Assembly: GCA_005217565.1 (NCBI GenBank)
Contig: SJCO01000005.1
Span: forward strand, 310,001 to 374,000
Direction: 5' to 3'
Source of the DNA: Puteibacter caeruleilacunae
GTDB taxonomy: Bacteria > Bacteroidota > Bacteroidia > Bacteroidales > Prolixibacteraceae
Length of the DNA stretch: 64,000 nt
Position numbers and translations under genes: made by a program. Positions 1 to 64,000 of this stretch are shown in pieces; position 1 is the stretch's first letter; the number at the start of each line of letters is the position of its first letter. The notes under the pieces were generated by a model. That model saw only the letters and a list, made by a program, of their open reading frames with translations. It was not told the DNA's origin and made no database searches.

Positions 1-2268
1 GTTCCATCTAATTTGGAGGGGCCACTGTACGAACAGCTGGCTGCAAACGACGATTTTAGTGCATTCAAAGAAGCGATCGACAAAGTTCCTGAGCTTCCAC
101 GAATCATTAATACCTCTGGATTATACACCATCTTTGCTCCAACCAACGAGGCATGGAGCGCGTGGTTAAAAAAACACAATTACAGTTCAACAAATGATGT
201 ACCAGCTCAACAACTAAAAGAGGTGGTAGAGAATCATATTCTGTTTGCCATGTGGTATGAATATGATTTTAACAGATTGATCTCCGATGAAGATTATTAC
301 AAGAGTGATAAGACTACCTTCGAGGTTCGATCTATTCCTGCTTTAGAGGAGGTGATTTCCACTCCTGGTTCACTAACCGATGATATTGGTAGTGCAACAG
401 AAGGTGATCCGGTGAAAGTATTCCACGATTATCGACAGATAGGTGTATATACTTCGAAATTCCTTGAGAAGCAATCGTTAAAAGCCGATTATCAACGTAT
501 CTATGGAGCTGAACCAAGTGATATTAACTTCGGTGAGGCACAGGTAGTAACCGATGATATTAGTGCAAAGAACGGTGTTATTTATGGTATCAATAAAGTA
601 GTTGAACCACTACATCTGGCATCTACTTATTTGCGAAATAATCCCCGTACTTCAACGTACTACGATTTTATGGAGAAATTCATCGAATTGGATTATAGTG
701 AAGAGTATTCTGAGCAATACGGAAATGGAGAAGAGGTTTATACAATCAAATTTAATTTTCCGGGAGCTTCAAACTATACGGGAACCACTAATTTGTGGGG
801 AACTCCCAAAAATACATGGACAGCTGCATTAAATTTTGCCAACGAGAATCATGAGATGTCGGTATTGGCGCCAAGTAATGAGGTTATTGAGGCGTTTGCA
901 AAGGAGAAGTATATTCCTGAGTTTGCAACTGCTGATGATATGCCTATTCTGGCTCAGTATTATATGATTCGAGGTTCCATGAAAAGATCAGGATTGATAT
1001 GGCCTTCCGATGAGTTTGCTCACATTACAACAATTGGAGATACCTTAAATGTAGGTGATGTATTAAGTGATCCTACTGCAACCATTCAGCCTACATCAAA
1101 TGGTATTGTTTATGTAGGAGGCTTCAGACCACCGAAATACCTAAGAACGGTAGGAGCCTTAAGTTTAATGGATTGGGACTATGAGTGGACGGCCAGAGCT
1201 GTTCAGCAGGTTTTACCTGAAGAAGAGAAAACAGCCTCCTCAGCAGGTCTTCGATTAATCGATTTGATGTCAGCTAAATCTGATGCGGCTGATGGTAAAT
1301 TTACCTATCTGACTCCTTCCAATGAAGCGTGGACTAACTATGGATTTACAAGTCCTGTGTTTAAATTTGAAAAGCCAGATGGCTCTATCATGAACAACCT
1401 AACCAGTTCGAAGTTGTGGATGATCATTAAATCACATCTTTTATTAGGAGCTCTTGATCAAACTGCTTTGATGAATGGTACGTTGCCAAATGGTTATTAC
1501 CCAACAGCTTCACGTTTATACATCAAGTATAAGAATGGTAAGTTCTTTGGCTATAACCGCGATGTGAGTAAGGTTGATACCTATGAACCTAACCTGGTAT
1601 CGGTAATTGGCGAGGATACTCATGTTGAGGACAACGGTATTGTTACCGGTGTTGATGGTATTATTGACATGCACATTGCTTCCGACAACAGCTTCTTTAA
1701 CCTTACCGAGAATAAAAAGGCCATGTCGGATTTATCATACAAGCCATTTATGGATAAGTGTAATGCAGTATTCCTATTCCAGGATGGAGAGATCGACTTT
1801 AAAGATGATTTTAAAGTTCAAAACCTAACTGTATTTGCCTTAACCTCAGAGGCGATAAGCGAATACGATGACGTGATTGCTGGTTATTACTCTGCACTTG
1901 CAAATAAGAGTGAAGTTGACTCATTGGAGTGGACTAATGCAGCCTGGAGAAATACCTTGAAAGGGCATTTCGTGTGGAATCCTAACGATCCTTACAAGCG
2001 AATCTTTATTGATAATGAGACATACGCAGGAGGAGAGATGTATCCAACCGAAGGGGTCACCTTCTTCCAGAATACCCCTGTAACAGTTGCTTACGAGGGT
2101 GGAAAAGCGATGCTTAAAAGAAATGGTGTATCAGTAACTGTTCCTTTGGGAATTAAAGAAGATGGTACCTCATTGGCTACGGAAAATACCAAGGCAGTGA
2201 ATGAGCAATGCTTGAATGCGGTTGTTCACCTGGTCGACAAGGTTTTACCATTACCAGGATTAGAGTAA
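1..2268 (+). CDS. Multi-domain fasciclin (FAS1) protein, 5' truncated by the window
   Basis: The reading frame is open from base 1, where four in-frame codons precede a TTG that is unlikely to be the true start, so the N-terminus and any signal peptide lie outside the window. At least four FAS1 modules are recognisable from their repeated core: IFAPTNEAW near residue 40, VLAPSNEVI near 285, YLTPSNEAW near 430 and VFALTSEAI near 610. Modules end with the typical G-I-x-x-V/I-x-x-V motif, such as NGVIYGINKVV. FAS1 domains mediate adhesion or ligand binding at the cell surface. The gene ends 31 bp before a SusC gene, so it is probably a surface-exposed component of the SusCD system. The family call is firm; the ligand is unknown. 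Confidence 0.9.
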   Translation, partial: VPSNLEGPLYEQLAANDDFSAFKEAIDKVPELPRIINTSGLYTIFAPTNEAWSAWLKKHNYSSTNDVPAQQLKEVVENHILFAMWYEYDFNRLISDEDYYKSDKTTFEVRSIPALEEVISTPGSLTDDIGSATEGDPVKVFHDYRQIGVYTSKFLEKQSLKADYQRIYGAEPSDINFGEAQVVTDDISAKNGVIYGINKVVEPLHLASTYLRNNPRTSTYYDFMEKFIELDYSEEYSEQYGNGEEVYTIKFNFPGASNYTGTTNLWGTPKNTWTAALNFANENHEMSVLAPSNEVIEAFAKEKYIPEFATADDMPILAQYYMIRGSMKRSGLIWPSDEFAHITTIGDTLNVGDVLSDPTATIQPTSNGIVYVGGFRPPKYLRTVGALSLMDWDYEWTARAVQQVLPEEEKTASSAGLRLIDLMSAKSDAADGKFTYLTPSNEAWTNYGFTSPVFKFEKPDGSIMNNLTSSKLWMIIKSHLLLGALDQTALMNGTLPNGYYPTASRLYIKYKNGKFFGYNRDVSKVDTYEPNLVSVIGEDTHVEDNGIVTGVDGIIDMHIASDNSFFNLTENKKAMSDLSYKPFMDKCNAVFLFQDGEIDFKDDFKVQNLTVFALTSEAISEYDDVIAGYYSALANKSEVDSLEWTNAAWRNTLKGHFVWNPNDPYKRIFIDNETYAGGEMYPTEGVTFFQNTPVTVAYEGGKAMLKRNGVSVTVPLGIKEDGTSLATENTKAVNEQCLNAVVHLVDKVLPLPGLE

Positions 2269-2299
2269 TAGCAGTAATAACTTAGTAAATTTTTTATTT

Positions 2300-5200
2300 A
2301 TGTATTATGTAGATAAACTATTACCTCGCTTGATATGCGCATTAATCTTGCTGTGTTCTGTAGTGCTCAATGCCAATGCACAAAGTAAGATTATCCGTGG
2401 TACCGTAAAAGATGAAGCAGGGACTCCGATTATCGGAGCAACGGTTATTGAAGTTGACGCAAATAACCGTATGATCAATGGTACTGCCACGAATATCGAT
2501 GGGGTATATACAATAAAGTGTTCAACGAATACACCTACTTTAAAATTCTCTTTCATAGGATTTAAAGATCAGACGATCAAATTGAAAGCAGGAGAGTTGG
2601 TGGTTAATCCTACGTTGGAAGAAGAAACAAGTCAGATTGATGAGGTTAGTGTTGTTGCAGTAAAACGCGAGAAGGTGAATATGGGTTACCTTGAGCTGGA
2701 TAAGCGTGATGCAACTGGTGCAGTATCTATCGTTAATCTTGAAGAAGTAGCTCCATCGCATGTGAGTGATGTTGGAGAGATGCTTCAGGGACAGGCGGCT
2801 GGATTATTGGTAACATCGAACTCTGGAGATCCAGGTGCGGGTGTTACTATCAAAATCCGTGGATCGGCTTCACTGAACGCCAATAGTAATCCTTTGATTG
2901 TTGTTGATGGTGTTCCTGTTGAGACAGATAAGTCGTTCGATAGTCTGGAAGACTTTACCGACTATTCAAGGAGTCCGCTTTCTGATATTAATCCTGATGA
3001 TATTGAAGGGATTACTATCCTTAAAGATGCTTCTTCTACTGCGATCTATGGTTCGCGTGGTGCAAACGGAGTTATCCTGATTACTACTAAGCGTGGTAAA
3101 AAAGGGAAAACCATGGTGAACTACTCATTTAAGATGAGTACACAGCCAGGGAAAGACTATCTTCCTTTGCTTTCGGGACCTGACTTGAAAACGCTATGGT
3201 TAGAGATGGATCAAAACTCTTATAGCGCAGGAAGTCTTGGTTCAAATAACTTAACCCGTCCTGAGTTGAGAGACGATCCTACCCGTGCCGACTATGAATA
3301 TTTTAATAACGATACAAAGTGGACTGATTTCATCACTAAAGATGGTATCACCCAGGATCATACTGTAAGTGTTAGCGGTGGTGGTGATGCTGTACGTTTT
3401 AATATGAATATTGGTTTTGTTGATCAAACAGGTAATACCCTAAACACAGCCTACAATAAGTATTCTAGTTCATTTAAATTAGACTATATTCTTTCTGATA
3501 AGTTGAGATTTAGTGGTAATATCTATTTCACACATCACTTGTGGAATCGTTCAAAAGGATTTGGAAGTTATTCTGATCCATTGGCTATTGCCTATCGTCG
3601 TCCTTCATTCCTTCCTGCATTCAGTCCTGAAAATCCTGATGAATACAGTTATTATTACTGGGAGGATGAGAGTAATATAGGGAATGTGAATCCTATTGCT
3701 CTGGCGAAGAATGCAACAAATGATAAGGTGACAGATAATCTTTCTGCCAATATTTCATTAAACGCTACATTGGCTAAGAATTTATTCCTGAGAGCTTATG
3801 TGTCGTACAAGATGAGTAATACCGATTATGATGCGTTTTTCCCTTATAATGCAGTGTTACGTTCTGATGCAGAGGGTACTCCTTTGGTGTCGTGGACTGA
3901 TCCAATGGTTAACCGATTCTATAGTGGAAATTCATATTCACAGAAATTAGATCAGGAAGCAGTACTATCATATGTGCGTAAAATCAACAAGCACGACATT
4001 TCAATTATTGGGGTACAGGCGATTAACATCTCTGAAGGATCGGCATACGACTATGAAGGTTCTAATACAGGTTCTGATGATTTACAGAATACCAATGCAA
4101 CCAATCGTTGGTTAGGATTAGGTGCTTCTGAGAGTGAGCGTGTATTGATTGGTTTCCGTGGTAAATTGAATTACCAGTATGATGATCGTTATGGAATTGA
4201 TGTTGGTATGAATACCGATGCTGCTTCTAGCTTTGGACCAGATTATCGTTGGGCGTTGTTTCCAAACGTTGGGGGATTCTGGAGATTATCATCTGAGAAA
4301 TTTACAGATAACTGGACCTGGATGGATGAGTTTAAAACTCGTTTCTCATGGGGTAAATCAGGTCGTTCACCTAGTTCGGCTTACAGTCACCTGAGTACCT
4401 ATAAGCGTGGTACTAACGGATATAATGGTGGAGCTTATGTAATTCCTGGAAACACACAGCTTAAAGAGTTGCACTGGGAGACTACCGAATCAATGGATAT
4501 CGGTATTGAAATGTCGCTTTTCAAAAACCGTGTATCGGCTGAGTTAGGCTACTATAAGTCGCAAACACACGATCTGTTGACCAATCGTAGCTATCCAAGT
4601 TCATCGGGTATCAACGATAAAGACATGAAGCTACAGCGTAATTTCGGAGATATGGAGAACAAAGGTTGGGAGATGAACATCTCAGCTACGCCTATCAAGA
4701 CTAAGAACCTACGCTGGACAGTGAGAGCGAACATGGCTTTGCAGAAGAATAAGATCACCAGTTGGCCTACCGAAGAGACGGAATGGTCGGAAGCTGGTTC
4801 AGAGTCTGAATCGTTGAGTTATGGAAAAAATGATGATAAGGCATTCTATCTGCGTGTTCGTGAAGGTGACGTGTTAGGAGCATTCTACGGTTACCAGGTT
4901 GATAAGAAAATGCCAGTATATTCTACTCCTGACGATGTTAGAGTATACAGTCCTGATGGTAACGTTGTATTTGACATTGATGGAGAGCCAATGCAGAAGT
5001 ACAACAGCTACTCTCGCAAGTACTTCGAGGCAGGTGATGTAAACTATGTTGATCAAAACCATGATGGCGTGATCAACGACTTAGATATCGTTCAGTTGGG
5101 AGACTCTAATCCTGATATGTTTGGTGGTATTGGTTCAACGTTGAGCTATAAAGGGTGGACAGCCAACATTTTCTTTAACTATGTGGTTGGTAATGATATC

Positions 5201-5614
5201 CTGAACTTTACTCGTTTTGGTGGAGAGCTTTTGAAACACCCAACCAACTACACAACTTCAGTAATGAAGCGTTGGAGAAAGCCAGGAGATATCACTGAAA
5301 TTCCACGTGCCGTAAATGGAAAAAGAACAAGCTATAACAACGAGTTAGGGGGCGACCGCTATGTTGAGGATGGTTCATTTATCCGTTTACAGAATGTGTC
5401 GTTGACTTATGCGCTACCAAAGCAGTTTGTTGCAAAATCGTTCCTTAAAAATGCAAGTATCACCTTATCGGCATACAACCTGTTTGTGTTGACCAACTAT
5501 ACTGGTGTTGATCCAGAGGTTAGTTACGCAGGAAAAGCATTTTCGGTTGGAATTGATCGATCACAGACTCCAAAACAGTCGTCATACACCTTAAGTCTTA
5601 AGGTCGGTTTTTAA
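2300..5614 (+). CDS. SusC/RagA-family TonB-dependent outer-membrane transporter (pair 1)
   Basis: This 1104-residue protein starts with a signal peptide (hydrophobic LICALILLCSVVLNANAQ, cleaved after AQ). A carboxypeptidase-regulatory-like domain follows (IIRGTVKDEAGTPIIGATV, about 34-115), then a plug domain with the family motifs LIVVDGVPV and ILKDASSTAIYGSRGANGV (about 150-260). The rest is a long beta-barrel ending in a terminal aromatic residue (LKVGF). It should import an oligomeric ligand across the outer membrane using TonB energy, with the adjacent SusD as lid. Length and domain order are normal for SusC. It lies between a FAS1 gene and its SusD partner in one apparent operon. The substrate cannot be told from sequence. 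Confidence 0.97.
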   Translation: MYYVDKLLPRLICALILLCSVVLNANAQSKIIRGTVKDEAGTPIIGATVIEVDANNRMINGTATNIDGVYTIKCSTNTPTLKFSFIGFKDQTIKLKAGELVVNPTLEEETSQIDEVSVVAVKREKVNMGYLELDKRDATGAVSIVNLEEVAPSHVSDVGEMLQGQAAGLLVTSNSGDPGAGVTIKIRGSASLNANSNPLIVVDGVPVETDKSFDSLEDFTDYSRSPLSDINPDDIEGITILKDASSTAIYGSRGANGVILITTKRGKKGKTMVNYSFKMSTQPGKDYLPLLSGPDLKTLWLEMDQNSYSAGSLGSNNLTRPELRDDPTRADYEYFNNDTKWTDFITKDGITQDHTVSVSGGGDAVRFNMNIGFVDQTGNTLNTAYNKYSSSFKLDYILSDKLRFSGNIYFTHHLWNRSKGFGSYSDPLAIAYRRPSFLPAFSPENPDEYSYYYWEDESNIGNVNPIALAKNATNDKVTDNLSANISLNATLAKNLFLRAYVSYKMSNTDYDAFFPYNAVLRSDAEGTPLVSWTDPMVNRFYSGNSYSQKLDQEAVLSYVRKINKHDISIIGVQAINISEGSAYDYEGSNTGSDDLQNTNATNRWLGLGASESERVLIGFRGKLNYQYDDRYGIDVGMNTDAASSFGPDYRWALFPNVGGFWRLSSEKFTDNWTWMDEFKTRFSWGKSGRSPSSAYSHLSTYKRGTNGYNGGAYVIPGNTQLKELHWETTESMDIGIEMSLFKNRVSAELGYYKSQTHDLLTNRSYPSSSGINDKDMKLQRNFGDMENKGWEMNISATPIKTKNLRWTVRANMALQKNKITSWPTEETEWSEAGSESESLSYGKNDDKAFYLRVREGDVLGAFYGYQVDKKMPVYSTPDDVRVYSPDGNVVFDIDGEPMQKYNSYSRKYFEAGDVNYVDQNHDGVINDLDIVQLGDSNPDMFGGIGSTLSYKGWTANIFFNYVVGNDILNFTRFGGELLKHPTNYTTSVMKRWRKPGDITEIPRAVNGKRTSYNNELGGDRYVEDGSFIRLQNVSLTYALPKQFVAKSFLKNASITLSAYNLFVLTNYTGVDPEVSYAGKAFSVGIDRSQTPKQSSYTLSLKVGF

Positions 5615-5632
5615 TCTAAAACGGAGTTTATT

Positions 5633-7129
5633 ATGAAAAAACAGATATTCAAATTATTTATCGGATTGCTCATTTTTAGCTCTTGTTCTGACATGTTAGA
5701 TACTGATCCCAGCAACCTGCTGGTAAGGGATGAGTTTTGGAAGTCGGAAGCAGATGTTGAGGCATCGGTTATTGGAGTATACAATGAAATGCAATCAACC
5801 GTTGATGAGATGATCGTATGGGGTGATTCCCGTTGTGGTTATCTGGAATATTCAGATGTAAGCGGATCAATCCTTGGTTTTCATCGCCACCATGTAACAG
5901 AGCGTAATTCATACACGTCGTGGGGTGATATGTATCAGACAGTAAACTTTGCCAATACGATAATAAAGTTTGCCCCTGATGTGATGAGTGTAGATGATCA
6001 GTATACGCAGGAGAGTTTGAATAACCATTTAGGTGAGTGCCATTATATCCGTGCATTGATGCACTTTTATATGATTCGCACCTTTCTTGAGATTCCCTAT
6101 ATCTCTGAGGCATATGATAACGATACGCAGGACTTTTATGTGGATTTAACGCCACGCGATTCAGTATTCATGTTTATTGAAGAGGATCTGTTGAAGGCTA
6201 AAAGTCTGATCAACAAAACCTGGGATGATGCTTATAATCAAAAAGGGCGCATATCGCAGAATGCTATTGAGGCAACATTGGCCGATGTATACCTGTGGAT
6301 GGGTGAGTATGATAAGGCATTGAATGCTTGTGATGCGGTAAAAGGTTTAGGACTGGAAACTAAAGAGAACTGGTATGATATGTTTGCTGAAGGAAACAAT
6401 GAAACAGAGTCAATCTTTGAGATTCAGTTTTCGCAGGAATTTAAGGATGTAATGCCTACCGGTATCTGGAATGATATCTATGGTAAGACCAAATTAAATC
6501 AAGAGCAGAAGCTGTTGTGGCCAAACTTCGATGCCAGTGTGGATATCAGGGTACCAGGAACTTTTGTAAGAAATGGTAGCAAGTCGACCGATCCTTTGAT
6601 GCTTTGGAAATTCTTAGGTCTGGTAAGCGGTGGCGACTATGGTGAGGATAAGAAGCCTTATCGCGAAACCAACTGGATTGTTTATCGCTATGCCGATGTG
6701 TTGCTAATGAAAGCTGAGGCATTGAATAACCTTAGTCGTGGTAAAGATGCATTGGTAGAATTGAACAAGATCCTTGAAAGAGCTGGTGTTTCGCAGCTTG
6801 ATATTGACGATCCACAAGGACAGGAAATGGATGAGCTGATCCTTGATGAACGTGGTCGTGAATTTGCTTTCGAAGGGAAACGCTGGTTCGATTTGGTAAG
6901 AGTAGCATTGCGCTATGGAGATATGGAAGACCGTGCCAATAAAGGGAATCAGATATTGATTAACCGTGTTGTGGGAATCGAAGGCGATGACACTTCAGGT
7001 GATCCAATAAAGTTTATCGACCTGTATAAGTTACTCGATCCTCTGGGATGGTTCTTACCAATCAACTATGGTGAATTGGCAGCCAATCCACAGCTAAGAC
7101 AGTTTCCATATTATGATCGTTCATTTTAA
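5633..7129 (+). CDS. SusD/RagB-family surface lipoprotein (pair 1)
   Basis: This 498-residue lipoprotein has a type II signal peptide ending in LLIFSSC and a SusD-like N-terminal segment (DPSNLLVRDEFWKSEADVEASVIGVYN). TPR-like helices follow (ECHYIRALMHFYMIRTF, DVYLWMGEYDKALNACD). The C-terminal SusD/RagB signature is LDERGREFAFEGKRWFDLVR, near residues 401-420. It starts 18 bp after the SusC stop, the usual spacing for a SusCD pair. SusD proteins sit on the outside of the outer membrane, bind the ligand and close over the SusC barrel. No oddities were seen. Confidence 0.97.
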   Translation: MKKQIFKLFIGLLIFSSCSDMLDTDPSNLLVRDEFWKSEADVEASVIGVYNEMQSTVDEMIVWGDSRCGYLEYSDVSGSILGFHRHHVTERNSYTSWGDMYQTVNFANTIIKFAPDVMSVDDQYTQESLNNHLGECHYIRALMHFYMIRTFLEIPYISEAYDNDTQDFYVDLTPRDSVFMFIEEDLLKAKSLINKTWDDAYNQKGRISQNAIEATLADVYLWMGEYDKALNACDAVKGLGLETKENWYDMFAEGNNETESIFEIQFSQEFKDVMPTGIWNDIYGKTKLNQEQKLLWPNFDASVDIRVPGTFVRNGSKSTDPLMLWKFLGLVSGGDYGEDKKPYRETNWIVYRYADVLLMKAEALNNLSRGKDALVELNKILERAGVSQLDIDDPQGQEMDELILDERGREFAFEGKRWFDLVRVALRYGDMEDRANKGNQILINRVVGIEGDDTSGDPIKFIDLYKLLDPLGWFLPINYGELAANPQLRQFPYYDRSF

Positions 7130-7138
7130 ATCGTGATT

Positions 7139-8725
7139 ATGAGACGAAAAGATATATATAATTTATTACTTCTTGTGGCAGTGTTATTTGCAACCTCTTG
7201 TAAGGAGGATGTTGATTCAAACTGGATTCAGACCGATGAAATGACCATTTCTCAATGGCTGAGTACAGAAGAAAACATGTCGATGACTGCAGAGGCACTG
7301 AAATCGAGTGGTTTGTTCGATAGATTAGGAGTGAGAGGTAGCTTTACCTTATTTGCTCCAACCAATGAGGCATTGGAGGCCTACTATGCAGCGCACAGCG
7401 ATGTAAAAGATAATCCTGAAAAGATCAAGCAATTGATGAATTATCACCTTATTGCGAATGATTATCGTGAGGATGATTTATCAGAAGGTGGATTTTTACG
7501 TGATACCACGCTTCATGGCGGACGTGTTGCTGTTAACTTGTTTGAGACTGAGTTGATTGTAAATGGTCGTGCCAGGATTGTGAGTCTTGATAACGAAATG
7601 ATCAATGGTGTTATTCATGTAGTGGATGAAGTGCTTGATAGTCCTGATCAGACATTATATGAAGTGATTGCCAACGATGCAGGTTATAGTCTGTTTGCAG
7701 CAGCAGTTGATCAGAATAGCGAGTTGAAGGAATATCTAAATACCAGCGATGTTGATTCTATTCCTCCTGCAACGATTCTGGCTGTGAGTAATGATTTATT
7801 CTCACAGGAGGGTGTCAGTAACCTTGATGAGTTGAAGGCTTTTGCTGTGACTCAGTTTGAGGAAGAGGGCGTAGAAATCACTCCTGAAGATGCCCTTAAT
7901 CGCTACACCAATTACCATGTACTTCCTCGAGGAGGTGCCAACGAAGATGGTTACCTGTTTTTAAGTGAGGTGGAAGGAAATGCCTTTAAAAGTAGTAGTG
8001 CTGAATTAGATTACCTTACGTTGACGACCTCTATTGAAGGGGATGTATTGGTAAACGATCTTCCTGGAACTGATGAGCTTGATGCTATTGAGGGCGTAAG
8101 TTTAGATATGGAGCGTAGTAATTATTTGCACGCCAATGGTGTACTGCATAATGTGACTGGTGTTGTGAAGGTTGCTTCAGATGAAAGTCTAACAGCCAGG
8201 AACGTACAGATTGATATCGTTAAGGAGTTCGAAGAGGGATACTATTACGACTATGATGAAGTAGCGCTGAAATACGATAGAGGTTTCTATGAGAATGCCG
8301 GTGTTACCTGGGAAGGTCTTGAATTACGAGGAACGTGGACGAAACAGGATGACAAAGGTGTAATATTCGAGAATAAGAGTAACACTCCTGGTTGGGTTGA
8401 ATATACCCTTGAGAATATTAAGCCTGGAACCACCTATGCATTAGACTATAAAGGAGTACCATATTCTTATTCATATGTCTTTGTATATCTATATCCTGAA
8501 GATGAAACAGACTTGTTTGAGGCTGATCATTATCGCTACAAGCTAAAGGATGGCGCTGAAGAAATCTCTATTCACGCAGAAAAAGGAAAATTCGAATATG
8601 CGGGTAATCCTAAAAAATATCTGTACAAGCAAGAGATGACCAGCACTACCTATAAGATCAGATTTGAGGTGCGCGGAAGAAATCAATTCCGTCCCGATAA
8701 GGTTGTGCTAATTCCACAGGATTAA
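7139..8725 (+). CDS. Fasciclin-domain lipoprotein with C-terminal beta-sandwich-like region
   Basis: I chose the ATG at 7139 over an in-frame GTG at 7133 because it gives a compact lipoprotein signal (LLLLVAVLFATSC). A first FAS1 module with FTLFAPTNEALEAY lies near residues 65-170 and ends in NGVIHVVDEVL. A second, more divergent module (about 180-350) ends in NGVLHNVTGVV. The last 160 residues form a beta-rich region (WVEYTLENIKPGTTYALDY) resembling a carbohydrate-binding-type sandwich, but I cannot assign a family. It follows the SusD gene by under 10 bp and is the second of three FAS1 proteins in the block. It is probably a surface lipoprotein assisting ligand capture. Confidence 0.88.
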   Translation: MRRKDIYNLLLLVAVLFATSCKEDVDSNWIQTDEMTISQWLSTEENMSMTAEALKSSGLFDRLGVRGSFTLFAPTNEALEAYYAAHSDVKDNPEKIKQLMNYHLIANDYREDDLSEGGFLRDTTLHGGRVAVNLFETELIVNGRARIVSLDNEMINGVIHVVDEVLDSPDQTLYEVIANDAGYSLFAAAVDQNSELKEYLNTSDVDSIPPATILAVSNDLFSQEGVSNLDELKAFAVTQFEEEGVEITPEDALNRYTNYHVLPRGGANEDGYLFLSEVEGNAFKSSSAELDYLTLTTSIEGDVLVNDLPGTDELDAIEGVSLDMERSNYLHANGVLHNVTGVVKVASDESLTARNVQIDIVKEFEEGYYYDYDEVALKYDRGFYENAGVTWEGLELRGTWTKQDDKGVIFENKSNTPGWVEYTLENIKPGTTYALDYKGVPYSYSYVFVYLYPEDETDLFEADHYRYKLKDGAEEISIHAEKGKFEYAGNPKKYLYKQEMTSTTYKIRFEVRGRNQFRPDKVVLIPQD

Positions 8726-8750
8726 GAAGTAAATCAAAAAATAGATATAC

Positions 8751-10250
8751 ATGAGACAGAATATAAATAACAGGGCTCTGAGTGTTTTATTGTTGCTTCT
8801 TTCTTCCTTCTTAGTAATGGTTGGTTGCAATGATGAATATGATGAGCACTATCAGGAAAACGAAACTGTAACAACTGATTTTATTAATGTATTAAAGTCG
8901 GAAGGTTGTTCTCAGTTTGCCGATAAACTAGCGAGTTATAACTACGATGTGCTTTTGAAAGAGTCGCGACTGTTTACTGTGATGGCTCCTAAGGATGCTG
9001 CATTTGCTGCATTAATCGAAGGAATGACGGAACAAGAGGTGAAGGCTGCTGTATTGTATCACATTTACAATGGTGTACATGCCGAAGCTAAGCTTGTTGA
9101 CGATGAAGAGTTATTCTCGGTAAGTGGTAAGCGTGTGGTATACAATACCAACAAGATCTTTGAAGGTTATAATGGAACCTTTGGTGGTATTCAGAAAGCC
9201 AATATCAAGGTGAAGAATGGTATGGTTCACGTGTTGGAGAATGCTTTTCAACCAGTATTGTCGATGGGTGAGCAGTTTGAACAACGCTACTCTCGCTTTG
9301 CTGAAGTATTCGATTACTTTGCAACAGAGGTAGAGGATGTATCTCAGTCGACAGCACAGATTGCCGACGATGGTCATTCTGTATCGGTTACTAAAGGCCT
9401 GATTGATTATACCTACATTAACCCTTATAACGAAGCGATAGCTTACACGTTGTTGCCTTTCTCTAATGAGGTGTGGGAGAATACATTCGGACAGCTAAAA
9501 GCGATCCTTACTGGGTATGAAGAGCAGGATGAGGAGATGACAAAGCTGTATGATCAGTTTATTGTGAATCACATGTTCCCAGGTATTATCGACGGTCAGA
9601 CTATGGCAGAAGGTTTGAATAAGAACTTCCAGGGAATCCCTGTAAGCTTACCAGAAGGAAGAATTGTGAACGCTGATCAAAGTGCGTCAAATGGTATGTT
9701 GCATGAGTTAGATACCATCTTAATTGCAGGTGCTAACATCCAGGCAAGAATTGATCACTTTTATAAGTCAACCGACTTTACTCCAGGTGATGAAGATGAT
9801 ATCACCTTAGCAACATCTTCCCGATCAAACAATACAAAGTTGGCGAAAGAAGAAGGATACGCTGTGTGGTCGAAAGACACCACGATGACCAAAGAGGGTG
9901 GTTACCTGTTCTTTAATCTTCCGCGTGAGTTAGCTGCAGCGAAGTATGTAATGACCATCGAGCATCAGGTTGATAGTGGTTATACCGATATCGTGAAAGT
10001 AACTGTAAACGATATGGTTGTTAATGAAGCTTTGTCGTACGACGACTCAACAAGTGTTGTTGCCGGAACAAAAGTAGATCTTATTCAAGAGGTTGGAGTG
10101 GTTGATTTCTCAACTTATCAGAAGAGTGCAAAAGTACGCCTTGATATTGTTGAAGAACGCAACCTGTCAGAAACAGAAAAAGATGTGCAGATTCTGAACA
10201 TTAAGAAGATAACATTTGAACCTTACATTGAGCCTGAGGAAGAACTATAG
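8751..10250 (+). CDS. Fasciclin-domain lipoprotein
   Basis: This 499-residue lipoprotein has the signal LLLLSSFLVMVGC and an acidic post-Cys linker. FAS1 module 1 (about 40-165) carries LFTVMAPKDAAFAAL and ends in NGMVHVLENAF. Module 2 (about 185-330) carries YTLLPFSNEVWENTF and ends in NGMLHELDTIL. The C-terminal 150 residues form a beta-rich domain (YLFFNLPRELAAAKYVMTIEH) of unknown family, different from that of the preceding gene. It is co-directional with its neighbours, 25 bp after one FAS1 gene and 64 bp before SusC pair 2. The role is inferred to be surface binding or adhesion in the same uptake system. Confidence 0.88.
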   Translation: MRQNINNRALSVLLLLLSSFLVMVGCNDEYDEHYQENETVTTDFINVLKSEGCSQFADKLASYNYDVLLKESRLFTVMAPKDAAFAALIEGMTEQEVKAAVLYHIYNGVHAEAKLVDDEELFSVSGKRVVYNTNKIFEGYNGTFGGIQKANIKVKNGMVHVLENAFQPVLSMGEQFEQRYSRFAEVFDYFATEVEDVSQSTAQIADDGHSVSVTKGLIDYTYINPYNEAIAYTLLPFSNEVWENTFGQLKAILTGYEEQDEEMTKLYDQFIVNHMFPGIIDGQTMAEGLNKNFQGIPVSLPEGRIVNADQSASNGMLHELDTILIAGANIQARIDHFYKSTDFTPGDEDDITLATSSRSNNTKLAKEEGYAVWSKDTTMTKEGGYLFFNLPRELAAAKYVMTIEHQVDSGYTDIVKVTVNDMVVNEALSYDDSTSVVAGTKVDLIQEVGVVDFSTYQKSAKVRLDIVEERNLSETEKDVQILNIKKITFEPYIEPEEEL

Positions 10251-10314
10251 CCCAGGCAGTTCATGCTAAGGAGAAAATGAATTTCGGTTAAATAGTTAAA
10301 CTAATAAGAATACT

Positions 10315-13300
10315 ATGAAACGATTTTATTACAACATATTGTTCCTTGTTACAATGCTTCTGGCAGTTAACCTTCAGGCTCAAGAGTCGCAGGTTATTGT
10401 TGGAAAGGTAACGTCTTCCGAAGGGAATATTCCATTGGAAGGGATCAGTGTTGGTTTGGAAAACATTGCCATGGAAGGTGAGGTGCGAACCAACGAACAG
10501 GGAGCGTTTAAAATAAATGTCCCACATGGAAATGTAACGTTGGTGTTTGAGTATCCCGACTATCACACGCAGCATGTGTTTCTGAATGGCAGAAGCAATG
10601 TGGAGGTGAAGATGATTCCTACATATCTTGAAAACCCTGAAAGAAGGGTAAGAGAGTTGTTGGGACAAAACAGACTGGATAAAGTAGCAGCGAATGTTAC
10701 GGCCATTAAGGGCGAAAAATTGCGTATGGTTGATGAGACTGGCTTCGATGCCATGACCATTGGTACCATGACTGGCGTGTATGCAACAACACGTAGCGGA
10801 CAGCCAGGTGCTGCAGCCGATATGATTATTCATGGTCCTTCATCATTCTCTGGTAAGGGGACTCCTCTGGTTGTGGTTGATGGATTGATTATGCGTAATC
10901 AGGATTATCCTTTAACAATGATTGAGGGAACTACTTTAAGTGATTATGCCGATTTGAATCCACAGGATATCAAGTCTGTAAGCGTGCTAAAGAATGCCGC
11001 AGCTACCGCTATTTATGGAGCTCAGGGAGCCAATGGGGTGATCCTGATTTCTACACATGATGGTGCGGTTGGTAAAACCAAACTAGAAGTGACTACTTCA
11101 GCAGGTATTGCTAGTCATGCTGGTGATGACATCTCTTTATTGAATGCCGATCAGCACCGTTTGTTTGTGTATGATCAGTTGTACAATTCAGGATGGACTG
11201 CCGATCAGTTGGCTGGTAATTATGCCGATTTCTTATTCAATAATCCTGAGTCGGTACAATATGAGCGTTATAATAACGATACCGATTGGCAAGGTGAGGT
11301 TTATAATGATGCGGCTGTTGTACAGAATCACTACGTTAGAATCTCTGGAGGAGATCAGCGCGCAAAATATGCCTTATCGATGGGATACAACCAAGAGGAA
11401 GGAGTAATTAATAACACTGATCTTCGAAGATTTACCGCACGTTTGAACGTTGATTATAAGTTGAGTGAGAAGATGAACTATGGTAGTTATATCTCGCTGA
11501 CCAACCTTAAAAGTGATCAGTTCCATCAAGGGAGTTCGGTATACAATCCTGTATTCCTTGCTTTGGGAAAAACACCTACCATGGCTCCATTTGCACAGAA
11601 TGCTTTTGGTGAAAATACTGTAGAGTATGATGAGGTGGGTGAGTTGATGCAGACTAATCCAACGGCTTATTTGAAAGGTAAGGAGATGAACGCACAGCGT
11701 AACCAGTTCAATGTGATCTCTTATCTGGACTATACCATGAATAACAATTGGTATTTCAAGATGAATGTTGGGGTAGTTTATGAGAACCAGAAAGAGGGAT
11801 ACTTTATTCCTGCGGCGGGTGTTGCTCCTGTTGATGGGAAATTCCGTATTGGTGGACGTAGCGATGGTACTTACTATGCTTTGTCGAACGAGTGGTTTGC
11901 TTCTTATACCAAGCAATCGGGAGAGCATTTCCTGAATGTAAATGCTAAGGCTAACCTTCACTATTCTCAAATGGAGATGTCATTTGGTGAGGATGTAAAT
12001 GCTTCGAACGATTATCAGCAGACACTTGATGGTGCTCAGATTGATATGATGGATTACGGTAACTATGATGTGGGTAATCTTTCTATGATGCTTTCGGCAA
12101 ACTATACCTACAAGGATAAGTATTTGCTGACCTTAAACACAAGTACTGATGCATCTTCACGCTTTGGTAGTGAGTCATCGGTAGGTTTCTTTCCTGGCTT
12201 ATCTGCTGGATGGAGAATCTCTAATGAGGACTTCTGGAATACCTCTTCATGGGTAGATGAGTGGAAGTTGACAGCATCGTATGGTCTTTCAGGAAATAGT
12301 AGGGATTTACCTCATTTCCAGTCGCGTTCATTCTATGTGCCTGGCAATTACATCTACTTTGGTGGTGTTGTACGTGATAAATTGGCCGACGAGGAGATCA
12401 AGTGGGAATCAACTGCTGAGTTTACTTTTGGTACTTACCTGAGAGCGTTGAATAATCGCTTTACTTTAGAGGCTAATTATTACAATCGACTAACCTCAGA
12501 TATCATTGTTCCTAAGTCGATAAGCCCTGTATCAGGACTTAAATATGTGCAGGTGAATGAGGCTGAGGTGATGAATCAAGGGGTGGAACTTAGTGCTGGA
12601 TATTGGGTGATCGATAAGAATGACCTGAAATGGTATGTGGCAGTAAACGGAACCATTAATAACAACGAGATCAAGAAGCTTCCTGGTAATAAGGATATCA
12701 TCTACGAATACAATGGTGTGAAGACAATCCTTCGCGAAGGTGAATCAATTGGTGCTTTTTATGGTTATGAAACCAACGAAAATGTATTGGCAACCAATGC
12801 CGATGCTACTTTGGTGAATGAAGGTTATGCTGCCTTTCAGGGCGGTGATGTAAGCTTTGTTGATCAAGATAAGAATGGTACGCTAAACAGCAACGATGAG
12901 GTTGTATTAGGCAACGGATTCGCTGATATTTATGGTGGTATCTCAACGCGCCTGGTATTTCAGAATCTTGAGTTCTCAGCGTTGTGCGACTTCCGTACAG
13001 GGAATGATGTATGGAATGCAACACGCCGATTCTCTGAGTCGATGTCGACCTTGAGTAACCAGTCGACTGCAGTATTGAATCGCTGGAGCAATCCTGGAGA
13101 TGTAACTTCTATGCCTCGCGCAGTGGCAAATGATCCTGCAGGAAATAACCGTGCCTCAGATCGCTGGGTTGAGGATGGTGCATTCTTCAGAATCCGTAAT
13201 GTAAAACTGTCTTACAATTTCCCGAATATCTTCGGTGGAATGAAGGTGTATGTGTCGGCCGACAATGTGAAGACATTCTCGAAGTACCTGGGTTACCATC

Positions 13301-13401
13301 CTGAGGTGAATGCTACAGGACGCCTGGTAATGCCTGGTGTAGATATGGGTAATGTGCCACAGCCAAAGACGGTTATGTTGGGAATTAACTTGTCATTATA
13401 A
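10315..13401 (+). CDS. SusC/RagA-family TonB-dependent outer-membrane transporter (pair 2)
   Basis: This 1028-residue protein has a signal peptide ending in VNLQAQ and an N-terminal carboxypeptidase-regulatory-like domain (IVGKVTSSEGNIPLEGISV). The plug domain has TPLVVVDGLIM and VLKNAAATAIYGAQGANGV; the NAAATAIYGAQ variant replaces the common DAAATAIYGSR. A beta-barrel follows, ending GINLSL. The plug and barrel differ strongly from pair 1, so this is not a recent duplicate and may recognise a different part of the ligand or another ligand. It begins 64 bp after a FAS1 gene and is followed 18 bp later by its SusD. Confidence 0.96.
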   Translation: MKRFYYNILFLVTMLLAVNLQAQESQVIVGKVTSSEGNIPLEGISVGLENIAMEGEVRTNEQGAFKINVPHGNVTLVFEYPDYHTQHVFLNGRSNVEVKMIPTYLENPERRVRELLGQNRLDKVAANVTAIKGEKLRMVDETGFDAMTIGTMTGVYATTRSGQPGAAADMIIHGPSSFSGKGTPLVVVDGLIMRNQDYPLTMIEGTTLSDYADLNPQDIKSVSVLKNAAATAIYGAQGANGVILISTHDGAVGKTKLEVTTSAGIASHAGDDISLLNADQHRLFVYDQLYNSGWTADQLAGNYADFLFNNPESVQYERYNNDTDWQGEVYNDAAVVQNHYVRISGGDQRAKYALSMGYNQEEGVINNTDLRRFTARLNVDYKLSEKMNYGSYISLTNLKSDQFHQGSSVYNPVFLALGKTPTMAPFAQNAFGENTVEYDEVGELMQTNPTAYLKGKEMNAQRNQFNVISYLDYTMNNNWYFKMNVGVVYENQKEGYFIPAAGVAPVDGKFRIGGRSDGTYYALSNEWFASYTKQSGEHFLNVNAKANLHYSQMEMSFGEDVNASNDYQQTLDGAQIDMMDYGNYDVGNLSMMLSANYTYKDKYLLTLNTSTDASSRFGSESSVGFFPGLSAGWRISNEDFWNTSSWVDEWKLTASYGLSGNSRDLPHFQSRSFYVPGNYIYFGGVVRDKLADEEIKWESTAEFTFGTYLRALNNRFTLEANYYNRLTSDIIVPKSISPVSGLKYVQVNEAEVMNQGVELSAGYWVIDKNDLKWYVAVNGTINNNEIKKLPGNKDIIYEYNGVKTILREGESIGAFYGYETNENVLATNADATLVNEGYAAFQGGDVSFVDQDKNGTLNSNDEVVLGNGFADIYGGISTRLVFQNLEFSALCDFRTGNDVWNATRRFSESMSTLSNQSTAVLNRWSNPGDVTSMPRAVANDPAGNNRASDRWVEDGAFFRIRNVKLSYNFPNIFGGMKVYVSADNVKTFSKYLGYHPEVNATGRLVMPGVDMGNVPQPKTVMLGINLSL

Positions 13402-13419
13402 TCCTAAATTTAAGAAGAT

Positions 13420-15138
13420 ATGACAACTAAAAATATTGTACTTAAATCAGCAATTTGTGCGTTAGCCTTATGGGGGACTTCCTGTAAAGATTTCTTGCAG
13501 GAAGATTCCGACTCGGTGGTTACCGGCAAAGAGTTTTATTCTTCGTTAGGAGATGCATATGCAGTAAAAGCAGGATTGTATTCAACTATGCAAAAGACTA
13601 CTGAATATGCATATGTTTGGGGCGAAGTACGTGGTGATCTTCTGGCTGAAGGTCCTGGCTTAAATTCAAATAACGATTTGAAGAGTATTTTCAAATTCGA
13701 GGGATTTGAAAACTCTAAATACTTGAATGTAGCGGAATATTATAATCTTATTCAGCAGTGTAACGAGGCGCTTGAGCATTTTGGAAAAATGGGAGAGGTA
13801 GTGCCTGAGATGATTGCTGATGGTGGTGATTTGGTGCATCAGCTTCAGAGTGAGGCTATTATTCTTCGTGCCAAGTGTTACTTCGATATGATTCGTACAT
13901 TCGGTGATGTTCCTTTCTCATTGAAACCGATCAATGATGTGAACGATAATACCGATGTTGAGGTTTTTGGAAAGGATGAGATCTTAAATCACCTTGAGAA
14001 AGACCTGTTGTGGGCAGTTAACTATGTGTTTGATTCCATGACTGATGTGCGTGTTGATGACCTTACCAATGGTACCACCCTTGATTTTGTTGAGGATGGA
14101 GAAGTATTGCGTACCATTTATCGTTGGAACGATGCTTTAGGTCGCGAGTGGAACCGTACAACTGTGAACATGGCTTACGGTCGCGCTTTATTGGGCGATA
14201 TCTACATGTTCCGCCAAAAGTATACTGCCGCAGTAGAACAGTATGAGTTGATTGAGCTTAACGGTGGAAACAACGAGGTGCAGTTGCAGCGTAAAGCGGT
14301 AGATTATGAGTGGTTCAATTTCCTAGAGCCTAGTGGTAGTTCTAATCCACGTAGTGCTGGTACTTCTACTTCAGGAACTTCAGCAGGTAATAACGGTATA
14401 GGTGGTGGTAGCGATTGGTTACGACGAATCTTTACCGATAATGGAGTTTCGGCAAAGGCTGATTGTGAATTGGTATTCTATCTGCGTTATGATGATAAAT
14501 ATCGTCAGACGAACTTCTATCATCAGTATTTCTTACCAGAGGCTAATGGCGGTGATTACTACTTTACTCCAGCCGATGCATCTTTATCGGTTTGGGATGG
14601 AGATACCTATCGTGGCGAAGGGCATTCATTTAAGCTCGATACCATGGGAACAACCATTTATCCGGTTGTGTGGAAATTCTTAGCCAATGCAGCAGGAAAA
14701 GATTATCGCATTAATGATGATGGTAACTTCCTGAGCGACATATCTTACTTTGTTAAGCGTGTTGCTGATTGTCAGTTGAAGGCTGCTGAGGCCTACAACC
14801 GCCTGGGACAGCGAGGAAAAGCGGTGAATATCCTGAATAACATTGTACGTAAGCGCGTGAGTGAGGAGAAAGCGCCAATTACTGAAACCTCTACCATGGA
14901 GGAGATTGAGGATGTGATATTTAACGAGCGACAGTTAGAGTTGGCTTATGAGGGAGAACGTTGGTTTGATTTGGTACGCTTTGCTAAACGCCGTGGACCA
15001 GCCTTCCTGGCAAATAGGGTAGCTAATCGCATGAGTGATCCGGCTGAACAGGATCGCGTGAGAAATTACCTGATGACCGAAGATAATTGGTACCTGCCAA
15101 TGGAGCACGGAGGAACCAATATTATTCAAATCAACTAG
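13420..15138 (+). CDS. SusD/RagB-family surface lipoprotein (pair 2)
   Basis: This 572-residue lipoprotein has the lipobox ALWGTSC, SusD-type TPR helices (EAIILRAKCYFDMIRTFGDVP, MAYGRALLGDIYMFRQKYTAAV) and the C-terminal signature FNERQLELAYEGERWFDLVR. It is longer than pair 1 SusD because of a Ser/Gly-rich loop (SAGTSTSGTSAGNNGIGGGS, about residues 313-332) in the middle of the protein. It pairs with the SusC gene 18 bp upstream, and the next gene begins 1 bp after its stop, indicating tight translational linkage. Confidence 0.96.
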   Translation: MTTKNIVLKSAICALALWGTSCKDFLQEDSDSVVTGKEFYSSLGDAYAVKAGLYSTMQKTTEYAYVWGEVRGDLLAEGPGLNSNNDLKSIFKFEGFENSKYLNVAEYYNLIQQCNEALEHFGKMGEVVPEMIADGGDLVHQLQSEAIILRAKCYFDMIRTFGDVPFSLKPINDVNDNTDVEVFGKDEILNHLEKDLLWAVNYVFDSMTDVRVDDLTNGTTLDFVEDGEVLRTIYRWNDALGREWNRTTVNMAYGRALLGDIYMFRQKYTAAVEQYELIELNGGNNEVQLQRKAVDYEWFNFLEPSGSSNPRSAGTSTSGTSAGNNGIGGGSDWLRRIFTDNGVSAKADCELVFYLRYDDKYRQTNFYHQYFLPEANGGDYYFTPADASLSVWDGDTYRGEGHSFKLDTMGTTIYPVVWKFLANAAGKDYRINDDGNFLSDISYFVKRVADCQLKAAEAYNRLGQRGKAVNILNNIVRKRVSEEKAPITETSTMEEIEDVIFNERQLELAYEGERWFDLVRFAKRRGPAFLANRVANRMSDPAEQDRVRNYLMTEDNWYLPMEHGGTNIIQIN

Positions 15139-15139
15139 T

Positions 15140-18100
15140 ATGTTTAATCTAAAACATAGTAAAATGAGATTCAGAAAAAATAATCGTTGGATTGGGCTAT
15201 TGGCTTTTCTCGCGCTAGTGATAGCGGGGAATCATGCCAATGCACAGTACAGACCTGTACAAGATGGCCAGATAGAGATTGAAGGTCGTACATGGTTTAC
15301 CAAAGATATTGGTGAAATTTACACACCAACCGTTTATTCGTATGACGAACTAAATGCAGCCTGGAAGATTTATGGCTGTGGACAGGATTTCGGACGTAGT
15401 AGTTCGGATGATATCGGTCCGCTTGTGCTGACTGAAATCCCTAATGGAGATTGGGAATTGATTGTAAAGGTGTTGCAACCTGATAATGTAGGAGCAACAG
15501 GATTTGCTTACAAAGAGATCTGGTTGGATGATGGTACTGGTACAGGTACCTCTAAGTTATACTATCCTGGAGAGGTATTGGCTCCACAGAACCGCCATAC
15601 CTCTAATCAGCGCTATGGAATTATCTTCCGTGAGAGTTTGGAGAAACGTTGCAGGGAGTTATCTATTGGTTCAGGTCGTTTGCATTGTCGCTTTGTGGCA
15701 CGTAAAGAATATATTGAGGATGAAGATGGGAAGATTCTGACTGATTCACGTTTCGTGTATTCCGGTGGAAGTTACCCGTTTTTTCACCCCGATTATCCTG
15801 CGTGGTTGCGTATTGTGAAGCGTGGAAACGACTACAATACTTACTATGCACTGGAAAATGAGGATATAAGTTACGACAATGCCGACGAGGTAAAGTGGAA
15901 TTTTAAGGAAGGTTTTACCATGGAAATGGATTCTGCTAATATCTATGCAGGTATTTTCTTTGGAGCAAACCTGAATAAACCAATTCGTGGTTCATCATAT
16001 GATGTGCGTGATCCAAGGGTAACGCAAATGTATAGCAACCTTATCTTACGTGAAGCACCTCCTTTGTGGAGGTTAGCCAATCCTCTTGCTGATCAGGCTG
16101 TAGAGACTGATGATTGGTTAGAGATTGATATTACTGATATGTTCGATCACGATGAAAAAGATGATCTGGATTACCAGGTGGTATCGAGCGATGAGCATAT
16201 TGGTTTTGCCTACATTGATAAATCATTAGCTGAAGATGGCAGTAAAGTGCGTACTCTTAAGGTTAAAGGAATTAGCGATGGTGTAGCTAAGCTGAATATT
16301 ACCTGGGATGTTGGAGGATATCATCTTGAGGATGAGCTGTATGTGCAAGTAAAGGCAGTAGTGGCTGAAAATGCTGATGTGTTAATGAATCATGTTAATC
16401 TTGGTGGTGATCCATCAGGATCGTATATTCGCTCGAATGATGACGAGAATGGTCGTATTAGATTATTAAGAAACGCTGGTGGTAATAACCACAGTGCTTT
16501 CGCAAAGCGCATGTCTGATGCTGCATTGTATTTCCCTATGAGCTGGGATGGTACGGCCGACTCAATAGAGGTGTTGTACGACGAGGTAAGTGATAGTCGC
16601 TTCTTCGAAACATTCGGATTGGCTATTATGGATGAGCTTACCGATAACTCAACGGCTGCAGGTGTAGGTGAATATACTACAGTTTCGGGAGGTAAAGGAT
16701 ACCAAACCTCGTACTTCTATACGCGTGAAGCTGGCTCAAGTAGTATGGGTATTGAATATTCTCCTGGTCATAAGAAGGGGGACTCAAAGACTGATCCTAA
16801 TAAGGTGCTCTTTAAAACTCAGCTTAAGCTTGTGCGTAGCAGTGCTACAACTATCGATTTGTACTCAAAGCGTCCGGAAGATGCTGAGTGGGATCACCGT
16901 AGTGTTGAGATTGCAGAAATAGGTGATTACTACTTCGTTATCCATCAGTCGCAAACACGTGGAGGCAATGGTTCATTCTTCACGGATTTAAAAATCAACG
17001 GAGAAGATATCATGTTGGAAGACGAGGTGATGACACTCGACAAAGGAGAGGAGAGAGTCATTAGTGTAGCAGGATGTATGGGACAGAAACTTGGGGAAAC
17101 ATGGACTGATTTTGCTATTAAGGCAGAAGCTGGTTCAGGTATTACTGCTGGTTTAGAAAATGGACAGTTTTATGTAATTGCTCCTGATACCGATAATTAC
17201 AGAGAGTCATATGTGGTTGTTTCGGCCATGAAAGATGGTAAGGCAGTGAAGCGTGTGATTAAGGTGGTGAATGAAATGGAACAATCATTTGAAGCTTACT
17301 CTGTGAGTGAAGTCGATAATGATGACGCTGGATCGGTTACTGCTGGTGACGCAACAGGAGAATATACCTTCAATTCATTTATGAGTCAGCTGAATGCTAC
17401 TAAAAATGACTATGCAACCTATATGTATGAGGAGTTGATGGCTGAAGATAGTGTTGAGACTACCGTATTTATTGAAAGCCTTGAGAATACTGGTGAGAAA
17501 ACTAAAGCAGGATTACTTATGCGTAGCACTAACCTTGGTGATAGTGTGAAGTACGCCGGACTGTTTGTTACTCCTGAGGAAGGACTCAAATTTCAGTATC
17601 GCTGGAAGGATAAGGAGATGTCGGTGATTGAGGATATCGAATTGGAAGAAGATATTGAACTCAAAGCACCGCTTTATTTGAAGTTAAAGCAAGCCAATGA
17701 CGTGTTCTATCCATATGTATCGAAAGATGGCGTGGAGTGGTATACGGGTCGTAAATATGCTTTCCCGCTGAAGTTCGAAGGCGACTATTACTATGCTGGA
17801 TTTGCTGCATCAACAACTGATAACTTCAAGAAGAAAGGCAACTGCCATATCCAGGAGTTTGAGATATTGACAAATGTTGAGATGAACGTTGGATCAACTG
17901 ATCTTCCAGTGTTTAAATCAATTGGTGTAGACCTGGATGATGATAAACAAGCTGCTGATTTGAAAGATATTGCCCCTGAAAGTGGAGTAAGTATATTTTG
18001 GGGAGCTGATAAGATGGCTAATATTGAGATAAATGCTGATGAAGCGGGGAAATTTGAAGCAGGTGTTTACAATGTAAAAGGACAGCAGGTTAGGATATAT

Positions 18101-18232
18101 ACTCCATCGATGTTACCTGCAGGATTATCACAAATTTCAATTAATCTGACGAACCTACAGCGTGGTGTTTACATCATTAAGGCCAATTCGGTAGCTGCCG
18201 GATCGGCAGTGCAGAAAATCGTTGTTCATTAA
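15140..18232 (+). CDS. Large secreted beta-rich protein with T9SS C-terminal sorting domain
   Basis: This is a 1030-residue secreted protein. The ATG at 15140 lies 1 bp after the SusD stop; an in-frame ATG at 15164 (MRFRKNNRW) is an equally good start. A signal peptide ends in GNHANAQ. Most of the chain is beta-rich. Two regions (about 470-640 and 750-915) look like concanavalin/DUF1349-type sandwiches, with motifs such as FYPYVSKDGVEWYTGR. The last 60 residues (GVYNVKGQQVRIY ... LQRGVYIIKANS ... QKIVVH) match the type A T9SS sorting domain, so export through the type IX system and surface anchoring or release are expected. No catalytic residues are recognised; carbohydrate binding is an inference. 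Confidence 0.8.
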   Translation: MFNLKHSKMRFRKNNRWIGLLAFLALVIAGNHANAQYRPVQDGQIEIEGRTWFTKDIGEIYTPTVYSYDELNAAWKIYGCGQDFGRSSSDDIGPLVLTEIPNGDWELIVKVLQPDNVGATGFAYKEIWLDDGTGTGTSKLYYPGEVLAPQNRHTSNQRYGIIFRESLEKRCRELSIGSGRLHCRFVARKEYIEDEDGKILTDSRFVYSGGSYPFFHPDYPAWLRIVKRGNDYNTYYALENEDISYDNADEVKWNFKEGFTMEMDSANIYAGIFFGANLNKPIRGSSYDVRDPRVTQMYSNLILREAPPLWRLANPLADQAVETDDWLEIDITDMFDHDEKDDLDYQVVSSDEHIGFAYIDKSLAEDGSKVRTLKVKGISDGVAKLNITWDVGGYHLEDELYVQVKAVVAENADVLMNHVNLGGDPSGSYIRSNDDENGRIRLLRNAGGNNHSAFAKRMSDAALYFPMSWDGTADSIEVLYDEVSDSRFFETFGLAIMDELTDNSTAAGVGEYTTVSGGKGYQTSYFYTREAGSSSMGIEYSPGHKKGDSKTDPNKVLFKTQLKLVRSSATTIDLYSKRPEDAEWDHRSVEIAEIGDYYFVIHQSQTRGGNGSFFTDLKINGEDIMLEDEVMTLDKGEERVISVAGCMGQKLGETWTDFAIKAEAGSGITAGLENGQFYVIAPDTDNYRESYVVVSAMKDGKAVKRVIKVVNEMEQSFEAYSVSEVDNDDAGSVTAGDATGEYTFNSFMSQLNATKNDYATYMYEELMAEDSVETTVFIESLENTGEKTKAGLLMRSTNLGDSVKYAGLFVTPEEGLKFQYRWKDKEMSVIEDIELEEDIELKAPLYLKLKQANDVFYPYVSKDGVEWYTGRKYAFPLKFEGDYYYAGFAASTTDNFKKKGNCHIQEFEILTNVEMNVGSTDLPVFKSIGVDLDDDKQAADLKDIAPESGVSIFWGADKMANIEINADEAGKFEAGVYNVKGQQVRIYTPSMLPAGLSQISINLTNLQRGVYIIKANSVAAGSAVQKIVVH

Positions 18233-18250
18233 TTCATAAATGTTTGAAAT

Positions 18251-19702
18251 ATGATGAAGAATTATATAGTAATCCTGTCTTTATTGGTCCTTTGGGGATG
18301 CGATAAAGGAGATGCTTTACAGGATATAGATCAAAGTTTCTCAGATCCGGATACCGCACAATCAGGCGACGGTTCGGATACTGACGATGCGGAATATAAC
18401 AGACTGGTGAATTACAGAACCTATGTATTCGCTGGAAATTCGAATACAGGTGAAGAGCACGTATTGTCCGCCGGAGCTGATGCATCGGTGAAGTATGGTT
18501 TAGATGAGGTATTCCTTCCTGATGGCGATGTTGTTGAGAAGGAGAATTACTCTTTGCAATCGCCTATGGCTGTTGAATTAAATGGTATTACCACGTTATT
18601 CTTTAATCGTTCACTGAATGGTAAAACAGGTACAAACTCAGCTAGTGGGTGGTGTTATTCAACCTTAGAAAACAATACCTGGGGTAAAGTTACTGAGGTG
18701 CGCAAATATGCTCCTTATGGCTATGAGAAGGATGGAGTTGCTGCCTTAGGAGCCACAGCACAAGAGATTCTGTGGGCCTCAAAAGGGGTGATGATCAGTA
18801 CCGACTCACACAGTTGGGATCATAAACCAGAGGCTTTAGCGTGGGATTCGCGTGATCTATCGGACTTTGATGCCAGTATAGGTGGTGATATTTCCAACAA
18901 CATGGAAGAATCGGAATTCGGTTTGATGATGATGTCTGAGTCTTTCGTAGAAGTTCAGCAGGTGTTAAGTATTGGAGAGATCAAATATGATACTCTGGAT
19001 ATGGATGGCGACATACCTATTTACGGAACTACTCCTGTTGATACAGTATGGGTGTATTCGCCTGTCCAGAAACCTCGTGTTCCTTCTGTGATAATCTCAG
19101 AAGATAATGGAACTACCTGGAATGATTATGATATTGCTGCCAATGATACGATGTTTATGGTGGGAGGAACTTTTATGGTGATGCCCGAGGGTGAGTATGC
19201 CGGAAATATTGTATCGGTAGGATATGATATCAATAAGAAGAGCATGAATCAGGCGACTTATACGTATGATGACGCGGCTGATCTGGAAGCAGGGTTGCCA
19301 TTCCAGTTTACTGAGACCAATATCACCAACAATACCCCAATTGGTTTATCGGCACCAGAGTTAATCTACAATCCTGTGACACAGCGTGTAGAATTAATTG
19401 AGGCGTTTAATCATCAGTTGGTATTGTGGAGTATTGCTCCTGCCGACCTGTTTGCAGGAAGTGCTGAGTGGACGCAAGAGTGTACACTGCTGTTCAGAGG
19501 CGAACGATATGCTGATTTTGCCGATGTACATGCATTCGGAAGTATTGTTGATGCCAATGAAGGCGTGCAACGCATCTATTTATCCATGGGAGCGAAGTCG
19601 CCATCACGTAAAGCAATCTACTGCTTAACACGTGATCTAAATACTGCTGACCTGTCAAGTTGGATTACCAACGTAAGGGCTGCAGCTCCGCAAGGAAATT
19701 AG
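18251..19702 (+). CDS. Lipoprotein with sialidase-like (Asp-box) beta-propeller features
   Basis: This 483-residue lipoprotein has the signal ILSLLVLWGC. One perfect Asp-box (SEDNGTTW, about residue 283) and a weaker one (STDSHSWD, about 181) occur in a beta-rich protein, suggesting a BNR/sialidase-like propeller fold. I could not find a full set of sialidase catalytic residues (Arg triad, Tyr/Glu pair), so enzymatic activity is doubtful and a binding role is equally likely. It is the last gene of the 1-19702 block, 18 bp after the T9SS protein and followed by a terminator. Confidence 0.7.
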   Translation: MMKNYIVILSLLVLWGCDKGDALQDIDQSFSDPDTAQSGDGSDTDDAEYNRLVNYRTYVFAGNSNTGEEHVLSAGADASVKYGLDEVFLPDGDVVEKENYSLQSPMAVELNGITTLFFNRSLNGKTGTNSASGWCYSTLENNTWGKVTEVRKYAPYGYEKDGVAALGATAQEILWASKGVMISTDSHSWDHKPEALAWDSRDLSDFDASIGGDISNNMEESEFGLMMMSESFVEVQQVLSIGEIKYDTLDMDGDIPIYGTTPVDTVWVYSPVQKPRVPSVIISEDNGTTWNDYDIAANDTMFMVGGTFMVMPEGEYAGNIVSVGYDINKKSMNQATYTYDDAADLEAGLPFQFTETNITNNTPIGLSAPELIYNPVTQRVELIEAFNHQLVLWSIAPADLFAGSAEWTQECTLLFRGERYADFADVHAFGSIVDANEGVQRIYLSMGAKSPSRKAIYCLTRDLNTADLSSWITNVRAAAPQGN

Positions 19703-19730
19703 TTCATTCTGAATCGTTAATATAATAGGG

Positions 19731-19763
19731 AGGTCGTCTGCTTTCGGGTAGGCGGCCTTTTTT
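19731..19763 (+). terminator. Rho-independent terminator after the SusCD/FAS1 block
   Basis: A 9-bp stem, AGGTCGTCT pairing with AGGCGGCCT through two G-U wobbles, is followed directly by a T run. It lies 28 bp after the last lipoprotein gene and closes the long plus-strand transcription unit. Confidence 0.75.
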
Positions 19764-19821
19764 CTTTCCTCATAATTCCGTAACTTGTAGCTAAAGTTAT
19801 CAATCAATAAATTCTAGGGCT

Positions 19822-20196
19822 ATGAGTAAAAATGTACTGGGACTACGCACCGTGGTGTATAAAGTCGACAATCTACAATCGGCCAAACGCTGGTATACAA
19901 AAGCATTTCAAGGGGAACCTTATTTCGATGAACCATTTTATGTGGGCTACAATGTTGGCGGTTATGAATTAGGATTACTACCAGGCGATGAATCGCGCAA
20001 GTTTAAGGGAGAAAATTCAATTGCTTATTGGGGTGTTGATGACATTGAAGAGGAGTATCAACGATTCCTTGCATTGGGTGCTACTGAGCATGAGGCTCCT
20101 AAAAATGTAGGAGGTGAAATAGTAGTTGCTTCTCTTAAAGATCCTTGGGGGAATATCATCGGTCTCATTTATAATCCGGTATTTAAGGCAGAATAG
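19822..20196 (+). CDS. VOC (glyoxalase/bleomycin-resistance fold) family protein
   Basis: This 124-residue protein has the vicinal-oxygen-chelate fold. The pattern V-x-D-x-x-x-A-x-x-W-Y (VDNLQSAKRWYTKAF) near residues 15-29 and the C-terminal SLKDPWGNIIGLIYNP are typical of small cytosolic glyoxalase-like proteins. The paired beta-alpha-beta-beta-beta modules fit the length. It has its own spacing from the upstream terminator, so it is probably monocistronic. The substrate is unknown; family members include lyases, dioxygenases and antibiotic-binding proteins. Confidence 0.85.
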   Translation: MSKNVLGLRTVVYKVDNLQSAKRWYTKAFQGEPYFDEPFYVGYNVGGYELGLLPGDESRKFKGENSIAYWGVDDIEEEYQRFLALGATEHEAPKNVGGEIVVASLKDPWGNIIGLIYNPVFKAE

Positions 20197-20415
20197 GAGT
20201 TCGTTATTGGTCTGTCAATATATGTTCAAAATATAGAGGTATACGTTCATTTCACGATATGTATACCTTTTTTATTGATATGAACCCCATCCTGAGGATT
20301 CCGGTGTTGTATCTTCGAATCAGAACTAAAAAACGTTTTAGCGGGTACTGAGAAGGTGATATTATTCAGCTGGTGAGACTTGGTATCCGCATATCTACAA
20401 ATCCAATAATCTGTA

Positions 20416-20967
20416 ATGACGATGAGAAAAATATTGTTATTGGTTGTTGCTGCGGTGATGACATTAGGACTAACGACTGAGGCACAGAACTCAAAGAATG
20501 AATGGAAAGAAACTTTCAAGAAAGAGCTTCAATTGATGGGGCATCGTAACTGGATTTTGATTGCCGATGCGGCATATCCATTACAGAGTAATCCAGGTAT
20601 CAAAACCATCGTTTGTGATGAGTCGCATGTTTCTGTAATCAAAGAGGTGTTGAAGGAGATTGAGAAGAGTACACATGTACGTGGCAAGATCTATCTCGAT
20701 AAAGAAATCGATTTTGTGTCAGAGAAGCATGCTCCAGGTATTGAGAAATACCGCAAACAGCTGAAGCAAATATTAGCAGGTGCTGATGTGAAGAAAGTAC
20801 TGCATGAAGAATTAATTGGCAAACTTGACGAAGCATCGAATGTGTTCAATGTGCTGGTAATTAAAACACCATTTGCATTGCCATACACCTCAGTATTCTT
20901 TGAACTGGATTGTGGATACTGGAGTGGAGAAGGAGAGCAGGATATGCGCAAAGCCATGGAAAAGTAA
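20416..20967 (+). CDS. Exported RbsD/FucU-like protein
   Basis: This 183-residue protein has an N-terminal signal peptide (ILLLVVAAVMTLGLTTEAQ). The mature part starts with ELQLMGHRNWILIADAAYP, which resembles the MGHGD...SDAxFP segment of RbsD/FucU sugar mutarotases. It ends with an ALPYTSVFFELDCGYW segment similar to their C-terminal PYxNxIL strand. The expected role would be pyranose/furanose or anomer interconversion, here in the periplasm rather than the cytosol. It lies 39 bp before a GH43-like lipoprotein in the same direction, which suggests both handle a released sugar. The homology is judged by eye and is moderate. Confidence 0.6.
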   Translation: MTMRKILLLVVAAVMTLGLTTEAQNSKNEWKETFKKELQLMGHRNWILIADAAYPLQSNPGIKTIVCDESHVSVIKEVLKEIEKSTHVRGKIYLDKEIDFVSEKHAPGIEKYRKQLKQILAGADVKKVLHEELIGKLDEASNVFNVLVIKTPFALPYTSVFFELDCGYWSGEGEQDMRKAMEK

Positions 20968-21006
20968 ATCACTATTTACTCAATATCATTTAAACAAAAA
21001 GAACAA

Positions 21007-21993
21007 ATGTACAGACTGGGAATTTATTGTATCGTACTGTGCGGACTACTTGCTTGTCAGCCAGCTACAAAGCAAGCTCAGGAGACTAAAAGTCTTTTAG
21101 AGCGAGCAGAGATACCTTATGTGAAGGGAGAACTTAGAGAAGTTATAGCAGCCAAACCATCTCCTGATTTTGATGATCAGAAATGGTTTACCAACGACCA
21201 TTGTTTTATTACCGATAAGGAAGGGAAATTGCACTGGTTCGGAATCAACAATCCGTTTCCTCCAAAAGGTAAACAATTGTATCGTTATCATCCTTACTTG
21301 GGACATGCTACAAGTACAGCACCTACTGAAAGTTGGAGGCGTGAAGAATTTGCTCTTGATGAGAGTAAAGGCACCGAGTATGTTGGAGCACCTTACGTAG
21401 TATGGCACGAGGAGAGTCAGCGTTACGCTATGGTTGTAGAGGTATGGCCTAATGTGCGTCGTTTGGAGATTTATTGGTCAGATGATCTTTACAATTGGGA
21501 ACCTTCGGGAACTTACATCCTTCCTGATAAACTATGGATCTCAACACGCGATCCACACATCATGAAAGGTGATGATGGAAAGTATTGGATTCATGTTGTA
21601 TCAACTGGAAATAAAGGTGTTAAGCAATCTCAAGTATTGAGAATCAGAACCAAGGACTTTGTGAATTTTGAAGATCCTGAAACTATCTTGGGTATCAATG
21701 ACAACACCTGGGCTACGTTAATGGAATCTCCATTCGTGGTAAAACATAACGATCTATGGTATCTGTTCTTTACCTATGCTCATCGTCGCTATGCCGAGAC
21801 TGTAGTGGTTGTATCTGAAGATCCTAATCATTTCGATTATGAGAAGAATACTCTAACTACCATGTTCGGTCATGCTGCGGAAATCTTCGAGTATAAAGGG
21901 AAAACTTATTATACGACATGCGGACCAGAAGACAAACATTACGCCAACGGACACGGCGTTTCAATGAATGAGTTAGGCTGGTTGAAGCAATAA
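21007..21993 (+). CDS. GH43/GH32-type five-bladed beta-propeller glycoside hydrolase-like lipoprotein
   Basis: This 328-residue lipoprotein has the signal IVLCGLLAC. The blade pattern includes FTNDHCFITD (about 60, candidate nucleophile/base Asp), ISTRDPHIM (about 178-186, matching the RDP motif of clan GH-F/GH-J propellers) and WATLMESPFV (about 237-246, with the E-x-P acid motif typical of GH43-like enzymes). WYLFFTYAHRRYAETVVV follows as the next blade. A function in cleaving terminal arabinose, xylose, fructose or similar sugars is plausible. It follows the exported RbsD/FucU-like gene and ends at a bidirectional hairpin. Family membership is probable; the exact GH family and substrate are unknown. 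Confidence 0.72.
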   Translation: MYRLGIYCIVLCGLLACQPATKQAQETKSLLERAEIPYVKGELREVIAAKPSPDFDDQKWFTNDHCFITDKEGKLHWFGINNPFPPKGKQLYRYHPYLGHATSTAPTESWRREEFALDESKGTEYVGAPYVVWHEESQRYAMVVEVWPNVRRLEIYWSDDLYNWEPSGTYILPDKLWISTRDPHIMKGDDGKYWIHVVSTGNKGVKQSQVLRIRTKDFVNFEDPETILGINDNTWATLMESPFVVKHNDLWYLFFTYAHRRYAETVVVVSEDPNHFDYEKNTLTTMFGHAAEIFEYKGKTYYTTCGPEDKHYANGHGVSMNELGWLKQ

Positions 21994-22006
21994 TTTTAAT
22001 GAAATA

Positions 22007-22046
22007 ACACGCTGCCAGTACCTGCGGACACTGACAGTGTGTTTTT
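22007..22046. terminator. Bidirectional terminator hairpin
   Basis: A 13-bp stem (ACACGCTGCCAGT with ACTGACAGTGTGT, two G-U type positions) with a 10-nt loop is followed by TTTT on the plus strand. It lies between the convergent GH43-like and fructose-bisphosphatase genes. Confidence 0.75.
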
Positions 22047-22054
22047 ACTTTTTT

Positions 22055-23065
22055 CTAAAACTTCTTTAAAAACTCCTCGATTTTCTTCACCATATTTTTC
22101 GATCCTACATAAAATGGAACACGCTGATGAAGCTCTGTTGGCTTGATATCCAATATCGATTGAAAACCATCCGACGCCTTACCTCCGGCACGTTGCGCCA
22201 GCAAAGCAATCGGATTGCACTCATACAACAGTCGCAATTTCCCATTAGGATACGAAATACTCTGTGGATACATAAATACCCCACCTTTCAATAGATTCCG
22301 ATGGAAGTCGGCCACCAGTGAACCAATATATCGTGAAGAATACGGCCGATTTGTCGCCTTGTCATTCTCCTGACAATACTTGATGTACTGTTTGATACCA
22401 TATGGAAACTTTGTGTAATTGCCTTCATTGATGGAGTAAATTTTGCCATCAATAGGAGTTTTAATGCCGCGGTGCGATAGACAGAATTCTCCGATAGATG
22501 GATCAAGGGTAAAGCCATTTACTCCATTACCTGTAGTGTAAACCAACATGGTAGAGGATCCATAAAGGATATATCCCGCAGCAATTTGCTGATTCCCTGG
22601 CTGTAGAAAGTCATCCATAGTAGCCTTTGTGCCAACAGGAGATAAACGTTTGTATATTGAAAACAGTGTACCAATCGAAACGTTTACATCAATATTGCTG
22701 GAGCCATCGAGGGGATCCATCAGGAATATATACTTAGCATCTTTTGATAGGTCATCATTGAAGGTAATCATATGCTGATTCTCTTCTGTTGCAATGCCAC
22801 ACACCTCACCGCTAGCTTTTAGAGCATCAATAAAGTGCTCATCAGCAAAGATATCCAGTTTTTGCTGATCTTCGCCCTGTACATTCATATCGCCGGCGGC
22901 ACCCAAAATATCAACCAATCCGGCTTTATTCACTTCACGATGAACGATTTTGGCAGCAATACCTACATGGTGAAGTAGGCGTGATAGTTCACCTTTGGCA
23001 TCAGGATAATCCGCCTGACGCTCAATGATAAATTGATTCAGGGTTTGAACTTTTCCTTGAGTCAT
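22055..23065 (-). CDS. fbp: Class I fructose-1,6-bisphosphatase
   Basis: This 336-residue cytosolic enzyme hydrolyses fructose-1,6-bisphosphate to fructose-6-phosphate in gluconeogenesis. The metal-binding signature [20 protein letters not shown] (about residues 114-133) and the upstream [13 protein letters not shown] segment are intact. The substrate-binding [19 protein letters not shown] is also present near 243-261. The length is normal for type I FBPase. It is the second gene of a two-gene minus-strand unit, 37 bp after the DUF1338 gene. Confidence 0.97.
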
Positions 23066-23102
23066 GGTAAAAGATTAATCAGTTAAAGTTGTTCGTTTTA
23101 TA

Positions 23103-24020
23103 TTACTTCTGTGTCATATCGAAAAGGTGTGTTGCCTGATCTCCCAGGAATCCCTGGAACAGTTTTCTACCAGCCTTTGTCTCGATATAACCTCGTTGAG
23201 CCAGCTCGTAATAAGCATATGTCCAGTCCATTAGCTCTATGCCTCGATTCTTATTCTTTACCAGACAGCTTTCATTAACTGCCTCGGTTGACGACTGCTG
23301 AAGCTTACTTCCTTTTTCTCCTTCTATATTCTTCTTCATTGGAATACCTGCATCGCGAAGTGCGTTAACAGTTGCCTCTAAATCTGGCCATTCTGACACA
23401 TTTTGGTAGTTGATATATGCAGTGAAATGGTTCACTGAATTACCATGTAGCAATACCCATGCAGCATATTGTGATACCTCATTCACCGTAATAACGGTTT
23501 CCTTCAAAGGAGGATCCCATGGACGACGGAAGAAGGTAAACAATTCATCGGCCAGGTATTCAGCCTCATAATGGTTCAATTCCTTATTCTTTTTTAGTTC
23601 CTGTAATAGGTCCATTGTGCGGTCGGTAAGGATATTAGGTGTATCCTTTACGGCTTCATTAATAAGCTCCTGAATCGACTCAGGAAGCTGATCTACCTCA
23701 AGCTGACTGACAAATATCTTTGGGAACATCTCATCGGGATGTTCAAAATGAATTGCACTCAGTTTTTTTGTTGCAAACTTGTACCTATCTTGAGGAGTGT
23801 ATTCCAATGCACCCAATATATCAGAGATGGCAGAAATTCCAGCAGCCTGATGTCCAACATAAGTATTTAAACTTCTGAAGGCTATATGATCATTAGCCAC
23901 TGTTCCCCCTCTATCTTCTACCATTTCAGTGTAGCGCTTGGCATAACTAACTCTGTGTATGTATTGATCCCAGAGTTTGTCCAATAACTTTTGGGTAATT
24001 TGTCTTGCTGTTGTTTTCAT
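23103..24020 (-). CDS. DUF1338 family non-heme iron dioxygenase (HglS-like)
   Basis: This 305-residue protein belongs to the DUF1338/YdcJ family, whose characterised member HglS converts 2-oxoadipate to 2-hydroxyglutarate in lysine catabolism. The N-terminal VANDHIAFRSLNT (about 40-52) carries the conserved metal-ligand His after ND. The FATKKLSAIHFEHPDE and LLHGNSVNHFTAYIN segments carry further conserved His residues. It is probably cotranscribed with fbp. Bacteroidota homologues are usually about this short, whereas proteobacterial HglS is longer, so the exact substrate may differ. Confidence 0.85.
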   Translation of the reverse strand: MKTTARQITQKLLDKLWDQYIHRVSYAKRYTEMVEDRGGTVANDHIAFRSLNTYVGHQAAGISAISDILGALEYTPQDRYKFATKKLSAIHFEHPDEMFPKIFVSQLEVDQLPESIQELINEAVKDTPNILTDRTMDLLQELKKNKELNHYEAEYLADELFTFFRRPWDPPLKETVITVNEVSQYAAWVLLHGNSVNHFTAYINYQNVSEWPDLEATVNALRDAGIPMKKNIEGEKGSKLQQSSTEAVNESCLVKNKNRGIELMDWTYAYYELAQRGYIETKAGRKLFQGFLGDQATHLFDMTQK

Positions 24021-24196
24021 ATAACAGAGCTTTTTTAATGTATATTATTAGAACTTTGGAGGTAGAGGTTTTGTTAAGTGAGCGAATATGTTAAACAACA
24101 TGATTTCATTAATAATTACTGAAAATTGAGGCGATAGGTTACGAAAAATGGATGAAAGGATGACGGGAAACCGGAAAATGACTTTGCCAGGAAACC

Positions 24197-24329
24197 GGAA
24201 GAAGGGTTAAGGGCAAAGAGCAAAGAGCAAAGGGCACAGGGCCGAGAGTAAAGGGCATAGAGCATGGAGCGCAGGGCATAAAGCCAAGCGTACGGAGTTT
24301 AGGGCATAGGGCATAGGATTGAGGGCGTT
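24197..24329. repeat. Degenerate 7-bp-period minisatellite (about 19 units)
   Basis: The sequence divides without gaps into heptamers of the form G-R-G-C-A-T/A-A: GGGCAAA, GAGCAAA, GAGCAAA, GGGCACA, GGGCCGA, GAGTAAA, GGGCATA and so on. Units GGGCATA recur at 24253, 24274, 24302 and 24309. The tract is purine-rich on the plus strand and ends about 20 bp from the recD2 stop codon. The period is not a multiple of three, and a 68-codon minus-strand ORF across it is an artefact of the repeat. Confidence 0.85.
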
Positions 24330-24348
24330 GTGCAAATACTTTCAATTA

Positions 24349-26880
24349 CTATTGCACAATTGCCTTTAGCATTGTCTTTCTTGAGCGATTGTCGATGTTT
24401 CGTACTGCGATACCTAATGCTTTTCTGGTACCAACAAAAATTGCCATTTTCTTTGCCCTTGTCAGGGCTGTATAGATAAGGTTTTGATAGAGCATATTAA
24501 AATGCTGCATTACTAAAGGAATAATCACCACATCAAATTCACTTCCTTGCGACTTGTGAATGGTGATTGCGTAAGCCAGGTCGATATCTATGAGATCTTG
24601 CTTTTGGTAGTGAACCACTCTTGTTGTTTCCCCTGAATGATAAATGATTTCCAATGCCATCGCCTGGTTGTCGATCGAGGAGATGTGACCGATATCTCCA
24701 TTAAAAACCTCCAGATCATAGTTGTTTCTACGTTGAATTACCCGATCGCCAACACGAAAAACACGATCGCCGATCTGTAGGTGAGCCTTCGTACTATCAT
24801 CCGGATTGTAGGTTGCCTGAACCAACTCATTCAGATTCTTTGTGCCCATACTTCCAACCGTCATGGGAGTCAATATCTGCACTTCCATATCCTTCCCAAG
24901 GCGTTCTTTTACGGTTTTTGCATAGAGTCTGACCACCATTTGTGAAGCTATAAAACCATAGTGCAAACTTGACCAGGGATGAATTCCTATGAGGATGTTT
25001 TTCAACGCAGCAGCGTGATTTTCCGACATCAGTAACCTCTGTATATCCGCATGTAAATACTTATTTGGCACATTAAAAATATGCGACTGAACACCAGTCT
25101 GCCTCATCTCCTCAATTTCTTCCTCTGAAGTATGTTTTATATAGATATCGTCTTCCTGAATAACTGATTTATAACTATCTGAGAGATCATCAAGACCTTT
25201 CTCCCTTACAAAAGCAATACCTTCATTTTGCAGCACATACTTCATCGAGGTGGTAATCTTTTTGATAAACTTCAATTGTTCTTTCGTTGCCTCTTCTGAA
25301 TCGATAAATATGCAGTCGGCTTTTTCATTCCAGATATTAGGCTTATTCACAGGTGATTCTATTCTCGGAATTCTTCTTTTGATGATCTCATGGGCATACT
25401 TAATAATCTGACTCTCCCGTGCTTGTCGGAATACCTTTCTAAGATGGAAACAAGGCACGTTGTTACTGTCAATTAGATCTTTAAGTACATTACCTGCACC
25501 AACCGATGGAAGCTGATTAGGGTCACCAATAAACAGCACCTGAGCGGTAAGAGGGATTGCTTTTAGTAGTGACGCAGAGATAGAGATATCCAACATTGAG
25601 CACTCGTCGATAATCACAAAATCAGTTTTTAAAGGATGCTTTTCATTCTTCTTAAAGCGTCCAACATGAGGTTGCCATACCAATAATCGGTGAATGGTCT
25701 GTGCATCTTTACCAATCACCTCGCTCATCCGCTGTGCAGCTCTACCAGTAGGTGCAGCAAGTGTAACCTTCTTTTTCATGGCAATAAGTAATCTTACCAA
25801 TGCCTTAGTGGTAGTTGTCTTCCCACATCCAGGGCCGCCAGTAAGGATAGAGAAAGACTGCTGACAAGCACCAAACACTGCATGAAACTGTTCATCGCTT
25901 AATGGATATTCCTGCTGTTTGTTAAACTCTTGTAGCCAGTTTAAAATGCGAGGTTTATCAATCTTAACTGTTTGTTTCAAAAAGGAGCTCACCATTTTTG
26001 CAGTATCGAGCTCGTCGTAGTATAGCGACTTAGAATAATAGCATTTTACATCCACCTCATTCTCTGTCTTGATCCTAACCCGAAGATCATTTTCCATTTC
26101 CATGAGTGCAATTACACTTATCAGTAAGGTGGAATAGTCAGCCTTCAGTAGAGTTTTTACATCTTCCTGAATATGTTCTAACTCAAGGTAGCAATGGCCG
26201 TGCTCTCTACTTGCAGCCAAAACGTGACTAATGGCTGCACGCATGCGTTTTGGACTATCCTTTGCAATGCCCATACTACGCGCAATTTTGTCGGCTGATA
26301 AAAAGCCAATACCATAAATATCTTTAGAAAGTTGATAGGGATTATCTTCTACAATTTGGATGGCATTGTTTCCGTAAGTTTTGAATATCTTAACCGCAAA
26401 CAGGGTGCTTACACCATACTCTTGAAGAAACAACATCACATTGCGTATCTCCCTGTGTTCTGTCCATGATGCTTCAATTTGCTCGAGCTTTGTCTGCGCA
26501 ATTCCAGGCACCTCTTTCAGTCGCTCGATATCATTTTCAAACACATCAAGTGTTTCTTCACCGAAATGTTCCACAATACGCTTTGCAATCTTAGAACCAA
26601 CACCATGGATCAATCCTGAACCTATATAATTTTCCAATGCAGAAGCACTAGCGGGCTTGCGTTCAAATGTAGTGTGAGCCTTAAACTGCTTACCATATTT
26701 TGGGTGCTGTATCCATTCGCCTTCAAACTGGAGTGTAGCTCCTGGAAAAACGTTGGCTTGATGTACCGTTACTGTTATTGTCTCATGAGGTCTGTCCACA
26801 GGATTTACCCTTAAAACTGTCCAGCCGTTCTCTTCGTTGTGATACGTAACACGTTGTATGACTCCTGTGAATTTTTCCAT
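24349..26880 (-). CDS. recD2: RecD2-type SF1B DNA helicase with internal insertion
   Basis: This 843-residue helicase has an N-terminal OB-like domain (1-75) and helix-hairpin-helix segments (about 85-200: IHGVGSKIAKRIVEHFG, LKEVPGIAQTKLEQIE). Walker A is GGPGCGKT (348-355), Walker B is IIDECSMLD (423-431), and IGDPNQLPSVGAG is at 451-463. The UvrD_C_2 motif AYAITIHKSQGSEFD is at 769-783 and YTALTRAKK at 803-811. It should unwind DNA 5' to 3' independently of RecBC. Residues about 540-640 interrupt the usual path between the DPNQLP region and YGF...VQILTPM with extra sequence not typical of short RecD2 proteins. It starts 11 bp after the last HA-repeat gene and is probably cotranscribed with the array. 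Confidence 0.93.
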   Translation of the reverse strand: MEKFTGVIQRVTYHNEENGWTVLRVNPVDRPHETITVTVHQANVFPGATLQFEGEWIQHPKYGKQFKAHTTFERKPASASALENYIGSGLIHGVGSKIAKRIVEHFGEETLDVFENDIERLKEVPGIAQTKLEQIEASWTEHREIRNVMLFLQEYGVSTLFAVKIFKTYGNNAIQIVEDNPYQLSKDIYGIGFLSADKIARSMGIAKDSPKRMRAAISHVLAASREHGHCYLELEHIQEDVKTLLKADYSTLLISVIALMEMENDLRVRIKTENEVDVKCYYSKSLYYDELDTAKMVSSFLKQTVKIDKPRILNWLQEFNKQQEYPLSDEQFHAVFGACQQSFSILTGGPGCGKTTTTKALVRLLIAMKKKVTLAAPTGRAAQRMSEVIGKDAQTIHRLLVWQPHVGRFKKNEKHPLKTDFVIIDECSMLDISISASLLKAIPLTAQVLFIGDPNQLPSVGAGNVLKDLIDSNNVPCFHLRKVFRQARESQIIKYAHEIIKRRIPRIESPVNKPNIWNEKADCIFIDSEEATKEQLKFIKKITTSMKYVLQNEGIAFVREKGLDDLSDSYKSVIQEDDIYIKHTSEEEIEEMRQTGVQSHIFNVPNKYLHADIQRLLMSENHAAALKNILIGIHPWSSLHYGFIASQMVVRLYAKTVKERLGKDMEVQILTPMTVGSMGTKNLNELVQATYNPDDSTKAHLQIGDRVFRVGDRVIQRRNNYDLEVFNGDIGHISSIDNQAMALEIIYHSGETTRVVHYQKQDLIDIDLAYAITIHKSQGSEFDVVIIPLVMQHFNMLYQNLIYTALTRAKKMAIFVGTRKALGIAVRNIDNRSRKTMLKAIVQ

Positions 26881-26891
26881 GCTTAAAAATA

Positions 26892-28097
26892 TTAAAAATC
26901 TATCTTGTGATCAGTAAAGAAATCAATTTCTTTCAGTAGCTTAACTTGCTCTTTACTTAAATCTCTGCGTCGTCTTCTCTGTTCTGAAATCCATGCCCAG
27001 AGCGATCTGTAAGGCTTATTCTTCTTCGAGATACTGCACGTTCCAAACTCTTCCTTGTATGATTTTAACTCGTCATAACGCTCCATCCAATGCTGAAAAC
27101 CACGTTCACGATTAAGGCTACTTCGAAGGTTGTTGTACCCCCATATAAAGCCTATTTGATTTAATTTGCGAACCCGATCGGCAGGGATGGTATTCTTATA
27201 GCGCCGTTGTCGCTGTGCGAAAGCAATTAAAGCCTGACTGGCACCGAGGCTTTTTCTAAGCTTACAGTGACCATTTTTATTTTTGAAAGCAACCAATTCA
27301 ATAAACTTCTCCAGCCAAAGGTTTAAGGTCTGATGTTTCATATCGATACCAATCTCCCTGAAGCGACGTAATCTGTCATAGTCGAGCTTACCTTGCCAGT
27401 ACATGTGGCGTTGGTTATGATACCAGGTGTATACTTGTGAACCAACAATATCTTCCGACAAACTTACATTTCCGTATTTGTTTTTATACTCAACAAGCTT
27501 CTCGAACATCTCATCCCAGTCGAGTAGTTCCTTAAGGCGAGAATTAAAACCTATCAGCTTCAGCAGCTCTTCTCTATCTGGCTCTATTGTGTTATTGCCT
27601 ATTTTCTTCCGTTGTCTACCAATCCAATAGCCCATTGATTGCTGATCTTTGGATTTTGTTGGTAAATCAGCATTTCCATTTTTCCTTGCATAATCTACTA
27701 GTGTTATATACCTCGATAGCCACAGTTGCTCTTTGTAGGTGGTCATGTCGCGTGTTGCTTTATATTTCTCAATTGCTTGATCGATTTGTTGTTCTGTAGA
27801 TTTATCTAGATGACCGGCCGCAGGCTTTGGTACAGCATCGCAATGGGTAAGGTTGATCTCTAATACTGTTTCCATTTTTATGATGGTTAGTATTGATAGG
27901 TCGTTACTGCCACTAAGCCATTCATAAACCAAAGGAACAGGTTCTCCCATCAATTCAGCAAAATAATCTACCTCCCAGTCGTATTGAGCAAGGGTGTAGC
28001 GGACACGAGCAGCAATAGCGTCGGACTTCTTATTGAATGCCTTGTTGGATAGTTTGCTGAATTCTTCAGCTGTATTTTCTTTTATGGTGTGGTTCAT
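26892..28097 (-). CDS. XRE-HTH plus four helicase-associated repeats, array gene 6 (subtype A)
   Basis: Sixth and last array gene in transcription order. I start it at 28097 (MNHTIKENTAEEF) rather than at an upstream in-frame ATG at 28175, because this aligns with the other subtype A proteins. An HTH resembling HigA-type antitoxins (FAELMGEPVPLVYEWLSGSNDL, about 46-70) is followed by four HA (PF03457-like) repeats, each beginning with W, with a central G (NG/YG/FG) and a Q-R motif: WLSRYITLVDYARKNGN, WDEMFEKLVEYKNKYGN, WLEKFIELVAFKNKNGH, WMERYDELKSYKEEFGT. The C-terminus EIDFFTDHKIDF is diagnostic of subtype A. It is the most diverged A copy, separated from gene 5 by 120 bp and from recD2 by 11 bp. 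DNA binding is likely; function unknown. Confidence 0.85.
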   Translation of the reverse strand: MNHTIKENTAEEFSKLSNKAFNKKSDAIAARVRYTLAQYDWEVDYFAELMGEPVPLVYEWLSGSNDLSILTIIKMETVLEINLTHCDAVPKPAAGHLDKSTEQQIDQAIEKYKATRDMTTYKEQLWLSRYITLVDYARKNGNADLPTKSKDQQSMGYWIGRQRKKIGNNTIEPDREELLKLIGFNSRLKELLDWDEMFEKLVEYKNKYGNVSLSEDIVGSQVYTWYHNQRHMYWQGKLDYDRLRRFREIGIDMKHQTLNLWLEKFIELVAFKNKNGHCKLRKSLGASQALIAFAQRQRRYKNTIPADRVRKLNQIGFIWGYNNLRSSLNRERGFQHWMERYDELKSYKEEFGTCSISKKNKPYRSLWAWISEQRRRRRDLSKEQVKLLKEIDFFTDHKIDF

Positions 28098-28217
28098 TGT
28101 GTTATTGTTTTTTGTTCTCAAGCCGAACGGGCTCTTCATTTTTACCTTGACGTAAAAACGAAGCAAAAAGGTCAAGGCTGCTTTCAGGTGTATGCTACAG
28201 CCTGGTGGCTGAGAACA

Positions 28218-29450
28218 TTATGTCCCAATCTTCATCGTCATGTTATTGTCCTTGAAAAAGTCGATTTTTTTAAGATATTCGATCTGTTCATCGGTTAACA
28301 TTCCTTTTTTATAATGTTGCTTTTGCTTCTGAATCCATGTTCCCATTGAATAATGCGTTTTACTCTTTGACGAAATATAACTGGTGCCTTTCTTTATTTT
28401 ATAGGCTTTTAACTCCTCAAAGCGAACGAACCATTGTTGGTATCCTTTCACTCTTTTGGTCTCAATACTAAGCGCGTGTTTATCAAGATCCCAATCAAAA
28501 CCAATCTCATCAAGCATCTGAATGCGTTCCTCCGAAAGGCTGTCTTTCTTACGACGCTGTCTCTGCACAAAACCCATCAATTGCTTGCTGGCACCATAGG
28601 CCTCACAAACAAGCAGATGACCGTGCTGCTCTTTAAATTCAACTAACTGGTCATATTTGTCCTGCCACAGGTTCAGGGTCTGATGCTTCATGTCAACATG
28701 AAGCTTTTGCAGACGTTTAAACTTTTTCGTCTCTAACTTGCCTTTCCAATACAGTCGGCGTTGGTTTAGTAACCATGTATACAGACTAGAATCCAAGTAA
28801 TATTTAGGTACTCGTGTGTGTCCGTATTCCTTCTTAAAATCCATCAATTTTGCATACATCTCTTCCCAGGGACGTTCTTGATGTGGTTGAAAATCAAAGC
28901 CTAGTAAGCTCAGTAATTTCTTCTTTCCAGGATCCAACTTCTTTGCTGCATGTTTCTTTCTGTTCCATGAAACCCAAAACCCCATGGTTTTATAAGGCTG
29001 AGTGTGAGTAGGATGATTAACATGCCCGGTTTCTTTAAAGAAATCAATCAGCAAAAGATATTTAGTCAGCCAGCGCTGCTCCCAGCGTTTGGTCATATCA
29101 TGAGTTTTCTTGAACTTCTTAATCTCGCTGGTAAATTTCCTCTTTTTTGCAGTATCCACATAGTAAGAAGGCTCATTCGGTGCAGGTCTGCAGTGTGTAA
29201 GATCGATATCCAATGCAGTTTCCATTTTTGTGATCTCGCTTAAAGTAAGATCTCTAAAGCCACTAAGCCATGAAAAAACATCAGTGGGCGATTCTTCTAT
29301 CGCTTTAGCAAGCTGCTCAACTGACCATTCTTTTTCTTTCAAGGTATGATGAACCATATCGACAATAGCCTGTGTTTTCCTTTGAAATTCTCGCTGAATG
29401 ATATCCTCGTATGTATCTGTACCGTTTGATGTATTGTCTAAATCGCACAT
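28218..29450 (-). CDS. XRE-HTH plus four helicase-associated repeats, array gene 5 (subtype B)
   Basis: This 410-residue paralogue has subtype B hallmarks: an N-terminus with YEDIIQREFQRKTQAIVDMV, a linker FKKTHDM, and the end KKIDFFKDN plus a variable tail (NMTMKIGT). The HTH lies near residues 43-88 (VEQLAKAIEESPTDVFSWLS). Four HA repeats follow (WLTKYLLLIDFFKETGH, WEEMYAKLMDFKKEYGH, WQDKYDQLVEFKEQHGH, WFVRFEELKAYKIKKGT). It is lysine-rich and basic, which fits nucleic-acid binding. It is the most diverged B copy: its N-terminal residues lack the MNSTNTKT start shared by genes 1 and 3. It starts 11 bp after the stop of gene 4. No enzymatic motif is present. Confidence 0.85.
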   Translation of the reverse strand: MCDLDNTSNGTDTYEDIIQREFQRKTQAIVDMVHHTLKEKEWSVEQLAKAIEESPTDVFSWLSGFRDLTLSEITKMETALDIDLTHCRPAPNEPSYYVDTAKKRKFTSEIKKFKKTHDMTKRWEQRWLTKYLLLIDFFKETGHVNHPTHTQPYKTMGFWVSWNRKKHAAKKLDPGKKKLLSLLGFDFQPHQERPWEEMYAKLMDFKKEYGHTRVPKYYLDSSLYTWLLNQRRLYWKGKLETKKFKRLQKLHVDMKHQTLNLWQDKYDQLVEFKEQHGHLLVCEAYGASKQLMGFVQRQRRKKDSLSEERIQMLDEIGFDWDLDKHALSIETKRVKGYQQWFVRFEELKAYKIKKGTSYISSKSKTHYSMGTWIQKQKQHYKKGMLTDEQIEYLKKIDFFKDNNMTMKIGT

Positions 29451-29461
29451 AATTCTTTTCT

Positions 29462-30682
29462 CTAAAAATCAACACCGTTATCTATAAAAAAGTCAATCTC
29501 TCGTAGCATTTCAATCTGTTCTGGTTTTAACTCCTTTCTTCTTTTTCTTTGGGTGCTAACCCATATCCCCAGCGATCTATGCGTTTCACTTTCTCGTGAA
29601 ATATAACTTGTGCCATATTCCTCTTTATATTGTACGAGCTCGGCATATCGATTCAGCCAATGCTGATATCCTCTTTTTTGTGCGCTACGACTCAGTGGTG
29701 TATCTACTTCCCATTGGAAACCAAGGTTATCCAGTAATTGTTTGCGCTTTTTCGGCATCGTATTTTTTGAATATCTTTGAGTCCTGACAAAGCTCATCAA
29801 TTTTTCACTTGCTCCATTGGCCTTGGTTAAGTTTATATGACCATGCTCGCGTTTGAACTTTTTCAATTCAGAATAACTCTCGTTCCATTGATTCAAGGTC
29901 TGATGCCGCATTTCAATACCGATTTTTTTGAGACGCCTTAATTTATCATACTCTAGTTTCCCTCTCCAATACAATTGTTTTTGCCAAGAGAGCCACTTGT
30001 AAAGTTTTTCAGTTTTTTTGCCAGAAGGTATATTGGCATGACCGTGATTAAATTTGTATTCGATTAGTTTTCCATACATTTCCTCCCAGTCATTTCTGCT
30101 CTTGGTGAGAAAGTTAAAATTAAGGAGTTTAAGCAATTCCCTTTTATCTAGATCAATGGTACCCAATTTCTCCATTTCTCTTTGTTTGCAGGTCCAATGT
30201 CCCATAGATTTTTGATTCTTCCATTGTGTCGGAAAATTAGCATGACCATATTCTTTGAAAAAGTCGACGAGTATAAGATACTTTGCTAACCATTGTTGCT
30301 CATAGTTGGTGGTCATATCGTGTTTTACCCTATAAATTTTAATCGCTTGATCGATCTGTTTTTTAGTAAGCTCATCCAAAAAGCCTTCTTCCTCTTCAGT
30401 TGTTTCTTCATAATCATCATCGCAATAGGTGAGGTCGATATCCAATACCATTTCCATTGTTATTATTTGCCTCATCGTTAGGTCGTATGCGCCACTCATC
30501 CATTCGTAAACATTGGTAGGTGATACACCCATCATTTCAGCAAACTCTTTAAGCGACCAACCATGTTCATCCAATGCTTGGCGGACTCTAGCAACGATTG
30601 CTCGTATATTTTTATCTGATAATTTCTCAACGGAAGCAGTTAGATCTTCTGTTGTATATTCGGTTATACTTTTATCATTCAT
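29462..30682 (-). CDS. XRE-HTH plus four helicase-associated repeats, array gene 4 (subtype A)
   Basis: This 406-residue paralogue gives the clearest domain map. The HTH is at 41-85 (LKEFAEMMGVSPTNVYEWMSG), and HA repeats are at about 131-191, 199-258, 266-324 and 342-399. Each repeat carries W-x(5)-L...G-H/T and a Q-R/K-x-x-Y/R core. The end EIDFFIDNGVDF marks subtype A. It is closest by eye to gene 2, sharing DFFKEYGHANFPT versus DFFKENGHANFPT and LEYDKLRRL. A run of acidic residues (DDDYEETTEEEEG, 88-100) separates the HTH from the repeats, an expansion not seen in the other copies. It follows gene 3 after 62 bp. Confidence 0.87.
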   Translation of the reverse strand: MNDKSITEYTTEDLTASVEKLSDKNIRAIVARVRQALDEHGWSLKEFAEMMGVSPTNVYEWMSGAYDLTMRQIITMEMVLDIDLTYCDDDYEETTEEEEGFLDELTKKQIDQAIKIYRVKHDMTTNYEQQWLAKYLILVDFFKEYGHANFPTQWKNQKSMGHWTCKQREMEKLGTIDLDKRELLKLLNFNFLTKSRNDWEEMYGKLIEYKFNHGHANIPSGKKTEKLYKWLSWQKQLYWRGKLEYDKLRRLKKIGIEMRHQTLNQWNESYSELKKFKREHGHINLTKANGASEKLMSFVRTQRYSKNTMPKKRKQLLDNLGFQWEVDTPLSRSAQKRGYQHWLNRYAELVQYKEEYGTSYISRESETHRSLGIWVSTQRKRRKELKPEQIEMLREIDFFIDNGVDF

Positions 30683-30744
30683 GATGCACTATTACAGGTA
30701 ATCTATTTTCAAACATCCAGTCTTGACCTATGGACGCTTATAAG

Positions 30745-31974
30745 CTACTCTACATTAGGCTTTTTTTCCATGCCATTGTCCTTGAAAAAATCAATCTTCT
30801 TCAGTAATTTAATTTTCTCAGGTCCTAATTTATCACGTTCGTGTTTTTGGGTTCTAATCCATATGGCCAGTGATTTATATCTTTCATTTTTTAGCGAAAT
30901 ATAGCTGGTTCCATACTTTCCTTTAAATGCTTTTAGGTCGGCATAGCGTTCCAACCAATGCTCCAGAGCTTTTTTCTTTACCATTTTCGCATGAAATGTA
31001 GGGTCAGGTTCCCAAATAAAACCGATCCTATTAAGCAATTCTTTACGCTCTTTCGACATGGTATTTTTTGCTCTTCGCTGTGAGGCAACAAATCCTATTA
31101 ATTGGGGACTTGCTCCATAAGCACGACCAATAAATAAATCACCGTGCTTTTCTTTAAACTCAACTAACTGGATAAACTTCTGTTCCCATGAATTCAGTGT
31201 CTTTGGCTGCATTTTTACCCCCAGCTGTTTTAGTCGCATAACTTTTTTGATATCCAGTTCGCCTTCCCGATATTTATACTGCTGATTATGCAACCAATGA
31301 TATAGATCTTTAGTCTGATCAGTACTGACAACGTGCACAGTTCCCATTTCAGCCTTATATTTTTCAAGACGAGTGTACATGTTATTCCAGCTTGTCTCAG
31401 CTCTGGTTAGACCTAGGTTAATTCCAAGGACTTGCAGTAATTCTTCTTTATTTGAATCTAATGTCCCATTTCTGTAGTACTTCCTGTTGCGTTTAATCCA
31501 TCCATACAATGGATCTTCAAATTTCTTTTTCACTGGAATTTTCGCATGACCATTTTTATTGACAAAGTGTACCATCTCGTTGTACCAGGTTAACCAGCGG
31601 TGCTCAAGTAAATTGTTCATATCATGAGTTTTCTTGAATTTCTTAAGACCGTAGGCGATTTTCTGTTTCGCTGAGGTATCAAGGTATCCCGATGGTATAC
31701 TGGGTGTTTGTTTACAGTTGGTAAGATTAATACCCAGGGCAATTTCAAACTTTGCAATATTGCTTAGCGACAAATCATTAGAACCACTCAGACAACGGTA
31801 AAGATTAGTGGGAGGTTCTCCCAGTATGTTAGCCAATTGTTGGACAGACCATCCTTTTTTATCCAGGTTCTGATGAATCACCTTAATTATAGTCTGTGTC
31901 CTTTTATGAAACTCTTTCTCAATAATTTCGCTGAATTTATCAGCTCCGATTGTTTTAGTATTAGTACTGTTCAT
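30745..31974 (-). CDS. XRE-HTH plus four helicase-associated repeats, array gene 3 (subtype B)
   Basis: This 409-residue paralogue begins MNSTNTKTIGADKFSEIIEK, nearly identical to gene 1, and ends KKIDFFKDNGMEKKPNVE. The HTH (VQQLANILGEPPTNLYRCLSG, about 44-64) has Cys in place of the aromatic residue seen at YRW/YEW in other copies. Four HA repeats follow (WLTWYNEMVHFVNKNGH, WNNMYTRLEKYKAEMGT, WEQKFIQLVEFKEKHGD, WLERYADLKAFKGKYGT). Its 5' leader and first about 45 coding bases match gene 1 almost exactly while the rest has diverged, pointing to recent duplication or conversion limited to the 5' end. It starts 25 bp after the gene 2 stop. Confidence 0.86.
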   Translation of the reverse strand: MNSTNTKTIGADKFSEIIEKEFHKRTQTIIKVIHQNLDKKGWSVQQLANILGEPPTNLYRCLSGSNDLSLSNIAKFEIALGINLTNCKQTPSIPSGYLDTSAKQKIAYGLKKFKKTHDMNNLLEHRWLTWYNEMVHFVNKNGHAKIPVKKKFEDPLYGWIKRNRKYYRNGTLDSNKEELLQVLGINLGLTRAETSWNNMYTRLEKYKAEMGTVHVVSTDQTKDLYHWLHNQQYKYREGELDIKKVMRLKQLGVKMQPKTLNSWEQKFIQLVEFKEKHGDLFIGRAYGASPQLIGFVASQRRAKNTMSKERKELLNRIGFIWEPDPTFHAKMVKKKALEHWLERYADLKAFKGKYGTSYISLKNERYKSLAIWIRTQKHERDKLGPEKIKLLKKIDFFKDNGMEKKPNVE

Positions 31975-32002
31975 AATTATTGTGACTTGAAGCGTAGGAT
32001 TA
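31975..32002 (-). promoter_or_regulatory. Duplicated 28-nt leader upstream of array gene 3
   Basis: These 28 bases are identical to 34432-34459 upstream of array gene 1. The tract includes the stop codon (TTA on the plus strand) of array gene 2. It may carry a translation-initiation or regulatory signal, or just mark the duplication junction. Confidence 0.6.
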
Positions 32003-33205
32003 AAAATCTATTCCGTTATCCTGGAAGAAATCAATCTCCCTCAGCAATTCAATTTGCTCTGGTTTTAAATCTTTCCTTCTTTTTCTCTGCTCACTAACCC
32101 AAACTCCTAATGATTTATGCGTTTCGCTTCTTAAAGAGACATAGCTCGTGCCATACTCTTCCTTATATTCTCGCAATTCTTCATAATGCGTTAGCCATAA
32201 TCGATGCGATCGCCTATTAATACTACGACTCCAGGGAGAATCAAGCTCCCATTCAAATCCCAGTCTATCTAAACGTCGTTTACGATCTTTGGGCATGGTG
32301 TTTTTATACATTCGTTGTTGGCTTGCAAACCTTTCCAGACTGTTACTTGCTCCATTACCCAGGGATATGTGCATATGGCCATGCTCTCTTTTAAACTTCT
32401 TTAATTCGGCAAACTTCTCGTTCCATGAATTTATGGTCTGATGCCTCATATTGATCCCAATTTTTCTGAGTCGTCTTAATTTATCATACTCAAGTTTCCC
32501 ATTCCAGTATGAGCTTTTCTGAGTTAGTAGCCAATCGTACAGAGATTCATCTACAATGCTTGGAGTGATATGTACATGTCCGTGTTCAAATTTAAACGCG
32601 ATAAGCTTAGCATACATATCCTCCCAATTATATGTTATCCTTAGAGAAAAGTTAAAATTGATGAGTTTTAGTAATTCCTTCTTATCAAAATCTAATTTCC
32701 CCCGTTTTTCCGTTTCTCTTTGTTTATTGATCCAATATCCCATTGATATTTGATTCTTGGAATTTGTAGGGAAATTAGCATGACCATTTTCTTTAAAAAA
32801 GTCAATCAGAGTAAGATACTTTGAAAGCCATTGTTGCTCCGCAAGCTTGGTCATATCATGTTTAACCTTGTAGACTTTGATCGCTTGGACGATTTGTTTT
32901 TCTGTAAAATCATCAAGATAATCGGACTCCTTTTCAGGAACTGATTCACAAGATGTGAGATTGATACCCAACACCAATTCCATCATTATTATTTGTCTCG
33001 TAGTTAGGTTAAAAGCACCGCTCATCCATTCGTAGGCCGTAGTTGTTGGAATACCCATCATTTCAGCAAACTCTTCAGCAGTCCAGTTATTCTTTTTTAG
33101 AGTGTGGCGAACTCTGGCGGCAATTGCATGTGTGTGTGTGTCAAATCGTTTTTCAACTGAAGAAGAGAACTCTTCAGTTTTATAGTCTTTTATATTATTG
33201 TTCAT
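32000..33205 (-). CDS. XRE-HTH plus four helicase-associated repeats, array gene 2 (subtype A)
   Basis: I start this gene at 33205 (MNNNIKDYKTEEF), not at the in-frame ATG at 33217, because it aligns with genes 4 and 6 and gives a 4-nt ATGA overlap with gene 1, typical of translational coupling. The HTH is AEEFAEMMGIPTTTAYEWMSG (about 44-64). Four HA repeats follow (WLSKYLTLIDFFKENGH, WEDMYAKLIAFKFEHGH, WNEKFAELKKFKREHGH, WLTHYEELREYKEEYGT), and the end is EIDFFQDNGIDF. It is very similar by eye to gene 4 through most of its length. The coupling to a subtype B gene supports the view that A and B proteins are made in fixed proportion and may work together. Confidence 0.87.
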   Translation of the reverse strand: MNNNIKDYKTEEFSSSVEKRFDTHTHAIAARVRHTLKKNNWTAEEFAEMMGIPTTTAYEWMSGAFNLTTRQIIMMELVLGINLTSCESVPEKESDYLDDFTEKQIVQAIKVYKVKHDMTKLAEQQWLSKYLTLIDFFKENGHANFPTNSKNQISMGYWINKQRETEKRGKLDFDKKELLKLINFNFSLRITYNWEDMYAKLIAFKFEHGHVHITPSIVDESLYDWLLTQKSSYWNGKLEYDKLRRLRKIGINMRHQTINSWNEKFAELKKFKREHGHMHISLGNGASNSLERFASQQRMYKNTMPKDRKRRLDRLGFEWELDSPWSRSINRRSHRLWLTHYEELREYKEEYGTSYVSLRSETHKSLGVWVSEQRKRRKDLKPEQIELLREIDFFQDNGIDF

Positions 33206-34431
33206 GACTGCAACCATACATCCTTAATTCCATTATCCTTAAAAAAATCAACCTCTTTTAGCAATCTAATTTTCTTAGGCTCTAATACATCTCGCTTTCG
33301 CCTTTGTTTTGTGATCCATAATGAAAGTGATTTGTGTTTCTCACTTTTGGGGGATATATAGCTTGTGCCATATCGCTTTTTATATGCTTTTAATTCATCA
33401 TAGCGAACTAACCATTGTTTATACTTCCTTTCCTTAAGAATACGATCTCTAATAGTTGGATCAATTTTCCACATGAAATCGATTTTATTTAGCAATTTTT
33501 TGCGCTCATTCGACATGTTGTCTTTTGCTCTTCGTTGTGTTCTGGCAAATTCTACGAGCTCTGAACTGGCGCCAAGAGTACGACAAACATATAGATGTCC
33601 GTGTTTTTTCTTAAATTCAACCAACTGAGAATATTTTTCCTCCCATAAATTTAAGGTTTTATGTCTCATATTCACACCAACCTGTTTAAGTCGCATAATT
33701 TTCGATACCTCCAGTTTACCTTTCCAATACCGATATCGCTGACCACTTATCCAATGGAATAGTTCCTTATCTTTATTTGTTCTGGTTATTCTCACGTTAC
33801 CCACTTCGGCTTTGTATTTTACAAGCCTTGCATACATCTCTTCCCAGTGTTCCTCCGGCTTTGGTATACGATAACTTATTCCGAGTATTTGGAGAAGTTC
33901 TTCTTTGTTAGAATCTAACTTCCCTTTAGAGTAACGCCTTTGGTTACGACGAATCCACTCTTTCAACGTTGCGTGGGTCATAGTACTCATTGGAACATTT
34001 GCATGACCATTTTCATTATAATAATCGATCAGGTGGTTATACCATGTGAGCCAACGATTCTCATATTTATTGTCCATGTCATGAGTTTTCTTGAATTGTT
34101 TAATCCCGTTGGTAATTTTTCTTTTAGTAGAAGCATCAAGATGACCTGATGGCATTTGCGGGGCGCGTTTACAATTAGTGAGATTAATGTTGAGCGCTGT
34201 CTCAAACTTTGCAATATTTCGTAGTGATAAGTCATTGGCGCCACTTATCCATCGGTAAACATCGGTGGGTGGTTCTTCCATCAAGGAAGCTAATTGATCG
34301 ACTGTTAAACCTCTTTCATCTAAGGTGTAACGGATCATATTTATAATGGCTTGTGTTTTTCTGCGAAACTCTTTCTCAATAATATCGCTGAATTTATCAG
34401 CTCCGAATGTTTTAGTATTAGTACTGTTCAT
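33202..34431 (-). CDS. XRE-HTH plus four helicase-associated repeats, array gene 1 (subtype B)
   Basis: First gene of the array, 409 residues. It begins MNSTNTKTFGADKFSDIIEK and has an HTH (VDQLASLMEEPPTDVYRWISG, about 44-64). The conserved LSLRNIAKFETALNINLTNC segment follows, then four HA repeats (WLTWYNHLIDYYNENGH, WEEMYARLVKYKAEVGN, WEEKYSQLVEFKKKHGH, WLVRYDELKAYKKRYGT). It ends KEVDFFKDNGIKDVWLQS. HA domains are known accessory DNA-binding modules, usually fused to helicases; here no helicase domain is present. The upstream 230 bp should hold the array promoter, but I see no clear TTTG/TAnnTTTG match. Function unknown. Confidence 0.87.
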   Translation of the reverse strand: MNSTNTKTFGADKFSDIIEKEFRRKTQAIINMIRYTLDERGLTVDQLASLMEEPPTDVYRWISGANDLSLRNIAKFETALNINLTNCKRAPQMPSGHLDASTKRKITNGIKQFKKTHDMDNKYENRWLTWYNHLIDYYNENGHANVPMSTMTHATLKEWIRRNQRRYSKGKLDSNKEELLQILGISYRIPKPEEHWEEMYARLVKYKAEVGNVRITRTNKDKELFHWISGQRYRYWKGKLEVSKIMRLKQVGVNMRHKTLNLWEEKYSQLVEFKKKHGHLYVCRTLGASSELVEFARTQRRAKDNMSNERKKLLNKIDFMWKIDPTIRDRILKERKYKQWLVRYDELKAYKKRYGTSYISPKSEKHKSLSLWITKQRRKRDVLEPKKIRLLKEVDFFKDNGIKDVWLQS

Positions 34432-34459
34432 AATTATTGTGACTTGAAGCGTAGGATTA
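34432..34459 (-). promoter_or_regulatory. Duplicated 28-nt leader upstream of array gene 1
   Basis: Identical to 31975-32002 upstream of array gene 3. Together with the adjoining first about 45 coding bases, the two copies differ at one position over roughly 73 bp. Upstream of 34459 the similarity stops. Confidence 0.6.
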
Positions 34460-34499
34460 GCTTATAAAGCGCCATCCGACTCACAAAATTATCAATAAG

Positions 34500-34632
34500 A
34501 AATATAAAATCACAATAGAATGCGGAAAAAAGAAAACGGTAGAAAGGAAAATGGAAACTGTAAAGATGGAAAAAAGAAATAAGGGAACACGGAACACGTT
34601 GACCAGAAAAAAGGAAAAGGGTGTGGGGCCGG
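34500..34632. repeat. Purine-rich low-complexity tract
   Basis: The plus strand is almost pure G/A with recurring GGAAAA, GAAAAA and GGAAC-type words (for example GGAAAAAAG, GAAAGGAAAATGGAAAC, GGAACACGGAACACG). There is no fixed period as in the 24197 repeat, but the strand bias and composition are alike. It lies between the array promoter area and the hairpin at 34656. An 84-codon minus-strand ORF across it is low-complexity and not believed. Confidence 0.6.
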
Positions 34633-34655
34633 TTGTATACGAATGAACACCAACG

Positions 34656-34689
34656 GTTGAAAGGTTTGCAGTGCTGCAAACCTTTCAAC
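34656..34689. terminator. Perfect 16-bp inverted repeat directly after the OYE stop codon
   Basis: GTTGAAAGGTTTGCAG pairs perfectly with CTGCAAACCTTTCAAC across a 2-nt centre. It abuts the stop codon at 34690. The minus strand downstream lacks a T run, so it may act as an RNA 3'-end stabiliser or a weak terminator rather than a classic intrinsic terminator. Confidence 0.6.
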
Positions 34690-35787
34690 TTATTTCTTCC
34701 TTTTTCTATCTATTATACAGATATTACCACCAGGAGCTAAGCATTTATTACATGCTACACAACGTGGTTTCTTTTCTGGATTATTCATCCATTTATTCGG
34801 TAGATCTGGTTCAGAATGTAGCGTTCTCGAAAGAGAGAAGTAAGAGATATTGCTATCATTAAGAATCTCTTCCATGATTCCCAGATTTCTGTTGCCGCCA
34901 ACTAATATAATTGGAATGGTAAGCTGCTCAGCAATCTTGCTTACCTGGCGCTTGTAGTACGACTGCCTTTCTTGCTTTAATATGCGCGGTTTAAGGGCCG
35001 AATTCCCACTCTCTGGATCAATGTTACCTCCACTAAATTCAATTGCATCTACGCCTCTTTTTTCGAGCTCTATCGATAGCCACAGGCTCTCCTGAACAGT
35101 TAATCCGTTTTCTCCCCATTCATCATCGCAATGCATTTTTATCAATACAGGGAAATCTTCACCAGCCATTGCCTTCATGGCCTCAAATGATTCGAGAATA
35201 ATCCTTCCCCTATTTTCGATAGATCCCCCATATTCGTCAGTTCGCTTATTAAAGTATGGCGACAAGAACTGTGAAAACAGATAGCCATGAGCAGCATGGA
35301 TTTGGACGCCATCAAAACCAACCTTCCTGGCTCTTAGGGCAGCCTTTGCCATGCCTTCAATAACAGATTTTATATCATCGTGAGTCATTTCAACGGGAGC
35401 AAATCCATTTGTTGGATTCTTTACCGCTGAAGGCCCCCATACTATGCGTCCTTCGGTAGGCATACTGGTTGTTGATCCTCCATATCCAACCTGAATAAAT
35501 GCATTGGCATTGTTACTATGGATAATGTCGGCAAGCTCTTTTAGTTTATCAACATGCTTGTCGGCACTGATGCTAAGTATTCCCGGATAGGTCCTTTCTT
35601 CAGGAAGGATATTGGTAAATTCAACGATAACATTTCCCACTCCACCTTCCGAAAGTCTTTTGTATTGCTCCTTTACAGCATCGGTAACAAAACCATCATC
35701 GTCGGCCATGCCCAACCAGGTAGCTGAGCGCCACAGACGATTTTTTAAGGAGATGTTCCCTAATTTTGTTTCTTCAAATATCTTCAT
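34690..35787 (-). CDS. Old Yellow Enzyme family NADH:flavin oxidoreductase
   Basis: This 365-residue FMN enzyme has the OYE TIM-barrel. Recognisable features are LKNRLWRSATW at the N-terminus, GFDGVQIHAAHGYLFSQFLSPYFNKRTDEYGGSIENR (start of motif near 160) with the substrate-binding HxxH-type residues, and PIILVGGNR near 300. A C-terminal CVACNKC motif (about 346-352) resembles the cysteine cluster of Fe-S-containing family members. I chose the ATG at 35787; an upstream in-frame ATG would overlap the preceding gene. It reduces activated alkenes or similar xenobiotics. It is the last gene of an AraC, ABM, FMN-reductase, OYE operon. Confidence 0.9.
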   Translation of the reverse strand: MKIFEETKLGNISLKNRLWRSATWLGMADDDGFVTDAVKEQYKRLSEGGVGNVIVEFTNILPEERTYPGILSISADKHVDKLKELADIIHSNNANAFIQVGYGGSTTSMPTEGRIVWGPSAVKNPTNGFAPVEMTHDDIKSVIEGMAKAALRARKVGFDGVQIHAAHGYLFSQFLSPYFNKRTDEYGGSIENRGRIILESFEAMKAMAGEDFPVLIKMHCDDEWGENGLTVQESLWLSIELEKRGVDAIEFSGGNIDPESGNSALKPRILKQERQSYYKRQVSKIAEQLTIPIILVGGNRNLGIMEEILNDSNISYFSLSRTLHSEPDLPNKWMNNPEKKPRCVACNKCLAPGGNICIIDRKRKK

Positions 35788-35800
35788 GATTCCAGAATAA

Positions 35801-36415
35801 TTAAATTGCCTGAGCAAGTGTCTGTCCTAATTGAGTTGCCTCTTCTTCACAATTACTATCTTTTTCAAAACGATAAAAAGTGTCGTTGGTAATCTTTACA
35901 TCTCCATTTACTGCTCTATGGGCACTGTAGGGGCAAGTCTCACCAAATCCACAGACATAACATGAAGCATTACCTCCGGTTACAATATTTCCAACCTCAT
36001 TCATTCTGAAACCATTTACAAACTCCGATAAATCCTTGTAGGCTTCTTGTGTCGTAACAAATCCTGTACTAACTAGTGCTACAGGTTTATCCTTTAGTAA
36101 CATTTTACGATGGAAAAGAGGGGATAGGCGCTCCATGAAGTTCTTCATCAGAGCATTAACGCCATTGTTGCGCGTTATTCCTCCTAATACTACTGCGTCG
36201 GCTTCCATTATCTTCTCGATTATTTCATCCATGTCGTCGCGAAACACACAACGATTTGTGGCCGCGCAGGCAATACAGCCACGACAGAATTTGATGTTCT
36301 TTCCGCTCAGGCGAATCAATTCCCATTCATGTCCTGTTGATTCTAAAACTTTAGTCATGGCCGACTCCAATACCCCTCCTTTTGTCGGACTTCCGCTAAT
36401 TCCTATGATCTTCAT
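35801..36415 (-). CDS. NADPH-dependent FMN reductase / iron-sulfur flavoprotein-like
   Basis: This 204-residue flavodoxin-fold protein starts with the FMN phosphate loop GISGSPTKGGVLESA (residues 5-19). The cysteine cluster CRGCIACAATNRC (about 44-56) with the following DDMDEIIEKIMEADAVVLG is typical of NAD(P)H:FMN reductases and Fe-S flavoproteins. Further cysteines occur at CYVCGFGETC (about 152-161). It probably supplies reduced flavin or electrons to the OYE encoded 13 bp downstream. Confidence 0.85.
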   Translation of the reverse strand: MKIIGISGSPTKGGVLESAMTKVLESTGHEWELIRLSGKNIKFCRGCIACAATNRCVFRDDMDEIIEKIMEADAVVLGGITRNNGVNALMKNFMERLSPLFHRKMLLKDKPVALVSTGFVTTQEAYKDLSEFVNGFRMNEVGNIVTGGNASCYVCGFGETCPYSAHRAVNGDVKITNDTFYRFEKDSNCEEEATQLGQTLAQAI

Positions 36416-36427
36416 TTGCTTATAATT

Positions 36428-36775
36428 TTATTCGTTAATTGTTTCTATATGGTCATTCTTATGCCATTCCTCTACTGGGTGCAGACTAGAGAGTGAGCAG
36501 GGGCATTTCGACCATTTAGCAAGATTTCGCTCATAGTCGATTCTGTATTTTTTCTTCTTTAACTGATTCTCGATGAAAGATTCAATCGAAGGTTCGTTCC
36601 AGCGCTCAAACAAAGTGAAATGAGTTGCGTCATTTGCATCTTTATTTAGGTAGGCACATATAAAATTCTTCTCGCCCGACATCTTTTCGAGCAATAAAAT
36701 CACCTCTTTATACCAGGTGTCAATATATTCCTGTTTTATGTGATGATTAATGTAAAATGAAATGCCTTTGCTCAT
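36428..36775 (-). CDS. Small ABM-like (dimeric alpha-beta barrel) monooxygenase
   Basis: This 115-residue protein has the ferredoxin-like pattern of antibiotic-biosynthesis-monooxygenase/quinol monooxygenase domains: ISFYINHHIKQEYIDTWYKEV (strand 1, helix 1) and HFTLFERWNEPSIESFIEN (strand then helix). It lies 12 bp upstream of the FMN reductase gene. A role in oxidising a quinone-like or aromatic compound together with the two flavoenzymes is inferred. Assignment is by fold pattern only. Confidence 0.6.
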   Translation of the reverse strand: MSKGISFYINHHIKQEYIDTWYKEVILLLEKMSGEKNFICAYLNKDANDATHFTLFERWNEPSIESFIENQLKKKKYRIDYERNLAKWSKCPCSLSSLHPVEEWHKNDHIETINE

Positions 36776-36871
36776 AATTCTTGTCTGTAAGATTATGATA
36801 CAAAAGTATATTCAGTTGCTCAGTTGAGTATGAGCAATCTGTTCTCAAGAATGATCAATCTGATCCTGTGG

Positions 36872-37735
36872 TTAGTTATTTAATGAATCGGCATACTCTT
36901 TAGGAGTTAATCCTATGTGTTTTTTTAAGAAGCGAATCATATTTGTAGGTTCCTCAAAACCTGTATTGTAAGCAATCTCCTTAACCGACGATTTCTTCTC
37001 TGCAATGTTTCGTTTTATTTCCAATACAAGCCAACTATCGATAAATGCTTTAGCCGTTTTATTGCTATTCTCTTTACATATTGCGTTTAGGTATTTGTAG
37101 GAAACACCCATTTCTGCTGCATAGTCGTTTGCATTGTGTGTTTTTGCAAATTGTTCTTTTATCAATCTTTTAAACCTTACAAAATCGATAAAACGTTGAC
37201 TACTGGCAGCGATGTTCTGGAAAGGGTTTAATCTTAATAATTGTATAACCAATGATATAAATGTCGATGTTAAGAGATCACGCTTTAGGTAGGTATTTTC
37301 TGATTCCTGTTCAGCAAAAAGAAGATCGATAAAAGGTTGAAGAAGCGACAAATTATTTTGATCTATCTGTAAAATTGGAGAATGGTATAGTTGAAGAAAA
37401 TGAAATAAGTCGCGCTCTGAAATATTATCTGTGATAAACTCATCTGGAAATGTAATAACTACTCCTTCAACTTTTAGCTCTTTCTCGAAATGGTGAACTT
37501 GATCTTTTACCATAGGGATAATTGTACCAGCCTGCATATGGTATTTTTGACAATCGATGCTATGTACACTTTGGCCCGAAAAGATAATGAACAAGGCATT
37601 GAACTGAATACGGTGACAATCAAACAAGTCGTTACTCTGATGACGTTGGTAAAGATTCTTGAAGGTAATTATCTCAAAAGGAACCGATTGAGGTACAACA
37701 TTAGGGTGATATACTTTCTTTACATCCATATTCAT
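36872..37735 (-). CDS. AraC-family transcriptional regulator
   Basis: This regulator of about 287 residues has an N-terminal cupin-like sensor (about 1-150) and a C-terminal AraC/XylS HTH pair (about 185-285). The second helix pair carries SVKEIAYNTGFEEPTNMIRFLKKHIGLTPKEY, the family signature. The start is uncertain: ATGs at 37756, 37735 and 37729 are in frame, and I prefer 37735 or 37729. It is the first gene of the minus-strand redox operon and probably activates it in response to a small molecule. Confidence 0.9.
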   Translation of the reverse strand: MNMDVKKVYHPNVVPQSVPFEIITFKNLYQRHQSNDLFDCHRIQFNALFIIFSGQSVHSIDCQKYHMQAGTIIPMVKDQVHHFEKELKVEGVVITFPDEFITDNISERDLFHFLQLYHSPILQIDQNNLSLLQPFIDLLFAEQESENTYLKRDLLTSTFISLVIQLLRLNPFQNIAASSQRFIDFVRFKRLIKEQFAKTHNANDYAAEMGVSYKYLNAICKENSNKTAKAFIDSWLVLEIKRNIAEKKSSVKEIAYNTGFEEPTNMIRFLKKHIGLTPKEYADSLNN

Positions 37736-38144
37736 AATGGCCAAATTTAGACACATGGTAAACTTACAAAAATCTTTTAATCCCTAGATAGGAATCCTTA
37801 AATTCCCTGGAAGTTGGTGTCAACGCATTATTGGATCTTTTGTCAGAATGGTATTTTCTGCGCGTTAGGATTGATCGTGTATATGGCAACAGAGTGGTAA
37901 TAATGTTTGGAAATCCCAACATTAAGTTACTATAGTTGTTTTAAGGTTGGGAAAAGCCAACAATGTAGTGTTTCTGTTGCTATATTTTAATATGGTCGAT
38001 GAAAAATAACACATACTAAGTTGTTGGATTTAAACCACAGTGTCACCACATCGTTGGGGCTTTTGCAAGGCTGAGATCTTTCTTCTGCTCATTTTGCCAT
38101 TTCATTATATCTTGTTAAATTCGACGGTGCAATTTAATCCAATT
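37736..38144. other. Intergenic region between divergent AraC and hypothetical membrane genes
   Basis: About 400 bp without a credible gene. It must hold the promoters for both directions. Short inverted words such as AATCCCAAC/GTTGGG (37913-37955) are present, but no strong operator, terminator or RNA was recognised. Confidence 0.5.
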
Positions 38145-38759
38145 ATGAAGCAGAAGAGGTTAATAATATTAGCAATTCTCTTTTCCCTGACTATAAACAC
38201 AACCTATTTTTGGGAAGGTCAACTTGGATTTTTTGCGATTGTGGCACTAGGTCTTCTTGCTATCGTATTTTGTATTCTCGCCATTGCCCTAATTGTTCAA
38301 TTAGTAATAGGAGTTCGTGAGCGATTCAAGCAAAGAATAAGGATTTATAACATTGTAATAATTTCTGTTGTACTTGCTCTAGCAATTAAAAAGCCAAACG
38401 GAGTAATAAATTTTGGTAGACTTTCAGGAAAAGATCTTTTAATTGCGCAAAGAGAAGGAGCGGCAAACTGTATGACTACATTTAAACTAAAGGAGAATAA
38501 TAAATTCATCGAGAGACATATTTGCTTTGGTGTAATGGATATTTCAGGAAAATACAAGATGATAAACGACACAATTTATTTTACCAATGTCTCATCGCAC
38601 CGACATGCTAAGAATTATTATAAGTTTGCAGTGATTAAACCATCTCGATTTAACTCTTCGAAAAAGGATTATGACTTGGTAATGTATCATAATGCAAGCG
38701 ATTCTATTGGAACAGAATTATGGATTATTAAGAATGAACTTAATTTGGTAAAAGAATAA
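38145..38759 (+). CDS. Hypothetical membrane protein with C-terminal extracytoplasmic domain
   Basis: I start at 38145 (MKQKRLIILAILFS); the longer frame from 38040 adds 35 residues without helping the topology. Three hydrophobic segments (about 4-18, 25-55 and 72-85) precede a soluble domain of about 110 residues containing AQREGAANCMTTFKLKENN and FGVMDISGKYKMINDTIYF. That domain resembles lipocalin-like domains seen in many Bacteroidota accessory proteins (xGKYxxxxDTIYF pattern). I do not recognise a named family. It is followed 14 bp later by another secreted hypothetical. Confidence 0.6.
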   Translation: MKQKRLIILAILFSLTINTTYFWEGQLGFFAIVALGLLAIVFCILAIALIVQLVIGVRERFKQRIRIYNIVIISVVLALAIKKPNGVINFGRLSGKDLLIAQREGAANCMTTFKLKENNKFIERHICFGVMDISGKYKMINDTIYFTNVSSHRHAKNYYKFAVIKPSRFNSSKKDYDLVMYHNASDSIGTELWIIKNELNLVKE

Positions 38760-38773
38760 TACTTAAACTATAT

Positions 38774-39406
38774 ATGAAAGTATTTGGAGCCATATTGCTG
38801 ATTTGTTTTTCATTCTCAGTTTTTGGAACAGAACAGAGTAGTAAAACCTTGATTTATCAATTTGATACCATTGTTATTCTCAATAACGACACAATAACCA
38901 TCCCAGAACAGGATAAAGTATTTGCTATTACAGTCATTAATGACACTCTATTTGCTTATCAAACTTTCCATCCATATGAAGAAGAAACTGATTTTGGAGA
39001 GACATTTGTCTATGTACGGAATAAAGCTCTTGATATCTGTTGTAAGAAGGAGCTAAAGGAGTATGCAAAAGTGACGTTTAATAGTAATTACCTAATCATA
39101 TCAGATCCAGAATCTCCTTATATTAGTCTGTATGATATTTCCACTGGCAAGCTGAAGAAGAAGTTGAAAATTAGTGTTGTGGTTAATGATTTAAATGATT
39201 TTATAGCGAGCGATCATTGCCTATACATATCTCGTCAAAATGAGGAGGGAGCGGTTGAGGAGATTTTTGCTGTAGAGTGTGGGGAACAATTTGATTGTAA
39301 CACCATAAAACTTGATGATAAAGGGTATTATTCGCTAACGAAAATCGATCAAGACAAGGTTGCTTTAATTGATGCCGAAGGAAATATTGTAAGGCATTTG
39401 CAATAG
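38774..39406 (+). CDS. Hypothetical secreted protein
   Basis: This 210-residue protein has a signal peptide (VFGAILLICFSFSVFG). The mature part is acidic and beta-rich, with successive short repeats such as VFAITVINDTLFAYQ, FNSNYLIISDPESPYISLYD and LIDAEGNIVRHL that suggest a small beta-propeller. No family was recognised. It lies 14 bp after a membrane protein gene and may be cotranscribed. Confidence 0.6.
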   Translation: MKVFGAILLICFSFSVFGTEQSSKTLIYQFDTIVILNNDTITIPEQDKVFAITVINDTLFAYQTFHPYEEETDFGETFVYVRNKALDICCKKELKEYAKVTFNSNYLIISDPESPYISLYDISTGKLKKKLKISVVVNDLNDFIASDHCLYISRQNEEGAVEEIFAVECGEQFDCNTIKLDDKGYYSLTKIDQDKVALIDAEGNIVRHLQ

Positions 39407-39605
39407 ATATAGTATCATCTACAAAGAGTAGCTGCCCCAAAGATCGAGGAGATGCGCATAACATTGCTGGCTCTCATATTGTATTTCTACTCGAAAACGT
39501 TTCAGGCTTTAGAAGTCAGGTTATCTTTTCTTTACACCGTGTCAAACTTATTACTTATCTTTAGGAAGCCTTACGTTTGGATAGGGTATAACCAATACAA
39601 CCAAC

Positions 39606-40400
39606 ATGAAAACGATTCTACTTCTTACCATTTTCATTTTAGCATCAATCCTCACATTAGGACAGGACATAAAAATTGGATTCAGAGATTCCATTCAGTC
39701 TGAAGTGTTGAATGAAAACCGAAAGCTTATTATAAAGCTTCCACGAGATTACAACAGTTCTGAAAAGGCATACCCAGTTTTATATCGATTAGATGGTGAT
39801 TTAGACCTGTATACTGAGACTGTTGGCACAATCAATCGTCTGGTTCATATGGATGAGATAATGCCTGATATGATCGTTGTAATGATCGAGAACACTAAAA
39901 GGAATCGCGACATGATGCCGACCAACACAAGCTTTTTTAAAACAGCACCAGGAGCAGCTAATTTTAAGAAATTCATTGAAGAAGAGTTGATCCCTCATAT
40001 CAATACTACTTATCGGACAACAGATGAGCGGTTACTATGTGGACAGTCGCTCAGTGCCATATTTACCTTTTACTATCTCCTAACCAGTCCTGATTCATTC
40101 AATTCGTTTATTGCATGCAGTGGGGGCTTTCCCGACTGTGAAGATTATTTCATTGAACTCACAGATGAATTCTTGAAGACAAAGCAGGATAAGCAGACGA
40201 ATATCTTCATGACACATGGGCTTACCGATTTCCTAGACCCAGAGGGAATGATTAAAAAACAACTCATCAGTTTTAATCAACGAATTGAGTCGAAAGACAA
40301 TATTGTGAACAAATTAAAGATCTATGATGAAGAAGGACATGTTCCTTATCAGAGTCTATATCACGGATTGAGATATATTTATACTCCTAAAAAGAAATAG
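39606..40400 (+). CDS. Secreted alpha/beta-hydrolase esterase (esterase D / IroE-like)
   Basis: This 264-residue protein has a signal peptide (LLLTIFILASILTLGQ). The esterase D/enterochelin-esterase fold is supported by KLIIKLPRDYNSSEKAYPVLYRLDGD (about 39-64), the nucleophile elbow LLCGQSLSAIF (Ser near residue 148), and a C-terminal GHVPYQSLYHGL carrying the catalytic His (about 246). The acid residue is probably the Asp in THGLTDFLDPEG. Members hydrolyse acyl esters on glycans, siderophores or thioesters; the substrate here is unknown. It stands alone between hypothetical and regulator genes. Confidence 0.82.
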   Translation: MKTILLLTIFILASILTLGQDIKIGFRDSIQSEVLNENRKLIIKLPRDYNSSEKAYPVLYRLDGDLDLYTETVGTINRLVHMDEIMPDMIVVMIENTKRNRDMMPTNTSFFKTAPGAANFKKFIEEELIPHINTTYRTTDERLLCGQSLSAIFTFYYLLTSPDSFNSFIACSGGFPDCEDYFIELTDEFLKTKQDKQTNIFMTHGLTDFLDPEGMIKKQLISFNQRIESKDNIVNKLKIYDEEGHVPYQSLYHGLRYIYTPKKK

Positions 40401-40511
40401 AGTAGAAGCATTGATTATTAAATTGATAATTGTAAATGTCGTGTGAATGTCGTGCTAATGTAGTTGTATGGTTACGGTTATATATCGGATATTTGTAAGC
40501 AAAAAGAAACA

Positions 40512-41039
40512 ATGAAAATAGGATTGCAGATCAAAGAATTAAGAGTTAAAAAAGGGATGACTCAGGAAGAGTTAGCCGATAAAACAGAAGTTAGTACCAG
40601 GACTATTCAGCGCATTGAGAATGGAAAAGTGGACCCACGTGCCTACACGCTACAAATGATTGCCAAAGCACTTGAGGTTGATTATAGCATGTTTGTAAAG
40701 AGTGAATCTGCTGATAGTGAAAATCAAGACGATAACAATACCAATTGGCTATTGTTGCTACATCTAACTGCTATAATACCGCTAATCTTTCCGACTGTAA
40801 TTTTCTGGAATCGTAAGGGAGACTGTGTAGGTGAATTTTCTGAGCATTATCACAACATTGTAGCCTTTCAATTAAAGGTTCTGGGAGCCCTGGTAATCGC
40901 ATTATGGATTTACTGGTTGAAGAATGAACCAATACCATTCATAGGAGTATTGCTTGTAAATGCATTATTTACAATCGTGAGTGCTGTAAAGGTTGTGATA
41001 AAAAAGCAAAGTGGACAGTTGGATGAACTTCAGGACTGA
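40512..41039 (+). CDS. XRE-family regulator with C-terminal membrane segments
   Basis: The start at 40512 gives MKIGLQIKELRVKKGMTQEELADKTEVS, a canonical Cro/C1 HTH (residues 3-60) with TRTIQRIENGKVDPRAYTL in the recognition region. The remaining 110 residues contain three hydrophobic segments (WLLLLHLTAIIPLIFPTVIFW, LGALVIALWIYWL and FIGVLLVNALFTIVSAV). This is a known Bacteroidota architecture of membrane-tethered XRE regulator. Its target is unknown. The gene ends at the hairpin at 41064. Confidence 0.87.
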   Translation: MKIGLQIKELRVKKGMTQEELADKTEVSTRTIQRIENGKVDPRAYTLQMIAKALEVDYSMFVKSESADSENQDDNNTNWLLLLHLTAIIPLIFPTVIFWNRKGDCVGEFSEHYHNIVAFQLKVLGALVIALWIYWLKNEPIPFIGVLLVNALFTIVSAVKVVIKKQSGQLDELQD

Positions 41040-41063
41040 TGTTATTAATAGAAATAAAAAAAA

Positions 41064-41104
41064 CGGACTTTTGAGGATGTTCGATGTAAACACTCAAAAG
41101 TCCG
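41064..41104. terminator. Bidirectional terminator hairpin
   Basis: A perfect 12-bp stem, CGGACTTTTGAG with CTCAAAAGTCCG, encloses a 17-nt loop. An A run precedes it on the plus strand, which becomes a T run for minus-strand transcripts. It separates the convergent XRE and HzsA-related genes. Confidence 0.8.
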
Positions 41105-41154
41105 AAGATTAAAACCAGTAGGTTTTGGCTATAACTAATTTACTTCCTATGTAA

Positions 41155-43518
41155 CTAATTCTTTTTTGCAGTCTTTTTGAAAGGCGAAGGTGGATTGCTA
41201 TACAATTCAAGCAATTTCTTCGGAATCTGTCTACTAATGGCCTCATCAAATGTAACTGTTGGGCGGAAATACTTATGATCTTTGTAGCCCTCATTTTTCA
41301 ATCCCCAGTATGAAGGATAGAACTGACCAAAACAATCTAACCAGTTAACAATGGTTACAAATTCACCTTCGCTCAGCTGAACATCTTTGTGCGCTTCTCT
41401 TAATCGCTCAGTAATCGCCTCTGCATTAGGATTATTAATTGTAATGTCGCCATTACTGATCACAGTAACCAATGGACTAGTATATGAACCAGTTCTGTAT
41501 TCTTTACGGAAAGATATGTCATCGCTACCAATATCCTCGTTTCCGTTTCTCCAATCTCCCGCATAAGGAACACCAAAACCATTCTCTAATTTGAATAGGT
41601 TTTCGTACGATTTAGAATACAACTTAGTCAAGTCGCCTGTTAGCGTTAATCCACCCTTAGGCTCTTTATTACCATGACACTTGATACAGTGATTATCTAG
41701 TATTGGCTGAATCTGTGCCGTATAGTCGAATACCTTCTTCGCAGCGCGATCACCTGGCTGTGGTTGAGGCTTTGAAGGTTTGCGTTTTAGCGCCAATGAT
41801 ATTTTGTGGCGAGAAACGTCAGGAGCCTTATCTGGAGTCTCATGACATCCTACACAACTTCTTCTTTCACCTGGCATATAGTTAACGAAAGTTCTTTCAG
41901 TCTGCACAGCCATGTAATTCTCATCCAATGCCTGGAAAAAGATATTCTTGCCTGCAGGTACTTCAAAATAAGCCGAACCATCTTTTTCTACAGGAACAAT
42001 TCCGTGTTGTACTTTCAATCCTAAACGACCAATTCCTAATACTGTATGCGCATGACCACCTGCATCACCTCTCCAGCGATTTCTAGCTGCCCATGGACGA
42101 GATACTTGTTCCAATATTCTTAGATATTTAATAGTCCCTCTCTTTACATTTGGTAAACCAACATATACATCAGCAACAGTACACTCAGCCTTATTTTCAG
42201 CAGCTAACTTTTCGTTAACTGGCGACATTGGCACTCCTGGCTTTTTGCGCTTAATAAGAGGGTAAGCATGCCAGCATGAGATGTCTTTATAAGATAGTAA
42301 TGGAGTAGTTTCTCCAGCATCATTTAACAGGCAAAGGTCATATGCCGCTTCATCATCCCAAGTATAACCTTTTGGCTTGTGAGATACAACAAATAGATCT
42401 TCTGATATTGGATAAGGATCTTTGAAAAGACGCCCAGGTTTTCCGGTATTATCTCTTGTCCATTTACCATCAATCAAAAAGAAAAAGCCATTGTGACTGC
42501 GTGCGTCTACATCCTTGGTTACATAGTTTAGAGGGTCTCTTGTGCGAATATTCATACCCATTTCAATGGTCACAACAGATCCCATTGCATTATTCGGACA
42601 GCAGTGACTGGTTGCTAGTGCTACCACTTTATTGGGAGCTCCAGGAATGGTACGACCGTAAATCAGACACTCAGGCTGAGTAAGTGTGTTTCCAAAAATC
42701 TCATCAGAAACAGATCCATCAGGACGAATAGCCCAAAGACATTTAGCATTACCTGCTGCCTTGTCGATATATTCCCAGCGGTGATATAAAATACGTCCGT
42801 CAGGCAATACCGTTGGAGATGCTTCACTTACCGAGTTGTTACTCAATGGTCTCATGTTTTTACCATCTCCATCCATTCTGTAAAGCACTTTTGTTGAGAA
42901 TTGATCTCCTGAAGCACATAAAACACTATACTGACAACGTGTTGATACAAAAGCGATTCCTCCGTCAGGAAGATAACAAGGGTGTAAATCATCAGTTCCA
43001 TGATGATAATTGCCAACCTTATAAAGCTTTACAAGCTCCATCTCGTCATCCTGAGGGAACGTTAATTGTTGCAATCCAGTCCCGTCGACATTCACCTCAT
43101 AAATACGATAACCTTCTTCATTGCTTGCTTTATAATCGAACACGATCTTTTTCGCATCAAAAGAAATATCAAATCGATTAAAAACACCACCATTCAATTC
43201 TGGTACTATTTCGCGAACCTCATTAGTCTTAAGGTTCAGTACACAGATGTTACCACCTGGTTTCCAGGTACTGTTTACATATTCAGTATAGATGTGGTTA
43301 CCATTAAGGGTTTTTCGCTTAATGAATACCAATTCTTTAATTCCCTTCTTTAATAGCTGATTAGCAGCCTCCTTATTGAACGAGTCGCTAAGAGGTTGCG
43401 CAGGCATGATTTCTTTATTTTCTTTTCCTTCCGCCCAAGTGAGGTTGTATGTGAAAAGAAACGACATCGCTATAATAGTTGTAAGCAGACGTCTTTTAAA
43501 CCTAACATATTCCATCAT
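41155..43518 (-). CDS. HzsA-related diheme c-type cytochrome beta-propeller protein
   Basis: This 787-residue exported protein has a signal peptide ending near YNLTWAEG. The N-terminal half is a TolB/PD40-like beta-propeller (for example NGGVFNRFDISFDAKKIVFDY, DDLHPCYLPDGGIAFVSTR and SEASPTVLPDGRILYHRW). It resembles the hydrazine synthase alpha-subunit domain. Two c-type heme motifs follow, CVGCH near residue 553 and CIKCH near 610. The second has the ILDNHCIKCHG context of planctomycete-type cytochromes. Anammox hydrazine synthesis is very unlikely here; Bacteroidota homologues are uncharacterised. It is monocistronic with its own promoter region. Confidence 0.85.
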   Translation of the reverse strand: MMEYVRFKRRLLTTIIAMSFLFTYNLTWAEGKENKEIMPAQPLSDSFNKEAANQLLKKGIKELVFIKRKTLNGNHIYTEYVNSTWKPGGNICVLNLKTNEVREIVPELNGGVFNRFDISFDAKKIVFDYKASNEEGYRIYEVNVDGTGLQQLTFPQDDEMELVKLYKVGNYHHGTDDLHPCYLPDGGIAFVSTRCQYSVLCASGDQFSTKVLYRMDGDGKNMRPLSNNSVSEASPTVLPDGRILYHRWEYIDKAAGNAKCLWAIRPDGSVSDEIFGNTLTQPECLIYGRTIPGAPNKVVALATSHCCPNNAMGSVVTIEMGMNIRTRDPLNYVTKDVDARSHNGFFFLIDGKWTRDNTGKPGRLFKDPYPISEDLFVVSHKPKGYTWDDEAAYDLCLLNDAGETTPLLSYKDISCWHAYPLIKRKKPGVPMSPVNEKLAAENKAECTVADVYVGLPNVKRGTIKYLRILEQVSRPWAARNRWRGDAGGHAHTVLGIGRLGLKVQHGIVPVEKDGSAYFEVPAGKNIFFQALDENYMAVQTERTFVNYMPGERRSCVGCHETPDKAPDVSRHKISLALKRKPSKPQPQPGDRAAKKVFDYTAQIQPILDNHCIKCHGNKEPKGGLTLTGDLTKLYSKSYENLFKLENGFGVPYAGDWRNGNEDIGSDDISFRKEYRTGSYTSPLVTVISNGDITINNPNAEAITERLREAHKDVQLSEGEFVTIVNWLDCFGQFYPSYWGLKNEGYKDHKYFRPTVTFDEAISRQIPKKLLELYSNPPSPFKKTAKKN

Positions 43519-43926
43519 CGATAATTGTTGAATGATTAACGTTTAGTAATTTTCAATTGGTTGATATTTTAAAAAGTATTCATATGTGGTTACGTAATTC
43601 ATATATGAATAATGACAAAAGTAGTAATTTCTTTTAAATTATAAAATACCGACCTTCTGAATGTAGTGCAATGAAGCTATGTTGAGCTGCTAATTAATTG
43701 ATAGTCAGAGGGAGTGTTTTTAATGTTAAATAATGAACTCTAAAGGTTATTTTCTTATAAATGAGGTTTCAGACTTTAAAGCTAATGATATGTGCAGTGT
43801 TATTAATGAGGCACAATGATACGATTCAGTATGAAATAGTGTTAGAAAAATAGACAACAAAATAGAGTACGATCAATTGGAAGGGATGTATATTGAAAAT
43901 AAGTAGTGTTTATAACGGTAATGGAT
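43519..43926. other. Intergenic region upstream of the HzsA-related gene
   Basis: About 400 bp of A+T-rich sequence. The part nearest the gene holds the promoter-like element and palindrome annotated separately. The remainder up to the next minus-strand gene shows no ORF, RNA or repeat that I can support. Confidence 0.5.
43589..43619 (-). promoter_or_regulatory. Putative promoter with palindrome for the HzsA-related gene
   Basis: On the minus strand a TTTG (43616-43619) is followed after exactly 19 bp by TACGTAAC (43589-43596), a partial match to the Bacteroidota TAnnTTTG box. The spacer contains the perfect 14-bp palindrome ATTCATATATGAAT (43597-43610), and a second ATTCATAT half lies at 43578. 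This could be an operator, but no regulator is assigned. Confidence 0.4.
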
Positions 43927-44622
43927 TTAAGAAACTAAATAGGAGGAACCCATTAAGTACATCAAAAGAATTTGAAGCTCTAAGGGGGCTTTATTCCATC
44001 CAAATAACTTAAGCTCTTTTTCAATACTGTCTTCCAATAGTACTTTCAGAATTACTATTGGATTCCCAGGAGTAAATTCATTATCCTCATACTCATGATT
44101 AATTTTTATAAAATCAACGATATTTAGCAACCATGTTTTTTCTATAAGAACTCCTGTCCTTACTCCATCAAGAAATATTGTTCTGTTGGAATCTACTTTA
44201 ATTGATGAATATGGAAAACCTATAGGCTTATTTAGAATATGGAGAGAAACAGACTTTATCTTTTGTTTCTGCCTTAAATTTTTTACATGCTCAAACAACA
44301 AGGTGTCCTTTCCACATATGTAAATAGAATCTTTCTTTCGTTTTATCGATGAATTCCTGTGAATACCATTGCCTTCAGAATTCGAACACTTATTAATTAG
44401 ATATACAGAATCTTTTTCGCTTCTGACAATTTCCTGTACACAAAACAAATTGTAATTATCAAGTAAAAATGAATCTAAAATCAACACCAGTCTCTCGTTT
44501 TGTTGAGAGTGCCAGATGCCCTTCAAATCAGAATCAATGAAACTACACGACATTGCTGATAAAGCAATAACACAATAAAGAAATAATCTATTTATATTGA
44601 AAGAAATAGGTCTAGGTCTCAT
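43927..44622 (-). CDS. Hypothetical lipoprotein
   Basis: This 231-residue protein has a long N-terminus and the lipobox ALSAMSC (Cys near residue 26). A short lipocalin-like start (LKGIWHSQQNERLVLILDS) is followed by a beta-rich region and a C-terminal segment (VDFIKINHEYEDNEFTPGNPIVILK). No family was recognised. It stands alone among other accessory genes of low conservation. Confidence 0.55.
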   Translation of the reverse strand: MRPRPISFNINRLFLYCVIALSAMSCSFIDSDLKGIWHSQQNERLVLILDSFLLDNYNLFCVQEIVRSEKDSVYLINKCSNSEGNGIHRNSSIKRKKDSIYICGKDTLLFEHVKNLRQKQKIKSVSLHILNKPIGFPYSSIKVDSNRTIFLDGVRTGVLIEKTWLLNIVDFIKINHEYEDNEFTPGNPIVILKVLLEDSIEKELKLFGWNKAPLELQILLMYLMGSSYLVS

Positions 44623-44770
44623 AGCTGCAGACTATTTTCCGTAATTAACTGATGTGGTATTTTAAAATTTTGCAGTTATAAAGATAATATATTTACAGAT
44701 GCAGTTGCAACAGTTTGAATCTTCAGCATCAGAATGTTTATATTCCTAAGGCTTGATTTCTTATATTTAT

Positions 44771-45028
44771 ATGACTTTAGAAGATCTACTGACGCAAAAG
44801 ATTTATCAAAAAACGATTGAAATGTTAAGAATTAAGTCGGAATTACAATAATCAATTGCACTTGAACGTATTGAGGAACTCCCGAAAGTTGTTGATAGTG
44901 ATGATATACCAAATGACAATAAAGATTTTGTAGAACTAGATCGATTATCTAAATTGGTAGCATATTAGGAAGAGATAAATTACCCAGTATAGAGACCTAT
45001 TGTACTAAATGATCACAATCAAATCTAA
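44771..45028 (+). pseudogene. Decayed HigA-type antitoxin remnant
   Basis: One frame from the ATG at 44771 reads through three stops (44849, 44966 and codon 74) yet keeps the pattern of the short HigA antitoxin family. ALERIEELP is followed by an acidic patch, then ELDRLSKLVAY, stop, EEINYPV. Functional members have AL-x-RI-x-EL ... ELxxLxxLVxxYEExxYPI. The stops fall exactly at the Y-x-E and PV-x-P positions, as expected for point-mutational decay. The N-terminal part up to the first stop also fits. No HigB toxin gene lies upstream. Confidence 0.55.
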
Positions 45029-45039
45029 TCCTCTATGAA

Positions 45040-45597
45040 ATGAAAGTATTAGAGTTATTGATAAAAAGCTTGTTTTGGTGTTTTGTATTATACATTTTTA
45101 GTTCATGTAATGTGCTAAAGAAAGGAATGTCGTCAAGAGAATACCATAATTACTTACGAGAAGACACTGTCGTGTGTGAATTGAATACTTTTGCAATAGA
45201 ACCGGTTTTTGAATCTGTTTTATACAATGTTATCGAGGCATGGGAAAATTGTTCCGATTGCAAAGAAGATCCTCATCCTTTTATATTTGAAATAGAAGAG
45301 AAATTACAAAATGATACCTTAACTTATAGCATAAGTACTAATGCAAGTTTCAACATAGCTCATCATTTCTATTCCGGAGCTTTTAATCATGAGGGATATT
45401 TGTTTGCAGTTGTAGAGAAATGTCAAGACAAGAGTTCGTTTGTTTTGGATGAAAAAATGGAACCTACTAAGATTTATTTTTGCGACCGAATTCATCACTT
45501 AAAGTACGACTTTCTTATGAAATGTCAGTGTATTAATGAAAGCTGCAAGGTATTGAGCATTGATTACAAAGAAGCCGAGAGCATTATGATTAAGTAA
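45040..45597 (+). CDS. Hypothetical lipoprotein
   Basis: This 185-residue lipoprotein has the signal LFWCFVLYIFSSC (Cys near 23). The mature part contains paired cysteines (NCSDCKED near 69-76 and KCQCINESC near 165-173). No family was recognised. It begins 11 bp after the decayed antitoxin frame, so it may have inherited or lost regulatory sequence there. Confidence 0.6.
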   Translation: MKVLELLIKSLFWCFVLYIFSSCNVLKKGMSSREYHNYLREDTVVCELNTFAIEPVFESVLYNVIEAWENCSDCKEDPHPFIFEIEEKLQNDTLTYSISTNASFNIAHHFYSGAFNHEGYLFAVVEKCQDKSSFVLDEKMEPTKIYFCDRIHHLKYDFLMKCQCINESCKVLSIDYKEAESIMIK

Positions 45598-45624
45598 TTC
45601 CCCCAATCCTCCTAGTTGAGCAAT

Positions 45625-46881
45625 CTAATCACTATCCTTAAGGATTAGCCTTAACGCTGTGTTTTTAGTGATGTAGGCCCATGCCCAATTGATAAAGATG
45701 ATAAGCTTATTACGGACACTTAGAATCAGCATAAGGTGCAAAAACATCCACACAACCCAGGCAAAAAAGCCCTTGAATTTCATGAACGGAAGGTCGACAA
45801 CCGCTTTATTCCTGGCAAGGGTAGCCATTGATCCCAGATCCTTATAGGTATACTCTTTCAAAGGTCTATTTTCCAATATATTCTCTAGATTATTAGCCAG
45901 GTTTTTAGCCTGATTAATCGCAACGTTGGCTACCTGAGGATGACCATGAGGATAGCCAGGTGTCTCCATATACGCCATATCACCAAGGGCATAAATATTA
46001 TCAGTTGCATCAACTTTATTCACCCTATTCACAATTACTCTGTTCCCCGAAGTAATACTTTCAGCAGGCAAACCATTAACCACATTAGCGATCACGCCAG
46101 CAGCCCAGATAACCGTCTTGGTTTTAATGCTATTGCCATCGCTAAGTGTCAGTTGCTCACCATCATAATCCCTAACAAACGTTTCAGTCTGCACCTCAAT
46201 ACCCAGTTCTTTCAGGTACCTTTTAGAAGAAATCTGCGCATTGGTACTCATTGAATTCAGTGTATTCTCACTACCCTCAATCAAGATAATCCGAAGTCGT
46301 GAGAAATCAATTCGATGAAAGTCGTAGGGTAGTGCATGCTTCTTAATTTCAGCCAGTGCCCCTGCCATCTCAACACCAGTAGGGCCCGCACCAACAATCA
46401 CCAAGTTCAGCAATCCCTCCTTATCCTCATCTTTAGCCGACAAGAAATTCTCGAAAGTCTGCAAAAGGTGATTACGAATTGTAATCGCATCATAAGTAGT
46501 CTTCAGCGTAAACGCATGCTTCGCAATTGTCTCATTGCCAAAGAAATTAGTAGTACAGCCCATTGCCAGTACAAGGTAATCGTACTGAAACACTCCAATA
46601 TCAAAATGCGCTTCGTTGTTGTCTTTATCAACCTCAAGAAGCTTACCCAGTCTGATTTGTACATTCTTCTTCTTGCGGAAAATATGACGCAAAGGGAAAG
46701 AGATACTCGACGGCTCAAGTTGCGATGAAGCAACCTGGTAAAACAAAGGTTGAAACTGATGATGGTTCACTTTATCGATCAATAATATATCGAAAAGCTT
46801 ATCATTCAAGTTTCTAGTCAGCTGGATTCCTGCAAATCCACCACCAACAATAATCACTTTCTTCTTCTTAATATTCGTCAT
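45625..46881 (-). CDS. ndh: Type II NADH:quinone oxidoreductase (NDH-2)
   Basis: The preferred start at 46881 gives a protein of about 418 residues beginning MTNIKKKKVIIVGGGFAGIQL, an FAD-binding Rossmann motif. A second dinucleotide motif, LVIVGAGPTGVEMAGAL (about 163-179), binds NADH. The C-terminal YALGDMA (about 305) contacts FAD, and FFAWVVWMFLHLMLI is the membrane-associating segment typical of NDH-2. It transfers electrons from NADH to quinone without proton pumping. Confidence 0.93.
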   Translation of the reverse strand: MTNIKKKKVIIVGGGFAGIQLTRNLNDKLFDILLIDKVNHHQFQPLFYQVASSQLEPSSISFPLRHIFRKKKNVQIRLGKLLEVDKDNNEAHFDIGVFQYDYLVLAMGCTTNFFGNETIAKHAFTLKTTYDAITIRNHLLQTFENFLSAKDEDKEGLLNLVIVGAGPTGVEMAGALAEIKKHALPYDFHRIDFSRLRIILIEGSENTLNSMSTNAQISSKRYLKELGIEVQTETFVRDYDGEQLTLSDGNSIKTKTVIWAAGVIANVVNGLPAESITSGNRVIVNRVNKVDATDNIYALGDMAYMETPGYPHGHPQVANVAINQAKNLANNLENILENRPLKEYTYKDLGSMATLARNKAVVDLPFMKFKGFFAWVVWMFLHLMLILSVRNKLIIFINWAWAYITKNTALRLILKDSD

Positions 46882-47036
46882 ACCGATAAATTTAAACACG
46901 CCTTAACGACATCCCATTAGTATATCATATTAGGTGTCGGTTTTGTTTAGATAAACACGATATTTTTACGTTAAGAAGGAGAGGATATTAATCGGGAAGC
47001 AATAACGTAATTCAGAGACGGGCCTCCACTTAAAGG

Positions 47037-47069
47037 CATAAAAAACGCCCGAACCAATAAGGCCGGGCG
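47037..47069 (-). terminator. Rho-independent terminator of the acetate transporter gene
   Basis: On the minus strand a 6-bp G+C stem (CGCCCG with CGGGCG, plus an inner GG/CC pair) is followed directly by a T run. It lies 24 bp after the stop codon of the acetate transporter gene. Confidence 0.8.
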
Positions 47070-47092
47070 CACAATATTATTTTGAAAGTCGA

Positions 47093-47668
47093 TTACTTCA
47101 ATGGTAATAACGACTTCTTATATACTTCTTGATACAATTGTGCCATAGCGATATACAAAGCACTACCTCCACAAATAACACCTTCTATACCAGCGATAGT
47201 ATGAACAAGGTGACTTCCAGTGAAGTTGGCGATTGCCAGCAATGCGAAAAGCACCACAACAGTTCCGAACAACCAAACCATCGCTTTATTCATCTTCAAG
47301 GTAGCAACCCACAAACCAAATGTGAAAAGACCCCATACTGAAAGGTAATATCCCATCGCTACAGGTGTAGACGCAGTTCCCAGTCCTAATTTAGGTAATA
47401 CCAAAAGGAATACTAATGAAATCCAGAATGCTCCATATGATGTGAATGCCATAGTACCGAATAGGTTATTCTTTTTCCACTCCATGATACCCACGATAAT
47501 TTGAACGGTACCTCCCATCATTAGACCCATAGCTAAAATCATGGTATCCAAAGCAAATAAACCAGCATTATGCAGGTTAAGTAACATCGTAGCCAATCCA
47601 AAACCAGTTAGTCCTAAAGGTCCCGGGTTAGCAGTCAAATCTTTAGCAACAAATGTGTTGTTTTCCAT
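47093..47668 (-). CDS. satP: Acetate uptake transporter (SatP/YaaH, GPR1/FUN34 family)
   Basis: This 191-residue inner-membrane protein has about six transmembrane helices. The family signature NPGPLGLTGFGLATMLLNLHNAG (start at residue 14, matching NPAPLGLxGFGxTT) is near the N-terminus. It imports acetate or succinate with protons. It is probably monocistronic and has its own terminator. Confidence 0.93.
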   Translation of the reverse strand: MENNTFVAKDLTANPGPLGLTGFGLATMLLNLHNAGLFALDTMILAMGLMMGGTVQIIVGIMEWKKNNLFGTMAFTSYGAFWISLVFLLVLPKLGLGTASTPVAMGYYLSVWGLFTFGLWVATLKMNKAMVWLFGTVVVLFALLAIANFTGSHLVHTIAGIEGVICGGSALYIAMAQLYQEVYKKSLLPLK

Positions 47669-47920
47669 TTCTTTCGTCGTTTAAAAAATCAAATATAAAA
47701 TCGCGCAATAATACACAAATACTCCATTATTCACCACATTCTGGAATACGATTTGACACTTTGTTAATATACCGCGATATTCCTCTCAAAACACTATGTT
47801 TTAACTTGATGCTTTAATGTGTAATGATCGTATTTAACCTTCATTAAATTACGCTGTTGATGGGGAAGGATATTTATCGCTACAGTAAAATCTCTTGGTG
47901 GGGGGGAGGTGTTGGAGAAA

Positions 47921-48697
47921 TCATAATTCTGCTAAGTCTTTAGGAATAATTATCTGATATTTTGAGATGTAGACACCATTTTTTGTCGTCATTCTATCAC
48001 CAACGCCTATGTCAAACTTGCTAGTGTCGATGAACTGAAACCACTGATGATTAGCTTTTTCCGCCATGTACAAAAATAGTCGCTTAACCTTTATCGAGTT
48101 GCAATTTGTGAGCAACTGGCTTAATAGTCTAGGTTTTAAATTGACCAATCCTTCAAGTATTTGGTAACACTCAACAAGATCAATGTGCTGTGGAGCTAAA
48201 AACAATGTTTCAAATATTGCACGTTCAGGGGTTGAGACCATTACTTTTACTCCCTTTATCTCCATTTCTTTTATGCCTATTGATTCAGGCAAAAAAGAGG
48301 TGGATTTAGGGAAAAGATCTACTTCCCAATTATAATCTTTAAACCATTTTGGGATTCTTGTTTGGTGAGGGAGAAATAAATGTAACGATTCCTTACTCAA
48401 CCTGAAATAGTGACTGAATCCATGAAGGGTAAGAGCCGTCAAACCACCTACATGTCCCTTGAAATCCAGTTGCTCTTGCAGCGCATTAATTCCAGTATGC
48501 CAGGCTATGGGATCTCCTGGACTTTTATATGCTCCACGTCCAATGGGCTCTAACCAACCACTTTTTTGATAATATTGGCGCAGGTGCCGGGAAACGCCTA
48601 TTTCATCTAGTAATTTAGACGTAAGGATATTATTAAGTTGTAACAACTTAGAGAGTTTCTTTAATTTTGTTTCGTTTTGCGTAGTCATACTACTCAA
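47921..48697 (-). CDS. AbiEi-like type IV antitoxin, without adjacent toxin
   Basis: This 258-residue protein has an N-terminal winged-helix segment (ILTSKLLDEIGVSRHLRQYYQKSGWLEPIGRGAYKSP in parts, about 24-60). An AbiEi-like C-terminal domain follows (GHVGGLTALTLHGFSHYF, VMVSTPERAIFETLFL). In AbiE systems this antitoxin represses its promoter and neutralises the nucleotidyltransferase AbiEii encoded immediately downstream. Here the 252 bp downstream to the acetate transporter hold no such gene, so it is an orphan. A G-run (about 47900) follows the gene. Confidence 0.82.
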   Translation of the reverse strand: MSSMTTQNETKLKKLSKLLQLNNILTSKLLDEIGVSRHLRQYYQKSGWLEPIGRGAYKSPGDPIAWHTGINALQEQLDFKGHVGGLTALTLHGFSHYFRLSKESLHLFLPHQTRIPKWFKDYNWEVDLFPKSTSFLPESIGIKEMEIKGVKVMVSTPERAIFETLFLAPQHIDLVECYQILEGLVNLKPRLLSQLLTNCNSIKVKRLFLYMAEKANHQWFQFIDTSKFDIGVGDRMTTKNGVYISKYQIIIPKDLAEL

Positions 48698-48918
48698 AAT
48701 TAAATAATAATAAGGAAAAAAGGAAGCCTAGAATGATAAAACATTAAAAATATGCAGAAAAGAGTAGTTTGACTACTCGTTAGTGTGTAAAATTAAAGAA
48801 GGCTCCTGTATTAATTCTACAAACTTAGCATGCCACATTCCTTCCAAAGCTTATTTTGCTAATTTGTAATATTTTGTTAAATTCGGCTATCTAATTCATC
48901 TCAGCTAAAACCATCTTT

Positions 48919-49338
48919 ATGGCAGCAAGTATTTTTGACGACAAACTAGTCGAACCAAACGAATCACAGATGCAAACCACTCTTGGTGATACCTATGAAT
49001 TATACCAGGAGATTCGCTCATTTATCAAAAAGACATCCAAGGAATTTACCCCTGAGTGGAAGCATTATGGTAAAAGTTCAGGTTGGTTGTTGAAACTTTA
49101 TAGTGGTAAGAGAAATGTTCTATTTGTTTTACCGTGCGATGGATACCTGAAGACTTCTTTCATTTTTGGTGTAAAAGCTGTTGATGCAGTAATGAATAGT
49201 ACCATCCCTGACAAGCATAAAACAGCGTTGAATAATGCCCGTAAATATGCCGAGGGTAGAGGCCTTCAGATAGAGGTGCAGTCCTGGGAAGATGTAGATA
49301 CCGTAAAAGAACTGATTAAGATAAAGTTGGCAAACTGA
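48919..49338 (+). CDS. DUF3788 family protein
   Basis: This 139-residue cytosolic protein has the pattern WKHYGKSSGWLLKLYSGKRNVLFVLPCDGYLKTSF in parts (about residues 47-80), followed by an alpha-helical C-terminus. It resembles DUF3788/DUF1801-type small proteins. Function is unknown. It is the first of a run of four plus-strand genes. Confidence 0.7.
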   Translation: MAASIFDDKLVEPNESQMQTTLGDTYELYQEIRSFIKKTSKEFTPEWKHYGKSSGWLLKLYSGKRNVLFVLPCDGYLKTSFIFGVKAVDAVMNSTIPDKHKTALNNARKYAEGRGLQIEVQSWEDVDTVKELIKIKLAN

Positions 49339-49386
49339 TAGAGGAGAAGATACTGCTCTAGCAATTGCCAGAACCAACAAACCAAG

Positions 49387-50151
49387 ATGACAGAATATTA
49401 CAACCTTGAATGGTTAACCGAAAGAAATGAAAGGGGAGATACTTTGAAATTTCTCTATTTCTGGGGACATGAAAAAACGAATGATCAGGCAGTCGGAAAC
49501 TACTGTTTGAGTCAGTGGTTCGAATGCCCATTTGTGATTAATAACTTGACCTATAAGACTGCAGAGCACTGGATGATGGCTCAAAAGGCGCTGATGTTCA
49601 ACGATAGGGAGAGCTTTGAGAAGATCGTGAAGTGCGATACCCCTAAAGAAGCAAAATTACTAGGGCGACAAGTAAGTGGATTTGATAAAAAGATCTGGGA
49701 AGATAACCGATTCAGGATTGTCAAATTTGGTAATATTCACAAGTTTAATCAGAATCGAGCGTACGGAGAATATCTACTGCAGACAGGTAGTAAGATTCTT
49801 GTTGAGGCAAGTCCTGTTGATACCATATGGGGGGTGGGCTTAGCGAAAGAGAGCAACCAAATTGGCGACATTAATGCCTGGAGAGGTTTAAACCTGATGG
49901 GATTTGCGCTAATGGAAGCGAGGGATTTCTTAAATGAGTTTGGATTCTTCACTGAATTAGATAATGGATTAGCTGCTCCGTGGATTAAATATCCTGAAAT
50001 TTGTATCAAGCATGAATTCTGGGCAACCTCAGAAGGTGAGGAGTTCCTGAATAATTTCTGTAAAACCTTTGAGCAGCTTACCGACAAGGAAAAAACAATA
50101 TTCAAACTAACGAATCCAACACCATATCCCTGGCGAGGATTTTATTGCTAA
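49387..50151 (+). CDS. NADAR-domain N-glycosidase-like protein with C-terminal extension
   Basis: This 254-residue protein has a NADAR/YbiA-like domain (about 20-180). It begins LYFWGHEK, continues with the conserved KTAEHWMMAQKA (about 56-67), and ends with VDTIWGVGL and NAWRGLNLMGFALMEARDFL. NADAR proteins hydrolyse the N-glycosidic bond of ADP-ribosyl nucleobases or riboflavin-pathway intermediates and appear in NAD/ADP-ribose metabolism and phage-related contexts. The last about 70 residues (APWIKYPEICIKHEFW ... PYPWRGFYC) form an extra module I do not recognise. Confidence 0.85.
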   Translation: MTEYYNLEWLTERNERGDTLKFLYFWGHEKTNDQAVGNYCLSQWFECPFVINNLTYKTAEHWMMAQKALMFNDRESFEKIVKCDTPKEAKLLGRQVSGFDKKIWEDNRFRIVKFGNIHKFNQNRAYGEYLLQTGSKILVEASPVDTIWGVGLAKESNQIGDINAWRGLNLMGFALMEARDFLNEFGFFTELDNGLAAPWIKYPEICIKHEFWATSEGEEFLNNFCKTFEQLTDKEKTIFKLTNPTPYPWRGFYC

Positions 50152-50175
50152 ATCGCGTTCAAATAAAAATACACC

Positions 50176-50715
50176 ATGTATAAAATAACACTATCTAAAG
50201 ATGATTTTTTAAGATTTCAACTGTTTACAGCTTCTCGATCAAAGCGAATCAAGACAAAACGAACTCGTACCTGGTTAATATTAACCGCCAGTTTTATCGT
50301 ACTTGGATTGCTGTTCTTGCAAAGAGAGGATAAGTTTCTATCCTACTATTTCTTTGTTTTCTCGTTACTTACATTGATTTTTTATCCGATGTACGAGCGA
50401 AAACATTACCGTAAACATTACAAGAAACACATCAGGGAACATCTTAGCAACAAGATTGGTGTTGAAAGTCAAATAGGCTTTGTCGATGGCTATATCATTA
50501 GTCGTTCAGAAAATCAAGAGAGCAAAGTCAGGATCACTGAAATCGAGGAGATCAACGAGATAGCAGAAAACCTTTTCATAAAAATAAAAACCGGTGAGAG
50601 TTTAATTGTTCCTTCAAGATTAGAATGCTATAACGAGTTAAAAGATCAGGTTGCTGAAGTAACTAGGTCTTTAAATATTGGATGGAGTAAGCAACTAGAC
50701 TGGAAATGGAGGTAA
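50176..50715 (+). CDS. YcxB-like membrane protein
   Basis: This 179-residue protein has two transmembrane segments (LILTASFIVLGLLFL and YYFFVFSLLTLIFYP, about 35-72). A basic stretch (RKHYRKHYKKHIREH) and a soluble C-terminal domain containing IGFVDGYIISRSENQESKVRI follow. This is the layout of YcxB-like (PF14317) proteins, in which the soluble part folds like a PH domain. Function unknown. Confidence 0.55.
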   Translation: MYKITLSKDDFLRFQLFTASRSKRIKTKRTRTWLILTASFIVLGLLFLQREDKFLSYYFFVFSLLTLIFYPMYERKHYRKHYKKHIREHLSNKIGVESQIGFVDGYIISRSENQESKVRITEIEEINEIAENLFIKIKTGESLIVPSRLECYNELKDQVAEVTRSLNIGWSKQLDWKWR

Positions 50716-50718
50716 TAT

Positions 50719-51171
50719 ATGAAGATCCTAATAAAATTGTTTTGTGTAATGGTTTCATTCACAATAGGTAAAGATTTGAAAACAGTCAAGTTTCATGCTA
50801 ATCCCCGTGCAAAATATTCAATTGAAGTGGTTAATTATTGTGAGATTAGAAGATTTGAAGTTAATACAGAAAAAGAACAGCGGTATGTATGTGCTGATTC
50901 TTCATATATCTATATCACAAACTTTAGGCGTACTCCCAACTTTGAGAATATAAGGTCCTTAGGAGATAGTTTATTGCATTTGAGATTTCAAAAGGAGGAA
51001 CTAAGAAAACAAACCGCACTACCAGACACTTTTGAGTTGTCAGGTATGAATGACAAAGCGCTCTGCTGGAAGGATATTAAAATAGGTTCAATAAGTGTGG
51101 GATATGTTAATGTTCCTGAGGATAAGAAAGAACTCTTCGACAAATCCTTGAAAACACTAAAAAAGAAATAG
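50719..51171 (+). CDS. Hypothetical secreted protein
   Basis: This 150-residue protein has a short hydrophobic N-terminus (ILIKLFCVMVSFTIG) likely to be a signal peptide. It contains NYCEIRRFEVNTE and a C-terminal lysine-rich tail. It begins 3 bp after the YcxB-like gene, so the two are probably cotranslated. No family was recognised. Confidence 0.55.
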   Translation: MKILIKLFCVMVSFTIGKDLKTVKFHANPRAKYSIEVVNYCEIRRFEVNTEKEQRYVCADSSYIYITNFRRTPNFENIRSLGDSLLHLRFQKEELRKQTALPDTFELSGMNDKALCWKDIKIGSISVGYVNVPEDKKELFDKSLKTLKKK

Positions 51172-51182
51172 AATGAAAGCAT

Positions 51183-51206
51183 TGGCTGACCCTCACAGGC
51201 CAGCCA
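51183..51206. terminator. Hairpin between convergent genes
   Basis: TGGCTG pairs with CAGCCA around a 12-nt loop, followed by TTTT on the plus strand. It lies between the hypothetical secreted gene and the ACR3 gene. Confidence 0.55.
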
Positions 51207-51265
51207 TTTTGCTTCAATTTATTTAATGTCAGAAATTAAATCTTAATATCTGCTATTAATGAGCA

Positions 51266-52348
51266 TTACGCACATTGTTCTGAGCCACATACTTTATACG
51301 AATCTTTTTCTTCATTATTGTATTTCCACTTATTCGCCAGTTTTACAAGCGATAGCATAACAGGTACTTCAACCAAAACACCAACAACTGTTACCAATGC
51401 AGCAGGAGAGTGCAATCCGAATAATGCAATTGCAACAGCCACCGCCAACTCGAAGAAATTACTTGCACCAATCATTGCAGCAGGAGAAGCAACATTATGA
51501 GGTAATTTTAGTTTTTTAGCACCAAACCAAGCCACAAAGAAGATAAAGTAAGTCTGTATAATCAATGGTACGGCAACCAGCATGATGATCAAAGGATTCT
51601 CGACGATAATATTACCTTGGAATGCGAACAATAAAACTAAAGTAAGCAATAATGCTATAATCGATACAGGCTTAAACTTTGGAAGAAACTGATTCTTAAA
51701 CCAATCTTCGCCTTTACGTTTAATAAGCATTTTGTGGGTAATATATCCAGCCAAAAGAGGAACCACAACAAAGACAAGAATACTTGCGATCAGTGTATTA
51801 TAAGGAATTGTGATGTTTGTAATACCTAAAAGGAAACCAACAATTGGTATAAATGCTACCAAGATTAACAAGTCGTTTACCGAAACCTGTACCAAAGTAT
51901 AATTTGGATCCCCGTCGGTTAAGTAACTCCAAACAAACACCATTGCTGTACAAGGTGCTGCTCCCAATAAAATTGCTCCAGCTATATACTCTCCAGCCTG
52001 ATCAGGCGTAATAAATGCAGTGTATAGTTTTGAAAAGAATATCCATGCAAAGAATGCCATTGTAAAAGGCTTAATGAGCCAGTTCACGACTAGTGTCAGG
52101 AATAATCCTTTCGGGCGTTTACCCACATTTTTAAGGCTTGAAAAATCAATTTGAAGCATCATTGGATAAATCATAAGCCAAATAAGGATAGCCACTGGAA
52201 TATTTACCTTGTAAATCTCCATACTACTTAAAAACTCAATGCTATCACCTGTCATGTAACCAACACCAATACCTACCGCGATACAAATTGCTACCCAAAG
52301 TGTAAGATACTTTTCAAAGAAACCGATTTGTTTTTTCTCGTTACTCAT
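51266..52348 (-). CDS. arsB: ACR3-family arsenite efflux transporter
   Basis: This 360-residue inner-membrane protein has about ten transmembrane helices. The ACR3 signature [26 protein letters not shown] (starting near 130) carries the conserved Cys, and [20 protein letters not shown] (near 291) is the second family motif. It exports As(III), possibly Sb(III), using the membrane potential. The C-terminal tail ends in CGSEQCA, adding two cysteines. The gene is preceded by an unusual double inverted repeat and a short ORF. Confidence 0.95.
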
Positions 52349-52478
52349 AACTTATCAATTTTTGTTTAACATTTCCGATGTTTTTGCTCCTGAAGAACAA
52401 ATAGGAACAAATAGAATTAGCGTTGGTGATTTTTGCTAATTCCGTACAAACATCTTCAAATATTACTTTCTTGTTCAT
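52341..52478 (-). CDS. Possible 45-codon leader ORF overlapping the start of the ACR3 gene
   Basis: The frame from the ATG at 52478 encodes [19 protein letters not shown] and continues to a TAA at 52341-52343, overlapping the ACR3 start codon region by 8 bp. It lies between the double operator and arsB. It is not recognisable as a known ars protein, and it could be a coupled leader peptide, a gene remnant or chance. Confidence 0.25.
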
Positions 52479-52498
52479 TAATTTTAGTTGTCATTGTT

Positions 52499-52548
52499 AT
52501 ATGTCGTAAACGTACGTCATTATTATATGTCGCAAACATACGACATAT
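52499..52548 (-). promoter_or_regulatory. Double inverted-repeat operator upstream of arsB
   Basis: Two tandem sites with a 26-bp period. The second, 52525-52548, is a perfect ATATGTCG-N8-CGACATAT. The first, 52499-52522, is ATATGTCG-N8-CGTCATTA. The length and N8 spacer fit an ArsR/SmtB-type dimer site. The half-site differs from the TGTTCG repeats of the arsR region, so a different regulator outside the window may bind here. Confidence 0.65.
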
Positions 52549-52713
52549 ATTCTAAAAAACAATCACCTTTTATTGATTTAACTTTTAAATAATGCTTAAT
52601 TCTTATTGGTTTAATGCAAGGGTACTCCTTGGATAACAGCCTGTAATGACCGTCAGGAGCCCCTTGCAGCACAATGGAATACCTTTTGGTTTACCACAAT
52701 ATTTTTCTTCTAC

Positions 52714-55700
52714 TTAAGACATTTTTTCCTTCCTGCCATACAAAATCATATACACCACAGGAATAAAAATAAATACCAGCAGTAAGCCGAACAGCAGGCC
52801 ACCAATAACCACAATCGACATAGGTCGGAGCATTTCAGTACCATCACCAATCGCTAATGCTAATGGCAATAAACCGAAAAGACTGTTTATATCGGTGATT
52901 AAAATAGGACGTAGACGAACAATTGCCGCTTCTTTAATGGCATCAACAATACCATAACCTTGAGCACGCAATTCATCAATAAACGTTAGCAGTAACACGC
53001 CATTGTTTATCTCCATCCCTGTCAGCATAATAATACCAATAAGTGCTGTTACACTAACAGGAGTGTGAGTAATGTATAGCGCAAATGCGATCCCTGCCAG
53101 CGATAACGGAATACGAATAATGATTATCAGAGGTTTTAAGAAACTCTCAAAATACACCACCATTACTGCATAACCAAGGAACAAGGCAAACAATAAAATA
53201 ATCAGCATCTGCTGCATATTATCGGCCAGCATTTGCGAACTACCTCCATAATGCATCCGATAGCCAGCCGGAAGCTCAAGGTTATTTAATGTCTGCTTTA
53301 TTTTGTTGGTAGCTTCTCCAACAGTAATACCCGAAACGTTAGCCGTAACCTTTACCACCCTGTCCTGATTTTTCCGGTCAATCTGCACCGGACCAACCGT
53401 TTTCACCACCTCGGCAACCGTGCTAAGAGGAATTTTAGCCCCTTTGCTAGTCTGAATGTAGATATGCTGCAAGTCGGCTTTTGACTTGATCTCCTTTTCA
53501 TTCAAAACCACACGGATAGGATAATAATATGCGCCATCTTTATATTTAGTAGCAATGGTACCACCTACCATTGTTTTTATGGTTGTAGCAATCTCTTCAG
53601 TACTTATGCCTAAATCAAAAGCCTTACGACGATCAATTTTTACCTGGTATTCAGGTTTGGTCAACTGTATCGAAACATCAAGTCCTTTCAGATAATCAAA
53701 AGGCTTAAGCTGTCTTTTAATTCTATTTGCGTGTCCAAAAATTGCAGACATTGATTCGCTACGAGGCGCAGCAATTTCAAGTTCAATATCAAATTTACCT
53801 GTACGCCGTATCCCTTTCATTTTAGTATGGAATATCTTAACCTTAGCACCAGGTATTTTTATAGCCTTCATAATCCTTGGGCGCAATTGCTCAACATACT
53901 CATCGGTGTCTAAATTTCTTTGAGCAGCGGGAACAAGTTGAAGGTTAAGCTCACCCTCAAAACCTTTCTCCGTCGTAACCAATCCCCATACCTTACCACC
54001 GGCAAGAGTAGCATAACCATGGATATTATCTTGTTTCTCGACAACTTTCTCAATGTTCGCCAAAGCCTTATCGGTTTCTTCCATTGCCGTACCTGTAGGC
54101 ATAATAACTTTCACAGTAATAAGTCCGTCATCGGCATTGGGCAAAAACTCCGAACCTGTTTTCTGCAAGTAGTGATACCCCGGAATCAGTAACAATAAAA
54201 AAGCAAGCAAAACCAACCAGCGTAATTTTAGCGACCAATGCAGAATAGGCTTGTACAGGTAAATCAATCCTGCAATAAACAAATCTGAGATTCTTGCTAT
54301 AAAACTATGCTTTGTTCTTACAGGTTTATTCTTCGGATAAAACAAGCGCATGAACATAGGGGTGACGGTTAGTGAAACCACCATCGACAAGAAGATTATT
54401 ATACTGATTGTGAGCACCAGCTCTTTAAACAACAGCGACGTTAAACCTGGAAGCAATAGAAACGGCACAAACAAAGCCAGGAAGGTTATCGTTGCAGTAA
54501 CAATAGCACCGCTGATTTGTACAGCTCCAGTAATGATTGGATTTTGATTGTCAGGCTCAGTTTCCTGGATACGAGTAATATTCTCAAGCATCACCACACT
54601 ATTGTCGAGTACTACAGTCATGGCAACCACTAATCCACCCAGTGTGAAAATATTGATGGAGAAATCGAAAAGTTCCATCAGAAAGAAAGTTCCGATTAGA
54701 GTGACAGGCAGACTCAGAATAAGCGACATCACTCTTCGCCATCCTGAAAGGAAAAAGGCAGTAACCAGCGTAACCAAAAGAGCAGCCATCATCATGGCGT
54801 CACGCACCCCATTTGTTGCTAATCGCACATATTCGGCCTGGTCGTAGATCAATTCAATATGGGTAGTTTGCGGCAGTTCCTCTTTTAACAAAGCAATCCG
54901 CTTCATTATCAAATCCGACACCGTTACTGCATTTGCCTCAGCTTGTTTAAAAATAGAAATCCGAACACCTTCTTTACCGTTGTATTTTGTCCGTATTCGC
55001 TGAATAGCGTGGAAATCCTCCACACGTGCAACATCTTTTAAAAGAACCTGACCATTGGTACGCGATTGCTTTATGATGATGTTCTTGATCTCGTTGAGCG
55101 ATTGAAATTCACTATAGGTACGAACAATAAAATCATGCGTGCCAGTGAGCATACGCCCGCCTACCATATCGGTATTTTCCTTTTTCAGGCGATCGGCAAT
55201 TTGCGTAAGACTAATATTATACGCTTGTAATTTAACCGGATCGATGTGTACCCTAATTTCGCGCATCATACCACCCGATAGGGCAGTGCCCGCCGAACCT
55301 TGCACCGAGGCAAATTGCTCCTGAAATTCATTATCCACCCAAGTGCGCAAGTGCGTTAAGCTCATATTGTCTGACGACACCAAGATCTCAACTACAGGAA
55401 GCTGAGAAGGATCGGCTTTAAAAACAACAGGTTCACGTATGCCTTGTGGCAGATCCTTTTTTATCAGTCCCATTTTCGCCAGCACATCCTGATAAGCCAC
55501 ATCACGGTCCACACTATAGTCGAAATTCACCAACAAGGTATATACCCCTTCTTCGCTGGTCGATTCAATATAGTCGAGGTTATCAACCGTGGCCATTTTT
55601 CTTTCGATAACCGCAGCTACTTCGTTCTCAATCTGCTCGGGTGTAGCCCCATCCCAGTAAACATACACCTTAACCATTGGGTAAGTGATATCGGGTAACA

Positions 55701-55806
55701 TGTTTGTTGGTAGACGCAGAAAGCCTGCAATACCGACCGTTATCAGCACAATTATCATCATAATTGTACCAGCAGGATGCTTTATGGATTGTACTGTTAG
55801 TTTCAT
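52714..55806 (-). CDS. RND-family efflux pump inner-membrane transporter
   Basis: This 1030-residue protein has the AcrB/CzcA architecture: TM1 (IMMIIVLITVGIAGFL), a periplasmic pore domain, a TM2-6 bundle (about 330-480), a second periplasmic domain and a TM8-12 bundle. TM4 reads TLGGLVVAMTVVLDNSVVMLENITR, retaining one Asp but with LDN where many drug pumps have VDDA. The second half contains ALIGIIMLTGMEINNGVLLLTFIDELR. It is the third gene of a TolC, MFP, RND operon. The substrate is not predictable; the neighbourhood suggests metal or metalloid export. Confidence 0.95.
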   Translation of the reverse strand: MKLTVQSIKHPAGTIMMIIVLITVGIAGFLRLPTNMLPDITYPMVKVYVYWDGATPEQIENEVAAVIERKMATVDNLDYIESTSEEGVYTLLVNFDYSVDRDVAYQDVLAKMGLIKKDLPQGIREPVVFKADPSQLPVVEILVSSDNMSLTHLRTWVDNEFQEQFASVQGSAGTALSGGMMREIRVHIDPVKLQAYNISLTQIADRLKKENTDMVGGRMLTGTHDFIVRTYSEFQSLNEIKNIIIKQSRTNGQVLLKDVARVEDFHAIQRIRTKYNGKEGVRISIFKQAEANAVTVSDLIMKRIALLKEELPQTTHIELIYDQAEYVRLATNGVRDAMMMAALLVTLVTAFFLSGWRRVMSLILSLPVTLIGTFFLMELFDFSINIFTLGGLVVAMTVVLDNSVVMLENITRIQETEPDNQNPIITGAVQISGAIVTATITFLALFVPFLLLPGLTSLLFKELVLTISIIIFLSMVVSLTVTPMFMRLFYPKNKPVRTKHSFIARISDLFIAGLIYLYKPILHWSLKLRWLVLLAFLLLLIPGYHYLQKTGSEFLPNADDGLITVKVIMPTGTAMEETDKALANIEKVVEKQDNIHGYATLAGGKVWGLVTTEKGFEGELNLQLVPAAQRNLDTDEYVEQLRPRIMKAIKIPGAKVKIFHTKMKGIRRTGKFDIELEIAAPRSESMSAIFGHANRIKRQLKPFDYLKGLDVSIQLTKPEYQVKIDRRKAFDLGISTEEIATTIKTMVGGTIATKYKDGAYYYPIRVVLNEKEIKSKADLQHIYIQTSKGAKIPLSTVAEVVKTVGPVQIDRKNQDRVVKVTANVSGITVGEATNKIKQTLNNLELPAGYRMHYGGSSQMLADNMQQMLIILLFALFLGYAVMVVYFESFLKPLIIIIRIPLSLAGIAFALYITHTPVSVTALIGIIMLTGMEINNGVLLLTFIDELRAQGYGIVDAIKEAAIVRLRPILITDINSLFGLLPLALAIGDGTEMLRPMSIVVIGGLLFGLLLVFIFIPVVYMILYGRKEKMS

Positions 55807-55812
55807 TTAAAT

Positions 55813-55840
55813 GATTTTTGGATTATAAGATTATTGGATT
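55813..55840 (-). repeat. 28-nt leader repeat upstream of the RND gene (copy 1)
   Basis: 26 of 28 bases match 56965-56992. On the minus strand it reads AATCCAATAATC-TTATAATC-CAAAAATC and ends 6 bp before the RND start codon. Function unknown. Confidence 0.7.
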
Positions 55841-55876
55841 CACTGATTTGGCCTACGTTAGGCAAATGGACTTTCT

Positions 55877-56956
55877 CTACTCTTTGCTGGCAGGCGTTGA
55901 AGTCTGCTTTGAAACTTGCTTTGAAACCTGCTTTGATTGAGCAATTTTAACTTCAATTCCGTCTTTCAGCATTTCTTGTCCTTTTACAGCTACATTTTCA
56001 TTACCCGTTAATCCTTTTGTAATCTGCACCAAACCATCCATTGTTATTCCAGTTTCCACAAGCTGCTTATGAGTCTTTAAGTTCTTATCAACCACAAACA
56101 AAAATTCCTTGTTATCGGGGCCCGACAAAACCGCATCTGCTGGTACTACTACGGCCTGATCGATCGTCTTTACAGGTATTGTAATTGTAGCCATCATTCC
56201 AGGAAGTAGTTTCTTCTGAAAATTCAGGATTTTTATATCGAAAGAAACGCTACGTGTTTCAGGCTTTATCTCAGGATACACTAAATTGATTACCCCTTTA
56301 AGCGAATCATTAGGGTAAGCATTAAGTTGAAGAGGTAGCTTTTTACCTTTCTTGATGGCTTCGAAATACTGTTCGTTAACTTCGGTCTTAATCACCAACG
56401 ATGACATATCCGTTATGGTCAAAATTTTATCCCTCGTATTCACTTGTGCACCAGCATCAAGCCATCGTTGAGTAACCATGCCGTCAGCAGGGCAAATTAC
56501 AGGATTCGTTTGGTACATGTTTTTTGCATATTTCAAGTTAGATAAAGCCTTATCCAGCTCCATCTTCGTCGTAGCATAACTGTCGCTATTTTGCTTACTA
56601 GTCTTCAATTGCTGCTGTAACTGTTCAACTCTCAATTGATTTTCGGCAATAAGACTAACCCGTCGATTAGGATTGATAACGGCAATCATTTTACCTTTTT
56701 TCACCTGTTGATTTTCCCTGGCATTAAGCACATCAATAACGCCATCAACAGGCGATACAATGTTGCTGAAGATATTGGCATCAATAGTTCCGGGAATGGT
56801 AATTGATGAAACCATCTTGTGTATTTTAGCCTTCTGAATGCTTACAAATGGTAGTTTTTTGAGCTTTACGATCTTCTTTGGTGGCTCATTGTTTTGACAC
56901 GCTGTAATTACTAACAGCGTAAAAAGTAAGGAAATGATTAAGTTTTTATTGTTCAT
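55877..56956 (-). CDS. RND pump periplasmic adaptor (membrane fusion) lipoprotein
   Basis: This 359-residue lipoprotein has the signal LLFTLLVITAC. A lipoyl-like half (SPVDGVIDVLNARENQQVKKGKMIAVI) is followed by a coiled-coil (about 104-140), the second lipoyl half (ICPADGMVTQRWLDAGAQVNT) and a beta-barrel domain (GVINLVYPEIKPETRSVSFDIKI). It ends with a short SKQVSKQVSKQ-type repeat tail. It bridges the RND transporter and the TolC channel. It lies between them, 70 bp upstream of the RND gene. Confidence 0.93.
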   Translation of the reverse strand: MNNKNLIISLLFTLLVITACQNNEPPKKIVKLKKLPFVSIQKAKIHKMVSSITIPGTIDANIFSNIVSPVDGVIDVLNARENQQVKKGKMIAVINPNRRVSLIAENQLRVEQLQQQLKTSKQNSDSYATTKMELDKALSNLKYAKNMYQTNPVICPADGMVTQRWLDAGAQVNTRDKILTITDMSSLVIKTEVNEQYFEAIKKGKKLPLQLNAYPNDSLKGVINLVYPEIKPETRSVSFDIKILNFQKKLLPGMMATITIPVKTIDQAVVVPADAVLSGPDNKEFLFVVDKNLKTHKQLVETGITMDGLVQITKGLTGNENVAVKGQEMLKDGIEVKIAQSKQVSKQVSKQTSTPASKE

Positions 56957-56964
56957 CTTTTAAA

Positions 56965-56992
56965 GATTTTTGGATTACAGGATTATTGGATT
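56965..56992 (-). repeat. 28-nt leader repeat upstream of the MFP gene (copy 2)
   Basis: Matches 55813-55840 at 26 of 28 positions and ends 8 bp before the MFP start codon on the minus strand. The flanking 56993-57050 continues with degenerate GATTATTTGATC-like words. Confidence 0.7.
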
Positions 56993-57111
56993 TGCTGACT
57001 GCTCGATCATCAGATTATTTGATCGAAAGATCATAGAATCATAAAACCTGTGGCCTCCTTGCTTATTAAATTATCTGATGTGACCAGCTGATACATGTTC
57101 AGTTTTTCCCA

Positions 57112-58431
57112 TTAAAAGTTAAAAGGATATGAATCATTACCCGACAAATAATGTAGTCTGGCAAGCACCTGCAGAAGCGCAATTGTATTTTGTTTATAAT
57201 TAATTTCAGCATCAGTCAGAACCGTTTGAGCATCCAACACATCAATCAAGCTGCCTTGTCCGCCCTCATATTGCACCGTCGCATTATGCAATGCCTCATC
57301 CGATAGATGAATGATAGATTTAATCTTTACCAACTCATCTTGTAACGTTTTCCACTGATTCAAAGCGACATCAATCTCACCCTTCAAATCTGTCTCAAAT
57401 TGATGCTTCTCCTCCTGAATTTTAGTTGCTTTAAAATCGCTTTGCAGCATTTTAGTTTTATGTCCTTTTCCACCCAGAAAGGGTATGGTATAACGGATTC
57501 CTACACCAACATTATAGTTAAAGTTATTTCCAAAAGGAATATATCCATCCTCCCATGTGGTAGTCGCAAACGAAAACATCTCCGGACGGTTTGCCAGTCG
57601 GTAAAGCTCTTTTTGTTTCGCCTCCTGTTCCAATTTAATGTCTGATGATTTCAGTATTGGGTGTTGCAGTAAAAGCTGACGATACAATGTATCCACGATA
57701 AATGAATTACCAATCTGCTTTTGTGCCACAACCATCGCAGAGGTATCCACCTGAAAACCGTTAGTCTCTTCCAGAAAACACATATTTTTAAGGATCGTTA
57801 TTTGCGCATCCTCAGCATTTAACGATTGCTGAAGATGTTTCTCCTCGGTAGATAATTTCACCTTTATCCGCAACAAATCAACTTGCGATGCTTTTCCAAT
57901 CTGGTAAAGGTTATCAGTGAATCTTAATTGAGCTTCCAATTGCTTAATACTATTTTGATAGACCTCAGTTTGTGCCTTACTTTTTAGAAGCTCGATATAG
58001 GCATTGTTAACTCCCCAAATGATGGAGTGCCTTATTTCACGTTCGGTTTCAGCATTTAAAGCAATCGTATTTTCAATAACCGATTGTTTTGTTTTAGTTA
58101 CGCCCCAATCGTATACCCGTTGATATGCCGATAATTCGGTGTACATATCGGTACTTCCGCTACCCAGGATTCTCTTCTTGTTAGGCATAAGCCAGTCCCA
58201 ATACGAGAAGCTTGCATAGGTACCTATCTTGGGAAGATAGGTTGCCTTCAGTAACTCAATCTCCGATTGATTAATCTGTTTCTCATTTTTGTGTGCCTGT
58301 AACAGATGGTTGCTTTGCAACGCACTGTCGAGCAATTGTTTCAAGGTAACCTTTGAATCCTTGTTTTGGGCAAAAGTGCTTAGTGCCGAGAAACACAGGA
58401 ATATTAATAAAAGATGTAGTTTTCTTGACAT
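57112..58431 (-). CDS. TolC-family outer-membrane efflux channel
   Basis: This 439-residue protein has a signal peptide (LLLIFLCFSALSTFAQ). The two-fold repeated helical pattern of OEP proteins is present: VTLKQLLDSALQSNHLLQAHKNEKQ and a second half KQKELYRLANRPEMF ... VGVGIRYTIPFLGG. VQYEGGQGSLIDVLDAQTVLTDAEINYKQ near 390-418 is a strong TolC C-terminal signature. It is the first gene of the pump operon and forms the exit duct. Confidence 0.93.
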   Translation of the reverse strand: MSRKLHLLLIFLCFSALSTFAQNKDSKVTLKQLLDSALQSNHLLQAHKNEKQINQSEIELLKATYLPKIGTYASFSYWDWLMPNKKRILGSGSTDMYTELSAYQRVYDWGVTKTKQSVIENTIALNAETEREIRHSIIWGVNNAYIELLKSKAQTEVYQNSIKQLEAQLRFTDNLYQIGKASQVDLLRIKVKLSTEEKHLQQSLNAEDAQITILKNMCFLEETNGFQVDTSAMVVAQKQIGNSFIVDTLYRQLLLQHPILKSSDIKLEQEAKQKELYRLANRPEMFSFATTTWEDGYIPFGNNFNYNVGVGIRYTIPFLGGKGHKTKMLQSDFKATKIQEEKHQFETDLKGEIDVALNQWKTLQDELVKIKSIIHLSDEALHNATVQYEGGQGSLIDVLDAQTVLTDAEINYKQNTIALLQVLARLHYLSGNDSYPFNF

Positions 58432-58611
58432 GTTCGTTTTAAATTAAATTTAGCGAGGTGCAGAATTATTTGCACCCTTGCCGGATGCGCAAGTGCATTG
58501 AGCAAGAGTGCTAACTCCATCGATAAGGTCTGATATTTTTCAGTTTCCAATTGATTCCTGTGTAAGGTCAATCAACAAAAACCGATTGCAAGAGCTTGCA
58601 TTCATTGTTCA

Positions 58612-59739
58612 CTAAAGCATTATATTGAACAAATACCCTAGTACGATGATGAATAGGGTAATGGTACCAAAGAAGATCCCAATTAATTTCCATTTCATCA
58701 CCTTCTTCAGTAAGGTAGCCTCAGGCAACGACAGTCCAACAACGGCCATCATAAAAGCCAGCGCTGTTCCTAGCGGTACACCTTTGGCAACAAACACCTG
58801 GATAACCGGAACAATCCCTGCCGCGTTGGCATACATAGGCACAGCAAGAATCACCGCCAACGGTACAGCATACCATTTGTCGGCCGCTAAAAACTCAGTA
58901 AAGAAATTCTCAGGAACATAACCATGCATAATAGCCCCAATGGCAATACCAATAATGATGTATAGTAATACCTTTTTGACAATTTCCCATCCTTCTCTAA
59001 TGATGATAGGCAAGCGCTCGATAAACGGCGTTTTCTCTTCTTGCCACTCCTCATTTTCAAGTATAGCATTTTCCTGAATCTGGCGCACCCAATCGCTCAG
59101 GTACTTGTCGAGTTTTAGCTGACCAAGGATAAAACCTCCAACCATACCCATCAATATTCCTGTTCCGGCATATATGGCAGTTGCTTTAAAGCCAAACAGA
59201 CCTAAAAACATCGCTACAGCTACCTCATTAACAAGGGGAGAGGTAATTAAATAAGAAAATGTTACACCCAATGGAATGCCACCCTTCACAAAACCAATGA
59301 ATAAAGGTATTGATGAACAAGAGCAGAAAGGCGTTACTGCACCAAAAAACGAAGCAAAGAAATATTCCAAGCCATACAGCTTCTTGGTAGTAAGATAAAT
59401 CCTCAATCGATCAACAGGAAAGTAGGCATTGATAACGCCCATCAGACTGCTTATTAAGAACAGTAGGATTAGAATCTTTATGGTATCATAAAAGAAAAAA
59501 TTGACCGCTGCCCCTAAGTGTGATTCCGGATTTAGCTTTATTAAATCGTATGTAAATGAATCAACCAATGAAGGAAGATAATGATACAATGCTATCAAAA
59601 GTGGTAAAACCACTGAGACAGAAAGGATCATTCTTATATTCTTATTTCTGACCTGATTTAACTCATCGGGATTTTCAAGAGCATAAGCAACGCTTCTTGC
59701 TTTGCTCTTTTGCATTGATGATAAATTAAATTTCCCCAT
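58612..59739 (-). CDS. Permease with CSCSS motif (SO_0444/ArsP-like, PF03773)
   Basis: This 375-residue inner-membrane permease has about eight transmembrane helices. The family motif FCSCSSIPLFIGFVKGGIPLGVTFSYLITSPLVNEVAVAMFLGL in parts starts near 137, and VIQVFVAKGVPLGTALAFMMAVVGLSLPEATLLKKVM (about 312-348) is the repeat-related second half. Related proteins export copper or zinc (SO_0444) or trivalent organoarsenicals (ArsP). Location behind two TGTTCG operators and next to arsR supports metalloid export. Confidence 0.88.
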   Translation of the reverse strand: MGKFNLSSMQKSKARSVAYALENPDELNQVRNKNIRMILSVSVVLPLLIALYHYLPSLVDSFTYDLIKLNPESHLGAAVNFFFYDTIKILILLFLISSLMGVINAYFPVDRLRIYLTTKKLYGLEYFFASFFGAVTPFCSCSSIPLFIGFVKGGIPLGVTFSYLITSPLVNEVAVAMFLGLFGFKATAIYAGTGILMGMVGGFILGQLKLDKYLSDWVRQIQENAILENEEWQEEKTPFIERLPIIIREGWEIVKKVLLYIIIGIAIGAIMHGYVPENFFTEFLAADKWYAVPLAVILAVPMYANAAGIVPVIQVFVAKGVPLGTALAFMMAVVGLSLPEATLLKKVMKWKLIGIFFGTITLFIIVLGYLFNIML

Positions 59740-59752
59740 GTGACTTTTTTTG

Positions 59753-59790
59753 TGTTCGTTAATTAGCGAGTGTTCGCCAATTAACGAACA
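59753..59790 (-). promoter_or_regulatory. Double ArsR-type operator at the permease promoter
   Basis: Two overlapping sites: TGTTCG-N8-CGAGTG (59753-59772) and the perfect TGTTCG-N8-CGAACA (59771-59790). The second matches the operators at 60188, 60430 and 60769. On the minus strand an A-tract and AATTTGAAAA lie just upstream, as at the other sites. The start codon is 14 bp downstream. Confidence 0.8.
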
Positions 59791-59900
59791 ATGTTTTCAA
59801 ATTTTTTTTACTTCAATACAAAAGCTGTAACAAACGGTAGTATACAGTTGTGAATATGTTACTAAAAAGCTTTCCCATTATTTGAAGTGTTTAATTAACC

Positions 59901-60170
59901 TTAACAACAGCATGAACCATTACATGAATTAACTACAACTCCAGCTAACAACTTAGCAAACTCTTGCTCACTAGGTATTCTTCCAGATAGCACAACTTTG
60001 TTATCTATTGCAATAGCCGGGGTTGTCATTACACCCATTGCCATGATGTTCATAATGCTCTCTTCTTTGATGATAGTGGCATCTACGTTGTTGTCTTCTG
60101 TCACTTTTCTAACCACTTTTTCTGTTGCTTTACACTTTGCACATCCTGTGCCTAAAATTTTTATTTCCAT
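59901..60170 (-). CDS. Small thioredoxin-fold redox protein with Cys-rich tail
   Basis: This 89-residue cytosolic protein of the redox-active disulfide protein 2/MTH895 family has the CAKC active site (residues 10-13) in GTGCAKCKATEKVV and a cis-Pro loop (GVMTTPAIAIDN). The unusual C-terminus CNGSCCC adds four cysteines and probably binds soft metals or metalloids. It sits between arsR and the permease with its own operator, and is thought to assist metalloid handling. Confidence 0.9.
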   Translation of the reverse strand: MEIKILGTGCAKCKATEKVVRKVTEDNNVDATIIKEESIMNIMAMGVMTTPAIAIDNKVVLSGRIPSEQEFAKLLAGVVVNSCNGSCCC

Positions 60171-60187
60171 CTTTTTTTAATGTTAGT

Positions 60188-60207
60188 TGTTCGCCGAAAG
60201 ACGAATA
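60188..60207 (-). promoter_or_regulatory. ArsR-type operator at the thioredoxin gene promoter
   Basis: TGTTCG-N8-CGAATA, one base off the perfect repeat, directly upstream of the thioredoxin-like gene. On the minus strand it overlaps TACTATTC, a TAnnTTTG-like box. Confidence 0.75.
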
Positions 60208-60429
60208 GTATTTTCAAATTTTTTTACTATGATATAACAGTAACCTCTAATGATGGGGATAGTAAAATCCCATATTCAAAAGCTTTCATACACTCTTCTT
60301 TTATGTTACGATAATGTCGAATTCTGTTCTATCAAGACTTGTCGTTAATGGCTTACATTACCCTCAGTCTGTCAAACATTTATATTTACATCTTTACTCG
60401 TTCTAATTTCATTTTTAATAGTTGTTCGT

Positions 60430-60449
60430 TGTTCGGCAAATTACGAACA
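60430..60449 (-). promoter_or_regulatory. ArsR-type operator between arsR and the thioredoxin gene
   Basis: A perfect TGTTCG-N8-CGAACA with a further TGTTCG half at 60423. It lies 17 bp after the arsR stop, with an AAAAAAATTT tract between, like the other promoters. No protein gene starts directly below it; 60208-60429 contains only ORFs of about 20 codons or fewer, so a small RNA or lost gene is possible. Confidence 0.7.
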
Positions 60450-60465
60450 GTTACTTTAAATTTTT

Positions 60466-60759
60466 TTACAGTTCTAGAAAGTACTTAAACAACTGCTGAG
60501 CCTCTTTCCAGTTTTCTTTATTGATACAATATTTAATTTTGGGAGCTTCAATTTCACCTTGAATTAATCCTGCATCTTTCAATTCCTTCAGATGTCCTGA
60601 GAGGGTTGATTTTACAACAGGTAGTTCTTCGGTTAAATCAGCACTATAGCAGCAGCTTTGCTTTGAAAGCAATTCCAGGATGTACATCCGTATAGGATGA
60701 CTCATGGCTTTTGCGTAACGAGCAGCTCTCTTTTGTTTATCTGATATAACGTCTTTCAT
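60466..60759 (-). CDS. arsR: ArsR-family metalloregulatory repressor
   Basis: I start at 60759 (MKDVISDKQKRAARYAKAMSHPIRMYIL), because the upstream TTG at 60789 lies inside the operator. The 97-residue protein has the ArsR winged helix: HPIRMYILELLS, then SCCYSADLTEEL with a vicinal Cys pair at 36-37, and recognition helix STLSGHLKELKDAGLIQGE. The Cys pair is the likely As(III)/Sb(III) sensor, though it sits in a different place from the classic ELCVCDL motif. It probably represses itself, the thioredoxin-fold gene and the permease through TGTTCG-N8-CGAACA sites. Confidence 0.93.
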   Translation of the reverse strand: MKDVISDKQKRAARYAKAMSHPIRMYILELLSKQSCCYSADLTEELPVVKSTLSGHLKELKDAGLIQGEIEAPKIKYCINKENWKEAQQLFKYFLEL

Positions 60760-60768
60760 TTCAATCCT

Positions 60769-60816
60769 TGTTCGTAAAATACCGAACAAAGGTATGCTGA
60801 TTTTTTTAAATACAAA
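60769..60816 (-). promoter_or_regulatory. arsR promoter with overlapping operator
   Basis: On the minus strand TTTG (60813-60816) is followed after 18 bp by TACCTTTG (60787-60794), a full match to the Bacteroidota TAnnTTTG box. The perfect inverted repeat TGTTCG-N8-CGAACA (60769-60788) begins at the end of that box and covers the expected transcription start, ideal for autorepression. Confidence 0.8.
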
Positions 60817-60876
60817 AATATTCTTGATTTTTTATCCGTAACGCCCTGCCATGGGACGATTCTAGGTTCTGCTTTT

Positions 60877-60972
60877 AGAACACCTTTTCAGAAGAGCAAT
60901 TACCTATGCAGTTGCCAGGAACACCTTTCAGCTGCTTGTAAAGCGTTTCAGCTTCTCGAGAACACCTTTCAG
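60877..60972. repeat. Short degenerate direct repeats GAACACCTTTCAG
   Basis: AGAACACCTTTTCAG (60877), GGAACACCTTTCAG (60918) and GAGAACACCTTTCAG (60958) recur about every 40 bp, with a weaker AAGCGTTTCAG at 60941. The surrounding 60817-61011 has no credible gene. Origin unknown. Confidence 0.55.
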
Positions 60973-61011
60973 CGTGCGATAGCACCTGGAAGCATGTTAT
61001 GTAGTGATTTC

Positions 61012-61055
61012 ATGAACCCGCTGACAGCGTCCGAAGGTCCTGTCAGCGGGTTCAT
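61012..61055. terminator. Strong hairpin downstream of the beta-helix gene
   Basis: ATGAACCCGCTGACAG pairs perfectly over 16 bp with CTGTCAGCGGGTTCAT around a 12-nt loop. It lies 7 bp after the stop codon of the minus-strand beta-helix gene. Confidence 0.75.
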
Positions 61056-61062
61056 TTACTAT

Positions 61063-62751
61063 TTATTTTCCTTTAACAAGCTTGATGCTTTTCTTGTCGA
61101 CTCTAAGGAAATAGATCTTATGAGTTAAGGCTTTGTCGCTTAGAGTTATAGTGTTTCTCCCTTTTGATAACACCTGATGATGGATTTTCCTTCCCAATGT
61201 ATCGTAAATGTAGCAATCCTCCTCATCCATGCTAGTCTCCACATAAATAACATCAACAAAAGGATTCGGAAATACCTTCACATCAATATCATTGTAATCT
61301 TTTAGGGTAGTCTTTACACTAGTCACAAGATTATCCTGCTTCAATGTCCCCTCCATTCCATTAGGAGTATTAATTTCAACCTCAGCCGATTTAATCTTCA
61401 CATCTTCAGCAGTTAAAGCTTCAATCTGAACCGTATGCTTCGATTTTGAAAGACCAGCCAGTTTAAAATGGAAAGGAGCAATGGTATCTTTTTGAACAAG
61501 CTCTCCGTCGACCCTCAAGAAAAGCTCATCGTAATTCCCCCAGACATTCAGTAGGAGAGGATATTCATCAGTCGACGTAATGGTCTCGTCATTCGTAAGA
61601 TTCGCAAACTCAATCTTATTCTCCTCCTCATAAATTATCGGATAAAACGTATTGTATTTAGGCTTGTATTCAATAGTGTTAAACGGATCATTATTTTCAT
61701 GTCTCGCAGGCTCATAAATGATCTCCGGATCAGAGAATGTTCGTTTCTTAGCGTGCATCTCAACACAATCGTTACCCCAGATAACCGTTCCCGGAATAGG
61801 ATCATCATGCACATACGACCATGGTCCCATCATCGCATGATACGATCCACCCAAGCCTGCCGGAATCAATACCGTATTTCCCTCAATCAGATTATCTTCG
61901 CCAGTCTTGTTGTGAAAATTGAAATCCTGTTCTACCTTGTTTTTGTAGAATACATTATATCGGCACGAGGAATTGAAATTTGTACCCGATCCCTGGATTG
62001 CGATGTGCCTCATCTTCTTTATCACATTGGCGTAGAACAGATTATTATTCCCACAAATCTGCACATAGCCATGTCCTCCGGCTCCCTTATTCCAGGCCCG
62101 TTCAATATAGCAATCCCTTACGGTAATATGCTTGGCACTGAAAATATTGATTGCAGAATAGCCTGTGTTGATGATGTTCACCTTATCCAGCCAGCAATCG
62201 TAAGCACCATAGTTAAAGTAAATACCTGAAAACTTAGCCTCAGGTTTAGCGTCAACCAAATCGAAATCGTTAGGAACACCAAAATCACCTTTAATTGTAA
62301 GCTGATGCAAGCCCGCATTGTAGGTGTTTTTGCCGTCGTGCTTCACAAAGCTAACGCTTGCATCGGCACCCATTAGCAGTACCACAGAATCGCGATGTTC
62401 TGCATAAATCTGGATGTTCGATCTAAGATGGATAGCGTAATTAACATGGTAGGTACCATTCTTAATTTTGATCTGTCCTCCCTGATGTTCATTCCAGACA
62501 TTTGTGATGACCTCCTCGAGAGTTAAGTCATCCGTCGGAGTATAAACATACTTGGTTTTCTCTTCCGATATTGGAAGAATACCAACTCTGGACCCCGCCT
62601 TCATCCAGGTTTCTACCTGACTTTTATAGGTTGGGTCCACTTTAGATAGGTCGAATTCGACCCCCGGATCGCCAGGACGAATGTTTGATTCTTGCGCGAT
62701 TCCTTGTGTAATAAAAATAAAGAACGTAAGAATTAGGTTAATCTTTTTCAT
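61063..62751 (-). CDS. Secreted right-handed beta-helix protein with T9SS sorting domain
   Basis: This 562-residue protein has a signal peptide (INLILTFFIFITQGIAQ). Residues about 75-310 show the coil pattern of parallel beta-helices, such as NIQIYAEHRDSVVLL, INIFSAKHITVRDCYIERAW, NNLFYANVIKKMRHIAIQGSG and NLIEGNTVLIP. A beta-sandwich-like module follows (about 385-455), and the end is a T9SS type A sorting domain (VKVFPNPFVDVIYVET ... DTLGRKIHH ... IYFLRVDKKSIKLVKG). Beta-helix proteins of this kind include polysaccharide lyases and pectinase-like enzymes; the catalytic residues were not identified. Transcribed alone. Confidence 0.87.
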   Translation of the reverse strand: MKKINLILTFFIFITQGIAQESNIRPGDPGVEFDLSKVDPTYKSQVETWMKAGSRVGILPISEEKTKYVYTPTDDLTLEEVITNVWNEHQGGQIKIKNGTYHVNYAIHLRSNIQIYAEHRDSVVLLMGADASVSFVKHDGKNTYNAGLHQLTIKGDFGVPNDFDLVDAKPEAKFSGIYFNYGAYDCWLDKVNIINTGYSAINIFSAKHITVRDCYIERAWNKGAGGHGYVQICGNNNLFYANVIKKMRHIAIQGSGTNFNSSCRYNVFYKNKVEQDFNFHNKTGEDNLIEGNTVLIPAGLGGSYHAMMGPWSYVHDDPIPGTVIWGNDCVEMHAKKRTFSDPEIIYEPARHENNDPFNTIEYKPKYNTFYPIIYEEENKIEFANLTNDETITSTDEYPLLLNVWGNYDELFLRVDGELVQKDTIAPFHFKLAGLSKSKHTVQIEALTAEDVKIKSAEVEINTPNGMEGTLKQDNLVTSVKTTLKDYNDIDVKVFPNPFVDVIYVETSMDEEDCYIYDTLGRKIHHQVLSKGRNTITLSDKALTHKIYFLRVDKKSIKLVKGK

Positions 62752-62998
62752 ACTTGTTTGGTTAATACGTGTGCGTTCACAGATGGAGGCACGAAGATAA
62801 AAAAATTAACCAAAGTACTAGGATTAGAAGCAGCAATATATTGATTATAGTGGCGTAGAGATAAAAAATGAATTTGGGAGTTAACCATCTGAAAATAAAA
62901 CTGTTTTTTAATATTGAAATCTTATTTATATCTTTACCTCGATGTAAGATTGTAGTAGTTGGTTCACATACTAAGTGTGTGATAAATTAATATAGATT

Positions 62999-63382
62999 AT
63001 GAGTTGTACTTGTCAGGATTATAGATCTGCGGATCTACAGATTTTAATGCACCACATTTACGAATATAAAAAAGGTATCAGAAACCTGGTGCTACATACC
63101 ATGTGTCACAGGGATAAGGATAAAGCAGAACATCTGCTATCGCAGAGAGGACTGGACTATTCTATCAGAACTGTCAATGAGGGCAAAATCAACATCTTTT
63201 TTGGTAATCCCGATTGTATTAGAGTGGTTCGTTCTTTTGGAGATAAATCACTTTCAGATTATACTCCTGAAGAGGATTTTATTTTGGGAGTAATGTTGGG
63301 ATATGATCGAAATCAGCAATGCCTGAGATATCTGGATAAAAAAGAAGGAGAAAAGAAGAATGAACTCTTGTCGCGAGCATAA
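62999..63382 (+). CDS. DUF2023 family protein
   Basis: This 127-residue cytosolic protein has the DUF2023 pattern: LMHHIYEYKKGIRNLVLHT (about 16-34), KINIFFGNPDCI (about 63-74) and TPEEDFILGVMLGYDRNQQCLRYL (about 87-110). In many Bacteroidota this domain is found next to flavodoxin or ferredoxin genes, and here a ferredoxin gene lies convergently downstream. Function unknown. The N-terminal MSCTCQDYR adds two cysteines. Confidence 0.78.
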   Translation: MSCTCQDYRSADLQILMHHIYEYKKGIRNLVLHTMCHRDKDKAEHLLSQRGLDYSIRTVNEGKINIFFGNPDCIRVVRSFGDKSLSDYTPEEDFILGVMLGYDRNQQCLRYLDKKEGEKKNELLSRA

Positions 63383-63466
63383 GCTGCTCCTGAATGAAGT
63401 TTATACCCATAATGAAGATTCAATTTAAATAGGATAATAAGTCCCTAAACAATATTTAGGTGCAAA

Positions 63467-63495
63467 AAAGCCGACCTAATATTTAGATCGGCTTT
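63467..63495. terminator. Bidirectional terminator hairpin
   Basis: AAAGCCGACCTAA pairs with TTAGATCGGCTTT (one mismatch in 13) around a 3-nt loop, with an A run on the left flank. It lies between the convergent DUF2023 and ferredoxin genes. Confidence 0.8.
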
Positions 63496-63513
63496 GGTGT
63501 CTTTAAAAGTTCT

Positions 63514-63681
63514 TTAACTCTCTGAGATTGCATTAACTGGACATACGTCAACGCATTCTCCACAGTCAGTGCATGTTGCAGCATCGATTGTGAAAATTTT
63601 TCCTTCATGTATTGCATCTACGGGACATTTTGGAGCGCAATCCCCGCAAGCTGTACATTCATTTGAAATTAAGTAAGCCAT
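63514..63681 (-). CDS. 2x[4Fe-4S] ferredoxin
   Basis: The start at 63681 gives a 55-residue protein beginning MAYLISNECTACG. Two complete cluster motifs are present: CTACGDCAPKCPVDAI and CTDCGECVDVCPVNAI (C-x2-C-x2-C-x3-C-P). This is the small clostridial-type cytosolic electron carrier used by pyruvate:ferredoxin oxidoreductase and similar enzymes. An in-frame ATG 21 bp upstream is less likely. Confidence 0.95.
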   Translation of the reverse strand: MAYLISNECTACGDCAPKCPVDAIHEGKIFTIDAATCTDCGECVDVCPVNAISES

Positions 63682-63921
63682 AGTTTTTAATTTTGGTAAC
63701 ACAATTATAGGTTACGGGGTATTATCGTACTTGTTACTGCTGATAATTAGTTTATAATCAGATTAATTAAGACTTAAGTGATGGTTGCTGTTATTGTGGG
63801 CTAGTATAAGACCATTTTTATTATTCTGATTTCTACTCTAAAAGGTAAATAATGACTACTTGTTGTGACCTCTAGCACAGCTCTGGACGCTGTCAGGTGA
63901 TTCAAGGGAATGCAGAGGAAT

Positions 63922-64000
63922 CTATCCCAAAGCTACCTTATAACCCTTACATTTCGGATATTTCTCAGCAAGAAAGCAGCAATCATAGCGGCATTTAATG
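63922..64000 (-). CDS. C-terminal end of a Cys-rich protein, truncated by the window
   Basis: On the minus strand an open frame enters from the right edge and reads IKCRYDCCFLAEKYPK then CKGYKVALG before a TAG at 63922. Four cysteines in about 20 residues suggest a metal-binding or zinc-ribbon tail. Only 25 codons are visible, so this is tentative. Confidence 0.4.
   Translation of the reverse strand, partial: IKCRYDCCFLAEKYPKCKGYKVALG

Follow-up and report, generated by a model that had tools for sequence, protein, structure and literature searches.

What kind of system is encoded by six adjacent genes, each joining an HTH module to four HA domains, in the genome of Puteibacter caeruleilacunae? 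The genes lie in the window, which here means the whole stretch of 64,000 nucleotides that was analysed. The set of six same-strand ORFs that the sequence-only reading had described at 26892-34431 is present on the minus strand, encodes proteins of 401-410 aa with intact reading frames in all six genes, and follows in transcription the order B-A-B-A-B-A that had been proposed; the termini of the A and B types also agree with the earlier description. The features are listed below in the order of transcription.

34655-34690, no strand assigned: hairpin with a stem of 16 pairs, lying between array and upstream gene, a probable terminator
34484-34498, minus strand: promoter-like element TTATTGATAATTTTG, an exact word found three times in the genome
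34432-34449, minus strand: leader element CTTCAAGTCACAATAATT, directly before the B3 ATG
33202-34431, minus strand: B3, XRE-type HTH and four HA, 409 aa, first gene of the array
32000-33205, minus strand: A3, HTH and four HA, 401 aa, its ATG overlapping the B3 stop (ATGA)
30745-31974, minus strand: B2, HTH and four HA, 409 aa
29462-30682, minus strand: A2, HTH and four HA, 406 aa
28218-29450, minus strand: B1, HTH and four HA, 410 aa
26892-28097, minus strand: A1, HTH and four HA, 401 aa when started at the ATG in line with the paralogues
24349-26880, minus strand: RecD2-type SF1B DNA helicase, 843 aa, TIGR01448

The gene starts are likely starts, set by homology; for A1, the TTG start at 28175 in the mechanical ORF list is probably wrong.

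Each array protein consists of an HTH and exactly four HA domains, as had been claimed. The Pfam HA family (PF03457) matches four stretches in all six proteins, with 155-179 bits against a curated cut-off of 28.4 and whole-protein E values from 6e-46 to 2e-53; no match of these proteins to an enzyme family is credible by its Pfam score, HTH and HA being the only domains. The genome holds 42 HA matches in 11 genes, 24 of them in the array, and HA was found in only 14 of the 393 genomes of the order sample, host included; the array is therefore not a product of chance.

The Pfam HTH_3 cut-off of 23 bits is passed by two of the six proteins (A2 with 35.4 bits, A3 with 23.9), and the other four fall below it (14.5-22.2 bits), which we count against the reading preferred below. 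The PDC-M64 HTH models of PADLOC (PDC-M64B/C) match all six, with best E values per protein of 2e-12 to 2e-19. The B3 model (pLDDT 80.6, pTM 0.31) contains a predicted HTH of the Cro/C1 type, whose region (residues 20-95 approximately) gives a middling VIA Z of about 9 to C.Esp1396I, DdrO and the 434 repressor, and homology and fold place the array HTH with type II antitoxins (HigA/HipB) and restriction controllers. Judged from its sequence, this HTH is kin of the antitoxin-like proteins of PDC-M64, a PADLOC candidate system; the HTHs of the fusions are 20-42% identical to four free-standing relatives. Also present in this genome are all three genes of a PDC-M64 cassette (L105), on the contig that bears the array, and a solitary relative of 86 aa (L104). 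The partner proteins in the PDC-M64 loci L105 and L033 match no Pfam family; our impression is of a resemblance to a toxin like HigB and a chaperone like SecB. RRNPP regulators bind peptide through C-terminal TPR repeats; comparison with them (PlcR, ComR, Rgg; TPR tail) gave weak Foldseek rows only, with E 0.05 and worse, and Pfam assigns the repeats of the array to HA, not to TPR.

The HA repeats are of fixed, position-specific types: for 46 of 46, the nearest neighbour is the repeat at the same position in another protein, in a count for which the two HA of the shortened copy c9b had already been assigned by eye to types 3 and 4. Given these position-locked types and the constant number of four HA in the array, a modular, interchangeable HA code was rejected. 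The part after the HTH is basic in ten fusions (pI 9.4-10.0), and together with the XRE fold this predicted property supports the DNA-binding character suggested earlier. Sequence comparison relates the HA block to 2kta, a domain of solved structure labelled 'putative helicase' (E 9e-7); a model of the HA part alone retrieved no chains from Foldseek or VIA, and the HA fold is not placed by structure. The statement that HA domains normally sit beside helicases applies to several proteins of other genomes, but none of the 11 HA genes of the host encodes a helicase. Streptomyces TtrA is a further putative carrier of HA domains.

The separation of A from B, a check named by the sequence-only reading, is found in the 12-protein tree (support 85/86 and 83/85), in a tree of nine full-length fusions, where A with c9a stands against B with the C53 pair at 99/99 and B alone has 84/85, and in HTH-only and HA-only trees. 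Copies 2 and 3 are sisters within A and within B, and the branching order is equal in both subtrees; the unit of tandem duplication was thus the B-A gene pair, as had been supposed, and the strict B-A order has been retained over at least two duplications. The heteromers of A and B and the diversified targets that had been suggested further are putative; pN is lower than pS in nine of nine gene pairs tested, with synonymous divergence near saturation, no hypervariable domain stands out and the HA repeats are position-locked. From about -28 to +60, B2 and B3 are nearly identical, synonymous sites included, which marks a recombination tract.

The 15-base word TTATTGATAATTTTG has three exact copies in the 8.0-Mb genome; an HA locus follows closely on each copy, the array being one, and the word is common to loci whose coding parts have diverged strongly; the promoter-like element at C53 is not significant (score 12 against a mean of 11.2 and a maximum of 16 in shuffles). 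The leader CTTCAAGTCACAATAATT also precedes B2 (31975-31992) and, with differences, c9b. With at most one mismatch, the leader word CTTCAAGNNACAATNATT occurs five times, as does its reversed control, and its three exact copies are the HA ones; recombination may account in part for the leaders that loci have in common. The half-sites TATTGTGAYTT, which lie inverted about the B3 promoter, show no excess in the window (five against 5.4 expected). The Bacteroidetes promoter consensus is composed of TTTG, a spacer and TANNTTTG; in this form it has three matches in the window, against 3.2 expected, and none near the array. The hairpin scan that includes the probable terminator gave 12 sites overall, against 10.8 in shuffles.

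The sequence-only reading had left out the RecD2 gene, as well as the relationship of the HTH to antitoxin-like proteins and another pair elsewhere in the genome, one gene of which is A-like. The RecD2 gene scores 811 bits with TIGR01448 (equivalog cut-off 500) and starts 11 bp past the A1 stop on the same strand; from strand and spacing it is probably the last gene of the array transcript, and it may be a partner of A and B. Among the listed ORFs of at least 80 aa, none that lies between the array genes on their strand has the size of a PDC-M64 partner. Other genomes (loci read in G074 and G146) contain relatives of this helicase, 80% and 70% identical, that no HA gene adjoins.

Elsewhere in the genome, the second pair (C9) is composed of c9b, a shortened copy with two HA as against four, and the downstream A-like gene c9a, whose grouping with A is supported at 99/99 in the tree of nine rows, though at no more than 56/66 in that of 12 rows. 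C53 is a divergent pair, and c150s has four HA (HA4) and no HTH. By eye, no helicase gene was seen near the C9 and C53 pairs in the stretches read. A strong PADLOC match lies within about 5 kb of all three other HA loci (Cas9; a reverse transcriptase; the AAA ATPases PDC-M55A and HEC-02A), against at most 3 of 112 control proteins at E 1e-30 from 13 random 15-kb regions, in a small test with hand-picked HA-locus proteins that gives 0.007-0.053 depending on how loci are counted. The Cas9 match (1236 aa) exceeds the size limit of this control, and the reverse transcriptase, best matched by a generic RT model, may belong to an ordinary retroelement. The array itself has no evident defence island around it; its neighbours are genes for fructose-bisphosphatase and an HGLS-type protein (from models) and flavin oxidoreductase genes (by eye).

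The host is the sole sampled genome with an HTH–HA fusion; the A1-profile searches scored at most four candidates per genome in overlapping samples, one list comprising matches of E 1e-15 or better. In named-species genomes, scanned with three short peptide patterns, four of 373 matched stretches are relatives, namely HA proteins in which no HTH was seen by eye. A close phage relative was rejected, with no match in phages and no relative among 600 candidate stretches in viral contigs, and so was a close plasmid relative: 175 plasmid records match, all below 60% identity, and among the matches listed the HA part is hit, most of the proteins concerned being annotated as DEAD/DEAH helicase or helicase associated. 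TtrA is treated in PMC8743542. Among the papers listed, at title and abstract level, we found no study of bacterial HA arrays and, as had been stated, no described system with this layout; nor did the literature searched yield a study on the recognition target of HA domains.

We tentatively read the array, with a probability somewhat short of even, as a genome-specific family of self-controlled two-module DNA-binding proteins, probably paired, acting on invading or mobile DNA. This reading builds on the observed architecture, pair-wise duplication, fixed repeat block and element common to three loci, and on relatives of both modules recognised by sequence in defence-type genes. The three B-A pairs and then RecD2 would be expressed as one operon. 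The N-terminal antitoxin-type HTH, as a dimer (A-A, B-B or the heteromer A-B), would most likely bind the conserved element at its own and its relatives' promoters, so that the copies would control themselves and one another; the four basic C-terminal HA domains would grip further DNA, by analogy with what is presumed for the HA array of restriction-like enzymes. A pair may thereby bridge or coat DNA, or mark it, and the DNA in question would most plausibly be invading or mobile; RecD2 would be either a motor or simply a neighbour that is expressed along with the pairs.

The 11-bp spacing on the same strand, the several putative recognition subunits that precede one motor and the fusion of HA arrays elsewhere to nuclease-helicase halves would also fit a split, methylation-free, restriction-like or anti-mobile-element machine, in which A-B would be the target-recognition subunits and RecD2 the shared motor, with labour divided as within single-chain HA-helicases. 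However, the C9 and C53 pairs have no helicase gene nearby (by eye, in the stretches read), in G074 and G146 the RecD2 orthologue stands among other neighbours, with no HA gene, and no nuclease gene was recognised in the operon, and we consider such a machine unlikely. Its most elaborate form seems to us decidedly improbable: a multi-specificity, methylation-free split machine against foreign DNA, in which three A-B heteromers that differ in DNA preference would be interchangeable subunits for recognition, working with one RecD2 motor, and whose parts would come from an antitoxin HTH and from the half of HA restriction helicases that serves recognition. Tandem expansion of a DNA-binding gene after its acquisition, whether neutral or driven by dosage, with pairing and RecD2 adjacency of no special function, would agree with the single sampled genome, the B2-B3 recombination tract and the shortened copy at C9, but we give it a low probability in view of six intact genes whose pN is lower than pS at a synonymous divergence near saturation, the B-A order kept through at least two duplications and the promoter-like element in common.

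Membership of the array HTH in the PDC-M64 HTH family, with the full cassette on the same contig and the lone 86-aa relative, could indicate orphan antitoxin-like regulators, with the HA block in place of the antitoxin tail, that would work in trans on cassettes of the PDC-M64 type or repress the promoters of these; yet no PDC-M64 partner was recognised beside the array among ORFs of at least 80 aa, the fusion HTHs show the 20-42% identity given above, and this idea is very doubtful. The HA blocks might instead bind RNA or single-stranded DNA, the proteins being nucleic-acid chaperones that work with RecD2 in replication or repair. The RecD2 helicase family is tied to repair, the assignment to a DNA helicase family (TIGR01448) and the high pI after the HTH would suit this role, but the HTH module points to duplex DNA and the RecD2 loci of G074 and G146 have no HA gene, which makes it highly improbable. 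For the preferred reading of self-controlled DNA-binding pairs, the free-standing paired HA proteins with a candidate operator would offer a tractable route to what HA domains bind, and the array may show the recycling of antitoxin-type HTHs into new DNA-binding systems.

Compared with known systems, the array has the tandem PF03457 HA domains of HA-repeat nuclease-helicases (L044, 1650 aa; L016, 1464 aa), but those are single chains with a restriction-type nuclease-helicase and 10-13 HA (three scanned), whereas array proteins have an HTH, a fixed four HA and no enzyme domain. In L044, L016 and L018 the N-terminal half resembles a type IIG/ISP-like nuclease-helicase (PADLOC REase_MTase_IIG, 250-336 bits) and the rest is an HA array; the nuclease and SF2 helicase parts of a type ISP/IIG-like chain are absent from the array proteins. 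The helicase at 24349-26880 is a clear RecD2 SF1B member and adjoins an HA gene, unlike the two close relatives whose loci were read. With the three-gene PDC-M64 cassette and its antitoxin-like XRE protein the array has the HTH module in common, but its tail is replaced by the HA block and no companion gene (PDC-M64A/B, PDC-M64C) was recognised next to it, the neighbours being RecD2 and a flavin oxidoreductase gene (by eye). HigA/HipB antitoxins and restriction controller (C) proteins share the HTH fold, whereas the array has a long C-terminal HA block and multi-copy pairs. No cognate toxin gene was found, the same-strand ORFs of at least 80 aa in the operon being the six genes and RecD2 only, and no restriction or methyltransferase gene was recognised beside it (ORFs of 20000-42000 by eye; Pfam on three downstream genes); A-B as a toxin-antitoxin pair was rejected because both have the same HTH and HA parts. 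Programmable proteins of the TALE/PPR kind have interchangeable repeats in variable number, in contrast to the fixed, position-locked four of the array. The HTH-less HA4 proteins, c150s and a 306-aa protein of G312 (54% identical to each other), lack the HTH and are single-copy where seen, but carry the four HA types of the array in the same order.

Six ORFs of 401-410 aa, each with four Pfam HA domains (PF03457), follow one another on contig C150 of G000, the genome that contains the window (8.0 Mb in 220 contigs). They are called, in order of transcription, B3, A3, B2, A2, B1 and A1 after their two subtypes, and they lie among metabolic genes, directly ahead of a helicase gene:

26892-34431, minus strand: the six-gene array of HTH-HA fusions
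24349-26880, minus strand: full RecD2 helicase gene, starting 11 bp after A1

Two of the six proteins score above the Pfam HTH_3 cut-off and four below it, and all six are matched by the HTH models of PDC-M64, a PADLOC candidate defence system whose three-gene cassette includes an antitoxin-like XRE protein (top match of each at E 2e-12 to 2e-19). In an AlphaFold2 model of B3, built on an alignment of six rows (pLDDT 80.6, pTM 0.31), residues ~20-95 form a Cro/C1-type HTH, with many VIA rows at Z 8-9. The B3/A3 junction is an ATGA overlap; the remaining gaps are 25 bp (A3-B2), 62 bp (B2-A2), 11 bp (A2-B1) and 120 bp (B1-A1, presuming that A1 starts at its ATG). A hairpin of 16 pairs (34655-34690) is located between the array and its upstream gene.

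The sequence-only reading had this layout right and overlooked the RecD2 gene. Close RecD2 relatives were found in two of 20 related genomes searched, G074 (80%) and G146 (70%), and in the 17 kb around them no ORF of at least 100 aa other than RecD2 matches any window ORF, HA genes included (E 1e-5); as a consequence, the adjacency of HA array and RecD2 is seen in G000 only. RecD2 may conceivably be a functional partner of the array.

The 42 HA matches of G000 are distributed between the array (24), contig C9 (6), contig C53 (8) and C150:410.7-411.5k (4), and HTH relatives lacking HA domains occur on the contig of the array:

L011 7691-9776 (C9): HTH-HA pair, upstream gene (c9b) with two HA domains only, downstream gene (c9a) A-like
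L012 7118-12530 (C53): divergent HTH-HA pair
L013 2-7638 (C150:404-411.6k): HTH-less gene with four HA domains (HA4), ~3 kb from a Cas9 gene
L105 16-3274 (C150 ~437k): complete PDC-M64 cassette

Placement of c9b as B type is not rejected (p-AU 0.26), and the members of the C53 pair are each other's closest relative (100/99). Within ~5 kb of the C9 pair are an AAA ATPase (PDC-M55A-like) with its partner and a HEC-02A/B pair; the C53 pair lies ~0.6 kb behind a reverse transcriptase (RT) gene and a protein of 330 aa to which Pfam assigns no family. The array HTH has two strong HA-less relatives, a lone 86-aa protein and the HTH of the L105 cassette, plus three weak ones. By eye, the genes on either side of that cassette are restriction-endonuclease-like and type I specificity-like.

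The array grew by duplication of gene pairs. The sequence-only reading had proposed this unit and expected A genes to stand apart from B genes in a tree; both hold. In the tree of 12 proteins (10 HTH-HA, 2 HA4) each subtype is set off by a branch of its own (85/86, 83/85), A2 is sister to A3 and B2 to B3 (100/99 in both cases), and the types also stay separate in HTH-only (97/94) and HA-only (97/96) trees, while grouping each B with its own neighbouring A is rejected for all three pairs (p-AU 0.02, 1e-40, 9e-5). Nine full-length HTH-HA proteins divide into A plus c9a versus B plus the C53 pair (99/99); the A+c9a branch reaches only 56/66 in the 12-row tree. Identity is 62% for A2-A3, 56% for B2-B3 and 37-42% between types, and the array pairs tested have dS of 1.5 or more, with synonymous sites near or at saturation, and pN of 0.22-0.40. 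B2 (30745-31974) and B3 (33202-34431) are nearly identical, synonymous sites included, only from about -28 to +60, a stretch best read as a probable recombination or conversion tract.

Each of 46 HA repeats in the 12 proteins has as nearest relative the repeat at the same position of another protein, the two repeats of c9b having been assigned types 3 and 4 by eye for this count; compared between proteins, repeats in equivalent positions average 41-49% identity and those in different positions 25-27%. Therefore, the four HA domains were copied together as one fixed block, and this position matching rules out an exchangeable set of repeats.

The predicted structure of a single HA domain consists of three helices (pLDDT 89.9, alignment of the 24 window repeats); a sequence relative of solved structure is 2kta. 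In the 10 HTH-HA fusions the part after the HTH has a pI of 9.4-10.0, and the HTH part is not basic in most. DNA binding by these proteins is well founded in homology.

Outside G000, PF03457 was found in four of the other family genomes, one match each (5/140 with G000), and in 14 of 393 order genomes (G000 included), 11 of them over the cut-off. Among the matches listed, the full profile covers both HTH and HA block in G000 only (1/393 order, 1/395 phylum and 1/395 class genomes, in overlapping samples); a scan of named genomes gave four HA proteins, none with an HTH by eye. The expansion of HTH-HA genes is thus seen in G000 alone among the sampled genomes. Outside G000 the closest relative comes from G312, an HA4 protein of 306 aa without HTH that is 54% identical to the HA4 protein of G000 and adjoins a gene labelled by eye as nucleotidyltransferase-HEPN-like.

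Three of the HA loci share a promoter-like element. G000 has three exact copies of the word TTATTGATAATTTTG, one preceding the array, one the C9 pair and one the HA4 gene; at one mismatch there are seven more places, versus three for its reversed control (up to one mismatch). The leaders of B3 and the HA4 gene agree at 35 of 36 bases; for the C53 leader the match to the element is not above shuffles. A second leader word, CTTCAAGNNACAATNATT, is present without mismatch at three places, the leaders of B3, B2 and the C9 pair, and at five places with one mismatch allowed, the same number as its reversed control. One of the seven one-mismatch TTATTGATAATTTTG copies, which may be due to chance, lies on the strand opposite to the Cas9 gene, ~150 bases upstream of it (L013 ~3865-3879). 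The shared elements would constitute a common promoter and an operator bound by the HTH-HA proteins themselves, and such self-control is among the best-supported readings, together with heteromers of A and B and action on foreign DNA.

A strong PADLOC match lies within ~5 kb at all three other HA loci of G000, in a scan of eight hand-picked proteins: Cas9 (7e-66), RT (4e-40, a generic RT model), PDC-M55A (2e-44) and HEC-02A (2e-106). For the control, 13 random 15-kb regions on seven contigs were used (14 drawn, one overlapping dropped). Of their 115 proteins of 170-1100 aa, 112 were covered, three being omitted because of a residue cap; four ORFs above 1100 aa were excluded, a limit that the Cas9 match exceeds. 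At E 1e-30 no more than three control proteins matched, with DndA, SspA and mad3 hit once apiece, the first two perhaps being the same protein. With one or two control regions counted as matches, the exact test gives 0.007-0.018 for three of three loci, or 0.022-0.053 when the array enters as a fourth locus lacking a match, which is no more than suggestive of a location near defence genes.

Both modules also occur in other contexts. In three proteins (L044, L016, L018) the part preceding the HA array, which makes up the rest of the chain, scores 250-336 bits against type IIG/ISP-like restriction models, over their nuclease-helicase half; the L044 protein is the following:

L044 4336-9288: 1650-aa protein, 13 HA domains behind a restriction-type nuclease-helicase half

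At L047, HA is joined to a PLD-like nuclease part (DrmC model, E 1e-6). Other HA proteins have as neighbours, by eye, a gene resembling DNA methyltransferases (L048), one resembling DUF1016 (L045) or ordinary genes (L046, L049). A 1133-aa protein (L052 7722-11123), with no PADLOC match at E 1e-5, carries three C-terminal HA domains in a sensor-like position, behind what by eye are a restriction-endonuclease-like N-terminal part and an NTPase-like middle. Free-standing relatives of the HTH belong to three-gene PDC-M64 cassettes at L033 and L105 and, by eye, at L028, L035, L038 and L040.
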